64,000 nucleotides of DNA. Source: Methylocystis echinoides. GTDB taxonomy: Bacteria; Pseudomonadota; Alphaproteobacteria; Rhizobiales; Beijerinckiaceae. The stretch lies in contig NZ_CP156084.1 in assembly GCF_040687965.1 (NCBI RefSeq), forward strand, positions 1,006,501-1,070,500, read 5' to 3'. The position numbers were made by a program, and so were the translations under genes. A model generated the notes under the pieces. The model saw only the letters and a program-made list of their open reading frames with translations, had not been told where the DNA came from and searched no databases. Shown piece by piece: positions 1-64,000 of the stretch. Each line of letters opens with the position of its first letter. Within the stretch, counting starts at the first letter, position 1.

Positions 1-2
1 AT

Positions 3-713
<711 letters not shown>

Positions 714-914
714 CGAGAGCGAAGCTTCCGGGCGAGGCGAGCGGCTCCGCGCGATCGTCTGCGCATGCGCTTGCCCGCTCCCCGCCACTCGAACCGCCGT
801 GCGTCAGCGCACAGCCCGAAGCGATGGGGTCTGCTAGGCTCCCAACAACCGGGCGCCCTATACTTGACGCCCGGCGTCGGCGTGGCGAAGCCACCGAGAC
901 TCGAGGGCGTGCGG

Positions 915-1385
915 ATGGACGATCATGTCGTTGCGGAGGACATGGACACCATTGTCGATCGCATCATGCGGTCGCATTGGGCGGTCTTCCACCTCCATTT
1001 CGTCGACTTCATGGCTGCGCATTTGTCCGATTGCTGCGCGGTCTTCGACGGGGACCTGCATGAGATGCTCGTCTTCACCATCGTCGCGCAGCGTTACTTG
1101 CGCGATCGCGTGGCCGAAGGCGACAGCCAGACCTCAACCGGGTCGGAGCGGCGATCGCTGTCCGCGAGCCGGATCGCCGCCCAGACCGGCATGCCGCGCG
1201 AAACGGTGCGGCGCAAGCTCGCCGCCCTGCAAGCGCGGGGCTGGGTCGAGAGGACCGACCGGGCCGAATGGCGCATGGCCGTCTCCAACGGGCGCGCGGC
1301 CGTGGCGCTCACTCTCGCGGATTTCACCAGACGCGAAATGCGCCGGGTGATCAAGCTCGGGCGCGCGCTCAAGCCGCTCGTTTAG
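915..1385 (+). CDS. Small winged-helix transcriptional regulator
   Basis: A 156-residue protein. The N-terminal 70 residues look helical and have no motif I can name. Residues about 80-130 (LSASRIAAQTGMPRETVRRKLAALQARGWVER) form a clear winged helix-turn-helix of the Crp/GntR/MarR type, so DNA binding is likely. I see no cyclic-nucleotide domain and no ligand domain. I chose the ATG at 915, preceded by a weak GAGGG; an ATG at 765 would add 50 residues of low-complexity, Arg/Pro-rich sequence that looks non-coding. It sits alone between secA and the phosphofructokinase gene, so the target cannot be guessed from context. Confidence 0.7.
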   Translation: MDDHVVAEDMDTIVDRIMRSHWAVFHLHFVDFMAAHLSDCCAVFDGDLHEMLVFTIVAQRYLRDRVAEGDSQTSTGSERRSLSASRIAAQTGMPRETVRRKLAALQARGWVERTDRAEWRMAVSNGRAAVALTLADFTRREMRRVIKLGRALKPLV

Positions 1386-1521
1386 CCGCTCGGCTTCTTC
1401 CCCTGTTTCTCGTGGAAATGGCGTCCATTTGGTAATAAGAAGCGCGCGGCGAGCGTTCCGCTGGGCCTCGCGACCGCCGCCGGCGTGGCCATAGAAACCG
1501 GCGTCTCGACAGGAGCTTCGC

Positions 1522-2736
1522 GTGTCAATCGATTTTTCCAAAGTCGTCGTCGCACAGGGCGGCGGACCCACCGCCGTCATCAATCAGTCGCTCGTCGGCG
1601 CCGTGCTCGAATCGCGCAAGTTCCGCGAGGTCGAGCGCGTCTATGGCGCCTTTCACGGCGTGCGCGGGATCGTCAACGAGGATTTCGTCGATCTCACCCA
1701 GGAGACCACCCATAATCTGGAGCTCGTCGCCTGCACGCCTTCGTCCGCGCTCGGCTCCACGCGCGACAAGCCCGACCTGAAGTATTGTCAGGAAATCTTC
1801 AAGGTGCTGCGCGCGCATGGCGTCGGCTGCTTCTTCTACATCGGCGGCAACGACTCCTCGGACACGGTCCGCATCGTCTCGGAGGAAGCCAGAAACGCCG
1901 GCTATCCGCTGCGCGCCATCCACATCCCCAAGACCATCGACAATGATCTGATGGTCAATGACCACACGCCGGGCTTCCCTTCGGCTGCGCGCTGGGTGGC
2001 GCAGGCCTTTGCCGGGGCCAATCTCGACAATTGGGCGCTGCCGGGCGTCTATATCGCCGTCGTGATGGGCCGCCACGCCGGCTTCCTCACCGCCGCCTCG
2101 GCGCTCGGCAAGAAGTTTCCCGACGATGGTCCCCATCTCATCTATTTGCCGGAGCGCGCCTTCTCCGTGGAGAAGTTCCTCGCCGACGTGAAGGCGACCA
2201 TGGAGAGATACGGCCGCTGCGTGGTGGCCGTCTCGGAAGGAATCAGCGACGAGAACCATGTGCCGATCGCCGAAAAACTCGCCCAGCAGGTCGAGCGCGA
2301 CGCGCATGGCAACGTCCACCTCGGCGGCGGCGCGCTGGCCGATGAACTGACCCAGCTCGTCAAGGACAAGCTCGGCTTCAAGCGCGTGCGGGCCGACACT
2401 TTCGGCTATGTTCAGCGCAGCTTTGTCGGCTGCGTCTCCGACGTGGACCAGCGCGAGGCGCGCGAGGTCGGGGAGAAGGCCGTCCAATACGCCCTGTGGG
2501 GAGATTGCGACGGCTCGGTCACGATCCATCGCACGGGCTTTTATTCAGTCGACTATCAGCTGACCCCTCTTGAACAAATCGCCGCAAAAACAAAAGTGAT
2601 GCCGGACGAATTCATCACCCCTTGCGGCACCGACGTCACGGACGCTTTCAGGATGTATTTGCGGCCATTGCTCGGCAGCGGCATGCCGGACGCCTTCCGG
2701 CTGCGGCTCAACCGGGTCCGAAAAATTCTGACCTGA
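1522..2736 (+). CDS. pfp: Pyrophosphate-dependent phosphofructokinase
   Basis: Transfers phosphate between PPi and fructose 6-phosphate, a reversible step of glycolysis/gluconeogenesis in the cytosol. 404 residues of the phosphofructokinase fold. GGG near the N-terminus (residues 13-15) and the loop GGNDS at 108-112 contact the phosphoryl donor; an Asp (D111) stands where ATP-dependent enzymes have Gly, which is the accepted marker of PPi use. PKTIDND (136-142) supplies the catalytic Asp and the PPi-type Lys137. MGRHAGF follows near residue 180. Start is GTG, chosen because AGGAG lies 6 bases upstream and the fold begins at once. It lies directly upstream of clpX, where clpP would usually be expected. 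PPi enzymes of this type are known from methanotrophs, but also from many other bacteria. Confidence 0.9.
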   Translation: MSIDFSKVVVAQGGGPTAVINQSLVGAVLESRKFREVERVYGAFHGVRGIVNEDFVDLTQETTHNLELVACTPSSALGSTRDKPDLKYCQEIFKVLRAHGVGCFFYIGGNDSSDTVRIVSEEARNAGYPLRAIHIPKTIDNDLMVNDHTPGFPSAARWVAQAFAGANLDNWALPGVYIAVVMGRHAGFLTAASALGKKFPDDGPHLIYLPERAFSVEKFLADVKATMERYGRCVVAVSEGISDENHVPIAEKLAQQVERDAHGNVHLGGGALADELTQLVKDKLGFKRVRADTFGYVQRSFVGCVSDVDQREAREVGEKAVQYALWGDCDGSVTIHRTGFYSVDYQLTPLEQIAAKTKVMPDEFITPCGTDVTDAFRMYLRPLLGSGMPDAFRLRLNRVRKILT

Positions 2737-3015
2737 GGATCTGGCGTCGCGACGGCGCCGAACGGGCGCCGATCTTGCACTCGGCCTGAAATTGCGGAAA
2801 GGTTGCAAATTCGGGCAGGCCTAAAATAGACTAGGCGCTTGCGCGGGGGAGCGAGCGGCCCGCGCGGGTTTTGGGCGCGCCCGGCGGGGGCGCCTTGTCA
2901 GGACCGGCAGGGGTGGGAGGCCATCGAGGGGCGGCTTCCACCTTTTGTTAGGCCCAAGCCGGTATCACATGTTTGGATCGATTCGCCCGGCGGGTTGATT
3001 CATCAGGAGAAAATC

Positions 3016-4281
<1,266 letters not shown>

Positions 4282-4343
4282 CCTGCGCGCGCCGCCGCCT
4301 GGCTGGGCGGCCCGCCCGCCGGGGCCGGCTCGCCAGGGCCATC

Positions 4344-4372
4344 CTTGAATCAGTTGTTCGTGTATCCCATTT
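4344..4372 (+). promoter_or_regulatory. Heat-shock (sigma-32/RpoH-type) promoter of lon
   Basis: CTTGAAT at 4344-4350 followed after 14 bases by TCCCATTT at 4365-4372. This fits the sigma-32 consensus (CTTGAAA, 11-16 bases, CCCCATNT) with one mismatch in each box. It lies about 210 bases upstream of the lon start codon in the clpX-lon gap, and lon is a classical heat-shock gene. The match and the location are seen; promoter activity is inferred. Confidence 0.5.
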
Positions 4373-4582
4373 CCTGCGTTAACGGGGCCGTTTGGGCTTG
4401 AACGCCGCTGCCTCAGTGATGGCGCGTGGACGAAAGAGCGAGCGTCCAGGCGGCCAGGGTCTGACTAGAGATCGCCGGTCGAAGATTGCGGCCTAAGTCT
4501 TGCTAGTTCTGGACGCATACTGATCGCTCGCATTTTCGCGTTGCCGCCAAGCGGGATGCGCAAAGGAAAGCAGGACACGAAG

Positions 4583-7009
<2,427 letters not shown>

Positions 7010-7032
7010 GCCAGGCGGCCTGAGAATAGCGA

Positions 7033-7061
7033 GCCCCGTCCCCCCGGACGGGGCTTTTTTT
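7033..7061 (+). terminator. Rho-independent terminator after lon
   Basis: A 9-bp perfect GC-rich stem (7033-7041 with 7046-7054), a CCCC loop and a run of seven T. It starts 24 bases past the lon stop codon. Confidence 0.9.
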
Positions 7062-7295
7062 GTGTCCCTGTCGCGGCAACTTTGTCAGAAACGCCATATT
7101 TTCGCGACTTTTTCGCAGTGCACGCGGCGATTCCCGCGGTTTTCCGGGGTTTTTTGAAGGGCCGACCGGCGAATCCCTTGCTTTTCCTAGAATTCGGCAC
7201 CAACACTCGCCGTCGTTGCGCGCCGACGATTCGAGACCGCCGCTTGTAAGCGTTTGATCGCCGGCCCCGCAGCGCGTCAATAAAAGGAATAGGCC

Positions 7296-7577
7296 ATGAA
7301 CAAATTGGAACTGGTCGAGCACGTCGCGGCGGAGACGGAGACGTCCAAGGCGGCGGCGGCGGCGGCGGTCGACGCTGTGCTCGAGGGCATCACCAATGCG
7401 CTCAAGAGCGGCGATGAAGTGCGCCTTGTCGGCTTCGGCACTTTTTCGGTCAAGGAGCGCGCCGCCGGCAAAGGCCGCAACCCGGCGACCGGCGACGAGA
7501 TCGACATTCCCGCCTCGAAGAGCGCCCGTTTCAAGCCCGGCGCCGCGCTCAAGACCGAGCTGAACAAGACCAAATAA
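7296..7577 (+). CDS. hupB: DNA-binding protein HU
   Basis: Nucleoid-associated histone-like protein; dimers bend DNA. 93 residues, the standard size, with [11 protein letters not shown] at the start, an alanine-rich dimerisation helix and the DNA-gripping arm signature [22 protein letters not shown] precedes the ATG. Located after lon as in many proteobacteria. The end KTELNKTK gives the typical basic tail. Confidence 0.95.
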
Positions 7578-7600
7578 AATCTTGCCGTGAGTTTACGGGC

Positions 7601-7632
7601 ACGGCCGCCGGATGAAATCCGGCGGCCGTTCC
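7601..7632 (+). terminator. Probable terminator after hupB
   Basis: A perfect 13-bp inverted repeat (7601-7613 with 7617-7629) around a GAA loop, 23 bases after the HU stop codon. The following T-tract is poor (TCCGGTTT), so it could act as a weak terminator or an mRNA-stabilising hairpin. Confidence 0.6.
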
Positions 7633-7784
7633 GGTTTGAAGCGCTCGGCGCTTGCCACGGCTGCGCGCCATCTTTAAAACCCAGCCGCCGCCTTGAGGCG
7701 CGCAATCCGCGGCCGCGAGGGCGCGCGACGACAGGCAAGGCGACGCCGAGCCCGTCTTTGATTGCGTTGTTTCGAAGCTGGCGC

Positions 7785-7860
7785 GGGCGGTTAGCTCAGC
7801 TGGTAGAGCATCTCGTTTACACCGAGAATGTCGGGAGTTCGAACCTCTCACCGCCCACCA
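7785..7860 (+). tRNA. tRNA-Val (anticodon UAC)
   Basis: 76 bases with the 3' CCA encoded. The acceptor stem GGGCGGT (7785-7791) pairs with ACCGCCC (7850-7856). The D-loop AGCTCAGCTGGTAGAGC, the anticodon stem TCTCG/CGAGA with loop TTTACAC (anticodon TAC at 7818-7820) and the T-arm containing GTTCGAA are all intact. It reads GUA and probably other GUN codons. Confidence 0.97.
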
Positions 7861-7951
7861 GTTTTCGCGGGCGCCATGCGAAAGTCCTTTGCCGCGCGCT
7901 GATGAGGAATTAGGCTTGACGTCCATCCGGAGAGACGAGGCGCCCGCGACC

Positions 7952-8629
7952 ATGACGAGACTGAAGACCCTGACTCTATGCGTTTTCAGCCTTCTGGCTC
8001 AGGCATGGCTGTTCTCGGGCCCGGCGCGGGCCGAGGAGATGAGTTTTCGGGTCGTCGGCGTCAATGGAGAGAATTGCGGCGCGCGCTGCCCGCAAATGAT
8101 CGCCGCGCAGGGCGAGATCGCGGAAGGGACGCCGGACGCCTTCGTCAGTTTCGTCCGCGAGAATGTCGGCTCCGGCAATCTGCACGGCATTTTGCTGCTC
8201 GACTCGCCGGGCGGCAAAGTGGTCGCCTCGATGGAGTTCGGACAGGCGTTGCGCCGGCTGGGCATGGCGGTCGTGGTGGCGCGCCCGGCCGCGCAGGCGG
8301 GCGATGCAATGGCGCTGGTCTCGGGACGCTGCTATTCGGCGTGCGTCTATGCGCTGATGGGCGGCAAGCGGCGGGTGATTCCGCCGGAAAGCCGCGTTGG
8401 CATTCACCGCATGTTCAATTATTCGACGAGCTTCGATTTTTCGGAAGGGCTCGTGAGGGAGCGCAATTATGACGACGGCGGGATGCGCGACATGCTCGCG
8501 CGCTACGCCAGCAACATGGGCGTCTCCCCGGAACTGGTCAATCTCGCCGAACGCACCTCGCCGGATCAGCTTTACATGCTGAGCGGCAAGGACATTGCGC
8601 GCTGGCGGCTCGGATCGCGCAAACTCTAA
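7952..8629 (+). CDS. Secreted ClpP/crotonase-fold protein (COG3904-like)
   Basis: A 225-residue exported protein with a clear signal peptide ([12 protein letters not shown]...ARA, cleavage near residue 27). The mature part resembles the periplasmic family with a ClpP-like fold: [19 protein letters not shown] matches the strand-helix of SppA/ClpP enzymes, and [14 protein letters not shown] carries a Ser at the place of the ClpP nucleophile, between two Cys. A catalytic role is therefore possible but unproven; a disulfide between these Cys is also possible. The start at 7952 is preferred because the signal peptide begins there; an ATG at 7889 would add a non-hydrophobic leader. No operon partner is obvious (the pccB start is 46 bases downstream on the same strand). 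Confidence 0.75.
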
Positions 8630-8675
8630 ACAAGGCGCGCGGCGCAATAAGCAGAGAAAAGAAGCAGGGCTGGAC

Positions 8676-10211
8676 ATGAAACATATTCTCGAGGGGCTCG
8701 AACAGCGCCGCGCTTCGGCGCGCCTCGGCGGCGGCCACAAGCGCATCGACGCGCAGCATGCGCGCGGCAAGCTCACCGCGCGCGAACGCATCGAGCTTCT
8801 GCTCGATCAGGGCTCCTTCGAAGAATTCGACATGTTCGTGACGCATCGCTGCACGGACTTCGGCATGGACCAGGGCGAGAAAACTTCGGGCGACGGCGTC
8901 GTCACCGGCTGGGGCACCGTCAACGGCCGCGCGGTCTTCGTCTTCGCCAAGGACTTCACCGTATTCGGCGGCTCGCTCTCCGAGACCCATGCGCAGAAGA
9001 TCATCAAGCTGCAGGACATGGCGCTCAAAAACCGCGCGCCGGTCATCGGCATTTTCGACGCCGGCGGCGCGCGCATCCAGGAGGGGGTGGCGGCGCTCGG
9101 CGGTTACGGCGAAGTGTTCGTGCGCAATGTCATGGCCTCCGGAGTCATTCCACAGATCTCCGTCATCATGGGCCCCTGCGCCGGCGGCGACGTCTATTCC
9201 CCGTCCATGACCGACTTCATCTTCATGGTGCGCGACACGAGCTATATGTTCGTGACCGGTCCCGATGTGGTGAAGACCGTCACCAATGAAACCGTTACGG
9301 CGGAAGAACTCGGCGGCGCCTCGGTGCACACGACCAAGAGCTCCATCGCCGACCGCGCCTATGACAATGACGTCGAGGCGCTGCTGCAGATGCGCCGGCT
9401 CATCGACTTTCTGCCCTCGTCCAATACCGAAGAGCCGCCGGAGTGGCCGAGCTTCGACGACGTCGACCGGCTCGACATGTCGCTCGACACGCTCATTCCC
9501 GACAATCCCAACAAGCCCTACGACATCAAGGAGCTCATCTCGAAGGTTGTCGACGAGGGCGATTTCTTCGAGATTCAGGAGGCGCACGCCAAGAACATCG
9601 TCGTCGGCTTCGGCCGCGTCGAGGGGCGCACGGTCGGCTTCGTCGCGAATCAGCCGATGGTGCTCGCGGGCGTGCTCGACATCGACGCCTCCAAGAAGGC
9701 GGCGCGATTCGTGCGCTTCTGCGACTGCTTCAATATTCCGATCGTGACGTTCGTCGACGTTCCCGGCTTCCTGCCGGGCACCGCGCAGGAATATGGCGGC
9801 CTCATCAAGCATGGCGCCAAACTTTTGTTCGCCTATGCCGAAGCCACAGTTCCGAAAGTGACGGTCATCACGCGCAAGGCCTTTGGCGGCGCCTATGACG
9901 TGATGTCGTCGAAGCATCTGCGCGGCGACGTCAATTACGCCTGGCCGACCGCCCAGATCGCCGTGATGGGCGCCAAGGGCGCGGTCGAAATCATTTTCCG
10001 CGCCGATCTCGGCGATCCGGAGAAGATTGCGCAGCGCACCAAGGAATATGAGGATCGCTTTCTCTCGCCTTTCGTCGCGGCCGAGCGCGGTTATATCGAC
10101 GAGGTGATCATGCCGCATTCGACACGTCGGCGAATCGCCCGCGCGCTGGCGCTGCTCCGTCACAAGGAGCTGGAGAACCCCTGGAAGAAGCACGACAACA
10201 TTCCGCTGTAA
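8676..10211 (+). CDS. pccB: Propionyl-CoA carboxylase beta chain
   Basis: Carboxyltransferase subunit that moves CO2 from biotin to propionyl-CoA, giving methylmalonyl-CoA. 511 residues, as expected for PccB. The N-terminal part has [14 protein letters not shown] and the FGGSLSE and GGARIQEGV acyl-CoA signatures; the C-terminal part has the biotin-site residues [12 protein letters not shown] and [10 protein letters not shown]. The same fold also serves acetyl- and methylcrotonyl-CoA carboxylases, but length and signatures favour propionyl-CoA. The biotin carboxylase partner (pccA) is not in the window. Start chosen at the ATG after GCAGGG. A terminator follows. Confidence 0.92.
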
Positions 10212-10237
10212 CGAAGCGTGGCGAGAAGAGCTTCGAT

Positions 10238-10264
10238 AGGGCGCGGCGAAGAGCCGCGCCCTTT
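10238..10264 (+). terminator. Terminator after pccB
   Basis: A perfect 10-bp GC-rich stem (10238-10247 with 10253-10262), GAAGA loop, then TTGATTT. It begins 27 bases past the pccB stop codon. Confidence 0.75.
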
Positions 10265-10352
10265 GATTTGTACCCTTTCGAGACGGCTCTCGACGGGCTG
10301 CCCAATCCTGGGGCGCCCTTTTCGAAAATTCGCCAGACTGCTCGTTTTTCGG

Positions 10353-10616
10353 GTGACAGCCCTTTGGATTTGGCATAATGTCCCCCTCGCCAAGTTGGTT
10401 GGGTAAGCCTAAGCGTTTAAAGCGTTTAGCTTTCTATTCCCAGCAACGGTCCAAGTCGGGGAGGACGCCGGAGAAAACGCAGCTTGCGACTGGTTCGAGA
10501 GACGAGCCGATGCAAGCGGTTATCGGAGCGCAAAAGACTTCGAGACCGAGCGTGGATTCCGGTTAAAGGACAGGGTGCCAAAGAGTGGGGTGCGGCCCGG
10601 CCGTCCCCGCTCTTTG
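10353..10616 (+). ncRNA. Candidate non-coding RNA between pccB and trxA
   Basis: The 520-base gap before trxA contains no convincing reading frame. It has a promoter-like pair (GTGACA at 10353-10358 and CATAAT at 10374-10379, spacer 15, slightly short) and, 200 bases on, a strong hairpin: a 12-bp stem (10579-10590 with 10605-10616, one G-T pair) followed by TGTTTG. A transcript of about 230 bases would run between them. I do not recognise it as tmRNA, 6S, SRP RNA or RNase P. Existence is inferred from these two signals only. Confidence 0.3.
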
Positions 10617-10784
10617 TGTTTGAGGGGGCATTATAGAACTTCTCTCTCAACCGATAGGCGCAAGGCTCTGTCCCGGCTCCGGCCGCTGCTTGACGCAGGT
10701 TTCGCCCATTCCTACGTTCCCTTTCGAATTCGACCTTTGTCCCGCAATTGGCCCGCCACCCCCGGCCGCAACGAAAGACCTCTC

Positions 10785-11105
10785 ATGTCCACGCAGAAAA
10801 TCACCGACGCCACTTTCGAGCAGGAAGTCCTGAAGTCCGCCGAGCCCGTCGTCGTCGACTTCTGGGCCGAGTGGTGCGGCCCCTGCCGGATGATCGCCCC
10901 CGCGCTGGAGGAGATCGCGGCGGAGATGAAGGGCAAGGTCAAGGTCGTCAAGCTCAACATCGACGAGAACCCGGCGGTCGCCAGCAAGCTCGGCATCCGC
11001 TCGATTCCGACGCTGATTCTATTCAAGGACGGCAAGGCCGCCGCGCAAAAGGTCGGCGCCGCGCCGAAAGGCGAGCTGAGCCGATGGATCTCCGCCGCCG
11101 TCTGA
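10785..11105 (+). CDS. trxA: Thioredoxin
   Basis: Cytosolic dithiol reductase of 106 residues, standard thioredoxin size, with the redox motif WCGPC (Cys31, Cys34), the cis-proline segment [12 protein letters not shown] and no signal peptide. This is the classical thioredoxin 1 type and not a membrane-anchored ResA/CcmG, even though cytochrome c maturation genes are elsewhere in the window. It lies 56 bases upstream of modB on the same strand, with no terminator between them. Confidence 0.95.
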
Positions 11106-11161
11106 CATGTTTCTTGCGAGCGGCGCCTTGAGACAGGCCCCTCGAAGCGGATGGCGATAGC

Positions 11162-11848
11162 TTGCTCGATTTGACGGCGGAAGATCTCGTCGCCATCGCC
11201 CTTAGCGTGAAGGTCGCGACCGTCGCCGTCGCGGCCTCTCTTCCCGTCGCCGTCCTGGTTGGCTATGCGCTGGCCCGCTGGCGTTTTCCTGGCCGGGCGG
11301 CGCTCAACGCCGCGGTTCACCTGCCGCTCGTCTTGCCGCCGGTCGTCACCGGCTTCGCTTTGCTGCTGCTGTTTGGACGGCGAGGCCCCATCGGCGCCTT
11401 CCTCGCCGACCATTTCGGGCTCGTCTTCGCCTTCCGCTGGACGGGCGCTGCGCTTGCCGCCGCCGTGATGAGCTTTCCGCTCATGGTGCGGCCGGTGCGG
11501 CTGGCCTTCGAGGCCGTCGACCCGCGGCTGTCGTCGGCGGCCCGCTCGCTCGGCGCCAACCGCCTGTGGAGCTTCGCGCTCGTCGACTTCCCTCTCGCCG
11601 CCAATGGCGTGCTCGTCGGCGCCATTCTCGGCTTCGCCAAGGCGCTCGGCGAATTCGGCGCGACGATCACCTTCGTCTCCAGCATTCCCGGCGAAACGCG
11701 CACCATCCCCGCCGCGATCTATGCGCTGCTGCAGGCGCCCGACGGCGACGCCTCGGCGCTGCGGCTCGCCGCCATCTCCGCGGCGATCGCCGTCGCGGCG
11801 CTGCTCGCATCGGAAGCGCTTCAGTCCCGGCTCGGCGCCTCGAAATGA
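11162..11848 (+). CDS. modB: Molybdate ABC transporter permease ModB
   Basis: Inner-membrane permease of the molybdate importer. 228 residues with about five to six hydrophobic segments, and the EAA-type loop that docks on the ATPase (ARSLGANRLWSFALVDFPLAANG...ALGEFGA, roughly residues 128-165). The start used is TTG at 11162, which begins MLDLTAEDLVAIALSVKVA as in relatives; no good ribosome site is visible. Its stop overlaps the modC start (ATGA), so the two are translationally coupled. No modA binding-protein gene is adjacent; thioredoxin sits in that place. Confidence 0.88.
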   Translation: MLDLTAEDLVAIALSVKVATVAVAASLPVAVLVGYALARWRFPGRAALNAAVHLPLVLPPVVTGFALLLLFGRRGPIGAFLADHFGLVFAFRWTGAALAAAVMSFPLMVRPVRLAFEAVDPRLSSAARSLGANRLWSFALVDFPLAANGVLVGAILGFAKALGEFGATITFVSSIPGETRTIPAAIYALLQAPDGDASALRLAAISAAIAVAALLASEALQSRLGASK

Positions 11849-12924
11849 TCGCGCTCGACGTTCGCCTGCGCCGGCAAGAGTTCGAACTCGCCTGCGCCTT
11901 TGAAAGCCGCGCGCGCGTGCTCGCGCTGCATGGCCCGTCGGGGGCCGGCAAATCGACGCTCGCCCATCTCCTCGCGGGAATCGCCCGGCCGGACTCCGGG
12001 CGAATCGTCGTCGACGGCGTCACGCTCGTCGACACGGCGCATCGGGTCTTTCTGGCGCCCGAGAAGCGGCGCGTCGGCGTCGTGTTTCAGGACGCCCTGC
12101 TGTTTCCGCATCTGAGCGTCCGGTCGAATATTCTTTTCGGGCGCTTCTTCACGCCGCGCGCCGAGCGCACCGCGCCCTTCGACGCGATCGTCGAGACGCT
12201 CGGCGTCAGCCATCTCCTCGACCGTCGCCCCGCGACGCTCTCCGGCGGCGAGCGTCAGCGCATCGGGCTCGCGCGCGCGCTACTGGCCTCGCCGCGGCTC
12301 CTGTTGATGGACGAGCCCATGGCCGCCCTCGATCATGCGCGGCGGCAGGAAATCATGGGATTGATCGAACGGCTGCGTGACGCGTTCCACACGCCGATCG
12401 TGCTCGTCTCCCATTCCGCGGAGGAGATCGCCCGACTCGCCGACGAGGCCGTCGTCATGGATCGCGGCCGTGTCGTTGCGCAGGGTCCGCCGCTCGACGT
12501 TCTGCCGGGCGCGAGCCGGCTCATCGCGGGCGGGCGTTTCGGCCTCGTCAATACGCTGTCGGCGCGAGTCGCTTCTGTCGATGCGGCCTATGGCGTCACC
12601 CGCCTCGCCCATCCCGCCGGAGAGATCCTCGTCACCGCGCGTCTTCCAGACATCCGGGAGGCGCGCGTCGCGATCCGCGCGACGGATGTCGCGCTGGCGA
12701 AATCTCCGCCGGCCGACACCAGCGTGCGCACGATTTTGCGTGGGCGGATCGCCCGGATCGAGGCCGGCGACGGCGCCCTCGCCTTCGTCACGCTGGAGTT
12801 GAGCGGCGGCGACAGGCTCGTCGCCGCCGTCACGCGGCTCGCGCTCGACGAATTGAATCTCACGAGCGGCGCCGAGGCCTTCGCCCTCGTCAAGGCCGTG
12901 GCGCTCGACGAACGCGCGCTATAG
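11845..12924 (+). CDS. modC: Molybdate ABC transporter ATP-binding protein ModC
   Basis: ATPase of the molybdate importer. 359 residues: ABC domain with Walker A GPSGAGKS (about 32-39), Q-loop VFQDALLFPHLSV, signature LSGGERQR, Walker B LLLMDEPMAALD and the switch His in LVSHSAEE. It is followed by a C-terminal MOP-type domain (about 290-355), which binds molybdate and allows feedback inhibition in this family. The start overlaps the end of modB by four bases. The 3' end overlaps the 3' end of the convergent membrane-protein gene by six bases. Confidence 0.92.
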   Translation: MIALDVRLRRQEFELACAFESRARVLALHGPSGAGKSTLAHLLAGIARPDSGRIVVDGVTLVDTAHRVFLAPEKRRVGVVFQDALLFPHLSVRSNILFGRFFTPRAERTAPFDAIVETLGVSHLLDRRPATLSGGERQRIGLARALLASPRLLLMDEPMAALDHARRQEIMGLIERLRDAFHTPIVLVSHSAEEIARLADEAVVMDRGRVVAQGPPLDVLPGASRLIAGGRFGLVNTLSARVASVDAAYGVTRLAHPAGEILVTARLPDIREARVAIRATDVALAKSPPADTSVRTILRGRIARIEAGDGALAFVTLELSGGDRLVAAVTRLALDELNLTSGAEAFALVKAVALDERAL

Positions 12925-14223
12925 TCCTTGCGGCGTCGGGATCAGAACGAGCGCCCCCACGCCGGCGCCGAGCGCCAGGATGGAAGCGAAGAGGAGCCGC
13001 AACCCCATCGCCGTCCCGCCCATGGCCCAGGCCATCGCCACCTTTGACAGGGTATTGCTCAGCACCGCGAGCAGAACGGTGAACGCCGCCGCCGTCCAGC
13101 CGACCTCCTGCTCGCCGTGCCGGGCCATCGACAGCGAAATGGCGTCGACGTCGGCGACGCCGGACACCAGCGCCAGGGCATAGGCCCCGGAGCTGCCGGC
13201 GAAGGTCGTGAGAATCTTGGAAAGGACCATCACTGCGGCGAGCAGCGCGCCGAATTTCAGCACCGCCGGCAAATCCAGCGGATTGGCGCCGGCCACGGGA
13301 TTGCCTTCGCGCTCGCCGGACGCCGCGCCGCGCCACATCAGAAAGCCGCCCGCCAGCAGATACACGACGCCGACGCCGATCAGCGGCGCCGCGAGACGCA
13401 GGCCGAAGGCCGGATTGACGACGCTTAGAATGGCGAGGACGCGCGGCCCCATGATCGCATTGGCGAAGAGGGCGCCGGCGGCCAGCACGCCCACGTCTTT
13501 GGGATTCTCGGCCGCCAGTCGCGCCATGGCCGCCGTGGTCGCCGTCGAGGAGGCGAGTCCGCCCGCCATGCCCGCGACGGCGATCCCGCGCCGGTAGCCG
13601 ACGATCTTCACAGCCACATAGCCACTAAAGGAGACGGCGGCGATCAGCACTGTCATGAGCCACAATTCGTGAGGATTGACCGCGCCCCAGCGGTCGATGG
13701 CGCGGTTCGGCAGGACGGGCAGCAGGATGAAGCTCATAACCAGCAGCACGAGCCCGGAGCGCAACTCCTCCCAGGTGAGTTTTTGCACCCATTCGTGCAG
13801 CAGCCCCTTCGCCGCCAGCAGGATCGTCGTCGCCACGGCGCCCGCCGCCGCCGCCACCTCATTTCCGACGACCGCCAAGGCCCCGAGCGCATATGCGAGC
13901 ATCATGGCGACGACTGAGGTCGCGCCGAACGTCTTGTCGTGCTCCGTCTCGCGATAGCGGAAGACGGCCATGGCGGCGCCGAAGAGCAGGAAGGAGAGAC
14001 CCAGCGCGACGACCCCGGCGTCATGCCAGAATTCCAGCGCCACCGCGCCCCAGACGCCGCCGAGCAGTGCGGCGAGGCCATGGGTGCGGACGCCAGCGGT
14101 GCGCTCGCCCTCCTGCTCGGCGCGCGCGTCCCATCCGCGCTCGAGGCCGATGAGCAGCCCGATGGCCAGCGCATAGGCAAGCCGCTGGATCAATGCGGCG
14201 GCGCCCAATTCATACATGTCCAA
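12919..14223 (-). CDS. MgtC/SapB and DUF4010 membrane protein
   Basis: A 434-residue multi-spanning inner-membrane protein. The N-terminal 140 residues match the MgtC/SapB module (RLAYALAIGLLIGLERGW, GVRTHGLAALLGG); the remainder (GLASSTATTAAMARLAAEN... and many hydrophobic stretches) matches DUF4010. Around a dozen membrane segments are likely. Proteins of this build are widespread but their substrate is unknown; magnesium transport should not be assumed. It is convergent with modC. Confidence 0.85.
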   Translation of the reverse strand: MDMYELGAAALIQRLAYALAIGLLIGLERGWDARAEQEGERTAGVRTHGLAALLGGVWGAVALEFWHDAGVVALGLSFLLFGAAMAVFRYRETEHDKTFGATSVVAMMLAYALGALAVVGNEVAAAAGAVATTILLAAKGLLHEWVQKLTWEELRSGLVLLVMSFILLPVLPNRAIDRWGAVNPHELWLMTVLIAAVSFSGYVAVKIVGYRRGIAVAGMAGGLASSTATTAAMARLAAENPKDVGVLAAGALFANAIMGPRVLAILSVVNPAFGLRLAAPLIGVGVVYLLAGGFLMWRGAASGEREGNPVAGANPLDLPAVLKFGALLAAVMVLSKILTTFAGSSGAYALALVSGVADVDAISLSMARHGEQEVGWTAAAFTVLLAVLSNTLSKVAMAWAMGGTAMGLRLLFASILALGAGVGALVLIPTPQGL

Positions 14224-14364
14224 ATGCCTTCATAAGCGCCTTCATGCCCAAGCGCCTTTCTGTGGGAGATGCGAAAACTCGCGCTGGAAGTCGCGGCGCC
14301 TTAGAGACATTCGCTAGCGCCAAATCGTTATCGATCCCGCCATCTGCAATCGAAAGGCTGAAAA

Positions 14365-15534
14365 ATGTCGCGCCTGCGTCCCTCCCGCCGATCCGCCGTC
14401 GCGCCCTTCATGGCGATGGAGACGTTGCGCGACGCGCGGCGCCTGGAGCGCGCGGGCCGGCGCATCATCCATATGGAGCTTGGCGAACCCGGGGCCCCGG
14501 TTCCCCGGCTCGCGCGCGCCGCCGCCGAGGCGGCCCTCGCCTCCGGACGGCTCGGCTATGGCGAGGCGATGGGCGAGGCGGCGCTTCGGGCGCGCATCGC
14601 GCGCCATTACCAGACGCGCTACGGCGTCGAGGTCCCGCCCGACCGGGTGATCGTGACGACCGGCTCTTCTGGCGCCTTCATGCTGACGCTGCTCGCCGCC
14701 TTCGATCCCGGCGCGCGCATCGCCGTCACGGCGCCGGGTTATCCTGCTTACGCCAATCTTCTCTCCTCGCTCGGCCTAGAAGCCGCGCCGCTGCCGGTCG
14801 ACGCAGCGACCCGTTTCGCGCCCACGGCCGCCATACTGGAGGCGGCGCATCGCGAAAAGCCGCTCGACGGCGCGCTGCTGATGAGCCCGGCCAACCCCAC
14901 GGGCGCCATGATCGACGCCGGGGAGCTCGCCCGTATCTGCGCCTACTGCGAGGCGGCGGGGATCGTCTTCATTTCAGATGAAATCTACCACGGGCTCGAA
15001 TATGCGGTCCCCGCCGAGACGGCGCTGCGCTTTTCAAAAAGCGCCATTGTCGTCAATTCCTTCTCCAAATATTACGCAATGACCGGCTGGCGGCTCGGAT
15101 GGCTCGTCGCGCCCGAAGAACTCATGCGGCCGCTCGAGCGCTTGCAGCAATCGCTCGCCATCTGCGCCCCGACGATTTCGCAACATGCGGCGCTCGCCGT
15201 TTTCGACGCTACTGACGAACTGGAGGAGAACCGCGCGGCCTATGCGCGCAATCGGGCCTTGCTCATGGCGCGGCTGCCGCAGATGGGCCTCGACCGCTTC
15301 GCGCCGCCGGACGGCGCCTTTTACATCTACGCCGATGTGTCCGCCTTCACCGGCGACTCGATGGCGTTTTGCAGACGGATGCTGGCGGAGGCGGGGGTCG
15401 CGGCGACCCCCGGCCTCGATTTCGATCCGCAGCGCGGCGCGACAAAGGCGCGCTTCTCCTATGCCGGTTCGGAAGCGGAAGTCGCCGAAGGCGTCGCGCG
15501 GCTCGCAGCCTGGCTGCCGCAGGCGCGTCTTTAG
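14365..15534 (+). CDS. Class I/II pyridoxal-phosphate aminotransferase
   Basis: A fold-type I aminotransferase of 389 residues. The Schiff-base lysine is Lys235 in SFSKYYAMTGWRLGW; SPANPTG and FISDEIYHG provide the cofactor-binding Asn and Asp. Substrate specificity cannot be read from the sequence; the overall pattern is closest to aspartate/alanine-type aminotransferases. AAAGG lies about 10 bases before the ATG. No pathway neighbour: a divergent membrane-protein gene lies upstream and the convergent rne gene downstream. Confidence 0.88.
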   Translation: MSRLRPSRRSAVAPFMAMETLRDARRLERAGRRIIHMELGEPGAPVPRLARAAAEAALASGRLGYGEAMGEAALRARIARHYQTRYGVEVPPDRVIVTTGSSGAFMLTLLAAFDPGARIAVTAPGYPAYANLLSSLGLEAAPLPVDAATRFAPTAAILEAAHREKPLDGALLMSPANPTGAMIDAGELARICAYCEAAGIVFISDEIYHGLEYAVPAETALRFSKSAIVVNSFSKYYAMTGWRLGWLVAPEELMRPLERLQQSLAICAPTISQHAALAVFDATDELEENRAAYARNRALLMARLPQMGLDRFAPPDGAFYIYADVSAFTGDSMAFCRRMLAEAGVAATPGLDFDPQRGATKARFSYAGSEAEVAEGVARLAAWLPQARL

Positions 15535-15545
15535 CCAGTCCCTGC

Positions 15546-15570
15546 CCCTCCCCCGCTTCGCGGGAGAGGG
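15546..15570. terminator. Hairpin between aminotransferase and rne 3' ends
   Basis: A near-perfect inverted repeat of about 11 bp per arm around TTC in the 74-base gap between two convergent genes, with no T-run on either side. It may end transcription from both sides or simply be one of the GC-rich palindromes scattered in this genome. Confidence 0.4.
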
Positions 15571-15608
15571 AATCTCGAGGTTTCGCGTGTTTCCAGTGAA
15601 CGTCCGGC

Positions 15609-18593
15609 CTATTCGTTGAACGGCCCGCGGACGCGCTGCCACCATCCGCCCTTCTTCGGGGTCTTCGGATCGGCCGCGGTGATGACGACCTGGGTCGGCT
15701 CGCGCGGGGTCGTCGGCTGTTCGGCCGGCGTTTCTGGCGCAGCGGCCGCCGGCGCGGCGTCGGGAGCGGGGCCCGCCTCCGGGACGACGGCTTCGGCGGC
15801 AGGCGGGATTTCCGCCTCCGCCGCGGCGGGCGTCGCCGCCGTTGCGACCGTCGCCGGCGCTTCGGCGGCCGGGGCCTCGGGAGCCGCGGCCTCGAGCGCA
15901 GGCGTCACGATTTGCGGCGCGGGGGCGAAGTCGGGCATATGCGCCTCCCGCGGCGAGACGAAAGCTTCCGCCTCGCCCCCGTCGAGCGGGAAGAGCGCGG
16001 AGGGATCGCGGAACTCGTCCGGCAGAGGCGCCGACCGGCGCCAGCGGCCCGGACCGCGCCCCCGCCCGACGCGGGGTTCGCGGGGTTCGCGGGGCTCGCG
16101 CGGGGCCGGCGCGCCCTCGATCTCGGCCATCAGCGCGAGGCCCTCGTCGGACGGCTGCTCGGCGCCGGGCGCGAAAACCTCGCCACTGCCGTTGGCGCCG
16201 CCGCGGCCGCGACGACGACGGCGACGCCGCCCGCGCGGCGCGCCCTCCTCGCCCTCTTCGCCCGCGAAGCGGCGATCGCGACGCCCTTCGGCGCGCTCCT
16301 CCTCGGCTCCGTCGGCGGCGGCCTCTTCCTCCGCCAGCGCCTCCTCTTCGAGGATCTCTTCCTCAAGCGGTTCGGCGCGCAGCGAATCGACGCGCAGCGG
16401 CGCGGGCGCGGTCGGGACGCGCGGCCCGCTCGCAAGTTCGCCGCGCTCCAACGCGTGGTAATTGGCGCCCGTCAGAGTATCGTCGGCGGCGACGGTGATA
16501 TGCACGCCGAAGCGGCTCTCCAGCGAATGCAGATGCGCGCGCTTCTGGTTGAGGATGTAGAGCGCGACCGCGCCGCGGGTGCGCAGCGTCACGTCATGCG
16601 CCGCGCTCTTGATCAGCGCCTCCTCCAGCACGCGCAGCACATGCAATGCGATCGAGGCGGTGGAGCGGACATGTCCCGCGCCCGCGCAATGCGGACAGGG
16701 AACCGTCGACCCCTCGACGACGCCCGCGCGGATGCGCTGGCGCGACATTTCGAGAAGGCCGAAATGCGAGATGCGGCCGACCTGAATGCGGGCCCGGTCG
16801 TTTTTCAGCGCGTCCTTGAGCCGGCGCTCGACGGCGCGATTGTTGCGGCTCTCCTCCATGTCGATGAAATCGACCACGATCAGGCCGGCGAGGTCGCGCA
16901 GGCGCAGCTGGCGGGCGACTTCGTCCGCCGCCTCGAGATTGGTGCGCAGCGCCGTGTCCTCGATATTGTGCTCGCGCGTCGACCGGCCCGAGTTCACGTC
17001 GATCGCGACGAGCGCCTCGGTCTGGTTGATCACCAGATAGCCGCCGGATTTCAGCGTGACGTGATTGGAGAACATGGCGTCGAGCTGCGCCTCGACCCCC
17101 GCCTCGGCGAAGATCGGGTAGGGCTCGCGGTGCTGCTTCACGTTCTTGGCATGGCTCGGCATGAGCATGCGCATGAAGTCCTTGGCCTCGCGATAGGCCT
17201 CGTCGCCCGAGACCACGATCTCCTCGACGTCGCGGCCATAAAGGTCGCGGATGGCGCGCTTGATCAGCGAGCCTTCCTCATAGACGAGCGTCGGCGCGCT
17301 GGAGCGCAGCGTCAGTTCGCGCACGCTTTCCCACAGCCGCAGCAGATATTCGAAGTCGCGCTTGACCTCGGCCTTTGTGCGCGTGGCGCCCGCGGTGCGC
17401 AGGATGACGCCCATCCCCTCGGGCACTTCGAGGTCGTGAACGATTTCCTTGAGGCGCTTGCGATCTGCGCCGTCGGTGATCTTGCGGGAGATGCCGCCGC
17501 CGCGCGCGGTGTTGGGCATCAGCACCGAATAGCGGCCGGCGAGCGACAGATAGGTCGTCAGCGCCGCGCCTTTATTGCCGCGCTCTTCCTTCACGACCTG
17601 AACGAGCAGCACCTGACGGCGCTTGATGACTTCCTGGATCTTGTACTGGCGGCGGGGACGCACGACCCTGAACGGGGCCTCGTCCATGGCGTCGCCGCCG
17701 ATGTGCTCGACGTGTTCTTCCTCGTCGTGCTCCTCGTCGTCGTGGTCCTCGTCAGCCGGCGCCCGCGGCGCGCGGGCCTCGAGCCCCTCGCCCGCGCTGG
17801 CCAATTCTTCGCCCTCGTCGGCCGCCTCTTCAGCTTCGTCGCGGGCGCGCTCGCGCTCCTCGTCGCGCTCGTCCTGGCGACGCGCCTTCAATTCGTGGTC
17901 CGGCTCCGGGATCGCCTCGGCGAACTCCTCGGCGGCGCCCTCCTCGACGGAGCCGAAGCCCGCCGGATCGACGGAAATGGTGTGATGTCCTTCGTCGGGC
18001 TCAATGATCCCGACGGCTTCCACGGCCTCGACCGCCTCGGCCTCGACCTCGACGTCGGTCGGGGCCTCGGCCTCTTCCGGGCGCGGCTCGTCCTCGGCGG
18101 CGGCGACGACGGATTCGGCGGCCGTCTCCTCGCTGGCCGGCTGGTCGTCTCCGGCCGCCTCGATCAGCGCTTCGACGTCGACGGCCTCGCTGACCAGCGT
18201 CTCATCGGCGCCGGCGCGCTTCTCGGCGGCCTCGGGTTGACGGCGGCGGGAGCGGCGACGGCCGTGCGGACGATGCGGCTGCTCCTCTTCCTCGTCCTGG
18301 CGATGGGCGCGGCTCTCTTCTTCCAGCAGCGCCTGACGGTCGGCGACGGGGATCTGATAATAGTCCGGGTGGATTTCCGCGAAGGCCAGAAAGCCGTGGC
18401 GGTTGCCGCCGTAATCGACGAAGGCGGCCTGCAGCGAGGGCTCGACCCGCGTCACCTTCGCCAGGTAAATATTGCCGCGCAGCGGTTTCTTGTCGGCGGC
18501 CTCGAAGTCGAATTCCTGAACGCGGTTACCGCGCAGCACCACCACCCGGGTTTCCTCCGGGTGGGAGGCGTCGATCAGCATCTTGTTTGCCAT
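15609..18593 (-). CDS. rne: Ribonuclease E
   Basis: Endoribonuclease E of the RNA degradosome, cutting single-stranded AU-rich sites in mRNA and rRNA precursors. 994 residues. It starts MANKMLIDASHPEETRVVV, and the S1 RNA-binding domain (residues about 35-85) is interrupted by a very acidic, low-complexity insertion (about 93-320) before resuming at RRQYKIQEVIKRRQ. The 5'-sensor and DNase I-like domains follow, with DFIDMEE containing catalytic acids, and the zinc-link CPHCAGAGH. The C-terminal 250 residues are Arg-, Pro- and Ala-rich, as in degradosome scaffold tails. Both the S1 insertion and the disordered tail are typical of alphaproteobacterial enzymes. Confidence 0.95.
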   Translation of the reverse strand: MANKMLIDASHPEETRVVVLRGNRVQEFDFEAADKKPLRGNIYLAKVTRVEPSLQAAFVDYGGNRHGFLAFAEIHPDYYQIPVADRQALLEEESRAHRQDEEEEQPHRPHGRRRSRRRQPEAAEKRAGADETLVSEAVDVEALIEAAGDDQPASEETAAESVVAAAEDEPRPEEAEAPTDVEVEAEAVEAVEAVGIIEPDEGHHTISVDPAGFGSVEEGAAEEFAEAIPEPDHELKARRQDERDEERERARDEAEEAADEGEELASAGEGLEARAPRAPADEDHDDEEHDEEEHVEHIGGDAMDEAPFRVVRPRRQYKIQEVIKRRQVLLVQVVKEERGNKGAALTTYLSLAGRYSVLMPNTARGGGISRKITDGADRKRLKEIVHDLEVPEGMGVILRTAGATRTKAEVKRDFEYLLRLWESVRELTLRSSAPTLVYEEGSLIKRAIRDLYGRDVEEIVVSGDEAYREAKDFMRMLMPSHAKNVKQHREPYPIFAEAGVEAQLDAMFSNHVTLKSGGYLVINQTEALVAIDVNSGRSTREHNIEDTALRTNLEAADEVARQLRLRDLAGLIVVDFIDMEESRNNRAVERRLKDALKNDRARIQVGRISHFGLLEMSRQRIRAGVVEGSTVPCPHCAGAGHVRSTASIALHVLRVLEEALIKSAAHDVTLRTRGAVALYILNQKRAHLHSLESRFGVHITVAADDTLTGANYHALERGELASGPRVPTAPAPLRVDSLRAEPLEEEILEEEALAEEEAAADGAEEERAEGRRDRRFAGEEGEEGAPRGRRRRRRRGRGGANGSGEVFAPGAEQPSDEGLALMAEIEGAPAPREPREPREPRVGRGRGPGRWRRSAPLPDEFRDPSALFPLDGGEAEAFVSPREAHMPDFAPAPQIVTPALEAAAPEAPAAEAPATVATAATPAAAEAEIPPAAEAVVPEAGPAPDAAPAAAAPETPAEQPTTPREPTQVVITAADPKTPKKGGWWQRVRGPFNE

Positions 18594-19228
18594 GTGGGAC
18601 TCTTTGGGGCGCTGCGCGCGCGGCGGCCGGCGGAGGGCGCCGCGGTCCAGTCAGGGACGCGGCGGCCGCTTTTCGGCGAGGCCCGAGGGCGCGAACGCTT
18701 GTTGTGCGAGAAAAGGGGAAAGGCCTTCGGCCTGTAGCGCTCTGGCCGGCGCGAGGACCGGCGTTGAGATAGGCTTGGCTTGACGCCGCACGCGGGCGCA
18801 GGCCCGACGTTTCGACGCAGAGCCGGACAAGATGACGATCTCGAGCCGGAACATCGCCCGCGGCGCAGGCGCCGGGGAACGGACCGGGACGCGCGCGGCG
18901 TGAGCAGAGACGCATCGCGCGGTCGAACCGGGCGAGGCGAACCTCCGCTGCTGCGCTTATCATGGTCCTGGCCATGAGATCGTCAAAAAACCTTTCGCGA
19001 CCGCCTGAAGGCGGCGCGCATCCGTCGCATTGGGCCTGAAGGCCGCTGGCGACGTTTCAGAAACGTCAGCCCATCCCGAAAAGCCGCTGGCCGGACTTGC
19101 AAGGCGCGCCGGTAATGGCGCACGCCAGCGGACTCCCAGGGAGCGCCGCTCCTTCATAGCGGGCGCCCGCGAAACGCGCAAGCGCCGCCGATGGGCCGCT
19201 CGGCAAGGCCGGCGCAAGGTTGTGGAAG
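18594..19228. other. Intergenic region between rne and amiC
   Basis: About 700 bases separate the divergent rne and amiC start codons. It must hold both promoters and probably a long rne leader, which in other bacteria serves RNase E autoregulation. I see no credible protein gene; the short open frames here are Arg-rich and lack ribosome sites. The one clear signal, a CtrA-type box, is listed separately. Confidence 0.5.
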
Positions 19229-19244
19229 TTAACGAAGCCTTAAC
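19229..19244 (+). promoter_or_regulatory. CtrA-type box upstream of amiC
   Basis: TTAA, seven bases, TTAAC: an exact match to the alphaproteobacterial CtrA full-site consensus, 64 bases before the amiC start codon. CtrA is the cell-cycle master regulator, and AmiC-type amidases act in cell separation. Binding is inferred. Confidence 0.5.
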
Positions 19245-19307
19245 GGACAGGCTCGAAGAATCGCCTATATTGAGAGCGAGCCTCGATCTCTTGCAGGATC
19301 CCTGACC

Positions 19308-20549
19308 ATGACGCACCCGCCTCCCCGCTCGAGAAAGGCCGGCCAGCGCTTTCTCTGCGCGGCGGCGGGAGCTGCTGCGTTCTCCGGCGTCGGCCTCGCC
19401 GCGGCGGCTGAGCCGGCGCAGCCCGTCACGGCCTATTCGAGCCGCGTCGAGACGGCCCACGACCATTCCCGTCTCGTCTTCGACATGACCGGCGCGGTCG
19501 AGGCGCAGGCGCGCCCCGTGGCCAATCCGCCGCGCGTCATCGTCGATCTGCCCGAAGTGGCGTTTCGCATCGACGCCAGGGAGGGCCGCTCGGCCGCTGG
19601 TTCGAAGCTCATCAAATCCTATCGATACGGGCAGTTCGCGCCTGGACGCGCCCGCGTCGTGGTCGACCTCCTCGCCCCCGCGCGGGTCGTGAAGGCGGGC
19701 GCCGAGGGGGGCCGCCTCGTCATCGACCTCGCCCCGACGACGGAGGCAAGCTTCAACGCGTCTGTCGCCGAGAGCGCCGTCGCCGCCAAGGCCGAGCCGG
19801 CCGCGGTCGCGGAAGCCGCGCCGACGCCCTCCGACCAGCCTGTGGTGATGATCGACCCCGGCCACGGCGGGGTGGACATGGGCGCGACCGGCAAGCACGG
19901 CGAGCAGGAGAAGGCGATCGTCCTCGAATTCGCCCGCGCCCTCAAGGCCAAGATCGAGCAGGGCGGGCGGATCAAGGCCGTGATGACCCGCGAGGAGGAC
20001 GTCTTCCTCCCGCTCAACGAGCGGGTGCGCATCGCGCATCGCCACAACGCCGCGCTTTTCCTCTCGGTCCACGCCGACACGCTGGCGGAAGGCCATGTCG
20101 AGGGCGCGACGGTCTATACGGTCTCCGCCAGGGCCTCGGACGCGGAGGCGGCGCGAATCGCCGAGAAGGAAAATCTGGCGGATCAGGCGGCGGGCGTCGA
20201 CAGCGCGCAGGCGAGCGAACAGGTCGGCGACATTCTGGTCGATCTCGCCCAGCGGGAGACGCGCGCCTTCAGCGCGCAATTTGCGCAGGCGCTCATCGCC
20301 CGCTGGAAGGAGGCCGGCAGCCTCAACAAAAATCCGGCGCGCTCCGCCGGCTTCGTCGTGCTGAAATCCTACGATATTCCATCAGCCTTGCTGGAGCTCG
20401 GCTATCTGTCGAGCGAGAAGGATCTCGCCCGGCTGACCTCGCCCGAGTGGCGCGACCAGGCGGCCGGCAAGACGGCCGAGGCGATTGAGGCCTTTTTCGC
20501 CGCCCGCTCCCGCGAGGCGCGCGCGCCCGAGAAGCCGCGCCCACAATAA
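19308..20549 (+). CDS. amiC: N-acetylmuramoyl-L-alanine amidase (AmiC type)
   Basis: Periplasmic zinc amidase that cleaves the peptide stem from peptidoglycan during cell separation. 413 residues: an Ala-rich export signal (about 1-34), an AMIN targeting domain (about 42-140), a linker, then the Amidase_3 domain (about 180-400). VMIDPGHGGVDMGATG holds the first zinc His, the E of QEKAIVLEFA the second ligand, and SVHAD the third. The catalytic Glu lies in SALLELGYLSSEKD. AGGA precedes the ATG. It lies about 320 bases upstream of mrcA on the same strand, and a CtrA box lies in front. Confidence 0.93.
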   Translation: MTHPPPRSRKAGQRFLCAAAGAAAFSGVGLAAAAEPAQPVTAYSSRVETAHDHSRLVFDMTGAVEAQARPVANPPRVIVDLPEVAFRIDAREGRSAAGSKLIKSYRYGQFAPGRARVVVDLLAPARVVKAGAEGGRLVIDLAPTTEASFNASVAESAVAAKAEPAAVAEAAPTPSDQPVVMIDPGHGGVDMGATGKHGEQEKAIVLEFARALKAKIEQGGRIKAVMTREEDVFLPLNERVRIAHRHNAALFLSVHADTLAEGHVEGATVYTVSARASDAEAARIAEKENLADQAAGVDSAQASEQVGDILVDLAQRETRAFSAQFAQALIARWKEAGSLNKNPARSAGFVVLKSYDIPSALLELGYLSSEKDLARLTSPEWRDQAAGKTAEAIEAFFAARSREARAPEKPRPQ

Positions 20550-20869
20550 AACACAAAATCGGGTCAATTGGGCATTCGGCCGGATCGGAGCGGGGGCTCT
20601 GCCCGGCGGCCCGAATCTGGCTTGCGGCGAGGGACCGAAGCCACTGGATCGACGGACGCGGGCAATGCTAAGGCAGGGCTGCGCGGCAGGGATGGACGGC
20701 GTTCGCCGTGTTGGATTAAGCGAGCCAGTCAGAAACAAGCGCCCAGAGCGGCGCGGATGCGCCTCGTGGCGCGCCCGGCTCAAGCTCCCTGAAAAAGGGA
20801 CAGGCGGGCGCCATATACAGGCAGGCGCCGAACGGAGCGGTCGGCCGGCCGCCAAAGAGGAAGATTTTC
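20550..20869. other. Intergenic region between amiC and mrcA
   Basis: About 320 bases without a supported gene. I see no clear terminator for amiC and no named regulatory site; it presumably carries the mrcA promoter. Confidence 0.4.
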
Positions 20870-23272
20870 ATGCGACTTCTCGCAAGATTTCTAGGCTTTG
20901 TCTTCGCGACGGGCACGATCGTCTTCCTGATCGTCGCCGTCGCCGGCGCCGGGTTGATCTATTATTATTCGAAGGATCTGCCCGACACCGCGCAATTGCA
21001 GAACTACGAGCCGCCGGTGACGACGCGGCTGCACGCGAGCGACGGCTCGATCCTCGCCGAATATTCACGCGAACGCCGCCTGTTTTTGCCGAGTTCGGCG
21101 ATCCCGCCGCTCGTGAAGCAGGCCTTCATTTCGGCGGAAGACAAGAATTTCTACACCCACACCGGCGTCGATCCCGAAGGCGTGCTGCGCGCCGTGGGCG
21201 TGCTGCTCGAAGGCGGCCGCCATGTGCAGGGCGCCTCGACGATCACCCAGCAGGTCGCCAAGAACTTCCTCGTCGGCAACGAGCGCTCGATCGAGCGCAA
21301 GATCCGCGAGGCGATCATCTCCTTCCGCATCGAAGCGGCCTATTCGAAGGAGCGCATTCTCGAGCTCTATCTCAATGAGATTTATCTCGGCTTGGGGAAT
21401 TACGGCGTCGCCGCCGCCGCGCTCAATTACTTCAACAAGTCGGTCAACGAGCTGACGCTGGCCGAAGCCGCCTATCTCGCCGCTCTGCCGAAGGGGCCGA
21501 ACAATTATCATCCCTTCCAGCGTCGCGACCGCGCGATCGAGCGCCGCAATTACGTCATCGACCGCATGGAGGCGGACGGCGTCGTGACCCATGAGGAAGC
21601 GGCCAAGGCCAAGGCGGAGCCGCTCGGCGTCAACCCGCGGGCGCTGTCGCCGAACACCTATGTCGCCGGTTATTTCGCCGAGGAAGTGCGCCGCGAGCTG
21701 CTCGACCGTTACAAGGAAAAGGGCCTCTACGAGGGCGGCCTGTCGGTGCGCACCACGCTCGACCCGAAGATGCAGGCCTGGACCCGCAAGGCGCTGGCCG
21801 ACGGCCTGGTGCGCTTCGACGAGGCGCATGGCTTTCGCGGTCCAATCAACCATATCGACGTTTCGTCCGACTGGGGCGCGCCGCTCGCCAACATTCCCTC
21901 GCTCGGCGACATCAAGCCCTGGCGGCTCGCCGTCGTGCTCGACCTGAATGACGCGGGCGCCCGCATCGGCCTCCAGCCCGGCCGCGAGGCCTCGGGCGAG
22001 GTCGCGCGCGAGCGCGAGACGGGCATGCTCACCGCCGAAGGCATGCGCTGGACGGGGCGCAGCCCCAAGAGCGCGCTCGCCGTCGGCGACGTCATCTATG
22101 TGGAGCCGCTCGTCGGCAGTCCCGGCCGCTACCGCCTGCGTCAGATCCCCGAAATCTCCGGCGCGATGGTGGCGATGGACCCCTATACGGGCCGCGTCTT
22201 CTCCATGGTCGGCGGCTTCTCCTTCGACCAGTCGGAGTTCAATCGCGCCACCCAGGCGTTGCGCCAGCCGGGGTCCTCCTTCAAGCCCTTCGTCTACGCC
22301 ACGGCGCTCGACAATGGCTATACGCCCTCGTCCTCGATCCTCGACGAGCCGATCTCGATCCAGCAGGCCGACGGCAGCTACTGGACGCCGGAAAACTTCG
22401 AAGGCGGCCACGGAACCGGCGCGCATCCGCTCGACTACGGCGTCGCGCATTCCAAGAACATGATGACCGTGCGTCTGGCGAAGGACGTCGGCATGCCGCT
22501 CATCGCGGAATACGCCAAGCGTTTCGGCGTCTATGACGAGATGGGGCCCTATCTCTCGCTGTCGCTCGGCGCGGGCGAGACCACGCTGCTCAAGATGGTC
22601 ACCGGCTATTCGATGCTCGCCAATGGCGGCAAGCGCATCAAGCCCACGCTAGTCGACCGCGTGCAGGACCGCTGGGGTAAGACCATCTACCGCCACGACG
22701 AGCGCCAGTGCCTGGGCTGCGACGCGGACAAATGGGACAATCAGAACGAACCCAAGCTGATCGACAAGCGCGAGCAGGTGCTCGACCCGCTCACGGCCTA
22801 TCAGATCACGACGATCATGGAGCACGTCATCCAGCGCGGCACGGGCGTCTCGATCAAGGCGGTCGGCAAGCATCTCGCGGGCAAGACCGGCACGACCAAC
22901 GAGGCGAAGGACCTCTGGTTCGTCGGCTTTTCGCCGGATCTCTGCGTTGGCGTCTATATCGGCTACGACCGGCCGCGCTCCATGGGCAGCCACGCCCAGG
23001 CCGCGCTCTTCGCCGCGCCGATCTTCCGCGACTTCATGACGGTCGCCTTGAAGGACAAGCCCGATACGCCGTTCCGCGTGCCGCCGGGCATCAAGTTGAT
23101 CTCGGTCAATCCGGGCTCGGGCCTGCGCACCGCGAGCGGCGGCGAGCTCTGGCCCTTCAAGCCGGGAACGGCTCCGCCCGACTCCTACTCCGGCGGCGGC
23201 GACGGCCCGCGCCAGGTCAACACGCAGGACGTCGACCAGCGCGTCGGCACCGGAACGGGCGGGTTGTATTGA
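20870..23272 (+). CDS. mrcA: Penicillin-binding protein 1A
   Basis: Bifunctional peptidoglycan synthase anchored in the inner membrane. 800 residues: one N-terminal membrane segment (about 8-33), a GT51 glycosyltransferase domain with catalytic Glu90 in ISAEDKNFYTH and the QQVAKNF and LYLNEIYLG motifs, an intervening OB-like region, and the transpeptidase domain with Ser469-x-x-Lys472 (SSFK), SKN at 528-530 and KTGT at 672-675. All catalytic motifs are intact. GAGGA sits well before the ATG. It follows amiC, so synthesis and hydrolysis of the wall are neighbours here. Confidence 0.96.
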   Translation: MRLLARFLGFVFATGTIVFLIVAVAGAGLIYYYSKDLPDTAQLQNYEPPVTTRLHASDGSILAEYSRERRLFLPSSAIPPLVKQAFISAEDKNFYTHTGVDPEGVLRAVGVLLEGGRHVQGASTITQQVAKNFLVGNERSIERKIREAIISFRIEAAYSKERILELYLNEIYLGLGNYGVAAAALNYFNKSVNELTLAEAAYLAALPKGPNNYHPFQRRDRAIERRNYVIDRMEADGVVTHEEAAKAKAEPLGVNPRALSPNTYVAGYFAEEVRRELLDRYKEKGLYEGGLSVRTTLDPKMQAWTRKALADGLVRFDEAHGFRGPINHIDVSSDWGAPLANIPSLGDIKPWRLAVVLDLNDAGARIGLQPGREASGEVARERETGMLTAEGMRWTGRSPKSALAVGDVIYVEPLVGSPGRYRLRQIPEISGAMVAMDPYTGRVFSMVGGFSFDQSEFNRATQALRQPGSSFKPFVYATALDNGYTPSSSILDEPISIQQADGSYWTPENFEGGHGTGAHPLDYGVAHSKNMMTVRLAKDVGMPLIAEYAKRFGVYDEMGPYLSLSLGAGETTLLKMVTGYSMLANGGKRIKPTLVDRVQDRWGKTIYRHDERQCLGCDADKWDNQNEPKLIDKREQVLDPLTAYQITTIMEHVIQRGTGVSIKAVGKHLAGKTGTTNEAKDLWFVGFSPDLCVGVYIGYDRPRSMGSHAQAALFAAPIFRDFMTVALKDKPDTPFRVPPGIKLISVNPGSGLRTASGGELWPFKPGTAPPDSYSGGGDGPRQVNTQDVDQRVGTGTGGLY

Positions 23273-23278
23273 TCTTTG

Positions 23279-23312
23279 ACGGCGGAGGAGACCAAAAGGC
23301 CTCCTCCGCCGT
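23279..23312 (+). terminator. Terminator after mrcA
   Basis: A perfect 12-bp stem (23279-23290 with 23301-23312) and 10-base loop, followed by TTC, starting seven bases after the mrcA stop. The short T-tract makes it a moderate terminator. Confidence 0.6.
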
Positions 23313-23333
23313 TTCAGTCTCAAGAGCCCAACG

Positions 23334-24125
23334 ATGATCCCGCCGACCGAGCCCGTCCTGATCGAGATACGAGACCGCGTCGCGACGCTCACGCTAAACA
23401 GTCCTGGGTCGCGCAACGCTTTGTCGCATGCGATGCTTGCCGCGCTCTCGAAACGCCTGGATGAAATCTCGTCGCACCCTGACGTTCGCGTCGTGCTGCT
23501 TGCGGCCGAAGGGCCCGCCTTCTGCGCCGGGCACGATCTGAAGGAGCTGACGGCGCGGCGCAACGACCCCGACCGCGGCCGCGCCTTCTTCGCCGAGACA
23601 ATGCGCGCCTGCTCCGCCTTGATGCAGCAGATCGTCGCGCTGCCGCAGCCCGTGATCGCGGCTGTCGACGAGATGGCGACCGCCGCGGGCTGCCAGCTCG
23701 TCGCGAGCTGCGATCTCGCCGTCGCCGGCCCCCGCGCCCGCTTCTGCACGCCGGGCGTCGACATCGGCCTGTTCTGCGCGACGCCCGCCGTCGCCCTCTC
23801 CCGCGCCGTCGCGCCGAAACAGGCGATGGCGATGCTGCTCACCGGCGTCCCTATCGGCGCAGAGGAGGCGCTGCGCATCGGGCTCGTGAACCGCGTCTCG
23901 CCCGACGGCGCGCGCACCGGGGCGCGGACGCTGGCGGACGTCATCGCCGCGAAGTCGCCGGCGGCCATTCGTTATGGCAAGCGCGCCTTCTACGCCCAGC
24001 GGGAGAAGCCGCTTGCCGAGGCCTATGACCTCGCGAGCGCGGTCATGGTCGACAACATGCTGGCGGGCGACGCCGTCGAGGGGATTGCGGCGTTTCTGGA
24101 AAAGCGCGCGCCGGTTTGGGATTAG
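23334..24125 (+). CDS. Crotonase-family protein lacking both catalytic glutamates (ECHDC3-like)
   Basis: A 263-residue protein of the enoyl-CoA hydratase/isomerase fold. CAGHDLKEL (64-72) forms part of the CoA-binding oxyanion hole. Where enoyl-CoA hydratases have their two catalytic Glu, this protein has Gln121 (AAGCQ) and Gly141 (CTPGVDIG). Hydration of enoyl-CoA by the usual mechanism is therefore unlikely. The overall sequence (TPGVDIGLFCATPAVALSR) is like the ECHDC3 branch, whose reaction is not established. It stands alone, tail to tail with ccmB. Confidence 0.82.
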   Translation: MIPPTEPVLIEIRDRVATLTLNSPGSRNALSHAMLAALSKRLDEISSHPDVRVVLLAAEGPAFCAGHDLKELTARRNDPDRGRAFFAETMRACSALMQQIVALPQPVIAAVDEMATAAGCQLVASCDLAVAGPRARFCTPGVDIGLFCATPAVALSRAVAPKQAMAMLLTGVPIGAEEALRIGLVNRVSPDGARTGARTLADVIAAKSPAAIRYGKRAFYAQREKPLAEAYDLASAVMVDNMLAGDAVEGIAAFLEKRAPVWD

Positions 24126-24136
24126 CCGACGAGAGG

Positions 24137-24808
24137 CTATTCCCCCAAATTCCGCAGCGCCGCCGCGGCCGCGAAGGGACAGAGCGCCAGCGCCGCGAGG
24201 CTGATCGCGCAGAGGATCGCAAAGGGCGACAGGAAGGGAACCGCGCCGCCCGTCGCCGCCTCCGACGCGGAGACGCCGAAAATCAGCACGGGGATTGTCA
24301 GCGGCAGCACCAGCAGCGCCATGAGCAGGCCGCCCCGGCGCACCGTGACCGTCGCCGCCGCGCCGATCGCGCCGACGAGGGTCAGCGCCGGCGTGCCGAC
24401 GAAGAGCGTCGCCACGACGCCGGCGAGCGCCATGGGCTCCTGCTGGAGCATGAGGCCGAGGAAGGGCGCGGCGATGATGAGCGGCAGGCCCGTCGCCGCC
24501 CAATGGGCCGCGCATTTGATGAGCACCGCGACTTCGAGCGGCGTGTCGGAAAGATGCAGCAAGTCGAGCGAGCCGTCCTCGGCGTCGGCCTGGAACAGCC
24601 GGTCGAAGGCCAGAAGGCTCGCGAGCAGCGCCGCGATCCACAGGATCGCCGGGCCGATGCGCGACAGCAGGTTCGGGTCCGGGCCCACCGCGAAGGGCAC
24701 GATGACGACGAGCGTGAGGAAAAACACGACGCCCATCGCTCCCGAGCCGCCGACGCGCCGCGCGATGCGCCATTCGCGCAGGAAAAGGGCGGAAAGCGGG
24801 GCCGTCAC
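24137..24808 (-). CDS. ccmB: Heme exporter protein CcmB
   Basis: Membrane subunit of the CcmAB ABC transporter, which powers release of heme-loaded CcmE during cytochrome c maturation. 223 residues with about six membrane segments; FLTLVVIVPFAVGPDPNLLSRI and DRLFQADAEDGSLDLL are family signatures. Its start overlaps the end of ccmA by four bases (translational coupling). CcmC and CcmD genes, often next, are absent: the following gene is on the other strand. Confidence 0.93.
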   Translation of the reverse strand: MTAPLSALFLREWRIARRVGGSGAMGVVFFLTLVVIVPFAVGPDPNLLSRIGPAILWIAALLASLLAFDRLFQADAEDGSLDLLHLSDTPLEVAVLIKCAAHWAATGLPLIIAAPFLGLMLQQEPMALAGVVATLFVGTPALTLVGAIGAAATVTVRRGGLLMALLVLPLTIPVLIFGVSASEAATGGAVPFLSPFAILCAISLAALALCPFAAAAALRNLGE

Positions 24809-25467
24809 TGTGGGGCCCCGAGCGCCAGTTCGCCGGCCTCCTCGAGCCCGAGCGGCTCATGGGTCGCCGCGACGATCAGGCCGCCAAGCGCGCAATGCGC
24901 GCGCATGGCCGCTGCGAATTTTTCCCGCGAGCCGCGGTCGAGCGCCGTCAGCGGCTCGTCGAGAAGCCACAGCGGCCGGAAGGCGACGAGCAGCCGCGCC
25001 AGCGCCGCGCGCCGCTTCTGCCCGGCGGACAGCGCCCCGAAAGGCGCGTCGAGCGCATGCGAGAGCCCGACCGCGGCGAGCGCCTCGGCGACCGGACGGC
25101 TGCGGCGATCTTCCGCCCGCCCCAGATAATTCCCCCAGAAATCAAGGTTCTCCCGCACCGTGAGCGCCGCCTTCATGCCATCGGCATGGGCGAGGTAATG
25201 CGTCGCCTGGGCGAGCTCCTGGTCTTCCCCGGCCCCTTCGAGCGCGACCGTTCCGCCCGAATGCGGGAGCAGGCCGGCGATCGCCCGCAAAAGCGTGGAT
25301 TTGCCGACGCCATTGCGGCCCGTCACGACAAGCGCCTCGCCCCCCGAGAGCAAGAAATTCACGCCCGAGAGCACGGGCCGGCCCCCCCGGGCGACGGCCA
25401 GATTCTCGACCTTGAGCCGCGGGACGGTCTGGCGGTCGGCGTGGGGGCGATGCGGGCTTGTCTCCAT
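24805..25467 (-). CDS. ccmA: Heme exporter ATP-binding protein CcmA
   Basis: ATPase of the CcmAB complex. 220 residues, a minimal ABC domain: Walker A TGRNGVGKST, signature LSAGQKRR, Walker B LWLLDEPLTALD and switch His in VAATHEPLG. The start METSPHRPHADRQ at 25467 gives a normal-length protein; the frame is open further upstream to 25644 but that part is Arg/Pro-rich and does not resemble the family. Operon with ccmB; the serine palmitoyltransferase-like gene starts divergently about 180 bases away. Confidence 0.92.
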   Translation of the reverse strand: METSPHRPHADRQTVPRLKVENLAVARGGRPVLSGVNFLLSGGEALVVTGRNGVGKSTLLRAIAGLLPHSGGTVALEGAGEDQELAQATHYLAHADGMKAALTVRENLDFWGNYLGRAEDRRSRPVAEALAAVGLSHALDAPFGALSAGQKRRAALARLLVAFRPLWLLDEPLTALDRGSREKFAAAMRAHCALGGLIVAATHEPLGLEEAGELALGAPQ

Positions 25468-25642
25468 GGCGAAAGCCAATAGAGAAAGCCGCGCCAAAGC
25501 GCCATAGGCGCCGCCATGGCGTCCGTTTCCCCGACGCCAGGCTCCCCGGAACACAGGCGCACTGGCGCGCGGGGGCCCGGAGTGATAAGGGACGCGATCA
25601 CTCCAGGGCGCCTTCAGCGGCGCTTTTGATTCTTCGCGAAAC

Positions 25643-26929
25643 ATGTGCGCGCGGCGCGCCAGGCCATTAGGGACTGCGAATTCAGTGACGAGACACAGAA
25701 GCCTCTCGGATTACGCGTCGCGGCGATTCCGCCTTGCCGGCAACGCTCTCCTCGAATTCAACAATCCGTTCTTCGCCCAGATCGACAAGCTGAAAGCGGA
25801 CTTCGAGGCCCAGGGGATTCATTTCGTCAGTTTCGCGAATTACGACTATCTCGGCCTCGCCAACCATCCGCGCATCCGCGAGGCGGCGAAGCAGGAGGTC
25901 GACCATCTCGGCATTGGCGCGCTCGCGTCGCGGCTCGTCGGCGGCGAGCGCACCACGCACAAGCAGTTCGAGGCGGAGATCGCCAAATTCATCGGCATGG
26001 AGAGCGCGCTGGCGCTCGTCTCCGGCTACCTCGCCAATGTCACGACCATCGCCTATCTGATGAACGGCAAGCGCGACGCCATCTTCATCGACGAGCTCGC
26101 GCATAACAGCATCGTCTACGGCGCCGAGGGCGCGCCGGCGCATGTCGTGAAGTTCCGACACAACGACATGGATCATCTCGAGCATCTGCTGGCGCGGCAT
26201 CGCGAGGAGTATCGCAATGTCCTCGTCGTGGTCGAGGGCGTCTACAGCATGGACGGCGACACCGCCGACCTGCCGCGCCTCTATGCGATCAAGGACAAAT
26301 ACAAGATCTGGCTCATGGTCGACGAAGCGCATTCGCTCGGCGTCCTCGGCGAGACGGGCCGCGGCCTCGCCGAGCATCAGGGCGTCGATCCGCAGCGAAT
26401 CGATCTTCTCGTCGGCACCTTGTCGAAGAGCCTCGCCTCCTGCGGCGGCTATGTCTGCGCCAAGAAGGAGGTGATCGAATGGTTCCGCTTCACCCTGCCG
26501 GGCTTCGTCTACAGCGTCGGCTTTTCGCCGGTCGTCCTCACCGCGGCGCGCACCGCCCTCGCACTCATGCAGGAAGAGACCTGGCGCATCGACAAGCTCG
26601 CCCAAAACGCTGAGCTGTTCCGTCAGGTCGCGCATGAAAACGGCTTCTCCACCGGGCCCGCCATCGGGCGCGGCGTGGTGCCGATTCTCTTCGACAGCGA
26701 TCTCGAAACCATGTGGGCCGCGCGTCACCTTCTGGAGAAGGGATATTACGTGCCGCCGGTCGTGCGCATCGGCGTGCCCAAGGACGGGCCGCGGCTGCGC
26801 TTCTTCTTCTCGGCCAACCATACAGAGGCCGAAATTCGCGGCGTGATCCAGGCGCTGCGCGAGATCCCGCCCGTCTCGGAAGAGGCGCAGCGCATCGTCG
26901 CCGCCGCCATGTCGGGCGCCGCGGCTTGA
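25643..26929 (+). CDS. spt: Serine palmitoyltransferase-like alpha-oxoamine synthase
   Basis: PLP enzyme expected to condense serine with a fatty acyl thioester to 3-ketosphinganine, the first step of sphingolipid synthesis. 428 residues. YDYLGLANHPRI, GIGALASRLVGG, VEGVYSMDGD, VDEAHSLG and TLSKSLASCGGY (Schiff-base Lys262) are the marks of the alpha-oxoamine synthase family, which also includes KBL, BioF and HemA. Assignment to serine palmitoyltransferase rests on similarity to bacterial Spt in the YSMxGD/DEAHS regions and above all on the ceramide-type genes downstream. The start is unsure: the ATG at 25643 has no ribosome site, and GTG at 25685 would shorten the protein by 14 residues. No acyl carrier protein gene is adjacent, unlike Caulobacter. 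Confidence 0.78.
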   Translation: MCARRARPLGTANSVTRHRSLSDYASRRFRLAGNALLEFNNPFFAQIDKLKADFEAQGIHFVSFANYDYLGLANHPRIREAAKQEVDHLGIGALASRLVGGERTTHKQFEAEIAKFIGMESALALVSGYLANVTTIAYLMNGKRDAIFIDELAHNSIVYGAEGAPAHVVKFRHNDMDHLEHLLARHREEYRNVLVVVEGVYSMDGDTADLPRLYAIKDKYKIWLMVDEAHSLGVLGETGRGLAEHQGVDPQRIDLLVGTLSKSLASCGGYVCAKKEVIEWFRFTLPGFVYSVGFSPVVLTAARTALALMQEETWRIDKLAQNAELFRQVAHENGFSTGPAIGRGVVPILFDSDLETMWAARHLLEKGYYVPPVVRIGVPKDGPRLRFFFSANHTEAEIRGVIQALREIPPVSEEAQRIVAAAMSGAAA

Positions 26930-27031
26930 TCCCGGCGCGCGCCGCCGGGCAGTGTCTCAGTTTGATTTTGCCCCGGTTGAGTCGTGATGAGATTTACATC
27001 CCCGCTGTAAGTGGGCGAGCGGCGCATAACG

Positions 27032-27080
27032 CCCCTCGTGCTTCGAGACGCAAGCTTCGCTCGCTCCTCAGCATGAGGGG
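27032..27080. repeat. REP-like palindromic element
   Basis: A GC-rich palindromic element bounded by CCCCTCGTGCTTCGAGACG and ending GAGGGG; one of several related copies (27117, 30241, 30437, about 55600). Here it lies between spt and the GNAT-like gene. Confidence 0.65.
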
Positions 27081-27116
27081 CTCCTGCAATGAAAGACTTT
27101 TTTACAAAGACTTAGG

Positions 27117-27161
27117 CCTCATCCTGAGGAGCCCGCGCAGCGGGCGTTTCGAAGGACGAGG
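27117..27161. repeat. REP-like palindromic element
   Basis: A second copy, 37 bases after the previous one and in opposite orientation, running from CCTCATCCTGAGGAGCCCGC to GAAGGACGAGG, with an inner GCCCGC/GCGGGC stem. The two copies could form a long cruciform or a transcript-processing structure inside the putative operon. Confidence 0.7.
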
Positions 27162-27318
27162 CCGCCTCGCAGATAAGAGGACAAACGCCCCAAAAAGCCT
27201 CGCCCTCATTGCTGGGTCCCTGAAGTTCTTCGTCTCAAAATTCAAACCGAAACGCTACCCGCCGCCGCGTCATCTTGACGCTTTGTCGCTGACCCTTTGC
27301 AGAGTAGGACTTTGGGAC

Positions 27319-28470
27319 ATGGCGCGAATCGAGATCGTTCCAGTTTCCGGGCTTTCGCAATTTCTAGCCTTTTGCAGGCTGCCGCGCCTTCTCTATAAGG
27401 GCGCGCCGGGCTTTGCCCCGCCGCTCGACGTCGAGCGCTGGACGCTGTTCGCGCATTTCCTCAACCCGCATTACAAGCTCGTCGAGGATCAGAAATTCCT
27501 CGCCCGCCGCGACGGCGAATGGGTCGGCCGCATCTCGGCGCATGTCTATAAGACCGGGATCACGCCCGTCGGCGCGAGCCCCGCGCAATTCGGCGCGCTC
27601 GACGCGATCGATGACCCCGAGGTCGTGCGGGCGCTGACCGAAGCCGCCGAGGCCTGGCTCAAGGCGAAGGGCGCGACCCGGATCAACGGCCCGTTCTCGC
27701 CGACGATCAACGGCGAATGCGGCCTGCTGGTCGAGGGCTTCGAAGCGACGCCCATGATCTTCATGCCCTGGCATCCGCCCTATCTCTCGCGCCATCTGGA
27801 GGCGCTGGGCTATGGCAAGGCCAAGGACCTCCTCTCCTATCGCTTCGCCATCGAAGAGACCCTGCTCAACGAAAAGCCGCGCATCACCAGCCGCAAGGAA
27901 TGGCGCGATCGGCTGACGCTGCGCCCGCTCGACAAGAGCAAGCTCAAGACCGGCGAGACCGCGCTGATGGAGGAACTGTTCAACGACGGCTGGAGCGGCA
28001 ACTGGGGCTTCGTGCCCTTCACCAAGGCCGAATTCGACTCGACGGCCGACGCGCTCAACCTCGTCATGCCGCCCGAATTCGGCATCGTCGCCGAGCTCGA
28101 CGGCAAGCCGCAGTCCTTCGTCATCGCGCTGCCAAATCTCTTCGAGATCGTCGCCGACTTCGACGGCAGGCTGTTGCCCTTCGGCCTGCCCAAACTGATT
28201 TCGCGCATGCGCAATCACAAGTTCAACGCCGCGCGCATCGTTCTCCTCGGCACGCGCAAGGCCTTGCAGAACAGCGCCACCGGCGGCGCCATACTGCTCG
28301 GGATGATCGAGGAAATGCGCCGGCGCGGGGCCTCCGCCTCGATCAAGCATCTGGAGGCGGGCTGGGTGCTCGAGGACAATATGGCGATGCGCCGGCCAAT
28401 CGAGATGTTCGGCGGGAAGGTCGACAAGGTTCACCGCATTTATGAGAAGCAATTCGGAGCATCGCCATGA
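27319..28470 (+). CDS. GNAT-like N-acyltransferase, candidate bacterial ceramide synthase
   Basis: 383 residues without membrane segments or signal peptide. The N-terminus (FLAFCRLPRLLYKGAPGFAPP, then FLARRDGEWVGRISAHV) is the pattern of a GNAT-related acyltransferase family; I recall bacterial ceramide synthase (bCerS) of Caulobacter as having this kind of fold. The expected job would be N-acylation of the sphingoid base with acyl-CoA. Support comes from context: its stop overlaps the desaturase start (ATGA), so it is coupled to a sphingolipid-type gene. Residue-level proof is lacking, and relatives are often annotated only as hypothetical N-acetyltransferases. It follows spt after a 389-base gap carrying two palindromic repeats. 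Confidence 0.6.
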   Translation: MARIEIVPVSGLSQFLAFCRLPRLLYKGAPGFAPPLDVERWTLFAHFLNPHYKLVEDQKFLARRDGEWVGRISAHVYKTGITPVGASPAQFGALDAIDDPEVVRALTEAAEAWLKAKGATRINGPFSPTINGECGLLVEGFEATPMIFMPWHPPYLSRHLEALGYGKAKDLLSYRFAIEETLLNEKPRITSRKEWRDRLTLRPLDKSKLKTGETALMEELFNDGWSGNWGFVPFTKAEFDSTADALNLVMPPEFGIVAELDGKPQSFVIALPNLFEIVADFDGRLLPFGLPKLISRMRNHKFNAARIVLLGTRKALQNSATGGAILLGMIEEMRRRGASASIKHLEAGWVLEDNMAMRRPIEMFGGKVDKVHRIYEKQFGASP

Positions 28471-29462
28471 ACGGCATTTCGGTCACCGCCCAGGGCGCCG
28501 ACCGCTCGCATGTCGAGCGCCGCCGGCAGATCCTCGAGAAATATCCGCAGGTGCGCGCGCTTTTCGGGCGTGACCCGGTCACCTTCAAAATCACCGCCGG
28601 CATCTTTCTCGGCCAGTTTCTCATCGCCGCCTGGCTCGGCTGGCTCGGTCTCTCCTATTGGTGGCTGTCGCTGATCCTGGCTATTTGCGTCGGCGCCTTC
28701 GCCAATCACGCCAATTTCGTCATCATCCACGACGCGATCCACAATTGCGTGTTCGAAAGCCCTCTCGCCAATAAATGGACGGCGATCCTTGCCGATCTGC
28801 CCAACGCCTTCCCGACCGCGATGGGCTTTCGTTGCTACCACATCAAGCACCATTCGCATCTCTCGGCCTATGACTACGACGCCGACATCCCGAGCCATTG
28901 GGAAGTGGAATGGGTCGGCGACAGCGCCTGGCGCAAGGCGGCGTGGCTGTTCGGCTTCCCCGCGATCCAGCTCGCGCGCCTGTCGCGATTGAAGGGAACC
29001 GTGCCGATCATGGGCAAATGGACCTATATCAACATCGCGGTCATCATCGCCTTCGATCTTTTTATTCTCTGGGCCTTCGGCCCCAACGCGCTGCTCTATC
29101 TGTTCCTGTCCTTCTGGTTTTCGGTCGGCGGGCTGCATCCCTTGAGCGCGCGCTGGCTTCAGGAGCATTTCGCCTTCGGCCCCGACCAGGGAACCTTCGA
29201 CTATTATGGGCCGCTGAACAAACTGGCGCTCAATATCGGCTATCACAACGAGCACCATGATTTTCACGAAATTCCATGGACGCGGTTGCCCGAGTTGAAG
29301 GCGATGGCGCCGGAGTTCTATGACACGTTGCGGTGCCACCGCTCCTGGGTGGCGCTGCTCGTCACCTTCATCTTCGACCCGACCTATTCGCTCGGCACGC
29401 GCTCCGAAAATGTCGCGCAGGCGGCGGAGCGGGACGCCACGGTCGCCGCGGCGGCGGAGTAA
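28467..29462 (+). CDS. DEGS-type sphingolipid delta-4 desaturase
   Basis: A membrane di-iron desaturase of 331 residues. The His boxes are HDAIH (88-92), HIKHH (125-129) and HNEHH (260-264), plus His224 in GLHPLS. The sequence follows animal dihydroceramide desaturase DES1 over its whole length: RRRQILEKYP near the N-terminus (the DES1/lipid desaturase N-terminal motif), GLHPLSARWLQEH, YYGPLN and NIGYHNEHHDF all match what I know of human DEGS1. The likely reaction is insertion of a trans-4 double bond into the sphingoid base of a dihydroceramide; hydroxylation is an alternative for this family. About four membrane helices. It overlaps the acyltransferase gene by four bases, and the hydroxylase gene follows after six. 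Confidence 0.85.
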   Translation: MNGISVTAQGADRSHVERRRQILEKYPQVRALFGRDPVTFKITAGIFLGQFLIAAWLGWLGLSYWWLSLILAICVGAFANHANFVIIHDAIHNCVFESPLANKWTAILADLPNAFPTAMGFRCYHIKHHSHLSAYDYDADIPSHWEVEWVGDSAWRKAAWLFGFPAIQLARLSRLKGTVPIMGKWTYINIAVIIAFDLFILWAFGPNALLYLFLSFWFSVGGLHPLSARWLQEHFAFGPDQGTFDYYGPLNKLALNIGYHNEHHDFHEIPWTRLPELKAMAPEFYDTLRCHRSWVALLVTFIFDPTYSLGTRSENVAQAAERDATVAAAAE

Positions 29463-29468
29463 GTTAAC

Positions 29469-30116
29469 ATGGCCCAGGACATCAGAACCGAAGCGCTCGA
29501 CGCCTCGCCCCGCCTCTTCGAAAACGACCTGCTCGACAAGCTCTCGCGCGTGCATCACCTCACGCCGGTCATCGTCTACACGCCGATCATTCTGGGGCTC
29601 GTCTTTTATTCGCTGTCGTCGATGGGGATCGGACTGCTGCTGCTCGGACTCGTCATCGGCTACGTCGCCTGGACGCTGACCGAATATTTCGGCCACCGCT
29701 ATCTGTTTCACACGGTGTTTCCGCTGCCGTTCGGGCTCGGGCCGCGGTTCCAGTTCCTGATCCACGGCGTACATCACATCTATCCGAACGACCCGCTGCG
29801 GCTCGTGATGCCCCCGCTCCTGTCGGGGCCGATCATGCTCATCGCACTTGCGATCACCCGCCTCTTGTTCGGCGCGACCTTCGCCTGGCCGGTGCTCGCG
29901 GGCTTCATGGCCGGCTATGTCGCTTATGATTGCGTGCATTACTGGACGCATCACAGCCAGCCGACCTCCGACTTCGGAAAATTGGTGAAGCGGCTGCACA
30001 TGCTGCATCATTTCCGCGACGCGGAGAAAGGCTTCGGCGTGCACGCGATCTGGTGGGATTACGTGTTCGGCACGGCCTACAAGAAGGACGACACGCCGGG
30101 CGCGAAGGCGGTGTGA
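29469..30116 (+). CDS. FA2H-type fatty acid/sphingolipid hydroxylase
   Basis: A 215-residue di-iron membrane hydroxylase. HRYLFH (76-81), HGVHH (99-103), HYWTHH (157-162), HMLHH (177-181) and FGVH near 192 give the full His set of the fatty acid 2-hydroxylase/Scs7 family; RLVMPP and YDCVHYWTH are close to human FA2H. The cytochrome b5 domain found at the N-terminus of the eukaryotic enzymes is absent, so electrons must come from another protein. The likely product is a 2-hydroxylated acyl chain of a ceramide-like lipid. It starts six bases after the desaturase stop, making a tight three-gene unit with the acyltransferase and desaturase. Four or so membrane segments. Confidence 0.83.
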   Translation: MAQDIRTEALDASPRLFENDLLDKLSRVHHLTPVIVYTPIILGLVFYSLSSMGIGLLLLGLVIGYVAWTLTEYFGHRYLFHTVFPLPFGLGPRFQFLIHGVHHIYPNDPLRLVMPPLLSGPIMLIALAITRLLFGATFAWPVLAGFMAGYVAYDCVHYWTHHSQPTSDFGKLVKRLHMLHHFRDAEKGFGVHAIWWDYVFGTAYKKDDTPGAKAV

Positions 30117-30240
30117 GCATCTCCCCCACCGACCCCGCTTCGCGGGGCCTCCTTTCGCCTAAAGGGATCGCCTTTTGCCGCGCCTCGGACTGCTTGTCGA
30201 AGCTGCGCTATCAACATCGCACTCCAAGGACCCTCATCCT

Positions 30241-30368
30241 GAGGAGCCCGCGTAGCGGGCGTCTCGAAGGATGAGGAGCCCGCGTAGCGGGCGTCTCGAA
30301 GGATGAGGAGCCCGCGTAGCGGGCGTCTCGAAGGATGAGGAGCCCGCGTAGCGGGCGTCTCGAAGGAC
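30241..30368. repeat. Four tandem copies of a 32-bp REP-derived unit
   Basis: Four head-to-tail units of 32 bases starting at 30241, 30273, 30305 and 30337, identical except that the last ends in AC in place of AT. Each contains the inner palindrome GCCCGCGTAGCGGGC. The flanks (CCTCATCCT before, ACGAGG after) show that the array grew from a single dispersed palindromic element by tandem amplification. Confidence 0.9.
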
Positions 30369-30436
30369 GAGGGGCCGGATGGACCGGCGGCATGCTCTCG
30401 GCAAGCGGCCCCGCAGTTCGCCGGCCGGCGCGCAGC

Positions 30437-30481
30437 CCTCGTCCTTCGAGACGCCGCCTTTGGCGGCTCCTCAGGATGAGG
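30437..30481. repeat. REP-like palindromic element, inverted relative to the tandem array
   Basis: A 45-base element from CCTCGTCCTTCGAGACGCC to TCAGGATGAGG with an inner GCCGCC/GGCGGC stem, opposite in orientation to the array 68 bases upstream. Together they close the sphingolipid-type cluster and may act as a transcription end. Confidence 0.75.
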
Positions 30482-30647
30482 ACTGCTAGTGTAGGGTCAG
30501 GACCTATTAATTTTGGCGGCGGGCGCCATCTGCATCGCAGCCGCCGTCGCCTTCTATCTCAATCAATGAGTCCTGAGCCTAGCTTCCGCCCACGCCGGTG
30601 TGATACCTAACATGCGAGGAGAAACCCTGTAAGGAACTGGGGCTGCG
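30482..30647. other. Stretch between palindromic repeats and the His-rich gene
   Basis: Noncoding, with the less GC-rich segment near 30500-30560 (CTATTAATTTTGG, CTATCTCAATCAATGAG). It probably carries the promoter of the His-rich protein gene; nothing is recognised with confidence. The 531-base gap as a whole is mainly repeats. Confidence 0.35.
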
Positions 30648-30929
30648 ATGCTGAGAGCGATTATCTGTTTAGGTTGCGGATTAATGTCGCTGGGAACCGC
30701 GCGAGCGCAGTATGTAAATCCGATGGTGCAGCACCAAGTCATAAACCCAACAGTTCTCGCCCCTTCAGCCCGTCATGCCTTGCCACAAGGGCACGTGAGG
30801 GTTGTCCCTCCGGGCAAGCAGAATGGTGTGCGGCACTCGCGCCCTCACGCACATCATCCATGGCACCATGCCGTCCCTCATCATCGAAGCCATCACCACG
30901 TGACCCCCTTCATTACCACTCATCCGTGA
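30648..30929 (+). CDS. Small secreted histidine-rich protein
   Basis: 93 residues with a signal peptide (MLRAIICLGCGLMSLGTARA, cleavage near 20). The mature protein has 15 His, of which 11 lie within residues 63-84 in clusters such as HAHH, HH and HHH, suggesting metal binding (Ni, Cu, Zn or Co). I do not recognise a family. AAGGA lies about 15 bases before the ATG, a weak fit. It lies about 530 bases after the hydroxylase gene and is not part of an obvious operon. An overlapping frame from 30674 lacks a signal peptide and is less likely to be real. Confidence 0.5.
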   Translation: MLRAIICLGCGLMSLGTARAQYVNPMVQHQVINPTVLAPSARHALPQGHVRVVPPGKQNGVRHSRPHAHHPWHHAVPHHRSHHHVTPFITTHP

Positions 30930-31147
30930 AGGCGATGCGCGCGGCCGCCTTGCAGAGCTTCTCCAGCCTGTCCCCGTTCGACGCCGTGCCTAACTCCACG
31001 TCTGCAAAGTCGCCGCAAACATGGTCGGTCTGACCGTCCACAACGATGAACCGCACGACCGCACGCTGACACAAGACGGGGGCGCCAAGCTAGAGGCGAG
31101 CCGTATCCTTCCTTCCCTGCGAAGCGCGCCGAGTAGGGTCCAGAGCG

Positions 31148-33385
<2,238 letters not shown>

Positions 33386-33416
33386 CTATCGCGCCACGGG
33401 CCTTTTCGCGAGACCC

Positions 33417-36290
33417 TTACGCCGCCGCCTCCGGCGCGGCGCCGACGAGCCGCCGCGCCTCCTGCGCGCTGATCGGGCGCCCGAAGGCGTAGCCCTGCGC
33501 ATAGCCGCAGCCGAGCTGATAGAGCTCGATGGCGTCGGCCTCCGTCTCGGCGCCCTCCGCCACGACGTCCATGCCGAGGTCCTGCGCCAGCGCGATGAGC
33601 GAGCGCAGGATGACGGGACGGGCGCCCTTGCCGCTCTGTTTCACGAAGGAGCGGTCGATCTTGATCGTGTCGAAGGGGAAGCGCTGGAGATAGGCGAGCG
33701 ACGAATACCCCGTGCCGAAATCGTCGAGCGCCAGCCCGGCGCCGAGTTCTTTCACGCGCGCCAGCATCTGCGCGGCATATTCGGGATTCTCCATCACGAG
33801 CCCCTCGGACAGCTCGAGCTTGAGGCTGCCCTTCACGACATTGTGGCGCATCAGCACGCTTTTCACGTCGCGCAGCAGGTCGTGACGCAGCAATTGCCGC
33901 GAGGAAACGTTGACAGAGGCGAAGATCGGCGGATCGACGGCGAGCGCCCGCTGCCAGGCGGCGAGCTCCCGCGCCGTTCGCTCCAGCGCCAGCAGGCCAA
34001 AATCGATGATGAGCCCCGTCTGCTCTGCGACGGGCAGGAATTGCGCCGGCTCGAGACGGCCGAGCCTGGGGTGATCCCAGCGCAAGAGCGACTCGAAGCC
34101 GGCGATGGTGCGGTCTTCGAGCCGTACGATCGGCTGGAAGAAGACTTTCACTTCGCCGCGCTCCAGCGCCCGGCGCATATCGGCTTCGAGCGTCACCCGG
34201 TCGGAGCGCTGCACGCGCATGGAGGGGCGGAACACCTCGATCCGGTTGCCCCCCGTGCGCTTGGCGAAGCGCATGGCGATCTCGGCGTCGTCGAGCATGT
34301 CGCTCGCGCCGGGATGCGTCTGCTGGTCGTAGAGGGCGATGCCGATCGAAGCGAAAAGCGCGATCTCGCGGTCGGCGAAGCGCACCGGCGTCGCGAGCGA
34401 GCGCCGCACCGAATCCGCCAGCGTGATCACATGGTCGGGATGCGTCTCGGAAACCAGGATGATCGCGAAAGTGTCGCCATTCAGCCGGGCCAGCGTGTCC
34501 TGTGGCTGCAGAAGGCGGGTGAGACGGTGCGCGACGGTCAACAGAATGCTGTCGCCCATGGCGACGCCAACCTGCTCATTGATCTGGCGGAACCGGTCGA
34601 TGTCGATGACGAGCGCCGTCGGGCGCACGTCCTTGTCCATGCGCGCGAAGACGAGCGCCGCCTCGAGCCGGTCGAAGAACAGCTCCTTGTTGGGGAGGCC
34701 CGTCAGATTGTCGTGGACGGCGTCGTGGAGCAGGCGCTCCTGGGCGTTGCGTTCGTCGGTGACGTCGGTGAGCGTGCCCACGACGCGGATGACTTCCCCG
34801 TCCGGCCCGACGACGGGGCGCGCGCGCAATCGGTAACAGAGATAATGGCCGTCGGCCGCGCGCAGGCGGAACTCCTGATTGATGCGCCCGCGGCGCTGCT
34901 CCAGAAGGGCGTCGAGACAGGCGCGATAGCGGTCCTGCTCGAAGGGGTGCAGCAGATCGAGCCAGGAGGAGGCGGCGCCCTCGAGCCCGCCGCGGTCGAG
35001 GCCAAGGGCCGCCTCGGCCTCCGGGCTCACATAGATGTGGTCGGCCGGCACGTCCCAGTCGAAAACGATCTCATTGGCGCCGGTCATGGCCAGCGCCTTG
35101 CGCTCGACGTCGCTGATCGCGCCATGTGACAGGCCGCCTGTCGCGAAGGCGTTTTGCATCACGGTGAAGCCGATCAGCATGACGATGAGCACCAGGCCGC
35201 CGACCAGCGCCGGCGAGACGAGGTCGTTCGTCATCCAGCCCGCCACGGCGAATCCCGCCGTCGCCACCCAGACGACGAGCAGGAACCAGGTCGGGATGAG
35301 CATGATCGCCCGCTCGAACCCATGCGAGGCGAGATAAAGCACCAGAACGAAGCCGACGACGGCGATCGTTGCGAGCGAGATGCGGGCGACGCCCGCCGCG
35401 ACGGGCGCGTCGAACAGGGCAAGGCCGACGAGATCGAGGAGGATCAGCAGCCAAAGGGCCGCGACATGCCAGGCGCGCACATGCCAGCGGGCGAGATTGA
35501 GATAGGCGAACAGAAAGACGACGAGCGTCGCGGAGAGCACCGTCTCGGCGCCGGCGCGCCAGATGCGGTCGGTGTTGGCGTCCGAGCCGAAGATCTTGTC
35601 CCAAAAACCGAAATCGATGCAGACATAGGCGAGCACCGCCCAGGCGAGCGCGGCGGCGGCCGGGAAGATCACCGCCCCCTTCACCACGAAGACGATGGTG
35701 AGGAAGAGGGCGAGCAGGCCGGCGATGCCGATGACGATGCCCTTGTAGAGCGTCAGGCTCGTCACCTTGTCCTTATAGGCCTCGGGCTCCCACAGATAGA
35801 GCTGCGGCAGGTTGGGCGTGCGCAGCTCGGCGACATAGGTGACCGTCGTTCCCGGATCGAGCGTCAGGCGGAAGACGTCGGCGTCGGCTGAATCCTCCGC
35901 CTCGGGCGGGAAGCCCTGGCTCGCGGTAATCGCGGAAATGCGGGTCGAGCCGAGGTCGGGCCAGATGACGCCGGAGCCCTGGAGCCGGAAATGCGGGGCG
36001 ACGAGCAGGCGCTCGATCTGCTCGTCGGTGTCATTGGTGAGCGCGAAGACGATCCAGTTCGGCCGGCTGCCGGCCTCGCGGGCGCCGACTTCGATGCGGC
36101 GCACAATGCCGTCCGACCCGGGCGCGGTGGACACCTGCAGGCGGTCGGTCTGGGACGAATGCTTCTCGACGACATGGGTGAGGTCGATCGCCCGCGCGCC
36201 CTGCGGCACGCGCACCGATTCAACGCAGAGGGCTGCGGTCGTCGTGGCCAGAAGGGCGAATAGGGCGATCAGAAGCTTGTGAAGACGCAC
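33417..36290 (-). CDS. Membrane-bound PAS-GGDEF-EAL protein, probable c-di-GMP phosphodiesterase
   Basis: 957 residues. An export signal or anchor (1-22), a periplasmic domain (about 25-180), then about seven membrane helices (about 180-385) in the style of 7TMR-DISM receptors, a PAS domain (about 395-520), a GGDEF domain (about 525-685) and an EAL domain (about 695-945). The GGDEF signature reads NGDTF, so diguanylate cyclase activity is probably lost. The EAL motif reads ESL with the Glu kept, and EGL, DDFGTG and KIDRSFV are intact, so phosphodiesterase activity is likely. A periplasmic signal probably sets c-di-GMP breakdown. No operon partner. Confidence 0.88.
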   Translation of the reverse strand: MRLHKLLIALFALLATTTAALCVESVRVPQGARAIDLTHVVEKHSSQTDRLQVSTAPGSDGIVRRIEVGAREAGSRPNWIVFALTNDTDEQIERLLVAPHFRLQGSGVIWPDLGSTRISAITASQGFPPEAEDSADADVFRLTLDPGTTVTYVAELRTPNLPQLYLWEPEAYKDKVTSLTLYKGIVIGIAGLLALFLTIVFVVKGAVIFPAAAALAWAVLAYVCIDFGFWDKIFGSDANTDRIWRAGAETVLSATLVVFLFAYLNLARWHVRAWHVAALWLLILLDLVGLALFDAPVAAGVARISLATIAVVGFVLVLYLASHGFERAIMLIPTWFLLVVWVATAGFAVAGWMTNDLVSPALVGGLVLIVMLIGFTVMQNAFATGGLSHGAISDVERKALAMTGANEIVFDWDVPADHIYVSPEAEAALGLDRGGLEGAASSWLDLLHPFEQDRYRACLDALLEQRRGRINQEFRLRAADGHYLCYRLRARPVVGPDGEVIRVVGTLTDVTDERNAQERLLHDAVHDNLTGLPNKELFFDRLEAALVFARMDKDVRPTALVIDIDRFRQINEQVGVAMGDSILLTVAHRLTRLLQPQDTLARLNGDTFAIILVSETHPDHVITLADSVRRSLATPVRFADREIALFASIGIALYDQQTHPGASDMLDDAEIAMRFAKRTGGNRIEVFRPSMRVQRSDRVTLEADMRRALERGEVKVFFQPIVRLEDRTIAGFESLLRWDHPRLGRLEPAQFLPVAEQTGLIIDFGLLALERTARELAAWQRALAVDPPIFASVNVSSRQLLRHDLLRDVKSVLMRHNVVKGSLKLELSEGLVMENPEYAAQMLARVKELGAGLALDDFGTGYSSLAYLQRFPFDTIKIDRSFVKQSGKGARPVILRSLIALAQDLGMDVVAEGAETEADAIELYQLGCGYAQGYAFGRPISAQEARRLVGAAPEAAA

Positions 36291-36702
36291 ATTCTCTTCT
36301 CGGCTGCGGCCTGCTGGCTGGCTCTTCTCTTGTCGAGCGGTCGTTCTTAGCTACGGATCGCGGCCAGGGCGCGACAAATGCGGGGCGAAAATGCAGCCCA
36401 AGGTTGTCCGTCAGCCCGAAGCCCTGGTTCTTCGGGGCGCCCGCCCGGCGGGACCACAAGCGGCGGACGCCTAAAGCACTAGAGCTTCCCAGCCTGTTCC
36501 GCAAGCTGGATTCAAACCAGGGGAAAATGCGGTATGGTCTTTGCGAGGGGAGGTCGGCTGCGCTTGCGGAGGGCGAAGGCCGCCAATATACGCTTTCAGG
36601 GCGTCGGCAGCGCGGCGCGCGCGGATTTCCCGACAAAGGGCGAACGGCAGTTTCGCGACGGTCCGGCCGCGGGCGTCGCCTTGTGGGTGGGAATGATTAA
36701 GG
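36291..36702. other. Intergenic region between the EAL protein gene and ptsP
   Basis: 412 bases between divergent genes. It should hold both promoters, but I see no motif I can name and no convincing short gene. An open frame at 36404-36700 is Arg-rich, lacks a ribosome site and is not credible. Confidence 0.4.
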
Positions 36703-38967
36703 ATGCGTAGCGCTCTCGGCGGTCCCCGCCTTCTGCTGCGCCGGTTGCGCGAGATCAGCGCGGAGCCGGTGAGCGCGCAGACGCGTCTCGACAAGATCGT
36801 CGTGCAGATCGCCGCCAATATGGTCGCCGAGGTCTGTTCCGTCTATGTCCTGCGCGCCGACCAGCGGCTCGAACTCTACGCCACCGAAGGCCTGAACCGC
36901 GAAGCGGTCCACCAGACGACGATGCACGCCGGCGAGGGCCTCGTCGGCCTTATCGCCCGCAGCGCCGAGCCGCTGGCGCTCTCCGAGGCGCAGGACCATC
37001 CGGCCTTCGCCTATAAGCCGGAGACGGGCGAAGAAGCCTATCACTCCTTCCTCGGCGTGCCGATCCTGCGCGGCGGCTCGACGCTCGGCGTCCTCGTCGT
37101 GCAGAACAAAGTCCGCCGCGTCTATTCCGAGGAGGAAGTCGAGGCGCTGCAGACGACGGCGATGCTGCTCGCCGAGCTCATCGCCTCGGGCGAGCTGCAG
37201 GCGATCGAAGACCCCCGCGACCTCGCCCTTTACCGGCCTGCGACGCTCAAAGGCGCGCCCATGTGCGACGGCGTCGGCCTCGGCCATGTCCTGCTGCATG
37301 AGCCGCGCGTCGTCGTGAAGCAGCTCGTCGCCGAGGATCTCACGCGCGAGCTGATCCGCCTCGAACAGGCGGTCGACGCCATGCGCGCCGCGATCGACGA
37401 ACTTGTCGCGCATGGCGACCGCATGGGCGCCGGGGAACATCGCGACGTTCTCGAGACCGTGCGCATGGTCGCCTATGACCGCGGCTGGGTGCGTCGCCTG
37501 CGCGAGGCGGTGAAGTCGGGCCTGACGGCGGAGGCGGCGGTGGAGCGCGTGCAAAGCGACGCGCGTGCGCGCATGCAGCGCCAGACCGACCCCTATCTGC
37601 GCGATCGATTGCACGATCTCGACGACATCGCCAATCGGCTGCTGCATCAGCTGACCGGCCAGAGCTATGTCGCCGATCGCGACAGCGTTCCCGAAAACGC
37701 CATCATCGTCGCCCGCACCATGGGGCCGGCCGCCCTCCTCGATTACGACCGCGCGCGGCTGCGGGGGCTGGTGCTCGAAGAAGGCGGCCCGTCGAGCCAT
37801 GTCGCCATCGTCGCGCGCGCGCTCGGCGTCGCGACGGTCGGCCTCGTGCCGGGGATCATCGATCTCGTCGAGACGGGCGATCCGATCATCGTCGACGGGT
37901 CCACCGGCGAGGTGCATGTGCGTCCGCAGCCCGACGTGCAGAGCGCCTACGCCGAAAAGGCGCGGCTGCGCGCCCGGCGCCAGGAACAATACGCCAAGCT
38001 GCGCGACGTCCGCGCCGTGACGAAGGACGGGGTTGAGATCGCGCTGCACATGAACGCCGGCCTCGCCATCGACGTGCCGCATGTGCATGAAACCGGCGCA
38101 CAGTCGATCGGCCTGTTTCGCACCGAGCTGCAATTCATGCTGGCCTCGCGCTTTCCGCGCATGGACGACCAGTATCGCTTCTACAAGGGCGTCTTCGACG
38201 CCGTGCCCGACCGCCCGGTGACATTCCGGACCCTCGACATCGGCTCCGACAAGATCCTTCCCTATATGGCGAAGATCGAAGAGGAAAACCCGGCGCTGGG
38301 CTGGCGCGCCATCCGCATCGGCCTCGACCGCCCGGGCCTGTTGCGCATGCAGCTGCGCGCCATGCTGAAGGCCGGCGCGGGCCGCGAACTGCGCATCATG
38401 TTCCCGATGATCGCCAATGTCGCGGAGTTCGAAGCGGCGAAGGCGATCGCCCTGCGCGAGCTCGAACATCTGCGGCGCCATGGCTATGGCGAACCGGAAA
38501 CGCTGCGGCTCGGCGCCATGGTTGAAGTGCCCTCTCTGTTGTGGGAACTCGATCTCATCGCCGAACGCGCCGATTTTCTCTCGGTGGGCTCGAACGATCT
38601 CGTCCAGTACATGTACGCCGCCGACCGTGATAATACGCGGGTCTCCAAGCGCTACGACAATCTTTCGCCGCCGGTGCTGCGCGCGCTGGAGCGCATTGCG
38701 GACTCGGGCGGCCGAGCCGGAACGCCCGTGACGCTGTGCGGCGAGATGGGCGGTCGCCCGCTCGAGGCGCTCGCTCTGCTCGCGCTCGGCTATCGCTCGC
38801 TCTCGATGTCGCCCTCGGCCATCGGCCCGGTGAAGTCGATGATCCTCAGCCTCGATCTCGACGAGGCGCAGGTCTATCTCGCGACATTGCTCGCCGCCGA
38901 CGACGGCGCGCCCTCGCTGCGCGAAAAGCTGCGCGATTTCGCCCTCTCGCGCGGCGTGCCCTTGTAG
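36703..38967 (+). CDS. ptsP: Phosphoenolpyruvate-protein phosphotransferase PtsP (EI-Ntr)
   Basis: First enzyme of the nitrogen-related phosphotransferase system; it takes phosphate from PEP and passes it to NPr. 754 residues: an N-terminal GAF sensor domain (about 20-165) that binds glutamine or 2-oxoglutarate in the family, the HPr-docking helical domain, the phospho-His domain with His366 in GGPSSHVAIVAR, and the PEP-binding barrel with GLFRTELQFM, SVGSNDLVQYMYAADRDN and TLCGEMGG. The ATG at 36703 gives MRSALGGPRLLLRRLREIS, as in relatives. It precedes prfA by 51 bases, the usual order in this bacterial group. Confidence 0.95.
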   Translation: MRSALGGPRLLLRRLREISAEPVSAQTRLDKIVVQIAANMVAEVCSVYVLRADQRLELYATEGLNREAVHQTTMHAGEGLVGLIARSAEPLALSEAQDHPAFAYKPETGEEAYHSFLGVPILRGGSTLGVLVVQNKVRRVYSEEEVEALQTTAMLLAELIASGELQAIEDPRDLALYRPATLKGAPMCDGVGLGHVLLHEPRVVVKQLVAEDLTRELIRLEQAVDAMRAAIDELVAHGDRMGAGEHRDVLETVRMVAYDRGWVRRLREAVKSGLTAEAAVERVQSDARARMQRQTDPYLRDRLHDLDDIANRLLHQLTGQSYVADRDSVPENAIIVARTMGPAALLDYDRARLRGLVLEEGGPSSHVAIVARALGVATVGLVPGIIDLVETGDPIIVDGSTGEVHVRPQPDVQSAYAEKARLRARRQEQYAKLRDVRAVTKDGVEIALHMNAGLAIDVPHVHETGAQSIGLFRTELQFMLASRFPRMDDQYRFYKGVFDAVPDRPVTFRTLDIGSDKILPYMAKIEEENPALGWRAIRIGLDRPGLLRMQLRAMLKAGAGRELRIMFPMIANVAEFEAAKAIALRELEHLRRHGYGEPETLRLGAMVEVPSLLWELDLIAERADFLSVGSNDLVQYMYAADRDNTRVSKRYDNLSPPVLRALERIADSGGRAGTPVTLCGEMGGRPLEALALLALGYRSLSMSPSAIGPVKSMILSLDLDEAQVYLATLLAADDGAPSLREKLRDFALSRGVPL

Positions 38968-39018
38968 CGGCGCCTTTCTCCAAAAGACGCGCCCCTCTCC
39001 CGTTCTCGAAGACCAGAC

Positions 39019-40089
39019 ATGTTTGCACAAGACAAGCTCGATCTCATCATGCGCCGCTATGAGGAAATCGGCGAGAAACTGTCGCGCGGCGCCGACGGGC
39101 AGGCCTTTGTCGCGCTCTCGCGCGAGCGCGCGACGCTCGACGAGGTCGTGGAGGCGATCCGCGCCTATCGCGACGCCGAGCGCGAGGCAAACGACCTCGA
39201 CGCCATGCTCGCCGACAGCGCGCTCGACCCCGATATGCGCGCGCTGGCCGAAGCCGAAATCGGCGAGGCGCGGGAGCGGCTCGAAAGGGCCGAGAAAGCC
39301 TTGCAGCTCGCCTTGCTGCCGAAAGACGAAGCGGACGAGAAGGGCGTCATTCTCGAAGTGCGCGCCGGCACGGGCGGTGACGAAGCGGCGCTCTTCGCCG
39401 GCGATCTTTTCCGCGCCTATCAGAAATACGCCGCGCTGAAAGGCTGGCGCGTCGAGCTCGTCTCCGAGAGTCCCGGCGCGCTCGGCGGCTTCAAGGAAAT
39501 CGTCGCCGAGATTCAGGGGCGCGGCGTCTACGGCCGCCTCAAATTCGAATCAGGCGTGCATCGCGTGCAGCGCGTGCCGGAGACGGAGACGCAAGGCCGC
39601 ATCCACACGTCCGCCGCGACGGTCGCCGTTCTGCCGCAGGCGGAAGAGGTCGACATTACGATCGACGACAAGGATTTGAACATCGAGACCATGCGCTCCG
39701 GCGGCGCCGGCGGCCAGCACGTCAACAAGACGGAGTCGGCGATCCGCATCACCCATATCCCGAGCGGCATCGTCGTCATGATGCAGGAGGAGCGCTCGCA
39801 GCATCGCAACAAGGCGAAAGCGATGAGCCTTCTGCGCTCGCGCCTCTATGACGCCGAGCGTCAACGGCTCGATCAGGAGCGCTCGGCCGACCGCAAGAGC
39901 CAGGTCGGCTCCGGCGACCGCTCGGAACGCATCCGCACCTACAATTTTCCTCAGGGACGCGTCACCGACCACCGCATCAATCTCACGCTCTACAAGCTCG
40001 ATCGCGTGATGGAAGGCGAGTTCGACGAGATCATCGACGGGCTCTTGACCGACCATCAGCAAAAGCTTTTGGCGCAGAGCGCCGCGTAA
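39019..40089 (+). CDS. prfA: Peptide chain release factor 1
   Basis: Recognises UAA and UAG on the ribosome and triggers peptide release. 356 residues, a typical length, with the GGQ loop ([15 protein letters not shown], Gly231-Gly232-Gln233) that reaches the peptidyl-transferase centre, and the RF1 domain order. It follows ptsP. The methyltransferase gene prmC, which modifies the GGQ glutamine and often follows prfA, is not here: a small secreted-protein gene follows. Confidence 0.97.
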
Positions 40090-40195
40090 TCCTCGCCCTG
40101 TGCCCCATCGCACAAACGCCGAGAACGAAGCCCGTTAGCTTCTCCTCATTCGCAAGGCAAACCGCCGAGCGAAACGCCTGAAAGAGGAGAGCGCC

Positions 40196-40459
40196 ATGTT
40201 GAAGAAGATCGCCTTTACCGCCCTTGTCGCCGCCGGCCTGTCGAGCGCCGCCGCCACTCCCGCCGCCGCGATGAGCGACGGCGCGGCCGCCGCCATCGGA
40301 CTCGGCGCCTTTGCCGCGGGCGCGGTCGCCAGCGGCGCCATGACGGGCGGCTATTATGGTCCCGACGTCGTCTATCGCGATTGCTACACGACGCGCCGCC
40401 CGATCTACAATCACTTCGGCGACGTCGTCGGCTTCCGCCGCGTGCGCTATTGCGATTAA
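40196..40459 (+). CDS. Small secreted Gly/Ala-rich protein
   Basis: 87 residues: a signal peptide (1 to about 25, ending AAA), an Ala/Gly-rich hydrophobic middle (AAAIGLGAFAAGAVASGAM, 31-49) and a short tail with two Cys (YRDCYTTRR...RVRYCD). Similar small exported proteins of unknown role are common in Hyphomicrobiales. GAGGAG precedes the ATG at good spacing, so translation is likely. The Cys pair might form a disulfide. Confidence 0.7.
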   Translation: MLKKIAFTALVAAGLSSAAATPAAAMSDGAAAAIGLGAFAAGAVASGAMTGGYYGPDVVYRDCYTTRRPIYNHFGDVVGFRRVRYCD

Positions 40460-40550
40460 TTACGCGGTGGTCAGAGGGGCGGCTCTGTTAGGTCGCTCGC
40501 TTTTTGGGAAGGGCGAGTCCGGCGAGATACGACGGACTCGGGGGCGCCCT

Positions 40551-40862
40551 TCAGTTGCCGTCGAAAAGCTGGCCCGCCTCGGTGTACCAGGTCGGATCAT
40601 AGCCATTGCGCTGTTCGAGAAAATAATTGTCGTTGTTGTGCGCGTCGGGCTGGAGATTGCCCGTCGCCGGATTGCCGGCGCCGTCATCGAGCCAGTTCTT
40701 GTTGCTCGTCAAATCCTTGGGCAGCGGGATGGCGTTGGGATCGGCCGCCGCCTGAGGCGCAACGCGCACCCCGGCCTTGCGGGATTTCGCCCATGCGGCG
40801 TCGCCGGCGGCGAGCCCCGTCGACAAAGCGAGGCAGAGGGACAGAAAAACGGCGCGGCGCAT
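40551..40862 (-). CDS. Small secreted protein of unknown function
   Basis: 103 residues with a signal peptide (MRRAVFLSLCLALSTGLAAG..., cleavage near residue 25, AWA). The mature part is polar and short, with NNDNYFLEQRNGYDPTWYTEAGQLFDGN at its end (residues 76-103) and no motif I know. I prefer the start at 40862 because GGGAG lies six bases upstream; the frame is open seven codons further. It lies 59 bases downstream of purH on the same strand and could be co-transcribed. Confidence 0.6.
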   Translation of the reverse strand: MRRAVFLSLCLALSTGLAAGDAAWAKSRKAGVRVAPQAAADPNAIPLPKDLTSNKNWLDDGAGNPATGNLQPDAHNNDNYFLEQRNGYDPTWYTEAGQLFDGN

Positions 40863-40921
40863 GTTGAACTCCCGAGAATACAAATATTGAGCGCACCTTA
40901 TCCGAGACAGGGACGCCTGCG

Positions 40922-42514
40922 CTAGTGCCGGAAGTGCCGCACGCCGGTAAAGACCATGGCGAGGCCCTGTTCATCCGCCGCGGCGATGACGTCCTTGTCG
41001 TTGATCGAGCCGCCCGGCTGAATGACGGCGGTCGCGCCGGCCGCCGCCGCGGCGAGCAGGCCGTCAGCGAAGGGGAAGAAGGCGTCGGAAGCGACGACCG
41101 ACCCTCTCGCGAAACTCTCGCTCGATCCCGCCGCCTGCGCCGCCTCTGCGGCTTTATGGGCGGCGATGCGCGAACTGTCGACGCGCGACATCTGCCCGGC
41201 GCCGACGCCCACCGTCGCCAGGTCCTTCGCGTAAACAATGGCGTTGGACTTCACATGCTTGACGACGCGATAGGCGAATTTCAGATCGGCGAGCTCCTGT
41301 TCGGACGGCGCGCGCTTCGTCACGACCTTCAGCGCCATGTCGTCGACCACCGCATTGTCGCGCGATTGCGCGAGAAAGCCGCCCGCGACGCTGCGATAGG
41401 CGAGGCCGGCGGCGCGCGGGTCCGGCAGGCCGCCGGTGAGCAACAGGCGCAAATTCTTTTTCGCGCCGACGATCTCGATCGCTTCGTCTTCGGCTTCCGG
41501 CGCGATGATCACCTCGGTGAAGATCTTTACGATCTCGCGCGCAGCCTGAGCGTCGAGCTTGCGATTGAGCGCGACGACGCCTCCGAAGGCGGAGACCGGA
41601 TCGCAGCGCAGCGCCTTGCGATAGGCTTCCTCCAGCGACGCGCCTTCCGCGACGCCGCAGGGGTTCGCGTGTTTGACGATGACGACGGCGGCCGCGCGCG
41701 CGGGATCGAATTCCGCGACGCATTCGAAAGCCGCGTCCGTGTCGTTGACATTATTGTAGGAGAGCTGCTTGCCCTGCGCCTGCCGCGCCGTGGCGACGCC
41801 GGGCCGCGCCTCGCCGGTGAGATAAAAGCCCGCCGCCTGATGCGGATTTTCGCCGTAACGCATCGGCTCCGACAGTCGCCCGCCGAAGGCGCGCACCGGC
41901 GGCGCGGCGTCGCCGATCTCCTGCGCGAGCCAATTGGAGATCGCCGCGTCATAGGCCGCGGTGCGGGCGAAGGCCTTCTGCGCCAGCCGCCGGCGCGTCG
42001 CGCTCAGCGTCGCGCCGCCCGTCGCCGCCATTTCGTCGATGACCGCAGCGTAATCGGAAGGGTCGACCACCACGGCGACGTCGTCGTGGTTCTTCGACGC
42101 GGCGCGGATCATCGCCGGGCCGCCGATGTCGATATTCTCCACGCATTCATCGAAGGGCGCGCCCTTCGCGAGCGTCGCCTCGAAGGGATAGAGATTGACG
42201 ACGAGAAGGTCGATCGGGCGGATGTCATGCGCCAGCATCGCCGCTTCATGCTCGGGATTCTCGCGGATCGCCAGCAAGCCGCCATGCACCTTGGGGTGCA
42301 ACGTCTTGAGCCGGCCGTCCATCATCTCGGGAAAATGCGTGAGGTCGGAAATATCCTTGACGGCGAGGCCCGCGTCGGCCAGCGCCTTGCGCGTGCCGCC
42401 CGTCGAGACGAGTTCGACGCCATGGCCGGCGAGCGCGCGCGCGAATTCGACGAGCCCCGTCTTGTCGGAGACGGAGAGAAGCGCTCGCGCGACTTTACGC
42501 TGATCGACCGGCAT
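40922..42514 (-). CDS. purH: Bifunctional AICAR transformylase/IMP cyclohydrolase
   Basis: Catalyses the last two steps of purine (IMP) synthesis. 530 residues: an N-terminal MGS-like cyclohydrolase domain (1 to about 195, [27 protein letters not shown]) and a C-terminal transformylase domain ([15 protein letters not shown] and SNAIVYAKD). A strong AAGGAGG lies before the ATG. The upstream gene on the same strand is the heparinase-like one, 63 bases away, so the two may be in one transcript. Confidence 0.97.
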
Positions 42515-42577
42515 GTTGCGAAGTCCTCCTTGTGGAATGGGCCGCGCTTACCACACATCCACAGGCGGCGGAACCGG

Positions 42578-44248
42578 TCAGACCCGCTGGAACGACCAGC
42601 TCACCTCCGCCCCCGGCGCGGCCTTTCCGCGCAGCACGATCTGGAGGCATTTGCGCGCGCCGCCGGACGCGGCGAAAAATATGCTCTCGTCGAGCTGCGG
42701 AAAGGCGCCCTCGGCCTCGAAAATCAGGGTCTCGCCGCTCGCCAGCGCCACTTCCACCGCCTCCCCCAGCGGCGTCGCGCGCGCACGCGGATGCAGGTGG
42801 AAGCGCACGGCGAATTCAATTTCCCCCGCCTCCCGGCGTCCGCCCTCGGCGGCGCGCAGACGGTCGCAGCCGGAAAGGGTCGCGGCGTCGGCGGAAAGCA
42901 CGATTTCGCGAGCGTGGACGAGGCCGAAATCGCGGGCGTAGCCGTCGTGCGACAGCATGAGCGTCGTCCCGCTCGACGCGTCGCGCCGCTCCGCCTCGAC
43001 ATGCCGGGGGCCCGCGACGATCCGACCGCCGCGCCCGCCGCGCGCGTCCTTCGGCGCGACGCGGGCGGAGGAGCGGTCGTCGATGACGAGCGTCGAATGG
43101 GCGGCCGTGGCGCGCGCCATGTCGCGCAAATCCTCATGCGGGGGCGACGGCGCGCCGCAATTGACGACGACCCGCTCCGGGCCGAGCGAATATTCGAAAG
43201 AGAGGCAGCCCGCATGCGCGGCGCGAGAGAACTCCGGCGGCGGCGGCGGCCCTGAATCGACGATGACGACCGCATCCTGCGCAATGAGGCGCTGATAGCC
43301 CGAATAAGGGGCCTTCAGCGGCGGCGCGCCGCGCGTATCTTCACTGGCGAGCACATTGGCGACGCGATCGAGCTCGGTCACGCCCATGCCGTTGAACAGC
43401 GCCAGCGAGTTGTCGCCATGCTGCATCATGCGCAGCGCCGGCATCATGCGGTCGATGGCGCGCATCATGGCGGCGGGCGTCTGCAGCCCGCGCGCGGCGA
43501 GAACCTGACGCAGCGGCAGAAGATCGAGCAGGAGATCGACCGCCACCTGAGGGTTGCGGCTGATATGCCCCCCGTCGGGCAAGACCTGACGCTCGAGCTC
43601 GGCCGACAGGAGGCGCGACACTTGCGGCGCGATCTTTCGGCCCGTATCCGCGCAGACGGCGAACTCCGCCAGCGCGATGGCGCAAAAGGCGCGGTCGGCG
43701 CCTTCCGCCCGGCCGGTGGCGAGCGCACGCCACAGGAGGCGCGCGCCATGGGCCAGAGCCTGCATGAAGGCGTCGTAGAATTCTGGCTCGGCGCCGTCCA
43801 GCAGGACGGGCGATTGCGCGAAGAACGACATGAGCCGCCGCGCCGCCACGGCGGGCTCCAGCGCCGGATCTTCGGGCGAGAATCTTTTGATCGCGAGAAA
43901 TTCCGCGACGAGCGCCCGCGCATTGGCCTGGGCGAGCGCCTTATCGGCCGAGCGCAAATGCCTCAACCAGGAAAAGCCCGTGAGGGCCCGCCGCCAGGCG
44001 GGCGAGGGCGGCGTCAGCGCGAAGGGCGACGCGCCGTAGCTTTGCGCCGTCTTGCCGGCAAAGGAGAAATAGCCCGCATAGATTTCGTCCGCGACGGTCG
44101 GATCGGCCGTCCGAACGTCGGGCGGGGCGATCCGCAGCCGCTCGGGCGGCGCAATCGCCATGGATTTGACCATGTGATAGGGCGCGCTCGCGCGCCGCGC
44201 GAATGTCTTCGCCGCGAAAGCGCCCACGAGCCGCATCCGATCGCGCAA
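42578..44248 (-). CDS. Heparinase II/III family protein
   Basis: 556 residues. An all-helical toroid domain in the N-terminal half (SWLRHLRSADKALAQANARALVAEFL; RQVLPDGGHISRNPQVAVDLLLDLLPLR) and a beta-sandwich C-terminal half starting near residue 330 (FEYSLGPERVVVNCG, HSTLVIDDRSSARV) match the heparinase II/III build. Bacteria of this group rarely degrade heparin; the true substrate is unknown and may be a cell-surface polysaccharide. It lies just upstream of purH, an arrangement I recall from other Hyphomicrobiales. The ATG at 44248 or one four codons later may be used. Confidence 0.8.
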   Translation of the reverse strand: MRDRMRLVGAFAAKTFARRASAPYHMVKSMAIAPPERLRIAPPDVRTADPTVADEIYAGYFSFAGKTAQSYGASPFALTPPSPAWRRALTGFSWLRHLRSADKALAQANARALVAEFLAIKRFSPEDPALEPAVAARRLMSFFAQSPVLLDGAEPEFYDAFMQALAHGARLLWRALATGRAEGADRAFCAIALAEFAVCADTGRKIAPQVSRLLSAELERQVLPDGGHISRNPQVAVDLLLDLLPLRQVLAARGLQTPAAMMRAIDRMMPALRMMQHGDNSLALFNGMGVTELDRVANVLASEDTRGAPPLKAPYSGYQRLIAQDAVVIVDSGPPPPPEFSRAAHAGCLSFEYSLGPERVVVNCGAPSPPHEDLRDMARATAAHSTLVIDDRSSARVAPKDARGGRGGRIVAGPRHVEAERRDASSGTTLMLSHDGYARDFGLVHAREIVLSADAATLSGCDRLRAAEGGRREAGEIEFAVRFHLHPRARATPLGEAVEVALASGETLIFEAEGAFPQLDESIFFAASGGARKCLQIVLRGKAAPGAEVSWSFQRV

Positions 44249-44527
44249 ACCGCCGTTCAGGTCCGATCCTCCGATTCGCCGCCGCCTTCGCGGCAGGCGA
44301 TGACTTGCTTAGAGCGTTTCTCGGCCCCGTGACAGATGCGAAGCGCGCACGTCTGTTTATATACGATCTTCGCGGCTTAGCGAATTTGCGGCTTCTCCAC
44401 GCCAAGGCGCCGCTCGGCGTTCTAACCGCTCGCGCCTTGCGCCAGGGACTCGGGGAGAGAGCCCGTCGCTTGAAAACGCGCCGACGGAAATGGCAATGTC
44501 GGGCCGACACCTTGGAGGAGGATCTTA

Positions 44528-45061
44528 ATGCCGCTTTACACGCTCGACGGCGTCGCGCCGCGCCTGCCCGGTTCGGGGCGCTATTACGTCGCGCCGGGCG
44601 CGCATCTGATCGGCCGCGTCGAGCTGCAGGAAGACGCCAATGTCTGGTTCAACTGCGTGCTGCGCGGCGACAACGAATGGATCACGATCGGCGCGCGAAC
44701 GAATATTCAGGACAACAGCATCCTGCACACCGATATGGGCTACCCGCTCGACATCGGCGCCGACTGCACGATCGGCCACAATGTCATCCTGCACGGCTGC
44801 ACGATCGGCGACGGCAGCCTGATTGGCATGGGCGCGACCATCCTGAATGGCGCGAAGATCGGCAAGAACTGCCTCGTCGGCGCCAATGCGCTGGTGACGG
44901 GGGGCAAGGAATATCCCGATAATTCGCTTATCGTCGGCTCGCCGGCGAAAATCCTGCGCGAATTGGGCGAGGAATCGCGGGCGGCCCATCTCGAGTCAGC
45001 CAAGCATTACGTCGAGAACGGGCGGCGTTATGTAAAGGGGCTGGTCGAGATCGTCTCCTGA
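44528..45061 (+). CDS. Gamma-carbonic anhydrase-like hexapeptide-repeat protein
   Basis: 177 residues forming a left-handed beta-helix of hexapeptide repeats with a C-terminal helix. His67, His84 and His89 stand at zinc-ligand places (HTDMG, GHNVILHG). The catalytic Glu residues of archaeal Cam are not obvious, as in most bacterial relatives (YrdA/PaaY type), so carbonic anhydrase activity is uncertain. GGAGGAGG precedes the ATG. Convergent with the cysteine-peptidase gene; only seven bases separate the ends. Confidence 0.85.
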   Translation: MPLYTLDGVAPRLPGSGRYYVAPGAHLIGRVELQEDANVWFNCVLRGDNEWITIGARTNIQDNSILHTDMGYPLDIGADCTIGHNVILHGCTIGDGSLIGMGATILNGAKIGKNCLVGANALVTGGKEYPDNSLIVGSPAKILRELGEESRAAHLESAKHYVENGRRYVKGLVEIVS

Positions 45062-45068
45062 CGGGAGC

Positions 45069-45692
45069 TTATTTCGCCACATACATCGGCGCGCTCGTCG
45101 GGGCGCCGATCGACACCCACACATTGGGGTTTTCCTGCGACTGCCGCTTGACGAAGCGGTAGCCGGCGCGCATCCAGGGCTTCACCTCGTCGGCGAGATT
45201 GTCGAGCACGAAATCGCCGCGGCTGGTGCGCACGAGCAATACCGCGTGGCCGTCGCCACGCGCGTCCTTGACGACCGTCATCAGCAGCGCGGCGCGGGGA
45301 AAACCCGCTTCCATCAGCATCCGACGCTTCAGCAGCGCATAATCTTCGCAATCGCCTTTGTTGTCGCCGGGATAATCCCAAGCGTCGGGAACGCCCCCGT
45401 GATCGGCGTCGGCGACGGGATCGACCTTGGCGTTCACGCCGGCGTTGATCTTCTCGATCTTCTGGAACGTTGCCGGCGTCAGATCGATCGCCTCCGGCGC
45501 GCCCTGCGCCTCGTCGCATTCGCCCCCGTAGCGCTGGCAGAAATCCACCCAGCCAAAGGGCACGCTGGTCTCGGGTCCGAGCGGCGAGAGGGAAGAAACG
45601 GGCAGACGATTGCCGGCGGCGGCCGGAAACGCGGCGCCCGAGGCGAAAAAGCCAAGAACCAGAATCTTTGCAGCCTCACGCAGGACACACAT
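45069..45692 (-). CDS. Transglutaminase-like cysteine peptidase (BTLCP), copy 1
   Basis: An exported 207-residue protein of the bacterial transglutaminase-like cysteine peptidase family (PF06035, C93). Signal peptide 1 to about 26. The triad is Cys115 (KGDCEDYALLKR), His149 (GDGHAVLLV) and Asp164 (FVLDNLADEV). Relatives include LapG, which cleaves surface adhesins, but no LapD partner is present here. It is a close paralogue of the next gene, with the same residue numbering for the triad. CtrA-type boxes lie just upstream. Confidence 0.9.
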   Translation of the reverse strand: MCVLREAAKILVLGFFASGAAFPAAAGNRLPVSSLSPLGPETSVPFGWVDFCQRYGGECDEAQGAPEAIDLTPATFQKIEKINAGVNAKVDPVADADHGGVPDAWDYPGDNKGDCEDYALLKRRMLMEAGFPRAALLMTVVKDARGDGHAVLLVRTSRGDFVLDNLADEVKPWMRAGYRFVKRQSQENPNVWVSIGAPTSAPMYVAK

Positions 45693-45693
45693 T

Positions 45694-45782
45694 TTAACGC
45701 AACCCTAACCGCCAACCCGTCGTTAAGGAATTTTTAACGAGTGGGGCGGCTTTGCCAAGGCCTGCGTTAAGGGGTTCTTAAC
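45694..45782 (-). promoter_or_regulatory. Cluster of CtrA-type boxes upstream of BTLCP copy 1
   Basis: Two exact TTAA-N7-TTAAC sites (45723-45738 and 45767-45782, 44 bases apart, about four helical turns) and a third with one mismatch (45694-45709) right at the start codon. They lie within 90 bases upstream of the first cysteine-peptidase gene. CtrA binding is inferred from the consensus; the density makes chance unlikely in GC-rich DNA. Confidence 0.6.
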
Positions 45783-45870
45783 TTATGGTTTACGGCGGGG
45801 CCGGCGCGACGCGCCGCGCCGGCCTGTTCTATCGAGAAATGATTATTGTCCGCCAAGCCGCGAAAACCTT

Positions 45871-46500
45871 TCAGCGTTCGTTCGCCACATAGGCGGGGGC
45901 GGTCGTCGGCGCGCCAATGGCGACCCAGACATTCGGGTTTTCCTGCGACTGGCGTTTCACGAAGCGGTACGGCGTCTGCGTCCAGGGCCTGACCTCGTCG
46001 GTCAAATTGTCGAGGACGTATTCGCCTCGATTGGTGCGGATCGTCAGCACCGAATGGCCGTCGCCGTTCTTTTCCTTCACCACCGTCATGAGCAGCGCCT
46101 CGCGCGGAAAGCCCTCCTCGATCAGCATGCGCCGCTTGAGCAAGGCGTAATCCTCGCAGTCGCCCTTGCCGTCGGTGGGATAATCCCAGGCGTCGACGGC
46201 CGCCCAATGATCCTTGTCGGTGACGGGCGCGATGGTCTTGTTCACCCAGTCGTTGATGCGGGCGATCTTGCGCAACGCTGCGGCGGTGAAGTCGATGTCG
46301 TGCGGGGCCGTCGTCTCCTCTGGGCATTCGCCGCGATAGCGGTTGCAGAAATCTACCCAGCCAAACGGCACGCTCGTCTCCGGCCCGAGCGCCGCATAAC
46401 TCGAGAGCTCCGTCCCGGCGAAGCTCGTCGCCGCCTGAGCGAGCAGCGCCGCGCCGCTCAATCCAAGAGCCACAACCGTTTTGACGACCACGCCCCGCAT
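45871..46500 (-). CDS. Transglutaminase-like cysteine peptidase (BTLCP), copy 2
   Basis: 209 residues, same family and layout as its neighbour: signal peptide (1 to about 29), ETSVPFGWVDFC near residue 41, and triad Cys115, His149, Asp164 at identical positions. The two differ mostly in the signal peptide and in residues 60-110. A tandem duplication is the simplest origin. Its upstream region differs: no CtrA full site, but an AT-rich inverted repeat. Confidence 0.9.
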   Translation of the reverse strand: MRGVVVKTVVALGLSGAALLAQAATSFAGTELSSYAALGPETSVPFGWVDFCNRYRGECPEETTAPHDIDFTAAALRKIARINDWVNKTIAPVTDKDHWAAVDAWDYPTDGKGDCEDYALLKRRMLIEEGFPREALLMTVVKEKNGDGHSVLTIRTNRGEYVLDNLTDEVRPWTQTPYRFVKRQSQENPNVWVAIGAPTTAPAYVANER

Positions 46501-46615
46501 GACCCGCCTCCATTCGATGAGGCGAGAATAGGGTTCCAGTTTTGCTGTCCATCAAAGTAATTCGGCCGCATTTTACACGATTTCGTTCAGAACTGCGCGG
46601 CTTTACGGTAAGTAT

Positions 46616-46644
46616 AATTTTATGCGACCAAAAAGCATAAAATT
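46616..46644. promoter_or_regulatory. AT-rich inverted repeat upstream of BTLCP copy 2
   Basis: A perfect 10-bp inverted repeat (AATTTTATGC at 46616-46625, GCATAAAATT at 46635-46644) with a nine-base centre, about 116 bases upstream of the start codon. It is unusually AT-rich for this genome. It could be a repressor operator or a weak terminator for the porin gene upstream. Confidence 0.4.
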
Positions 46645-46745
46645 CGATGTTTTCCTCCAAATAGCTGATTTTCAATAGCTTTAGCGAGAACCTCCGGGAC
46701 GGCGGGAGGCGATGCGCTTTTCTTGATCTCGACTTGGGCAGGGGT

Positions 46746-46778
46746 CCGTTAACGCCGCGGCCGGCGGCTGGTTAACGG
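46746..46778. repeat. Inverted repeat with GTTAAC ends downstream of the porin gene
   Basis: CCGTTAAC (46746-46753) and GTTAACGG (46771-46778) enclose a GC-rich inner palindrome. No T-run follows on the minus strand, so it is not a classical terminator, though it lies 64 bases past the mipA-like stop codon. The GTTAAC halves resemble CtrA half-sites. Confidence 0.4.
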
Positions 46779-46841
46779 GCTGGGAGGGCGTCAATTTTTG
46801 TGGCGCGGATGTGGCGAAAATCTGGAGCCGGCGGGTCCCGG

Positions 46842-47693
46842 TCAGAAGACCTTGGGCAATTGCGGCGCCTCGGGCAGATAGGCCGCTGGGTCCACGATGA
46901 AGGAGCGGGAGACGGCGAGACCGGCGTTGAACTGGTTGCGCGAGCCGATCACATTGGGGATGGGGCTCGAGCCGACGCTGCCGAGCAGGCGCTGGCCGCC
47001 GCCATAGATCGACACGCTGGTCAATTCGTTGATGTCGTAGCGCGCCGTCGCCATGCCGCCGGCGGCGGTGAAGCCGCCGGTCGCCGAATAGGGCGTCAAC
47101 CGCCCATTCAGCGTCGCCTCCAGGGGCGTGACCGAAAAGTAAGCGTTCGCGTAGGCGTTGTCGCCGAAATTCAGCCGCGGGCCGACCGAGAGCCGGAACG
47201 GGCCGAGCGTCTCATAGGCGTCGGCGTAAAAGGCCGCGACGAAACCCTTGTGCCCGTCGACGCCCTGCCGCATCTCGGCTCGAACGCGGAAATGGTCGAA
47301 GGGATAAACTTCGACGAAGCCGCCGATCTCATGGGTCAGGCCGACCCGGCGCATGCCGAACAGCCCGTCGCGCTGGCCGCGCTGAAACACGAAGTTCGCA
47401 ACCGGGCCGGCTTTCAGATAGCCGAGGTCGATCAGATCGAGGCCGAAGCCCTCGTCGGGCGTCGAGAAGCTTTCCGGCTCCCCCACCCGCCGGAACGAGA
47501 CGGAGGGGAAGGGATAGGGCCGCACCTGGCCGGACCCCGGAAAACTCGGCGTGATCGCGCCAATGACGCTGACCGTCACGATCCAGCCTCGGGCGTCCGT
47601 CTTTGGCGGCGGAACCAGATCGGCGGCGACGCCAGCGCCGCCGAACCCGAGCGACGCCGCGCCCCAGACCAGAATTGTCGCCCCGAATCGCAA
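46842..47693 (-). CDS. MipA/OmpV family outer-membrane protein
   Basis: 283 residues with a signal peptide (MLRFGATILVWGAASLGFGGAGVAA) and a beta-barrel mature part (alternating aromatic/polar strands, for example GWIVTVSVIGAITPSFPG, VRPYPFPSVSFRR) ending in Phe, the usual signal for outer-membrane insertion. MipA was named for scaffolding of wall enzymes, but most relatives have no proven role. The start is set at a TTG that begins the signal peptide; the frame is open to 47972 but that stretch is Arg-rich and unlike a protein. The start is the weak point. Confidence 0.8.
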   Translation of the reverse strand: MRFGATILVWGAASLGFGGAGVAADLVPPPKTDARGWIVTVSVIGAITPSFPGSGQVRPYPFPSVSFRRVGEPESFSTPDEGFGLDLIDLGYLKAGPVANFVFQRGQRDGLFGMRRVGLTHEIGGFVEVYPFDHFRVRAEMRQGVDGHKGFVAAFYADAYETLGPFRLSVGPRLNFGDNAYANAYFSVTPLEATLNGRLTPYSATGGFTAAGGMATARYDINELTSVSIYGGGQRLLGSVGSSPIPNVIGSRNQFNAGLAVSRSFIVDPAAYLPEAPQLPKVF

Positions 47694-47808
47694 GGAATTC
47701 AGCCCCGCTCCAGATTGTCTTGACGATTTCCTAACAATCCGAGCGCGGCTTGGCCACTGTCTACGAAGCGAAAAAAGCGCTTGTTGCGCTTTCGTCACAA
47801 TCCGTTCG

Positions 47809-48990
47809 CTAGCGGTAAAGCCAATCGTTGCGCCAGAGCATGCCGCGCCCGCCGAGGGCGCGAATGGCGAGGTCCCGGCCCGCCGCGCCCAGCCCGCCGA
47901 GGTGGAAGTAGTCGCCCTGCCGCCGCGATGCGCGCACGACGCGCGCGGCGCGGGCGAGGCGGCTCCTTTCATAGGTCGAAAAGGCGGTCTCGATGCGCAC
48001 GCCGAGCTGGAGAAAGGCGCGCCCCAACGCCTCGGCGTCCTCGATGGCCTGCGCCGCGCCCTGCGCCAGGAAGGGAACCATCGGATGCGCGGCGTCGCCG
48101 AGAAGCGTTACGGCGCCCCTGCTCCAGAATTTCAACGGCGGACGGGCGAACAGCGGCCAGTGACGCCACGCTGCGCCGGCCTCGATGAGGGCGACGAGCT
48201 CCGGCGCCGGTCGATAGCGCTCCATCGTCCGGGCGAGCGTCGCCCCGTCGAGGGAAAGAATGGCCGCCCCGTCGCCCTGGCGCGGCGTCGAAACGATCAC
48301 GACGACATTGATGACCGCGCCGTCGCGCAGCGGATAATGGACGACATGGGCGCCCGGCAACAGCCAGAGATTGTTCTCGCGGGCGCGCAGCGCGGCGGAA
48401 GCGGCCTCGGCCGGCACGAGCGCGCGCCAGGCGGTGAGGCCGGAATAGAAAGGCGCGTCGCGTTCGGTCGGCAGCAGATGGCCGCGCACGGCCGAACGCT
48501 GCCCGTCGGCGCCGACGAGGCCGGAAGCCGTGATCTCCTCGACGCCCGCCTCCCCATGGACCCGCAGGCGCACCATCCCGTCGCGATCGTCGAAATCGCC
48601 GACTCGCGCGCCGGTCCGAATTTCAATCGCCGGGTGGGCGCTTGCGGCGTCCAACAGGACTTGCTGGAGATCGGCGCGGTGGTAGACGCGAAAGGGCGCG
48701 CCATAGCGGGCGCGGGCGCCGGCGAGATCGAGCCGCGCCAGAACGGTTCCGTCGCGCCCGCGCCGGACGTTGATCGCCTGCGGCTGCAGCGCCACGGGGG
48801 CGAGCGCGGCCTCGAGACCGAGGCCGGCAAGGATGCGGCCGGCGTTGGGCGCGATCTGCAGGCCGGCGCCGACCTCCTCGATTCTGGCGGCCCGCTCCAC
48901 GAGCAAGACGCGCCGGCCGGCGCGCGCGACGGCGAGCGCCGCGCTCAGACCGCCGATTCCGGCGCCCGCAATGACGATGGGGGCGCTCAC
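47809..48990 (-). CDS. FAD-dependent monooxygenase (salicylate hydroxylase-like)
   Basis: 393 residues of the class A flavoprotein monooxygenase fold. GAGIGGLSAALAVARAG (9-25) binds the ADP of FAD, the middle segment GLVGADGQRSAVR is the DG motif, and LLGDAAHPMVPFLAQGA is the second FAD motif. Family members hydroxylate aromatic acids or related compounds using NAD(P)H and O2. The substrate is unknown here and no aromatic-degradation gene is nearby. The zinc-finger protein gene starts just upstream on the same strand, 15 bases away. Confidence 0.87.
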   Translation of the reverse strand: MSAPIVIAGAGIGGLSAALAVARAGRRVLLVERAARIEEVGAGLQIAPNAGRILAGLGLEAALAPVALQPQAINVRRGRDGTVLARLDLAGARARYGAPFRVYHRADLQQVLLDAASAHPAIEIRTGARVGDFDDRDGMVRLRVHGEAGVEEITASGLVGADGQRSAVRGHLLPTERDAPFYSGLTAWRALVPAEAASAALRARENNLWLLPGAHVVHYPLRDGAVINVVVIVSTPRQGDGAAILSLDGATLARTMERYRPAPELVALIEAGAAWRHWPLFARPPLKFWSRGAVTLLGDAAHPMVPFLAQGAAQAIEDAEALGRAFLQLGVRIETAFSTYERSRLARAARVVRASRRQGDYFHLGGLGAAGRDLAIRALGGRGMLWRNDWLYR

Positions 48991-49005
48991 GCCGGAGCGA
49001 CCGCC

Positions 49006-49251
49006 TCAGGCCGGCTCTTCAGCGTGATAGACGCATTCTTTCGGCTCGGCGCCGCCGTGCAGGGACGCGTCAAAGACAAAGAGCGTCGAGCAATAGGGGC
49101 AGACCGCCTGCGTGTCGGCGCCCATGTCGATATAGACATGCGGATGGTCGAAGGGCGGCAGCGCGCCGATGCACATGAATTCCTTCGCCCCCACGCGAAT
49201 CTCTGCGACGCCGGGCGTATTGTGGAAATGGGGCGTGGAATGTTCGGCCAT
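49006..49251 (-). CDS. Zinc-finger (zf-CHCC) protein
   Basis: 81 residues with the CHCC zinc site: Cys27, the His pair near 36-38 and CPYC at about 51-54, as in the family that includes mitochondrial complex I subunit NDUFS6. It probably has a small role in respiratory-complex assembly or stability; direct evidence is lacking. It lies 15 bases upstream of the monooxygenase gene. Confidence 0.85.
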   Translation of the reverse strand: MAEHSTPHFHNTPGVAEIRVGAKEFMCIGALPPFDHPHVYIDMGADTQAVCPYCSTLFVFDASLHGGAEPKECVYHAEEPA

Positions 49252-49327
49252 GGTCCGCTTCTCTCGCTTGCCGCCGCGGGGGCGGCTCGATAAGGCTCCG
49301 CCCCCTATATTGCAGCGCCGCGCGCTT

Positions 49328-49831
49328 TCATAGAGGGCGCGTCTTTTCGTCCTCGCGCGCTTCGTCGGCGACGCCCAGCGCCTTCAGCCGGGCGCGCTCC
49401 GCCTCGGTGAGGGCGGCGGGGCCCTCAGGCGCGGCGCGCCGGCGGGCGGCGACGAACACGGCCGCCGCGCCCGCCAGAAGCGCCAGCAGCGGGGCGGTCC
49501 AGAGCAGGATCGTGTCCAGTTTCAGCGGCGGGCGCAGCAGCACGAAATCGCCGTAGCGGGCGTGGACATAGTCCTTCACCTGCGCGTCGCTCAAGCCCTC
49601 CTTGAGCTTCTCGCGCACGAGCACGCGCAGATCCTTGGCGAGGGAAGCGTCCGAATCGTCGACGGACTGGTTCTGACAGACGAGGCAGCGCAATTCGCTG
49701 GTGATGGCGCGGGCGCGGGCCTCCATCGCCGGGTCGGGCAGCCTTTCGCCAGGGGTGACGGCGTGGGCCGGCGCAACGAGCAGGGCCGCGGCGACGGCGA
49801 GCGCGAGGAACGCGGAGGAGGCCTTCATCAT
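49328..49831 (-). CDS. ccmH: Cytochrome c maturation protein CcmH (CycL)
   Basis: A membrane-anchored periplasmic thioredox protein that reduces apocytochrome c for heme attachment. 167 residues: signal peptide (1 to about 24), the redox motif LRCLVCQNQSV (Cys49, Cys52), a helical bundle (SDAQVKDYVHARYGDFVLL) and one C-terminal membrane helix followed by a charged tail. Its start overlaps the ccmF stop by four bases. Last gene of the operon. Confidence 0.95.
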   Translation of the reverse strand: MMKASSAFLALAVAAALLVAPAHAVTPGERLPDPAMEARARAITSELRCLVCQNQSVDDSDASLAKDLRVLVREKLKEGLSDAQVKDYVHARYGDFVLLRPPLKLDTILLWTAPLLALLAGAAAVFVAARRRAAPEGPAALTEAERARLKALGVADEAREDEKTRPL

Positions 49832-51804
49832 TCCGCCGCCTCCGGCAGGGCCGCGACCTTGGCGCGCCGCGCCACGCCGATCCTCAAGCGTCGGTCGGCC
49901 AGCGAGCAGGCGCCGCCGAAGGCCATGACGAGCGCGCCGATCCAGATCAGGGTGACAAAAGGCTTCCAGTAGAGTCGGGCGTCGATCGTGCCGTCCGGGT
50001 GGGTGTCGCCGATGGCGGCGTAGACCTGCCCCAGGCCCAAGGTGACGATGCCGGCCTCGGAGCGCTGCATGGCCCTCGCCTGATAAAAGCGCTTGGCCGG
50101 TTCGATTTGGGCGATCGTCCGGTCGCCCGATCGCACCGCCATTACGGCGTAGATTTCCGAGTAATTGGGGCCGTTGCGCGGGGAGAGGGCCTCGATCCCG
50201 ATCTTGTAGGGGCCGACGTCATGGAAATCGCCGGGCTTCATCGCGACGATGTTCTCGACGCCCCACCCCGTCGCCGCGAGGCCGAGAAGCGTCAAGCCCA
50301 TTCCGGCGTGAGAGATCGACGTGCCCCAGGCGGAGAGCGGCAGGCTCCGCAGGCGCGAGAAGACCGCGCCCATCGAGGCGGCGCGGAAGGCGGCGCGCTG
50401 GGCGACGTCGCTTAGTCCGCCGATGACGAGATAGACCGCGACGCCCGCCGTCGCGATGGAGAGAAACGGCGTCCCATAGAGGGCGCCCAAGGCCGCCGCG
50501 GCCAAGACGCCGAATGCGAAGGCCGCGCGCAGGCGCTGCAGCGCCGCCGGCAGGTCGCCGCGCTTCCAGGCGAGCATCTGGCCGATCGGCATCAACAGCG
50601 CCAGCGGCAAGGCGATCGGAATCAGCACGGTGTTGAAGAAGGGCGGGCCGACAGAAATCTTCTCGCCGGTGAACGCCTCGAGCGCCAGCGGATAGAGCGT
50701 GCCGATGACGACCGTCGCGCAAGAGGCGGAGAGCAGCAGGTTGTTCACGACCAGCGCGCCCTCGCGCGAGATCGGCGAAAACAGCCCGCCGACGGGCAGC
50801 GCGCCCGCCCGCAGCGCGAAGAGCGCCAGCGCGCCGCCGATGAAGAAGACGAGAATGCCGAGGATGAAGACGCCGCGGTCGGGGTCGCTCGCAAAGGCGT
50901 GCACTGAGGTGAGGACGCCCGAACGCACGAGGAAGGTGCCGAGGAGCGACAGCGAAAAAGCGAGGATCGCGAGGAAAATCGTCCAGACCTTCAGCGCCTC
51001 GCGCTTCTCCATCACCGCAGCGCTGTGGAGCAGCGCCGTGCCGGCGAGCCAGGGCATGAGGGACGCGTTTTCGACCGGGTCCCAGAACCAGAAGCCGCCC
51101 CAGCCGAGCGTGTAATAGGCCCAATAGGAGCCCATGGCGATGCCGAGCGTCAGCGCCACCCAGGCGAAGAGCGTCCAGGGCCGCGCGAAGCGCGCCCAGG
51201 CGGCGTCGATGCGCCCGCCGATCAGCGCCGCGGCGGCGAAGGAGAAGACGATCGAGAAGCCGACATAGCCGAGATAGAGCAGCGGCGGATGAATCGCGAG
51301 GCCGGGGTCCTGCAGGATCGGGTTGAGGTCGCGGCCCTCCCACGGCGGCTGATCGACGCGCGCGAAGGGATTTGAGGTGAGCAGGATGAAGAGCAGAAAG
51401 GCCGCGCCGAGCAGGCCCTGAACGGAGAGCGCGTCGGCGCGCAGCTTGTCCGGCATGGTTGAAGAGAACATCGCGATCAGGGCGCCGCAGAGCGAGAGCA
51501 CCAGCACCCACAGCAGCATGGAGCCTTCGTGATTCCCCCAGACGCCGGAGATTTTATAGATGAAGGGCTTCAGCGAGTGGGAATTCTCGATGACGTTGAC
51601 GAGCGAGAAGTCCGAAACGACATGCGCATAAGTGAGCGCGCCATAGGCGAGCGCGACTAGCAGGAATTGCGCAATCGCCGTCGGCCGCGCAACGCGCATC
51701 AGCCCGACGTCATTGAGACGCGCGCCGGCGAAGGGCAGAACGAATTGCACGAGCGCCAGCGCAAAGGCGAGAACGAGCGCGTAATGTCCGGTTTCAACGA
51801 TCAT
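49828..51804 (-). CDS. ccmF: Heme lyase subunit CcmF (CycK)
   Basis: Integral membrane component of the cytochrome c heme lyase. 658 residues with about 15 membrane segments; the WWD-type domain WGGFWFWDPVENASLMPWL holds heme from CcmE, and conserved His residues flank it. The start at 51804 (MIVETGHYALVLA) matches the family; an in-frame ATG 20 codons upstream is unlikely. Order here is ccmI, ccmE, ccmF, ccmH, the cycHJKL arrangement of rhizobia. Confidence 0.96.
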   Translation of the reverse strand: MIVETGHYALVLAFALALVQFVLPFAGARLNDVGLMRVARPTAIAQFLLVALAYGALTYAHVVSDFSLVNVIENSHSLKPFIYKISGVWGNHEGSMLLWVLVLSLCGALIAMFSSTMPDKLRADALSVQGLLGAAFLLFILLTSNPFARVDQPPWEGRDLNPILQDPGLAIHPPLLYLGYVGFSIVFSFAAAALIGGRIDAAWARFARPWTLFAWVALTLGIAMGSYWAYYTLGWGGFWFWDPVENASLMPWLAGTALLHSAAVMEKREALKVWTIFLAILAFSLSLLGTFLVRSGVLTSVHAFASDPDRGVFILGILVFFIGGALALFALRAGALPVGGLFSPISREGALVVNNLLLSASCATVVIGTLYPLALEAFTGEKISVGPPFFNTVLIPIALPLALLMPIGQMLAWKRGDLPAALQRLRAAFAFGVLAAAALGALYGTPFLSIATAGVAVYLVIGGLSDVAQRAAFRAASMGAVFSRLRSLPLSAWGTSISHAGMGLTLLGLAATGWGVENIVAMKPGDFHDVGPYKIGIEALSPRNGPNYSEIYAVMAVRSGDRTIAQIEPAKRFYQARAMQRSEAGIVTLGLGQVYAAIGDTHPDGTIDARLYWKPFVTLIWIGALVMAFGGACSLADRRLRIGVARRAKVAALPEAAE

Positions 51805-51915
51805 GAGCGGCTGCACCAGTAGGTCGCGATTCTTGGCGGTCATGGCCCGGCTTGGCCGGGCCATCGACGCCTGGAGGGCTTCGTCGCTGGCCTGCGTCGC
51901 AGGAGCGAAGGACCA

Positions 51916-52353
51916 TCACTTCTTCTCTCCCTGCCACACGCCCTGCTTCTTCAGGGCGTCCGCGACGTCGCGGGGCATGTAGCGTTCGTCGTGCTTGGCG
52001 AGGACGCTGTCGGCCTTGAAAGCGCCGTTCGACTGCAACTGGCCGTCGACGACGACGCCCTGCCCCTCGCGGAAGAGATCCGGCAGCAGGCCCGTATAGG
52101 CGATGGCGAGGTCTTTCGTCTGATCGGTGACGGTGAAGGAAATGTCGCGTCCGTTCCTGACGACGCTGCCCTCCTTGACGAGCCCGCCGATGCGCAGCCG
52201 CGCGCCGGGGGCGACGTGTTTCTGGGCAAGCTCGGAGGGCGTGTAGAAGAAGACGATATTGTCGCGCAGCGCGAAGAGGATCAGCCCGGCGGCGAGGCCG
52301 AGCGCCGCCAGCGCCCCGATAATCAGCGTCAGTCTTTTGCCTTTTCGCGTCAT
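51916..52353 (-). CDS. ccmE: Heme chaperone CcmE (CycJ)
   Basis: Periplasmic heme carrier anchored by one N-terminal helix (about 8-30). 145 residues, OB-fold. The heme-binding His121 is in [10 protein letters not shown], the diagnostic motif. Lies 82 bases downstream of ccmI and 111 upstream of ccmF. Confidence 0.96.
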
Positions 52354-52435
52354 GTCGCTCTCTTGGCGGTTGTGGCCTTTGCCCGACCCTGCTCATGCAG
52401 GGGGCCGCCATCCTCCCGCCCAGCGGGAGAGGGGC

Positions 52436-53554
52436 TCACCCCCCGATGTTCAATTCCTTCGCCAGCGCCTCGATGCGGGCGACCTCGGCGTCTTTGCCGG
52501 CGAGCGCCTTGCGGGCGTCCGCGACGGCCTTTTTCGCCTTTTCGGCTTCCGACAGGACGCTATAGGCGCGGATGAGCCGAAGCCAGCCCTCGACGTCGTC
52601 GCTTTGCGTCTCAAGCCGCGCCGCCAGACGGTCGACCATGCCGCGGATCATCGCGTCGCGCTGGCCGGACGGCAAGGCGGCGATCGCCTTGCCCTGCTCG
52701 CCGCCCGGCGCCTGCGCGATCGGCGGCGCCGGCTCCGGCTCGCCGCGCAGCGCCGCGAGACGTCGCTTGACGGCGGGAAGATAAGGCGCGTCCGCCGGGG
52801 CGTCGGCCTCCATCCTGGCGAAGAGGTCGATCGCCTTGTCCTTATCGCCGGCCTGTTCGGCGGCGACGCCGAGATAGAAGCGGGCCATGGAGAAGGACGG
52901 ATCGATGGCGAGCGCCGCCTCGAATGCCTTTTTCGCCTCGGCCGTCACCTGGCCCTGGGCGACGACCATGCGCGCCTGGCCGAGCGCGGCGTGGCGCTGC
53001 GGCGTGGCCCCGAGCAGCTTCAAGGCCTGCTCATAGGCGTTGATCGCCGCCTCTCCCCGGCCGGTGCGCAGATAATAGGGCGCGACGACCTCGAAGCCGC
53101 GGCCGTCCTCGGGATGCTCGCGCAAGTGCTGCTCGATGCGCGCCACGGCGCCGGCGAGATCGCCCTTCTCCGGCGCGGCGTCCAGCCTTGCGGTCAAGGG
53201 CATGTCGGGACGCGCGGCGTTGCCGAGCCGCAGATAAAGGGGCACGGCGACGGCCGGAATCATCACGATGGCGGCGAGCGCCGCAATCAGCGCCGTCTGG
53301 CGCGAGCGGGCCGGCGCGGCCTTTTGCGCGGCCTCGGCGCGCAGCAGGCGACGCGCGGCCTCGGTGCGGGCGGCGTCCGCCTCGACGGCGTCGAGGCGGC
53401 CCTCGTCGCGCTCGCGCTCGATCTCGGCGATCTGCTCCTCGAAAAAGGCGACGTCGGCGGCGCTGGCGTCCCTGGCTTCGCCGCGCAGGGCGAGCGGCGC
53501 GAGCACGGCCATGACGGCGGCGCCGGTGAGGAGGGCGAAGACGAGCCAGATCAT
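52436..53554 (-). CDS. ccmI: Cytochrome c maturation protein CcmI (CycH)
   Basis: Apocytochrome c chaperone. 372 residues: an N-terminal membrane helix (MIWLVFALLTGAAVMAVLAP), a charged coiled segment with a leucine-zipper-like heptad (about 30-75), a second membrane helix near 92-112, and periplasmic TPR repeats (about 145-260). I chose the start at 53554 because the first helix begins there; the open frame extends 19 codons further. First gene of the ccmIEFH operon; DUF2721 gene starts divergently 129 bases away. Confidence 0.92.
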   Translation of the reverse strand: MIWLVFALLTGAAVMAVLAPLALRGEARDASAADVAFFEEQIAEIERERDEGRLDAVEADAARTEAARRLLRAEAAQKAAPARSRQTALIAALAAIVMIPAVAVPLYLRLGNAARPDMPLTARLDAAPEKGDLAGAVARIEQHLREHPEDGRGFEVVAPYYLRTGRGEAAINAYEQALKLLGATPQRHAALGQARMVVAQGQVTAEAKKAFEAALAIDPSFSMARFYLGVAAEQAGDKDKAIDLFARMEADAPADAPYLPAVKRRLAALRGEPEPAPPIAQAPGGEQGKAIAALPSGQRDAMIRGMVDRLAARLETQSDDVEGWLRLIRAYSVLSEAEKAKKAVADARKALAGKDAEVARIEALAKELNIGG

Positions 53555-53682
53555 GGAGGGCTGTTTAAGGCTTTGCCCCGCGGTTTGGAAGAAAAATGCG
53601 GGCGGCGCCACTTCGCGCCGGAATTAGCCCAGCCGCGAAGACCAGTATAAGATAGCGAAAGCCTTTCCCGAGCTGCGCCGCC

Positions 53683-54168
53683 ATGACCTTAGGATTTCTG
53701 ACGCCCTCGATCGAGCAGCTCTCCAACGTGATCTCGCAGGTGACGGGCCCCGCCTTCCTGCTGGCGGCTGAAGCGCAATTGCTCAGCGTCCTCATTTCCC
53801 GCCTCGATCGCATCGTCGATCGAGCCCGCGACATCGCCGAAATGAGCGAGGAAGACGCCCGCGCGCATCGCAAGGTCGAGCTGCCAATCCTGCGCAGGCG
53901 CGCCAAGCTCGTGCACCGTTCGATCTATCTGGGCGTCGCGAGCTGCGTCGTCACCAGTTTTCTGGTGATTCTCGGATTTGGAGCCGCCTTCTTTCGTTTC
54001 CGTCACGAATATGGCGCCGGCGCGCTGTTCATCCTCGCGATGGCGCTGTTCACCTGGGCGCTCATCGCCTTCGCGAGAGAGCTTCGGCTCGGCTATTCCG
54101 AGATAGAGGCCGGCGCCGAGCTCCTGAAGAAGCCCGGATGGCTGCGGCGATCACACGCGCAAAAGTGA
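53683..54168 (+). CDS. DUF2721 membrane protein
   Basis: 161 residues with three hydrophobic segments (about 18-40, 85-107 and 113-132) separated by a charged stretch (RLDRIVDRARDIAEMSEEDARAHRKVELPILRRRAKL, about 40-77). The sequence agrees with DUF2721, a small family of unknown function often found in proteobacteria. Convergent with purB; only eight bases separate the stops. Confidence 0.8.
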   Translation: MTLGFLTPSIEQLSNVISQVTGPAFLLAAEAQLLSVLISRLDRIVDRARDIAEMSEEDARAHRKVELPILRRRAKLVHRSIYLGVASCVVTSFLVILGFGAAFFRFRHEYGAGALFILAMALFTWALIAFARELRLGYSEIEAGAELLKKPGWLRRSHAQK

Positions 54169-54176
54169 AGGCCGCC

Positions 54177-55484
54177 TCACGCCGCGCCGAAGACGCGGCG
54201 GAAAATCGTGTCGACATGTTTGAAGTGGTAGGAGAGGTCGAAGAGCTCGTCGAGCTCCGCTGGCGAGAGTTTTGCGGAGACGTCGGGGTCCTGCCCGAGC
54301 AGCGTGCGAAACTCCCCTTCCCCACGCCAGACCGGCATGGCGTTCCGCTGCACCATGGCGTAGGCGTCTTCGCGCGACACGCCTTTTTGCGTCAACGCGA
54401 GCAAAACGCGCTGCGAGTGGACGAGCCCGCCCAGCCGGTCGAGATTTTTCTGCATGTTCTCCGGATAGACGAGCAGATTCTCGATCACATTGGTGAGCCG
54501 GGCGAGCGCGAAATCGAGCGTCACGGTGGCGTCGGGCCCGATCATGCGCTCGACCGAGGAGTGCGAAATATCGCGCTCGTGCCAGAGCGCCACATTCTCC
54601 ATGGCGGGGATCGCCATGCCGCGCACGAGCCGGGCGAGGCCGGTAAGATTTTCGGTCAGCACCGGATTGCGCTTATGCGGCATGGCCGAGGAGCCCTTCT
54701 GCCCGGCCGAGAAATATTCCTCGGCCTCCAGCACTTCGGTGCGTTGCAGATGGCGAATCTCGGTCGCGAGCCGCTCGACCGAGGAGGCGACGACGCCGAG
54801 CGTCGCGAAAAAGGCCGCATGGCGGTCGCGCGGAATGACCTGCGTCGAAACGGGCTCCGGGACGAGGCCCATCTTATGGGCGACATATTCTTCGACGCGC
54901 GGGTCAATATTGGCGAAAGTGCCGACCGCTCCGGAAATCGCGCAGGTCGCGACTTCTTTTCGAGCCTGCACGAGACGCTCGCGGGCGCGGGAGAATTCGG
55001 CGTAGGCCTGCGCCATTTTGAGGCCGAAGGTCACGGGTTCGGCGTGAATGCCGTGCGAGCGGCCGATGGTCGGGGTGAATTTGTGCTCGAAAGCCCGCTT
55101 CCTGATCGCGGCGAGCAGCGCGTCGACGTCGGCGATGAGCAAATCGGCGGCGCGCGACAGCTGCACGGCGAGGCAGGTGTCGAGCACGTCCGACGAGGTC
55201 ATGCCCTGATGCACGAAGCGCGAGTCCGGCCCGATGAATTCGGCGAGATGGGTCAGGAAGGCGATGACGTCGTGCTTCGTCACCCGCTCGATTTCGTCGA
55301 TGCGGGCGACGTCGAACTGCACGAAATCCGCCTTGTCCCAGATGTTCTTGGCGCTTTCCTTGGGGATGACGCCGAGTTCGGCGAGCGCGTCGCAGGCATA
55401 GGCCTCGATCTCGAACCAGATGCGAAAGCGCGTCTGCGGCTCCCAGATCGTCGTCATCTCGGGGCGGGAATAGCGGGGGATCAT
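54177..55484 (-). CDS. purB: Adenylosuccinate lyase
   Basis: Releases fumarate in two steps of purine synthesis. 435 residues of the fumarase/aspartase superfamily: TSSDVLDTCLAVQL, GRSHGIHAEPVTFG with the catalytic His, and the signature GSSAMPHKRNP with the flexible-loop Ser. MIPRYSRPEM at the N-terminus is typical of the bacterial enzyme. Stands alone. Confidence 0.97.
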   Translation of the reverse strand: MIPRYSRPEMTTIWEPQTRFRIWFEIEAYACDALAELGVIPKESAKNIWDKADFVQFDVARIDEIERVTKHDVIAFLTHLAEFIGPDSRFVHQGMTSSDVLDTCLAVQLSRAADLLIADVDALLAAIRKRAFEHKFTPTIGRSHGIHAEPVTFGLKMAQAYAEFSRARERLVQARKEVATCAISGAVGTFANIDPRVEEYVAHKMGLVPEPVSTQVIPRDRHAAFFATLGVVASSVERLATEIRHLQRTEVLEAEEYFSAGQKGSSAMPHKRNPVLTENLTGLARLVRGMAIPAMENVALWHERDISHSSVERMIGPDATVTLDFALARLTNVIENLLVYPENMQKNLDRLGGLVHSQRVLLALTQKGVSREDAYAMVQRNAMPVWRGEGEFRTLLGQDPDVSAKLSPAELDELFDLSYHFKHVDTIFRRVFGAA

Positions 55485-55814
55485 GGGCTCTGTGCTCTCG
55501 TCGCGCGGGTGAACATGCTCGCGCGGGCGCTATCACAGTGACGAAGAAAGCGCAAAGCGGGCGGGACGAAACAGGCGCCGACGCCTCTCATGCAGCGAGA
55601 CGCCGCCTTCGGCGGCTCCTCGCCAAGAAACGCTTTTTCACATTAATTCATAGAGTAAGGATCGTCCTGAGGAGCCCCCGCAGCGGACGTCTGGGCGGAC
55701 GCGGCCGTCTCGGGGGCTTGTCGCCGACGCGCGACCGGCCCCGCTTTTGTATGCGCTCGGCCCGTCCGCTTGATATATCCATCGCGGGGCGGGCGGCGCC
55801 CGGGGGAGGCCGGA
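55485..55814. other. Intergenic region with degenerate palindromic repeats
   Basis: About 330 bases between the divergent purB and VIT1-fusion genes. It contains two decayed relatives of the REP-like elements (about 55597-55623, with GCCGCC/GGCGGC, and about 55659-55703). No gene is visible. A GGGGAGG ribosome site for the next gene ends the stretch. Confidence 0.55.
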
Positions 55815-57023
55815 ATGGAACAGGAACGCCTGGCGCGCATCAAGGCGGGGGTCGTGGAGGAAGGCCGGCAGCTTCTCGTCATCTTCCTCTACCTCTGGGT
55901 GCTGCTGACCCTCTTCTCCCTCCACAAGGCCGTCATTTTCAACGAAGATCTGCTGACCTATCAGCAGGGCCTCGCGCTCATCAACGCCCTCGCCCTCGCC
56001 AAGATTATCCTGATCGGACAGAAGCTGCATCTCGGCGAGCCCAACAGGGATGCGCCCGTCGCAGTCCCGGCGCTGATCAAAGCGGCGATCTTCGGCCTGC
56101 TTCTCGTCGCCTTCCATGTCGTCGAGGAGACGCTCATCGGCGTCTTCCACGGCAAGACCGTGCGGGAGGCGATCCCGACGATCGGCGACGGCTCGCTGCA
56201 GGCCATCCTCATGACGGCGATCATCGCCACGGTCGGGCTCATCCCCTTCTTCGCCTTTGTCGAGCTCGAGCGGGTTCTTGGGACCGACGAACTGCGCACC
56301 CTGCTCTTCGGCCGGCGGCGCGCCAGAAACGCGTCGGGAGAACATGTCGAGCGGCATTTCCTCAATTCGGAGACCGTGCGCGACGTCGTCATCGGCATGG
56401 CGGACGGGCTCACCGTGCCCTTCGCCCTCGCGGCCGGCATATCGGCGGCGATCGCCTCGACGCGCGTCGTCGTCACGGCGGGGCTCGCCGAAATCGTCGC
56501 CGGCGCGACGGCCATGGGGCTCGGCGGCTATCTCGCGGCGCGCAGCGACCAGGAGCACTTCCACTCCGAAGAGAAGCGCGAATATGCCGAGGTCGAAAAA
56601 CTTCCAGACCAGGAGCGCCGTGAGCTGCGCGAGATTTTCGCCCAATATGGGCTCGAAAAGCCGGAGGTCGACACGGTCGTCTCGGCGCTCTCCGCGGACA
56701 AGAAGCGCTGGGTCGATTTCATGATGCGCTTCGAGCTGGGGCTGGAGCGGCCCGACCCCAAGCGCGCGCCGGTCAGCGCGGCGACGATCGCCGCGGCCTA
56801 CGCGATTGGCGGTCTGATCCCGCTCGCGCCTTACATCGTCGAGGACGATATCCGCCGCGCGCTGCTCCATTCCGCTCTTTTTACCGGCGTCGCGCTGCTT
56901 GTTTTCGGCGCGGTCAAAGGGCGGCTCACCGGCGCCGATCCTGTGAAATCCGGCCTGCAGACCTTTCTCGTCGGCGGGCTCGCGGCCGGCGCAGCCTATT
57001 ATCTCGCCTCGCTTTTCGGCTGA
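55815..57023 (+). CDS. Membrane protein: four-helix module fused to a VIT1/CCC1-type metal transporter
   Basis: 402 residues. Residues 1-165 carry about four membrane segments and match no family I know. Residues 176-402 are a VIT1/CCC1 domain: helices around DGLTVPFALAAG, a charged cytosolic stretch, and C-terminal helices. In that stretch Glu256, Glu259, Glu267, Glu270, Met303, Met304 and Glu307 have exactly the spacing of the metal-binding residues of Eucalyptus VIT1 (E102, E105, E113, E116, M149, M150, E153). Export of Fe2+ or Mn2+ from the cytosol is likely. The start at 55815 follows GGGGAGG. A DadA-like gene follows. Confidence 0.8.
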   Translation: MEQERLARIKAGVVEEGRQLLVIFLYLWVLLTLFSLHKAVIFNEDLLTYQQGLALINALALAKIILIGQKLHLGEPNRDAPVAVPALIKAAIFGLLLVAFHVVEETLIGVFHGKTVREAIPTIGDGSLQAILMTAIIATVGLIPFFAFVELERVLGTDELRTLLFGRRRARNASGEHVERHFLNSETVRDVVIGMADGLTVPFALAAGISAAIASTRVVVTAGLAEIVAGATAMGLGGYLAARSDQEHFHSEEKREYAEVEKLPDQERRELREIFAQYGLEKPEVDTVVSALSADKKRWVDFMMRFELGLERPDPKRAPVSAATIAAAYAIGGLIPLAPYIVEDDIRRALLHSALFTGVALLVFGAVKGRLTGADPVKSGLQTFLVGGLAAGAAYYLASLFG

Positions 57024-57110
57024 AGCCTCGCTTTGAGCGCTTCGCTCGCGCAGGACGGCGGTGTGGCGTCGGGGCGTCGCGCCGACCATATGAAGATCAT
57101 GGGAGGCGGC

Positions 57111-58352
57111 ATGCAGAAGGCGGATGTGATCGTTCTCGGGGCAGGCATGGTCGGCGTCTCGGCGGCGCTGCATCTGCAGGCGCGCGGGCGGGACGTGGCG
57201 CTGGTCGACCGGCGCGGCGCAGGTCTCGAGACGAGCTTTGGCAACGCCGGCCTGATCGAACGCTCGTCGATCTTCCCCTATCTCTTCCCGCGCGACCCGA
57301 AGCGCCTCGTCAAATATGCGCTGAACCTGCTCCCGGAAGCGCATTATCACGTCGCCGCTTTGCCCTCGGTCGCGCCCTGGCTCATGCGCTACTGGCGCGC
57401 GAGTTCGCCGGAGCGGGTGGCAAAAAGCATCGCCGGCCGGCGTCCGCTGATCGAGCGCAGCCTGATCGAGCACGAGGCGCTGATCCAGCAGGCGGGGGCT
57501 GGCCGGCTCATCCGCTACACGGGCTGGATCAAGCTGTTTCGCAGCGACGAGACCCTGGCGCTGGGCGTGGCCGACGCGGAGAAGCTGCGCGCCTATGACC
57601 TCCACATCGACATTCTGGATTCGAAGGGCGTCGCCGCGCGCGAGCCGCATCTCGCCAAGGTCGCGGGCGCCGTCCACTATCTCGACACAGCCTCGGTGAG
57701 CGATCCGGGGGCGCTCGCCAAGGCCTATGCCGATCTCTTCCTCGCCCGCGGCGGGCGTTTCGTCTCGGCCGACGCCCTGACGCTCGAACAGGAGCCGGAC
57801 GGCGGCTGGAGCGTCGCGGGGCCGGAGGGGCGCCTTGCGGCGCCCGACGCCGTGCTCGCGCTCGGCCCCTGGTCCGATCAGATTTTCCGCCGCTATGGCT
57901 ATGAGATGCCCTTCGGCTTCAAGCGCGGTTACCACATGCATTACGCGCCGCAGCCGGGCGCGACGCTCAACCACCCGATCCTCGACGCCGACAATGGCTA
58001 TCTGCTGGCGCCGATGGACCGGGGGATCCGGCTGACGAGCGGCGCGGAGTTCGCGACCCGCGACGCGCCGCCGACGCCGGTGCAAATCGAGCGCTGCGAG
58101 CCGATTGCGCGGACGCTGTTCCCGCTCGGGCCGGCGCTCGACCGGGCCCCCTGGAAAGGCGCCCGCCCCTGCCTGCCGGATATGCTCCCGGTTCTGGGAC
58201 CGGCCCCGCGCCACAAGGGACTGTGGTTCGATTTCGGCCACGCCCATCACGGCCTGACGCTCGGGCCGGTGACCGGGCGCCTCCTCGCCGAAATGATGAC
58301 GGGCGAAACGCCCTTCACCGATCCCGCCCCCTATCGCGTCGACCGTTTTTAA
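57111..58352 (+). CDS. D-amino-acid dehydrogenase-like FAD oxidoreductase
   Basis: 413 residues of the DAO/DadA family. GAGMVGVSAALHLQARG near the N-terminus binds FAD, GNAGLIERSS follows as in DadA, and GLWFDFGHAHHGLTLGPVTGRLLAE near the C-terminus is the second cofactor motif. The likely role is oxidation of D-amino acids to keto acids with electron transfer to the respiratory chain; the substrate is not certain. Of several in-frame ATGs (57090, 57099, 57111), the last has GGGAGG four bases before it and is preferred. Confidence 0.85.
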   Translation: MQKADVIVLGAGMVGVSAALHLQARGRDVALVDRRGAGLETSFGNAGLIERSSIFPYLFPRDPKRLVKYALNLLPEAHYHVAALPSVAPWLMRYWRASSPERVAKSIAGRRPLIERSLIEHEALIQQAGAGRLIRYTGWIKLFRSDETLALGVADAEKLRAYDLHIDILDSKGVAAREPHLAKVAGAVHYLDTASVSDPGALAKAYADLFLARGGRFVSADALTLEQEPDGGWSVAGPEGRLAAPDAVLALGPWSDQIFRRYGYEMPFGFKRGYHMHYAPQPGATLNHPILDADNGYLLAPMDRGIRLTSGAEFATRDAPPTPVQIERCEPIARTLFPLGPALDRAPWKGARPCLPDMLPVLGPAPRHKGLWFDFGHAHHGLTLGPVTGRLLAEMMTGETPFTDPAPYRVDRF

Positions 58353-58432
58353 AGCCGCGCAAGCTTCACACGGGTTTCGTGATCTGAAACTGTCGGGCTC
58401 TGGCCCGAATCGCGCCCGACGGCGCCGTTGGA

Positions 58433-59551
58433 ATGATCATGCGCGCCGCGGAACGACTTGCCTTTATCGACGGATGGCGCGCAGTCGCGATCCTTCTCGT
58501 TTTTGCCGACCACCTCGGCATGAACAAGGAGATCGGCGCCTTTTATGAGCAAAGCGCGATCGGCGTGGTCTCCCAATATGGCGAGACGGGCGTCTTCATC
58601 TTCTTCTTTATCAGCGGCTATGTCGTCAGTCTGACCGCGCTGCGGGAGGTCGCGGCGACCGGCGGCTTTTCCGCCCCCGCCTTCTATGCGCGGCGCTTTT
58701 TCCGCATCGCGCCGCCGCTGACGCTCTATCTTGGCGCGCTGGCGGCGCTGGGCCTTGCCGGCCTCATCGACGTCTCCGCCGAAAACATCGTCAGCGCGGC
58801 CCTCTATCTTTGCAATTCGACCGCGCCCGGCGCGTCCTGCAACTGGTATGTCGGCCATACCTGGAGCCTCGCTTTCGAGGAGCAGTTCTACTGCCTCTTT
58901 CCCCTGGCTTTCGCCTGGTCGGCGCTCGGCAAAGCGCCGCGCCCGGCCCTGGCTGCGGCGGCCCTCGCCTTTGCCGCCCTGCCGTTCGTTTTCACCGTCT
59001 GGTGGATCGGCAAGATCGGCTGCGTCGTCGCCTATGGGCTCTTTTCGGCAGGCTGGGCCGCCGCGAAACAGGGCGGGGCGATCGAGGCTCTCTTCCAGAA
59101 TTGGCGGACGCCGGCCTTGGCGCTGGCCGCGCTGATCGTGTTTGCGCCGAGGAGCGTCGTCGCGGCTTTCGGAGCCGACGAAGCGGCGCGCGCGGAGCTG
59201 ATCGCCTGGTATCGCCTGGCCTATGTCGGGGCCATTCCGGTCCTCGTGCTGCTGTCGGGGGCGGCGGGCGGCGTGTTGCGTAAATTGCTCTCGATCGGCG
59301 TCGTCGGGGCGTTGGGCCGCGCCAGCTATTCCGTCTATCTCTGGCAGCAGCTCTGCAACGGCCCGATTTTCAGCGACCTCGGGGCCGCCGAACAGGTCGC
59401 CTTGCTGGCCGGGACAATCCTGTTCTGCCTTGGCCTCTTTCGCATCGAACTCAGAGTGATCGGCCTCGGCCAGGCGCTCTCCCGGCGCTTTCAGCGGCGA
59501 GAGGACGCCGAAGCGGCGCCCAGCGCCGTCGCGATCGGCCCGGCGCATTGA
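58433..59551 (+). CDS. Acyltransferase 3 family membrane protein
   Basis: 372 residues with about ten membrane segments. Asp-His in VFADHLGMN (the family's essential His), FFFISGYVVS, the Arg pair FYARRFFRIAPP and WSLAFEEQFYCLFP are the hallmarks of OafA/YrhL-type acyltransferases. These move acyl groups across the inner membrane onto sugars of LPS, exopolysaccharide or glycans. No glycan-synthesis gene is close, so the acceptor is unknown. Confidence 0.88.
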   Translation: MIMRAAERLAFIDGWRAVAILLVFADHLGMNKEIGAFYEQSAIGVVSQYGETGVFIFFFISGYVVSLTALREVAATGGFSAPAFYARRFFRIAPPLTLYLGALAALGLAGLIDVSAENIVSAALYLCNSTAPGASCNWYVGHTWSLAFEEQFYCLFPLAFAWSALGKAPRPALAAAALAFAALPFVFTVWWIGKIGCVVAYGLFSAGWAAAKQGGAIEALFQNWRTPALALAALIVFAPRSVVAAFGADEAARAELIAWYRLAYVGAIPVLVLLSGAAGGVLRKLLSIGVVGALGRASYSVYLWQQLCNGPIFSDLGAAEQVALLAGTILFCLGLFRIELRVIGLGQALSRRFQRREDAEAAPSAVAIGPAH

Positions 59552-59555
59552 AGGA

Positions 59556-59592
59556 AAACCCGGCGACCGGGAGAGTAATAATCGCCGGGTTT
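59556..59592. terminator. Bidirectional terminator
   Basis: A perfect 11-bp stem (59556-59566 with 59582-59592) with a 15-base loop, between the stop codon of the acyltransferase gene (+) and that of the 35-residue peptide gene (-). T-rich on both sides (TTTATT on plus, TTTTCC on minus), so it can serve both genes. Confidence 0.75.
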
Positions 59593-59600
59593 ATTCAGCT

Positions 59601-59708
59601 TCACCTGAATATCTGCGAGGCCTGATGCATAACGATAAGAAAAAAGGCAAGCCCACCGGCAATAAACATCGACGCCTTGAGCATTGACGCGCGGCTATGC
59701 TGGATCAT
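59601..59708 (-). CDS. 35-residue single-span membrane peptide
   Basis: A short frame reading MIQHSRASMLKASMFIAGGL, then AFFLIVMHQASQIFR. Residues about 13-28 form one hydrophobic helix with a positively charged N-terminal side. AAGGAG lies nine bases before the ATG, and a terminator follows nine bases after the stop, so the gene has both borders expected of a real transcript. I know no family; it is reminiscent in size of small membrane subunits such as CydX or KdpF, without sequence similarity to them. Confidence 0.55.
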   Translation of the reverse strand: MIQHSRASMLKASMFIAGGLAFFLIVMHQASQIFR

Positions 59709-59916
59709 AATTCCATGCTCCTTCGTTTTCCCTGTCGATTGGAGCTTAATTCACTCTCTGGCGCGTAAAAGCGCCAATTTTAATAAAACTGACAGGTCCA
59801 CCCTGTCCTTCCGCGAAGGCGAGGTCTGGACGTCGCGCCGCGCTCGCGGAGCGACGCCTTTGCGCCGAGGCGCGGCCTGTGGCAATAACGCGTCGACCAT
59901 TCCTTAGAGGATCACC

Positions 59917-60648
59917 ATGGCGGCGGACGTCACCTTTCCTGCGGCGGCGGCGGCGGGGCTCTTGTCTTTTCTCTCGCCCTGCGTGCTGCCGCTCGTGCCG
60001 CCCTATCTGACCTATCTCGCCGGCGTCTCCATGGAGGATCTCGAGATCGAGACCCGCTCGAAGGCGCGCCGCGACGTGCTGCTCTCGGCGATCCTCTTCG
60101 TCCTTGGCTTCACCACCGTCTTTGTGGCGCTCGGCGCGACGGCGAGCGCCTTCGGCGCGGTGATCCGCGCCAATCTGCACATTCTCTCCTGGGCGGCTGG
60201 GGCCATCATCATTTTGATGGGACTGCACTTCGTCGGCCTGCTGAAGGTCAGCCTGCTGTATCGGGAGAAGCGGGCCGAGATCACCAAGCCGATGGGACTG
60301 TTCGGCTCTTATGTGATGGGCCTCGCCTTCGCCTTCGGCTGGACGCCCTGCATCGGGCCGATCCTGGCGGCGATCCTCGCCGTCGCCGGAACGCAGGAAA
60401 CGGTCTCACGCGGCGCCGCCTTGCTCGCCACTTATTCGCTGGGCCTCGGCCTGCCCTTCGTGGCCGCGGGTTTTGCGCTTGGCCGCTTCCTCGCCTTCGT
60501 CGCCCGCTTCCGCAAACATTTCGGCAAAGTCGAGAAGGTCGTGGGCGTCCTGCTGATCTTCACAGGCGTCGCTTTCCTCACTGGCGGCGTGCAGGAAATG
60601 TCTTTCTGGCTGCTCGAAGCCTTCCCCGGCCTGGCGACGCTCGGATGA
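59917..60648 (+). CDS. ccdA: Cytochrome c biogenesis protein CcdA
   Basis: Membrane thiol shuttle that carries reducing power from cytosolic thioredoxin to periplasmic thioredoxin-like proteins such as CcmG and CcmH. 243 residues, six membrane segments, with the two redox Cys in SPCVLPLVPPY (Cys22) and GWTPCIGPILA (Cys145). GAGGA lies before the ATG. Its stop overlaps the start of the next gene (ATGA). It complements the ccm genes elsewhere in the window. Confidence 0.95.
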   Translation: MAADVTFPAAAAAGLLSFLSPCVLPLVPPYLTYLAGVSMEDLEIETRSKARRDVLLSAILFVLGFTTVFVALGATASAFGAVIRANLHILSWAAGAIIILMGLHFVGLLKVSLLYREKRAEITKPMGLFGSYVMGLAFAFGWTPCIGPILAAILAVAGTQETVSRGAALLATYSLGLGLPFVAAGFALGRFLAFVARFRKHFGKVEKVVGVLLIFTGVAFLTGGVQEMSFWLLEAFPGLATLG

Positions 60649-61823
60649 CTGCTGGCGCTGGTTGGGACCCCAGACAGGATCCCCGCCTGCCGGAGATCGA
60701 CCGGTTGCGCGGTCTCGTCATGATCCTCATGGCGCTCGACCATATGCGCGACTTTTTCGACGCCGACGCTCTGCGATTCAGCCCCACGGACCTCGACCGC
60801 ACCTATCCTTTTCTTTTCTTCACGCGCTTTATCACCCATTTCTGCGCGCCGGCCTTCGCGCTGCTCGCGGGCGTCGGCGCCTATCTCTATGGGGCGCGCC
60901 GTCAGGACCCGCGGGCGCTGCCCCTGTTTCTCGCCACCCGCGGCGTCTGGCTCATTCTGCTCGACGCGTTTCTGATCAGTCCGGTCTGGGGCGGGCCGGG
61001 GCGGATCATGCTCGGCACGCTTTGGGCGATCGGCTGCGGGCTCGTCGCACTTTCGGTCCTCTCGCGCCTGCCCACGACGGGGGTATTGGCGATCGGCGCG
61101 GCGATCATCCTCGGCCACAACCTTCTGGACGGAATCCACGCCGCCGATCTCGGAGCCTTCGGCCCGTGGTGGCGGCTGTTGCACGAGAAAGGCGCCTTGC
61201 CCCTGGGGATTCCCGGCGTCGTTTATTACCCGGCTCTGCCCTGGATCGGCGTCGTCCTGCTCGGCTATGGGATCGGGCCGCTTTTCCAGCGCGCGCCGGC
61301 GACGCGCGACGCGACGCTGCGCTGGGCGGGGCTTGCCGCCCTCGCCGCCTTCGCCCTTTTGCGGGCGTCGAATGTCTATGGCGACCCGACGCCCTGGAAG
61401 GGGCGAGGCGACGCGGTCTTCACCCTTCTCTCCTTTCTCGACGTCACCAAATACCCGCCGTCCCTGCTCTATTTGCTCGTGACCCTGGGCGGCGCGGCTT
61501 TGGTCCTGCCGGCGCTCGAGTCCGTACGCGGCGCGGCGGGGCGCGTCCTCGTCACCTTCGGCCGGACGCCGCTGCTGTTCTATGTCCTGCACCTCTATGT
61601 CGGCGTCGCGGCGGCGCTGGCGCTCGCGGCGGCGCGCGGCTATAGCCTTGCCGACATTGGCGACTTCGCCAAATCGGGGGCGCCGCCGGCGGGCTTCGGC
61701 CTGGGCCTCGCCGGCGCCTATGCGGCGTGGGCGCTTATCGTCGCGGCGCTCTATCCGGTTTGTCGCTGGTTCGCCGACGTCAAGCGCCGGCGTCAGGACC
61801 TGTGGTGGCTAAGCTATCTTTAA
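60645..61823 (+). CDS. DUF1624/heparan-alpha-glucosaminide N-acetyltransferase-like membrane protein
   Basis: 392 residues with about nine to ten membrane segments. RLRGLVMILMALDHMRDFF near the N-terminus holds the His expected at the acyl-transfer site of this family (also called YeiB/HGSNAT-related). TRFITHFCAPAFALLAG and GRTPLLFYVLHLYVG are further family signatures. It may acetylate a glycan across the membrane; the acceptor is unknown. Translationally coupled to ccdA by a four-base overlap. Confidence 0.85.
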   Translation: MTAGAGWDPRQDPRLPEIDRLRGLVMILMALDHMRDFFDADALRFSPTDLDRTYPFLFFTRFITHFCAPAFALLAGVGAYLYGARRQDPRALPLFLATRGVWLILLDAFLISPVWGGPGRIMLGTLWAIGCGLVALSVLSRLPTTGVLAIGAAIILGHNLLDGIHAADLGAFGPWWRLLHEKGALPLGIPGVVYYPALPWIGVVLLGYGIGPLFQRAPATRDATLRWAGLAALAAFALLRASNVYGDPTPWKGRGDAVFTLLSFLDVTKYPPSLLYLLVTLGGAALVLPALESVRGAAGRVLVTFGRTPLLFYVLHLYVGVAAALALAAARGYSLADIGDFAKSGAPPAGFGLGLAGAYAAWALIVAALYPVCRWFADVKRRRQDLWWLSYL

Positions 61824-61944
61824 CGTTAAGGATTTGATGCGATTTACCCAGGCTGCCGAGGCTTGGCGGCTTGGTGCGCCGACGGGGCGCGCGTATAGAA
61901 GAATGTCGTTTTTTTCGTCTCAATGCAGGTTCGGGGTCAGGTAA

Positions 61945-64000
61945 ATGCTCGAAAAACTGGTGGCCTTCTGTCTTCGTTGGCCCTGGACCGTCGTTCTTTT
62001 TACGCTCGGACTGACCGCCGGCGGCGTTTACCTCACCGTCGAGCGTTTCGCGATCGACACCGACACGGCGAATCTTTTCTCCCCGGACGTCAGCTGGCGG
62101 AAAAACCAGATGGCGCTCTACCGCGCCTTTCCCCAGCTCGAAAATTCCATCGTCGCCGTCATCGACGCCCCCAACCCGACGGCGGCCGACGACGCCGCGT
62201 CGCGGCTCACCGCCGAACTCAAGGGCAAGCCCCTGCTGACCCGCGTGTGGCGCCCGGACGATCCGGCTTATTTCACGAAAAACGGCCTGCTTTATCTCGA
62301 CCTCGCCGAGGTCGAGCGTACGGTTGGCATGATGATCGGCCAGCGCGACGTGCTGACGCCGCTGGCCGAGGATCCTACTCTGCGCGGGCTCGCGAGCGTT
62401 CTCGTCGCCAATCAGAAGCGGGCGGCGGGCAGCGAGCGCGCCACCGCCCTGTATCTTGCGGGACTCGACCAGTTCTCCCAGGCTTTCGAGACGACGCTCG
62501 CCGGGCGCCCGGCTCAGGTGGACTGGGAGAAGCTGCTCGCCGGCGGCAAGGAATCCGCGCCCCTCGGCCGGCCGCCGGAGACGCGACGCATCGTCCTCAT
62601 CAATCCGGTCCTCGACTTCACCGCCCTGCAGCCGGGCGGGCAAGCAATTGAGGTCGTTCGCAAGACTGCGGCCGAGCTGGGGCTCACCAAAGAGAACGGC
62701 TACGCCTTCCGCCTCACCGGCGACGTGCCGCTGGCCGACGAGGAATTCGCCACGCTCTCGGAGAATATGGCGCTCAACACGGCCGGCACGCTCGTCGTCG
62801 TCTCGCTCATTCTCTTCGCCGCCCTGCGTTCGCCGAAGCTCATCCTCGCCGTGCTCGTCACGCTGCTCGCCGGGCTCGCCATCACTTCGGGCGCGGGCAT
62901 CCTGCTGATTGGCCGGTTCAATCTGATTTCCGTGGCCTTCGCCGCCCTGTTCATCGGCCTCGGCGTCGATTTCGGCATCCAATTCGCCACGCGCTACCGC
63001 GAGGAGCGACACGGCCACGGCGATCTCGAGCCGGCGCTGCTGCATGCGACTCAAGGCATCGGCGTGTCGCTGACGCTTGCCGCCGTCTCCCTGCTCGCGG
63101 GCTTTTTCTGCTTCCTGCCGACGTCGTTTCTCGGCGTCGCGGAGCTCGGCCTCATCGCCGGCGTCGGCATGATCATCGCCTATTTCGCGACGTTGACCTT
63201 CTTGCCCGCCGCCATCAAGCTGCTGCACCCGCCGGCGGAGCATGTGCCGATCGCGACTCATTCGCTCGCCGCGGTCGATCATTGGATCGCCCATCACCGC
63301 CCTTTGGTGTTGATCGCCACAGCCGCCATCGTGCTGGCCGGGACGCCGGCGCTGATGCGGCTGCATTTCGACTCGAATCCGATGAATCTGCGCGATCAGC
63401 GCGTCGAATCGGTCGCAACCTTCCTCGATCTCTCCAAGGACCCGAAGACCGCGCCCAACAAGATCGAGACGCTTGCGCCCTCGCTCGAGGCGGCGCGCGA
63501 GCTCAAACAAAAGATCCTGGCGCTGCCGGAAGTCGACCACGTCGACTCGGTCTTCTCCCTCATTCCCGCCGAACAGGATGAAAAGCTCCCGCTGATCGAA
63601 CGCGCCGCCACCGAGCTGCGCGGCGCGCTTTATCCCAAGGTCAAGCCCGCGCCGAGCGACGCCGAAACGGTGAAGGCGCTTGCGGCCGCGGCGAAGGCGC
63701 TGCGCGCAGCCGTGGCCAAGAAGCCGCAGGCTCCCGTCCTGCGCTTCGCCGCGACGCTCGACGGCCTCGCCAAGGCCGGCCCGCAGACCCGCGAGATGGC
63801 CCGCGTCGCGGCTTTCGCCGGCTTCGAGAAGCTTCTGGGCCAGATGCGCGACGCCTTGCAGGCCCAGCGCGTCACCCCCGACACTCTCCCGGAGGAGTTG
63901 CGCGCCGACTGGATTTCCGCCGACGGCCTGGTGCGGCTGGAGACCACCCCCAAGGGCGACAGCAACGACCGCGTGGTCATGGGCAGATTCGCCGACGCCA
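61945..64000 (+). CDS. hpnN: Hopanoid transporter HpnN (5' part, RND/MMPL family)
   Basis: The open frame from ATG 61945 runs off the right edge after 685 codons. MLEKLVAFCLRWPWTVVLFTLGL is the first membrane helix, a periplasmic loop follows (about 33-275), then five helices (about 275-420) with GLGVDFGIQFATRYREE and LSLTLAAVSLLAGF-like segments, and a second helix with the second periplasmic loop beginning near residue 445. This layout is that of the HpnN branch, which shuttles hopanoids to the outer membrane. The closing half is missing only because of the window edge. It is 121 bases past the DUF1624 gene. Confidence 0.88.
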   Translation, partial: MLEKLVAFCLRWPWTVVLFTLGLTAGGVYLTVERFAIDTDTANLFSPDVSWRKNQMALYRAFPQLENSIVAVIDAPNPTAADDAASRLTAELKGKPLLTRVWRPDDPAYFTKNGLLYLDLAEVERTVGMMIGQRDVLTPLAEDPTLRGLASVLVANQKRAAGSERATALYLAGLDQFSQAFETTLAGRPAQVDWEKLLAGGKESAPLGRPPETRRIVLINPVLDFTALQPGGQAIEVVRKTAAELGLTKENGYAFRLTGDVPLADEEFATLSENMALNTAGTLVVVSLILFAALRSPKLILAVLVTLLAGLAITSGAGILLIGRFNLISVAFAALFIGLGVDFGIQFATRYREERHGHGDLEPALLHATQGIGVSLTLAAVSLLAGFFCFLPTSFLGVAELGLIAGVGMIIAYFATLTFLPAAIKLLHPPAEHVPIATHSLAAVDHWIAHHRPLVLIATAAIVLAGTPALMRLHFDSNPMNLRDQRVESVATFLDLSKDPKTAPNKIETLAPSLEAARELKQKILALPEVDHVDSVFSLIPAEQDEKLPLIERAATELRGALYPKVKPAPSDAETVKALAAAAKALRAAVAKKPQAPVLRFAATLDGLAKAGPQTREMARVAAFAGFEKLLGQMRDALQAQRVTPDTLPEELRADWISADGLVRLETTPKGDSNDRVVMGRFADA

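What the first reader, a model, noticed from the sequence alone, without database searches (positions are those of the whole stretch)
25643..30116. Compact ceramide-type lipid cassette: Spt-like, GNAT-like acyltransferase, DES1-like desaturase, FA2H-like hydroxylase
Four consecutive genes on one strand encode the enzyme types needed to make a sphingoid base, acylate it, desaturate the base and hydroxylate the lipid. The last three are tightly coupled (four-base overlap, six-base gap). Bacterial sphingolipid genes described so far centre on spt, bcerS and cerR; tailoring enzymes of the eukaryotic DES1 and FA2H type in the same operon are not part of the standard picture I know. The ceramide reductase CerR and a dedicated acyl carrier protein are absent, so other genes must complete the route. 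If confirmed, the organism would make unsaturated, hydroxylated dihydroceramide-like lipids, close to those of eukaryotes.
Basis: partly seen in the sequence, partly recalled or inferred. Interest (0 to 1): 0.88.

Follow-up and report, generated by a model that had tools for sequence, protein, structure and literature searches.

The report
Bacterial cassette for eukaryote-like tailored ceramides
Methane-eating soil bacteria carry a conserved four-gene set that looks able to make ceramides finished with a double bond and an extra hydroxyl as in animals, plants and fungi, and the same enzyme set turns up linked again in a distant bacterial phylum.

Summary
In detail: four same-strand genes at 25643-30116, the last three coupled (4-base overlap, 6-base gap). 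The enzyme assignments held up. The Spt-like protein groups with bacterial Spt, apart from KBL, BioF and ALAS rows. The GNAT is homologous (35-41% identity) to the gene at the cerS place of Caulobacter-type clusters. The desaturase passes Pfam's sphingolipid delta-4-desaturase model. The hydroxylase matches yeast Scs7 and keeps the ten histidines recalled as its metal ligands. The order Spt-GNAT-DES-FAH stands in 37 of 38 GNAT-bearing genomes of the genus (Methylocystis/Methylosinus type; the 38th is cut by a contig end). The four types are linked again, in another order, in Verrucomicrobia. No CerR orthologue was found. A second operon 47-53 kb upstream (ACP, ketosynthase, MaoC-type protein, SDR, GT21, GT2) supplies a candidate ketosphinganine reductase, a carrier protein and a GT21 glycosyltransferase; in some other Beijerinckiaceae, parts of it lie beside the cassette. 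Best reading: a bacterial (glyco)sphingolipid pathway with eukaryote-type tailoring, probably in the eukaryotic reaction order. No lipid was measured. Double bond versus C4-hydroxyl, hydroxylation site and redox partner (no cytochrome b5 found) stay open. New variant of a known kind.

The parts
25643..26929 (+). Spt-type alpha-oxoamine synthase (serine palmitoyltransferase-like); alternative GTG start at 25685
   Evidence: tree puts it with bacterial Spt rows (96/89) and outside the KBL, BioF and ALAS rows
27034..27161 (.). inverted pair of palindromic repeat elements in the Spt-GNAT gap
   Evidence: gap is 68 bases in the closest relatives
27319..28470 (+). GNAT-fold N-acyltransferase of the bacterial ceramide synthase (CerS/bCerS) family
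   Evidence: homologues at the cerS position of Caulobacter-type clusters; model with tandem-GNAT fold
28467..29462 (+). DES-type sphingolipid desaturase (delta-4 desaturase and/or C4 hydroxylase)
   Evidence: PF00487 81.1 bits and PF08557 36.2 bits, both over cut-off; His boxes H88/H92, H125/H128/H129, H260/H263/H264 invariant in 26 sequences
29469..30116 (+). FA2H/Scs7-type fatty acid (ceramide) hydroxylase without a cytochrome b5 domain
   Evidence: PF04116 59 bits, no PF00173; yeast Scs7 E 7.7e-25; aligned His
30232..30481 (.). copies of the same palindromic repeat downstream, four in tandem at 32-base spacing

Best explanation
The cassette is the core of a bacterial sphingolipid pathway with eukaryote-type tailoring. 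Spt condenses serine with an acyl thioester (inferred). The SDR of the second operon reduces the 3-keto group in the cytosol, in place of CerR (inferred). The GNAT N-acylates the base (homology to CerS-position genes shown, activity inferred). The DES-type enzyme inserts a 4,5 double bond or a C4 hydroxyl, and the FA2H-type enzyme 2-hydroxylates the N-acyl chain (family shown, site inferred). The second operon (ACP, ketosynthase, a 128-aa protein without a Pfam match, MaoC-type protein, SDR, GT21, GT2) supplies acyl chains, the reductase and sugar head groups (inferred), giving a (2-hydroxy)ceramide or glycosylceramide. With a cytosolic SDR the order would be reduce, then acylate, as in eukaryotes.
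For: Conserved order in 37 of 38 GNAT-bearing g1 genomes, the other cut by a contig end. Linkage of DES, FAH, Spt and GNAT on one strand in 17 of 28 Verrucomicrobia/Acidobacteria-labelled loci; ten of the other 11 end 0.3-3.3 kb after DES. FAH-GNAT next to DES in another alphaproteobacterial family, G439/L066. GNAT-SDR-Spt-FAH on an Acidisoma plasmid. Spt tree. GNAT at the cerS place. DES model matched in 26 of 26. Scs7 match and histidines. No CerR orthologue: 56.5 bits in own, against 305 in G139. Second operon in own genome. SDR orthologue in 38 of 38 GNAT-bearing g1 genomes and not found at E 1e-30 in G022, which also lacks the GNAT. GT21 gene directly after DES in Methylocapsa acidiphila L089.
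Against: No lipid data. NCBIfam leaves the Spt-like protein below every equivalog cut-off, and its best score is bioF (345 of 426 needed). The SDR could be a ketoacyl-ACP reductase of the ACP-ketosynthase-MaoC set beside it; it is only 35% identical to the SDR beside Spt in Acidisoma, and lower-scoring SDRs (176-198 bits) occur in genomes without the GNAT (G046, G070, G072). No cytochrome b5, the recalled eukaryotic redox partner, was found in own genome. Bacteroidetes DES homologues have none of the other genes within 6 kb (0 of 13, some with short flanks), so DES-type enzymes may have other substrates. Foldseek of the DES model against PDB was weak (best E 9e-4, next SCD1 0.40).
Confidence: 0.82

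Rival explanations
1. Same pathway, but the DES-type enzyme is a C4 hydroxylase (DES2-like), so the product is a phytoceramide rather than a sphingosine-type ceramide.
For: The DES family has a bifunctional member, DEGS2 (PMC10140171, abstract start in the listing); the sequence models used do not separate the two activities.
Against: No sequence evidence favours hydroxylation here; the Pfam name and most characterised members are desaturases (recalled).
Confidence: 0.3
2. The SDR in the second operon is a beta-ketoacyl-ACP reductase of a dedicated fatty-acid module, and the 3-keto group is reduced by another, unidentified enzyme.
For: It lies in an operon with ACP, ketosynthase and a MaoC-type protein; its best solved-structure matches are general SDRs, several named ketoacyl-ACP reductases.
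Against: Its distant homologue sits directly before Spt on the Acidisoma plasmid, with no ketosynthase among the 23 annotated features of that 25-kb stretch; it is the lone outlier in own genome for that query (129 bits, next 55).
Confidence: 0.35
3. The cassette makes another N-acylated amino-ketone or amino-alcohol lipid, not a ceramide: the synthase uses another amino acid and the tailoring enzymes act on that lipid.
For: NCBIfam gives no Spt call; the window Spt is only 31-34% identical to five canonical ones.
Against: The Spt tree, linkage with CerS-, DES- and FA2H-type genes in two phyla and GT21 all point to ceramide.
Confidence: 0.1
4. A chance neighbourhood of unrelated membrane-lipid genes.
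For: The Spt-GNAT gap is 389 bases in this strain.
Against: Order conserved across the genus and linkage re-formed in another phylum.
Confidence: 0.02

Closest known systems
Caulobacter-type ceramide genes (aasR, cerR, acpR, spt and separate cerS)
   Same: Spt and the GNAT N-acyltransferase are homologous; three f80 genomes of this type (L174, L177, L178) also carry an FAH-like gene next to the GNAT.
   Different: No CerR orthologue found in own genome; the cerS-type gene follows spt on the same strand, while PMC11324152 says bacterial cerS always belongs to another operon than the de novo genes (passage); DES added; the ACP is in a second operon.
Eukaryotic sphingolipid delta-4 desaturase/C4-hydroxylase family (DES1/DES2)
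   Same: PF08557 and PF00487 over cut-off; three histidine boxes.
   Different: Bacterial, operon-encoded; no cytochrome b5 found in the genome.
Yeast Scs7 / FA2H ceramide fatty acid 2-hydroxylase; myxobacterial FA2H homologues
   Same: Scs7 similarity with the histidines at the recalled metal-ligand positions; PMC10002949 reports functional FA2H-like enzymes in myxobacteria (passage), so this part has a bacterial precedent.
   Different: Here in one gene run with spt, a cerS-type gene and DES; no b5 domain.
Bacteroides BT_0972 ketosphinganine reductase
   Same: SDR with GxxxGxG and YxxxK; a precedent for the eukaryotic reaction order in a bacterium.
   Different: BT_0972 does not cluster with Spt (passage); direct sequence comparison not done.
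GT21 ceramide glucosyltransferases / HpnI
   Same: PF13506 at 146.7 bits, cut-off 21.7.
   Different: Below the HpnI cut-off (151 of 310); a second GT21-like gene exists at C1:2293802, so the assignment to ceramide rests on context.

Membership tests
Serine palmitoyltransferase (bacterial) | groups with known Spt apart from KBL, BioF and ALAS | tested here: met
   canonical, Verrucomicrobial and window-clade rows form one side of a branch (96/89); KBL (4), BioF (3) and ALAS (2) rows outside
Serine palmitoyltransferase (bacterial) | NCBIfam Spt equivalog cut-off | tested here: not met
   295 of 500, 287 of 640, 209 of 670 bits; no other equivalog cut-off met either. It is a divergent clade.
Serine palmitoyltransferase (bacterial) | uses L-serine and a long-chain acyl thioester | not testable with these tools
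   needs an assay
Bacterial ceramide synthase (CerS/bCerS) | GNAT fold | tested here: met
   (16 of 26 family members match Acetyltransf_1 at E 0.1 or less; the window protein itself matches none)
Bacterial ceramide synthase (CerS/bCerS) | homologous to the gene at the cerS position of Caulobacter-type clusters | tested here: met
   35-41% identity, 194-265 bits, in five of six canonical Spt stretches (L174, L175, L177, L178, L179; none near Spt in L176). The Caulobacter CC_1154 sequence itself was not available.
Canonical bacterial ceramide pathway | CerR present | tested here: not met
   own 56.5, G037 58.9, G058 60.7 bits against 305 in G139 and 731 (self) in G439
Canonical bacterial ceramide pathway | dedicated ACP beside spt | tested here: not met
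   no match of four ACP queries in the whole window at E 0.1; an ACP lies in the second operon about 47 kb from spt
DES sphingolipid desaturase | PF08557 plus PF00487 over cut-off and three His boxes | tested here: met
DES sphingolipid desaturase | 4,5-desaturation of dihydroceramide | not testable with these tools
   needs lipidomics
FA2H/Scs7 | PF04116 and the metal-ligand histidines of Scs7 | tested here: met
   H76, 81, 99, 102, 103, 157, 161, 177, 180, 181 align with Scs7 H244, 249, 268, 271, 272, 326, 330, 345, 348, 349 (that these are the metal ligands is recalled)
FA2H/Scs7 | N-terminal cytochrome b5 domain | tested here: not met
   215 aa, no PF00173; none found in genome. Plant FA2H also lacks it (recalled).
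3-ketosphinganine reductase (second operon SDR) | SDR motifs GxxxGxG and YxxxK | tested here: met
   motif definition from PMC9278070 (passage). Common to SDRs, so weak.
3-ketosphinganine reductase (second operon SDR) | reduces 3-ketosphinganine | not testable with these tools
   needs an assay
GT21 ceramide glucosyltransferase | PF13506 over cut-off | tested here: met
GT21 ceramide glucosyltransferase | transfers a sugar to ceramide | not testable with these tools
   needs an assay

The most novel reading that the evidence does not exclude
Type II methanotrophs, and soil Verrucomicrobia with another gene order, make true eukaryote-type tailored sphingolipids (4,5-unsaturated, 2-hydroxylated, in the methanotrophs glycosylated) from operons and by the eukaryotic reaction order. 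The DES and FA2H tailoring set would then be an old bacterial gene set, and the delta-4 double bond of sphingosine need not be a eukaryotic invention.
Probability: 0.35. Interest if true: 0.92.

Novelty: new variant of a known kind. Interest (0 to 1): 0.78.

Why it matters
[quoted passage not shown] Here a DES-type desaturase and an FA2H-type hydroxylase are tied by gene order to Spt and a CerS-type gene in cultured methanotrophs and again in Verrucomicrobia, and a GT21 enzyme is tied to them in methanotrophs. That makes three open questions testable in isolates: whether bacteria make sphingosine-type bases, whether reduction comes before N-acylation (debated in PMC11087976, Discussion read), and where the eukaryotic tailoring enzymes came from. 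It would also give a possible lipid marker for type II methanotrophs.

Tried and rejected
KBL/BioF identity for the Spt-like gene: rejected by the tree, although NCBIfam's top score is bioF. CerR elsewhere in the genome: no orthologue found. Cytochrome b5 as redox partner: no match in 5 genomes. DES fold search against PDB: weak and not used. PDB profile search with the DES alignment: no hit; with the GNAT alignment: six marginal hits, E 0.13-0.84, three of them named acetyltransferases. Viral-contig scan for DES: no relative. Rfam on 24700-31200: none. HpnI identity for the second-operon GT21: below cut-off, but a second GT21-like gene scores slightly higher, so left open. ACP in the window: none. 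Literature: the listings showed no title or abstract start that reports a DES homologue in a bacterial sphingolipid operon. Most listed papers were seen as listing only; passages were seen of PMC11334938, PMC11324152, PMC11765627, PMC10002949, PMC6460317, PMC9278070 and PMC12724326, and the outline and Discussion of PMC11087976. The library holds only open-licence PMC papers, no preprints; the Caulobacter paper on bCerS and CerR (PMC8891067) was not held.

Rows dropped: for structure alignment A4 the GNAT of L134 was left out and the L095 and L107 ends were corrected to their stop codons; for A5 the DES rows of L080, L086, L102 and L146 were left out and the L089 end was corrected (one search stopped at L095 and at L086).
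Full report
Observation. Four same-strand ORFs occupy 25643-30116. The last three are coupled by an ATGA overlap (28467-28470) and a 6-base gap (29463-29468). The first is separated from them by 389 bases that hold an inverted pair of palindromic repeats. The upstream neighbour on the other strand scores as ccmA and the downstream one has the domains of a NAD-dependent DNA ligase. The window lies in a 4.35 Mb genome. I infer the genus to be of Methylocystis/Methylosinus type from the named nearest DES loci L068-L081.

Enzyme identity. (1) The Spt-like protein is an alpha-oxoamine synthase that NCBIfam cannot place: all equivalog cut-offs are missed, best score bioF. In a tree of 50 proteins it falls on one side of a supported branch (96/89) with the Spt rows of canonical ceramide clusters and of Verrucomicrobia. 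KBL rows (four, all annotated glycine C-acetyltransferase), BioF rows (three), ALAS rows (two) and the own genome's three paralogues lie on the other side. (2) The GNAT has no Pfam, NCBIfam or PDB match on its own. Of 26 family members 16 match Acetyltransf_1 at E 0.1 or less (best 3.3e-14). An AlphaFold model (mean pLDDT 87.9) matches tandem GNAT structures best (E 3.5e-13). The window GNAT has homologues of 35-41% identity 4-8 kb from canonical Spt in five of six stretches examined (L174, L175, L177, L178, L179; in L176 none lies near Spt). LptF/LptG-like genes lie between Spt and GNAT in all five (20-31% identity to those of L066), as in the Caulobacter sphingolipid region described in PMC11324152 (passages). 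An ACP lies beside Spt in L174, L176, L177 and L178 and in L039, from the genome of L179. In L174 and L176 the ORFs before the ACP look like an acyl-ACP synthetase and CerR (by sequence), and the two CerR are orthologous (305 bits). (3) The desaturase passes both PF00487 and PF08557, the sphingolipid delta-4-desaturase model. All 26 sequences of A5 match both models at E 0.001, and the histidine boxes are invariant. (4) The hydroxylase passes PF04116. Its only PDB matches at E 0.1 are two Scs7 sequences (E 7.7e-25 and 1.6e-24). The histidines at the ten Scs7 metal-ligand positions (positions recalled) are kept, as is the RLVMPP stretch.

Conservation. The GNAT was found in 55 of 101 genomes (relatives plus own), and in 38 of the 39 genomes of the genus. 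In 37 of those 38 all four genes follow in the same order; in L018 the contig ends inside DES. In L061 the GNAT is hit in two overlapping pieces. Of the other 22 genomes of the family, two have all four (L031, L032), two have Spt-GNAT-DES (L033, L034), one has Spt-GNAT (L036), and G060 has Spt (56%) with a more distant GNAT (38%) 0.9 kb away (L042). The named survey covers the best 80 of 531 confirmed DES relatives. Of its first 38 loci (L068-L105, labelled Methylocystaceae, Beijerinckiaceae and kin or with broader proteobacterial names) 22 have Spt, GNAT and FAH within 6 kb of DES and 14 have Spt and GNAT without FAH; L082 and L100 begin at DES. They include named Methylocystis, Methylosinus, Methylocapsa, Methylocella and Beijerinckia strains.

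Re-formed linkage. The other 42 named loci were examined the same way. Of 28 labelled Verrucomicrobia, Spartobacteria, Udaeobacter, Chthoniobacterales or (one) Acidobacteria, 17 have DES, FAH, Spt and GNAT within 6 kb on one strand; five have Spt and FAH and four FAH only, all with contig ends 0.4-3.3 kb after DES; L132 ends 335 bases after DES; L134 has Spt, with a GNAT 7 kb away, and no FAH found. In L107 a CDP-alcohol phosphatidyltransferase gene lies between Spt and GNAT; ORFs that look alike lie there in L110, L117, L130 and L141 (by sequence only). The Acidobacteria-labelled L117 pairs with a Verrucomicrobial Spt (100/99), so mis-binning is possible. None of 13 Bacteroidetes loci, nor Phreatobacter L145, has any of the three within 6 kb (several have short flanks), so the link is not general to DES homologues. 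In another alphaproteobacterial family G439 has FAH-GNAT facing DES, near LptF, LptG, a ketosynthase and a GT2. An Acidisoma plasmid has GNAT, SDR, Spt and FAH together. PF08557 was found in 2 of 385 genomes drawn across the class, own and G439, so DES looks rare among Alphaproteobacteria outside this family.

The missing steps. A canonical CerR (L176) finds its orthologue in G139 (305 bits) but only background in own, G037 and G058 (56.5, 58.9 and 60.7 bits). The SDR beside Spt in Acidisoma finds one outlier in own, G000:C1:981335-982072 (129 bits, next 55). It lies in a minus-strand gene run, G000:C1:978821-984695: ACP, ketosynthase, a 128-aa protein without a Pfam match, MaoC-type protein, SDR, GT21 (PF13506 146.7 bits) and GT2. 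In G058 homologues of ACP, ketosynthase, SDR and GT2, with two small genes between, lie tail to tail with Spt-GNAT-DES, and G054 has its SDR about 3 kb from the cassette. An SDR match over 90 bits lies in 13 of the 38 loci L068-L105. In Methylocapsa acidiphila a GT21 gene follows DES directly. The SDR orthologue (295 bits or more) is in 38 of 38 GNAT-bearing genomes of the genus; G022, which lacks the GNAT, lacks it too at E 1e-30. In the rest of the family the hits over 250 bits are G041, G045, G054 and G058, all with the GNAT; G047 (Spt-GNAT-DES) has 186 bits. Against this, lower hits occur without the GNAT: G046 176, G070 198 and G072 194 bits.

Mechanism. Shown: gene families, order, co-occurrence, no CerR orthologue found. 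Inferred: serine as substrate; SDR as ketosphinganine reductase, hence reduction before N-acylation as in eukaryotes and as proposed for Bacteroides BT_0972 (passages), unlike the Caulobacter model with periplasmic CerR (Discussion read); DES acting at C4-C5; FAH at C2 of the acyl chain; GT21 on ceramide. No cytochrome b5 domain was found in five genomes including own, so the electron donor of the two oxygenases probably differs from the eukaryotic one (recalled to be cytochrome b5).

Novelty. FA2H-type enzymes in bacteria are known from myxobacteria (PMC10002949, passage), and acyl hydroxylation in Caulobacter is ascribed to a DesA-family protein (PMC11324152, passage). I saw no report of a DES-type enzyme in a bacterial sphingolipid operon (searches; open-licence library only, mostly listings). 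PMC12724326 states that the desaturases are absent from bacteria in general (passage). PMC11324152 states that bacterial cerS always belongs to another operon than the de novo genes (passage), which this cassette contradicts if the GNAT is CerS and the run is one operon. I rate it a new variant of bacterial sphingolipid synthesis, not a new kind of system.

Noticed in passing
window 27034-27161 and 30232-30481: A palindromic repeat family (about 45 bases, GAGGAGCCCGCGNAGCGGGCGTYTCGAAGGAYGAG) lies on both sides of the GNAT-DES-FAH block, with four tandem 32-base copies downstream; 5 matches of this pattern in the window without mismatch, 0 in 100 shuffles.
   Followed up: partly
L066 (G439:C7:107000-125000) and L065 (G439:C2:50000-69000): One genome has two DES-type genes: one facing FAH-GNAT near LptF/LptG, and a second with no match to the other three cassette proteins in the 19-kb stretch.
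   Followed up: partly
L107 13245-14180 and 15333-16037: CDP-alcohol phosphatidyltransferases inside and after the Verrucomicrobial DES-FAH-Spt-GNAT run suggest a phospho-head group there instead of a sugar.
   Followed up: no
L050 (G094:C1:1323000-1340000): An Spt-like gene with an adjacent 31%-identity GNAT lies beside a long ORF (2117 codons) that looks PKS-like by sequence; possibly a polyketide-derived sphingoid system.
   Followed up: no
L061 5615-6753 (G013): The GNAT gene is hit in two overlapping pieces, as by a frameshift or assembly error.
   Followed up: no
G000:C1:2293802-2294911: A second GT21-like gene in own genome scores 172.6 bits against HpnI (cut-off 310); hopanoid or ceramide role unresolved.
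   Followed up: no
G000:C1:2161980-2162771 (L060): A second FA_desaturase-family gene (86 bits), not matched by PF08557; possibly like the Caulobacter CC_0202 acyl hydroxylase.
   Followed up: no
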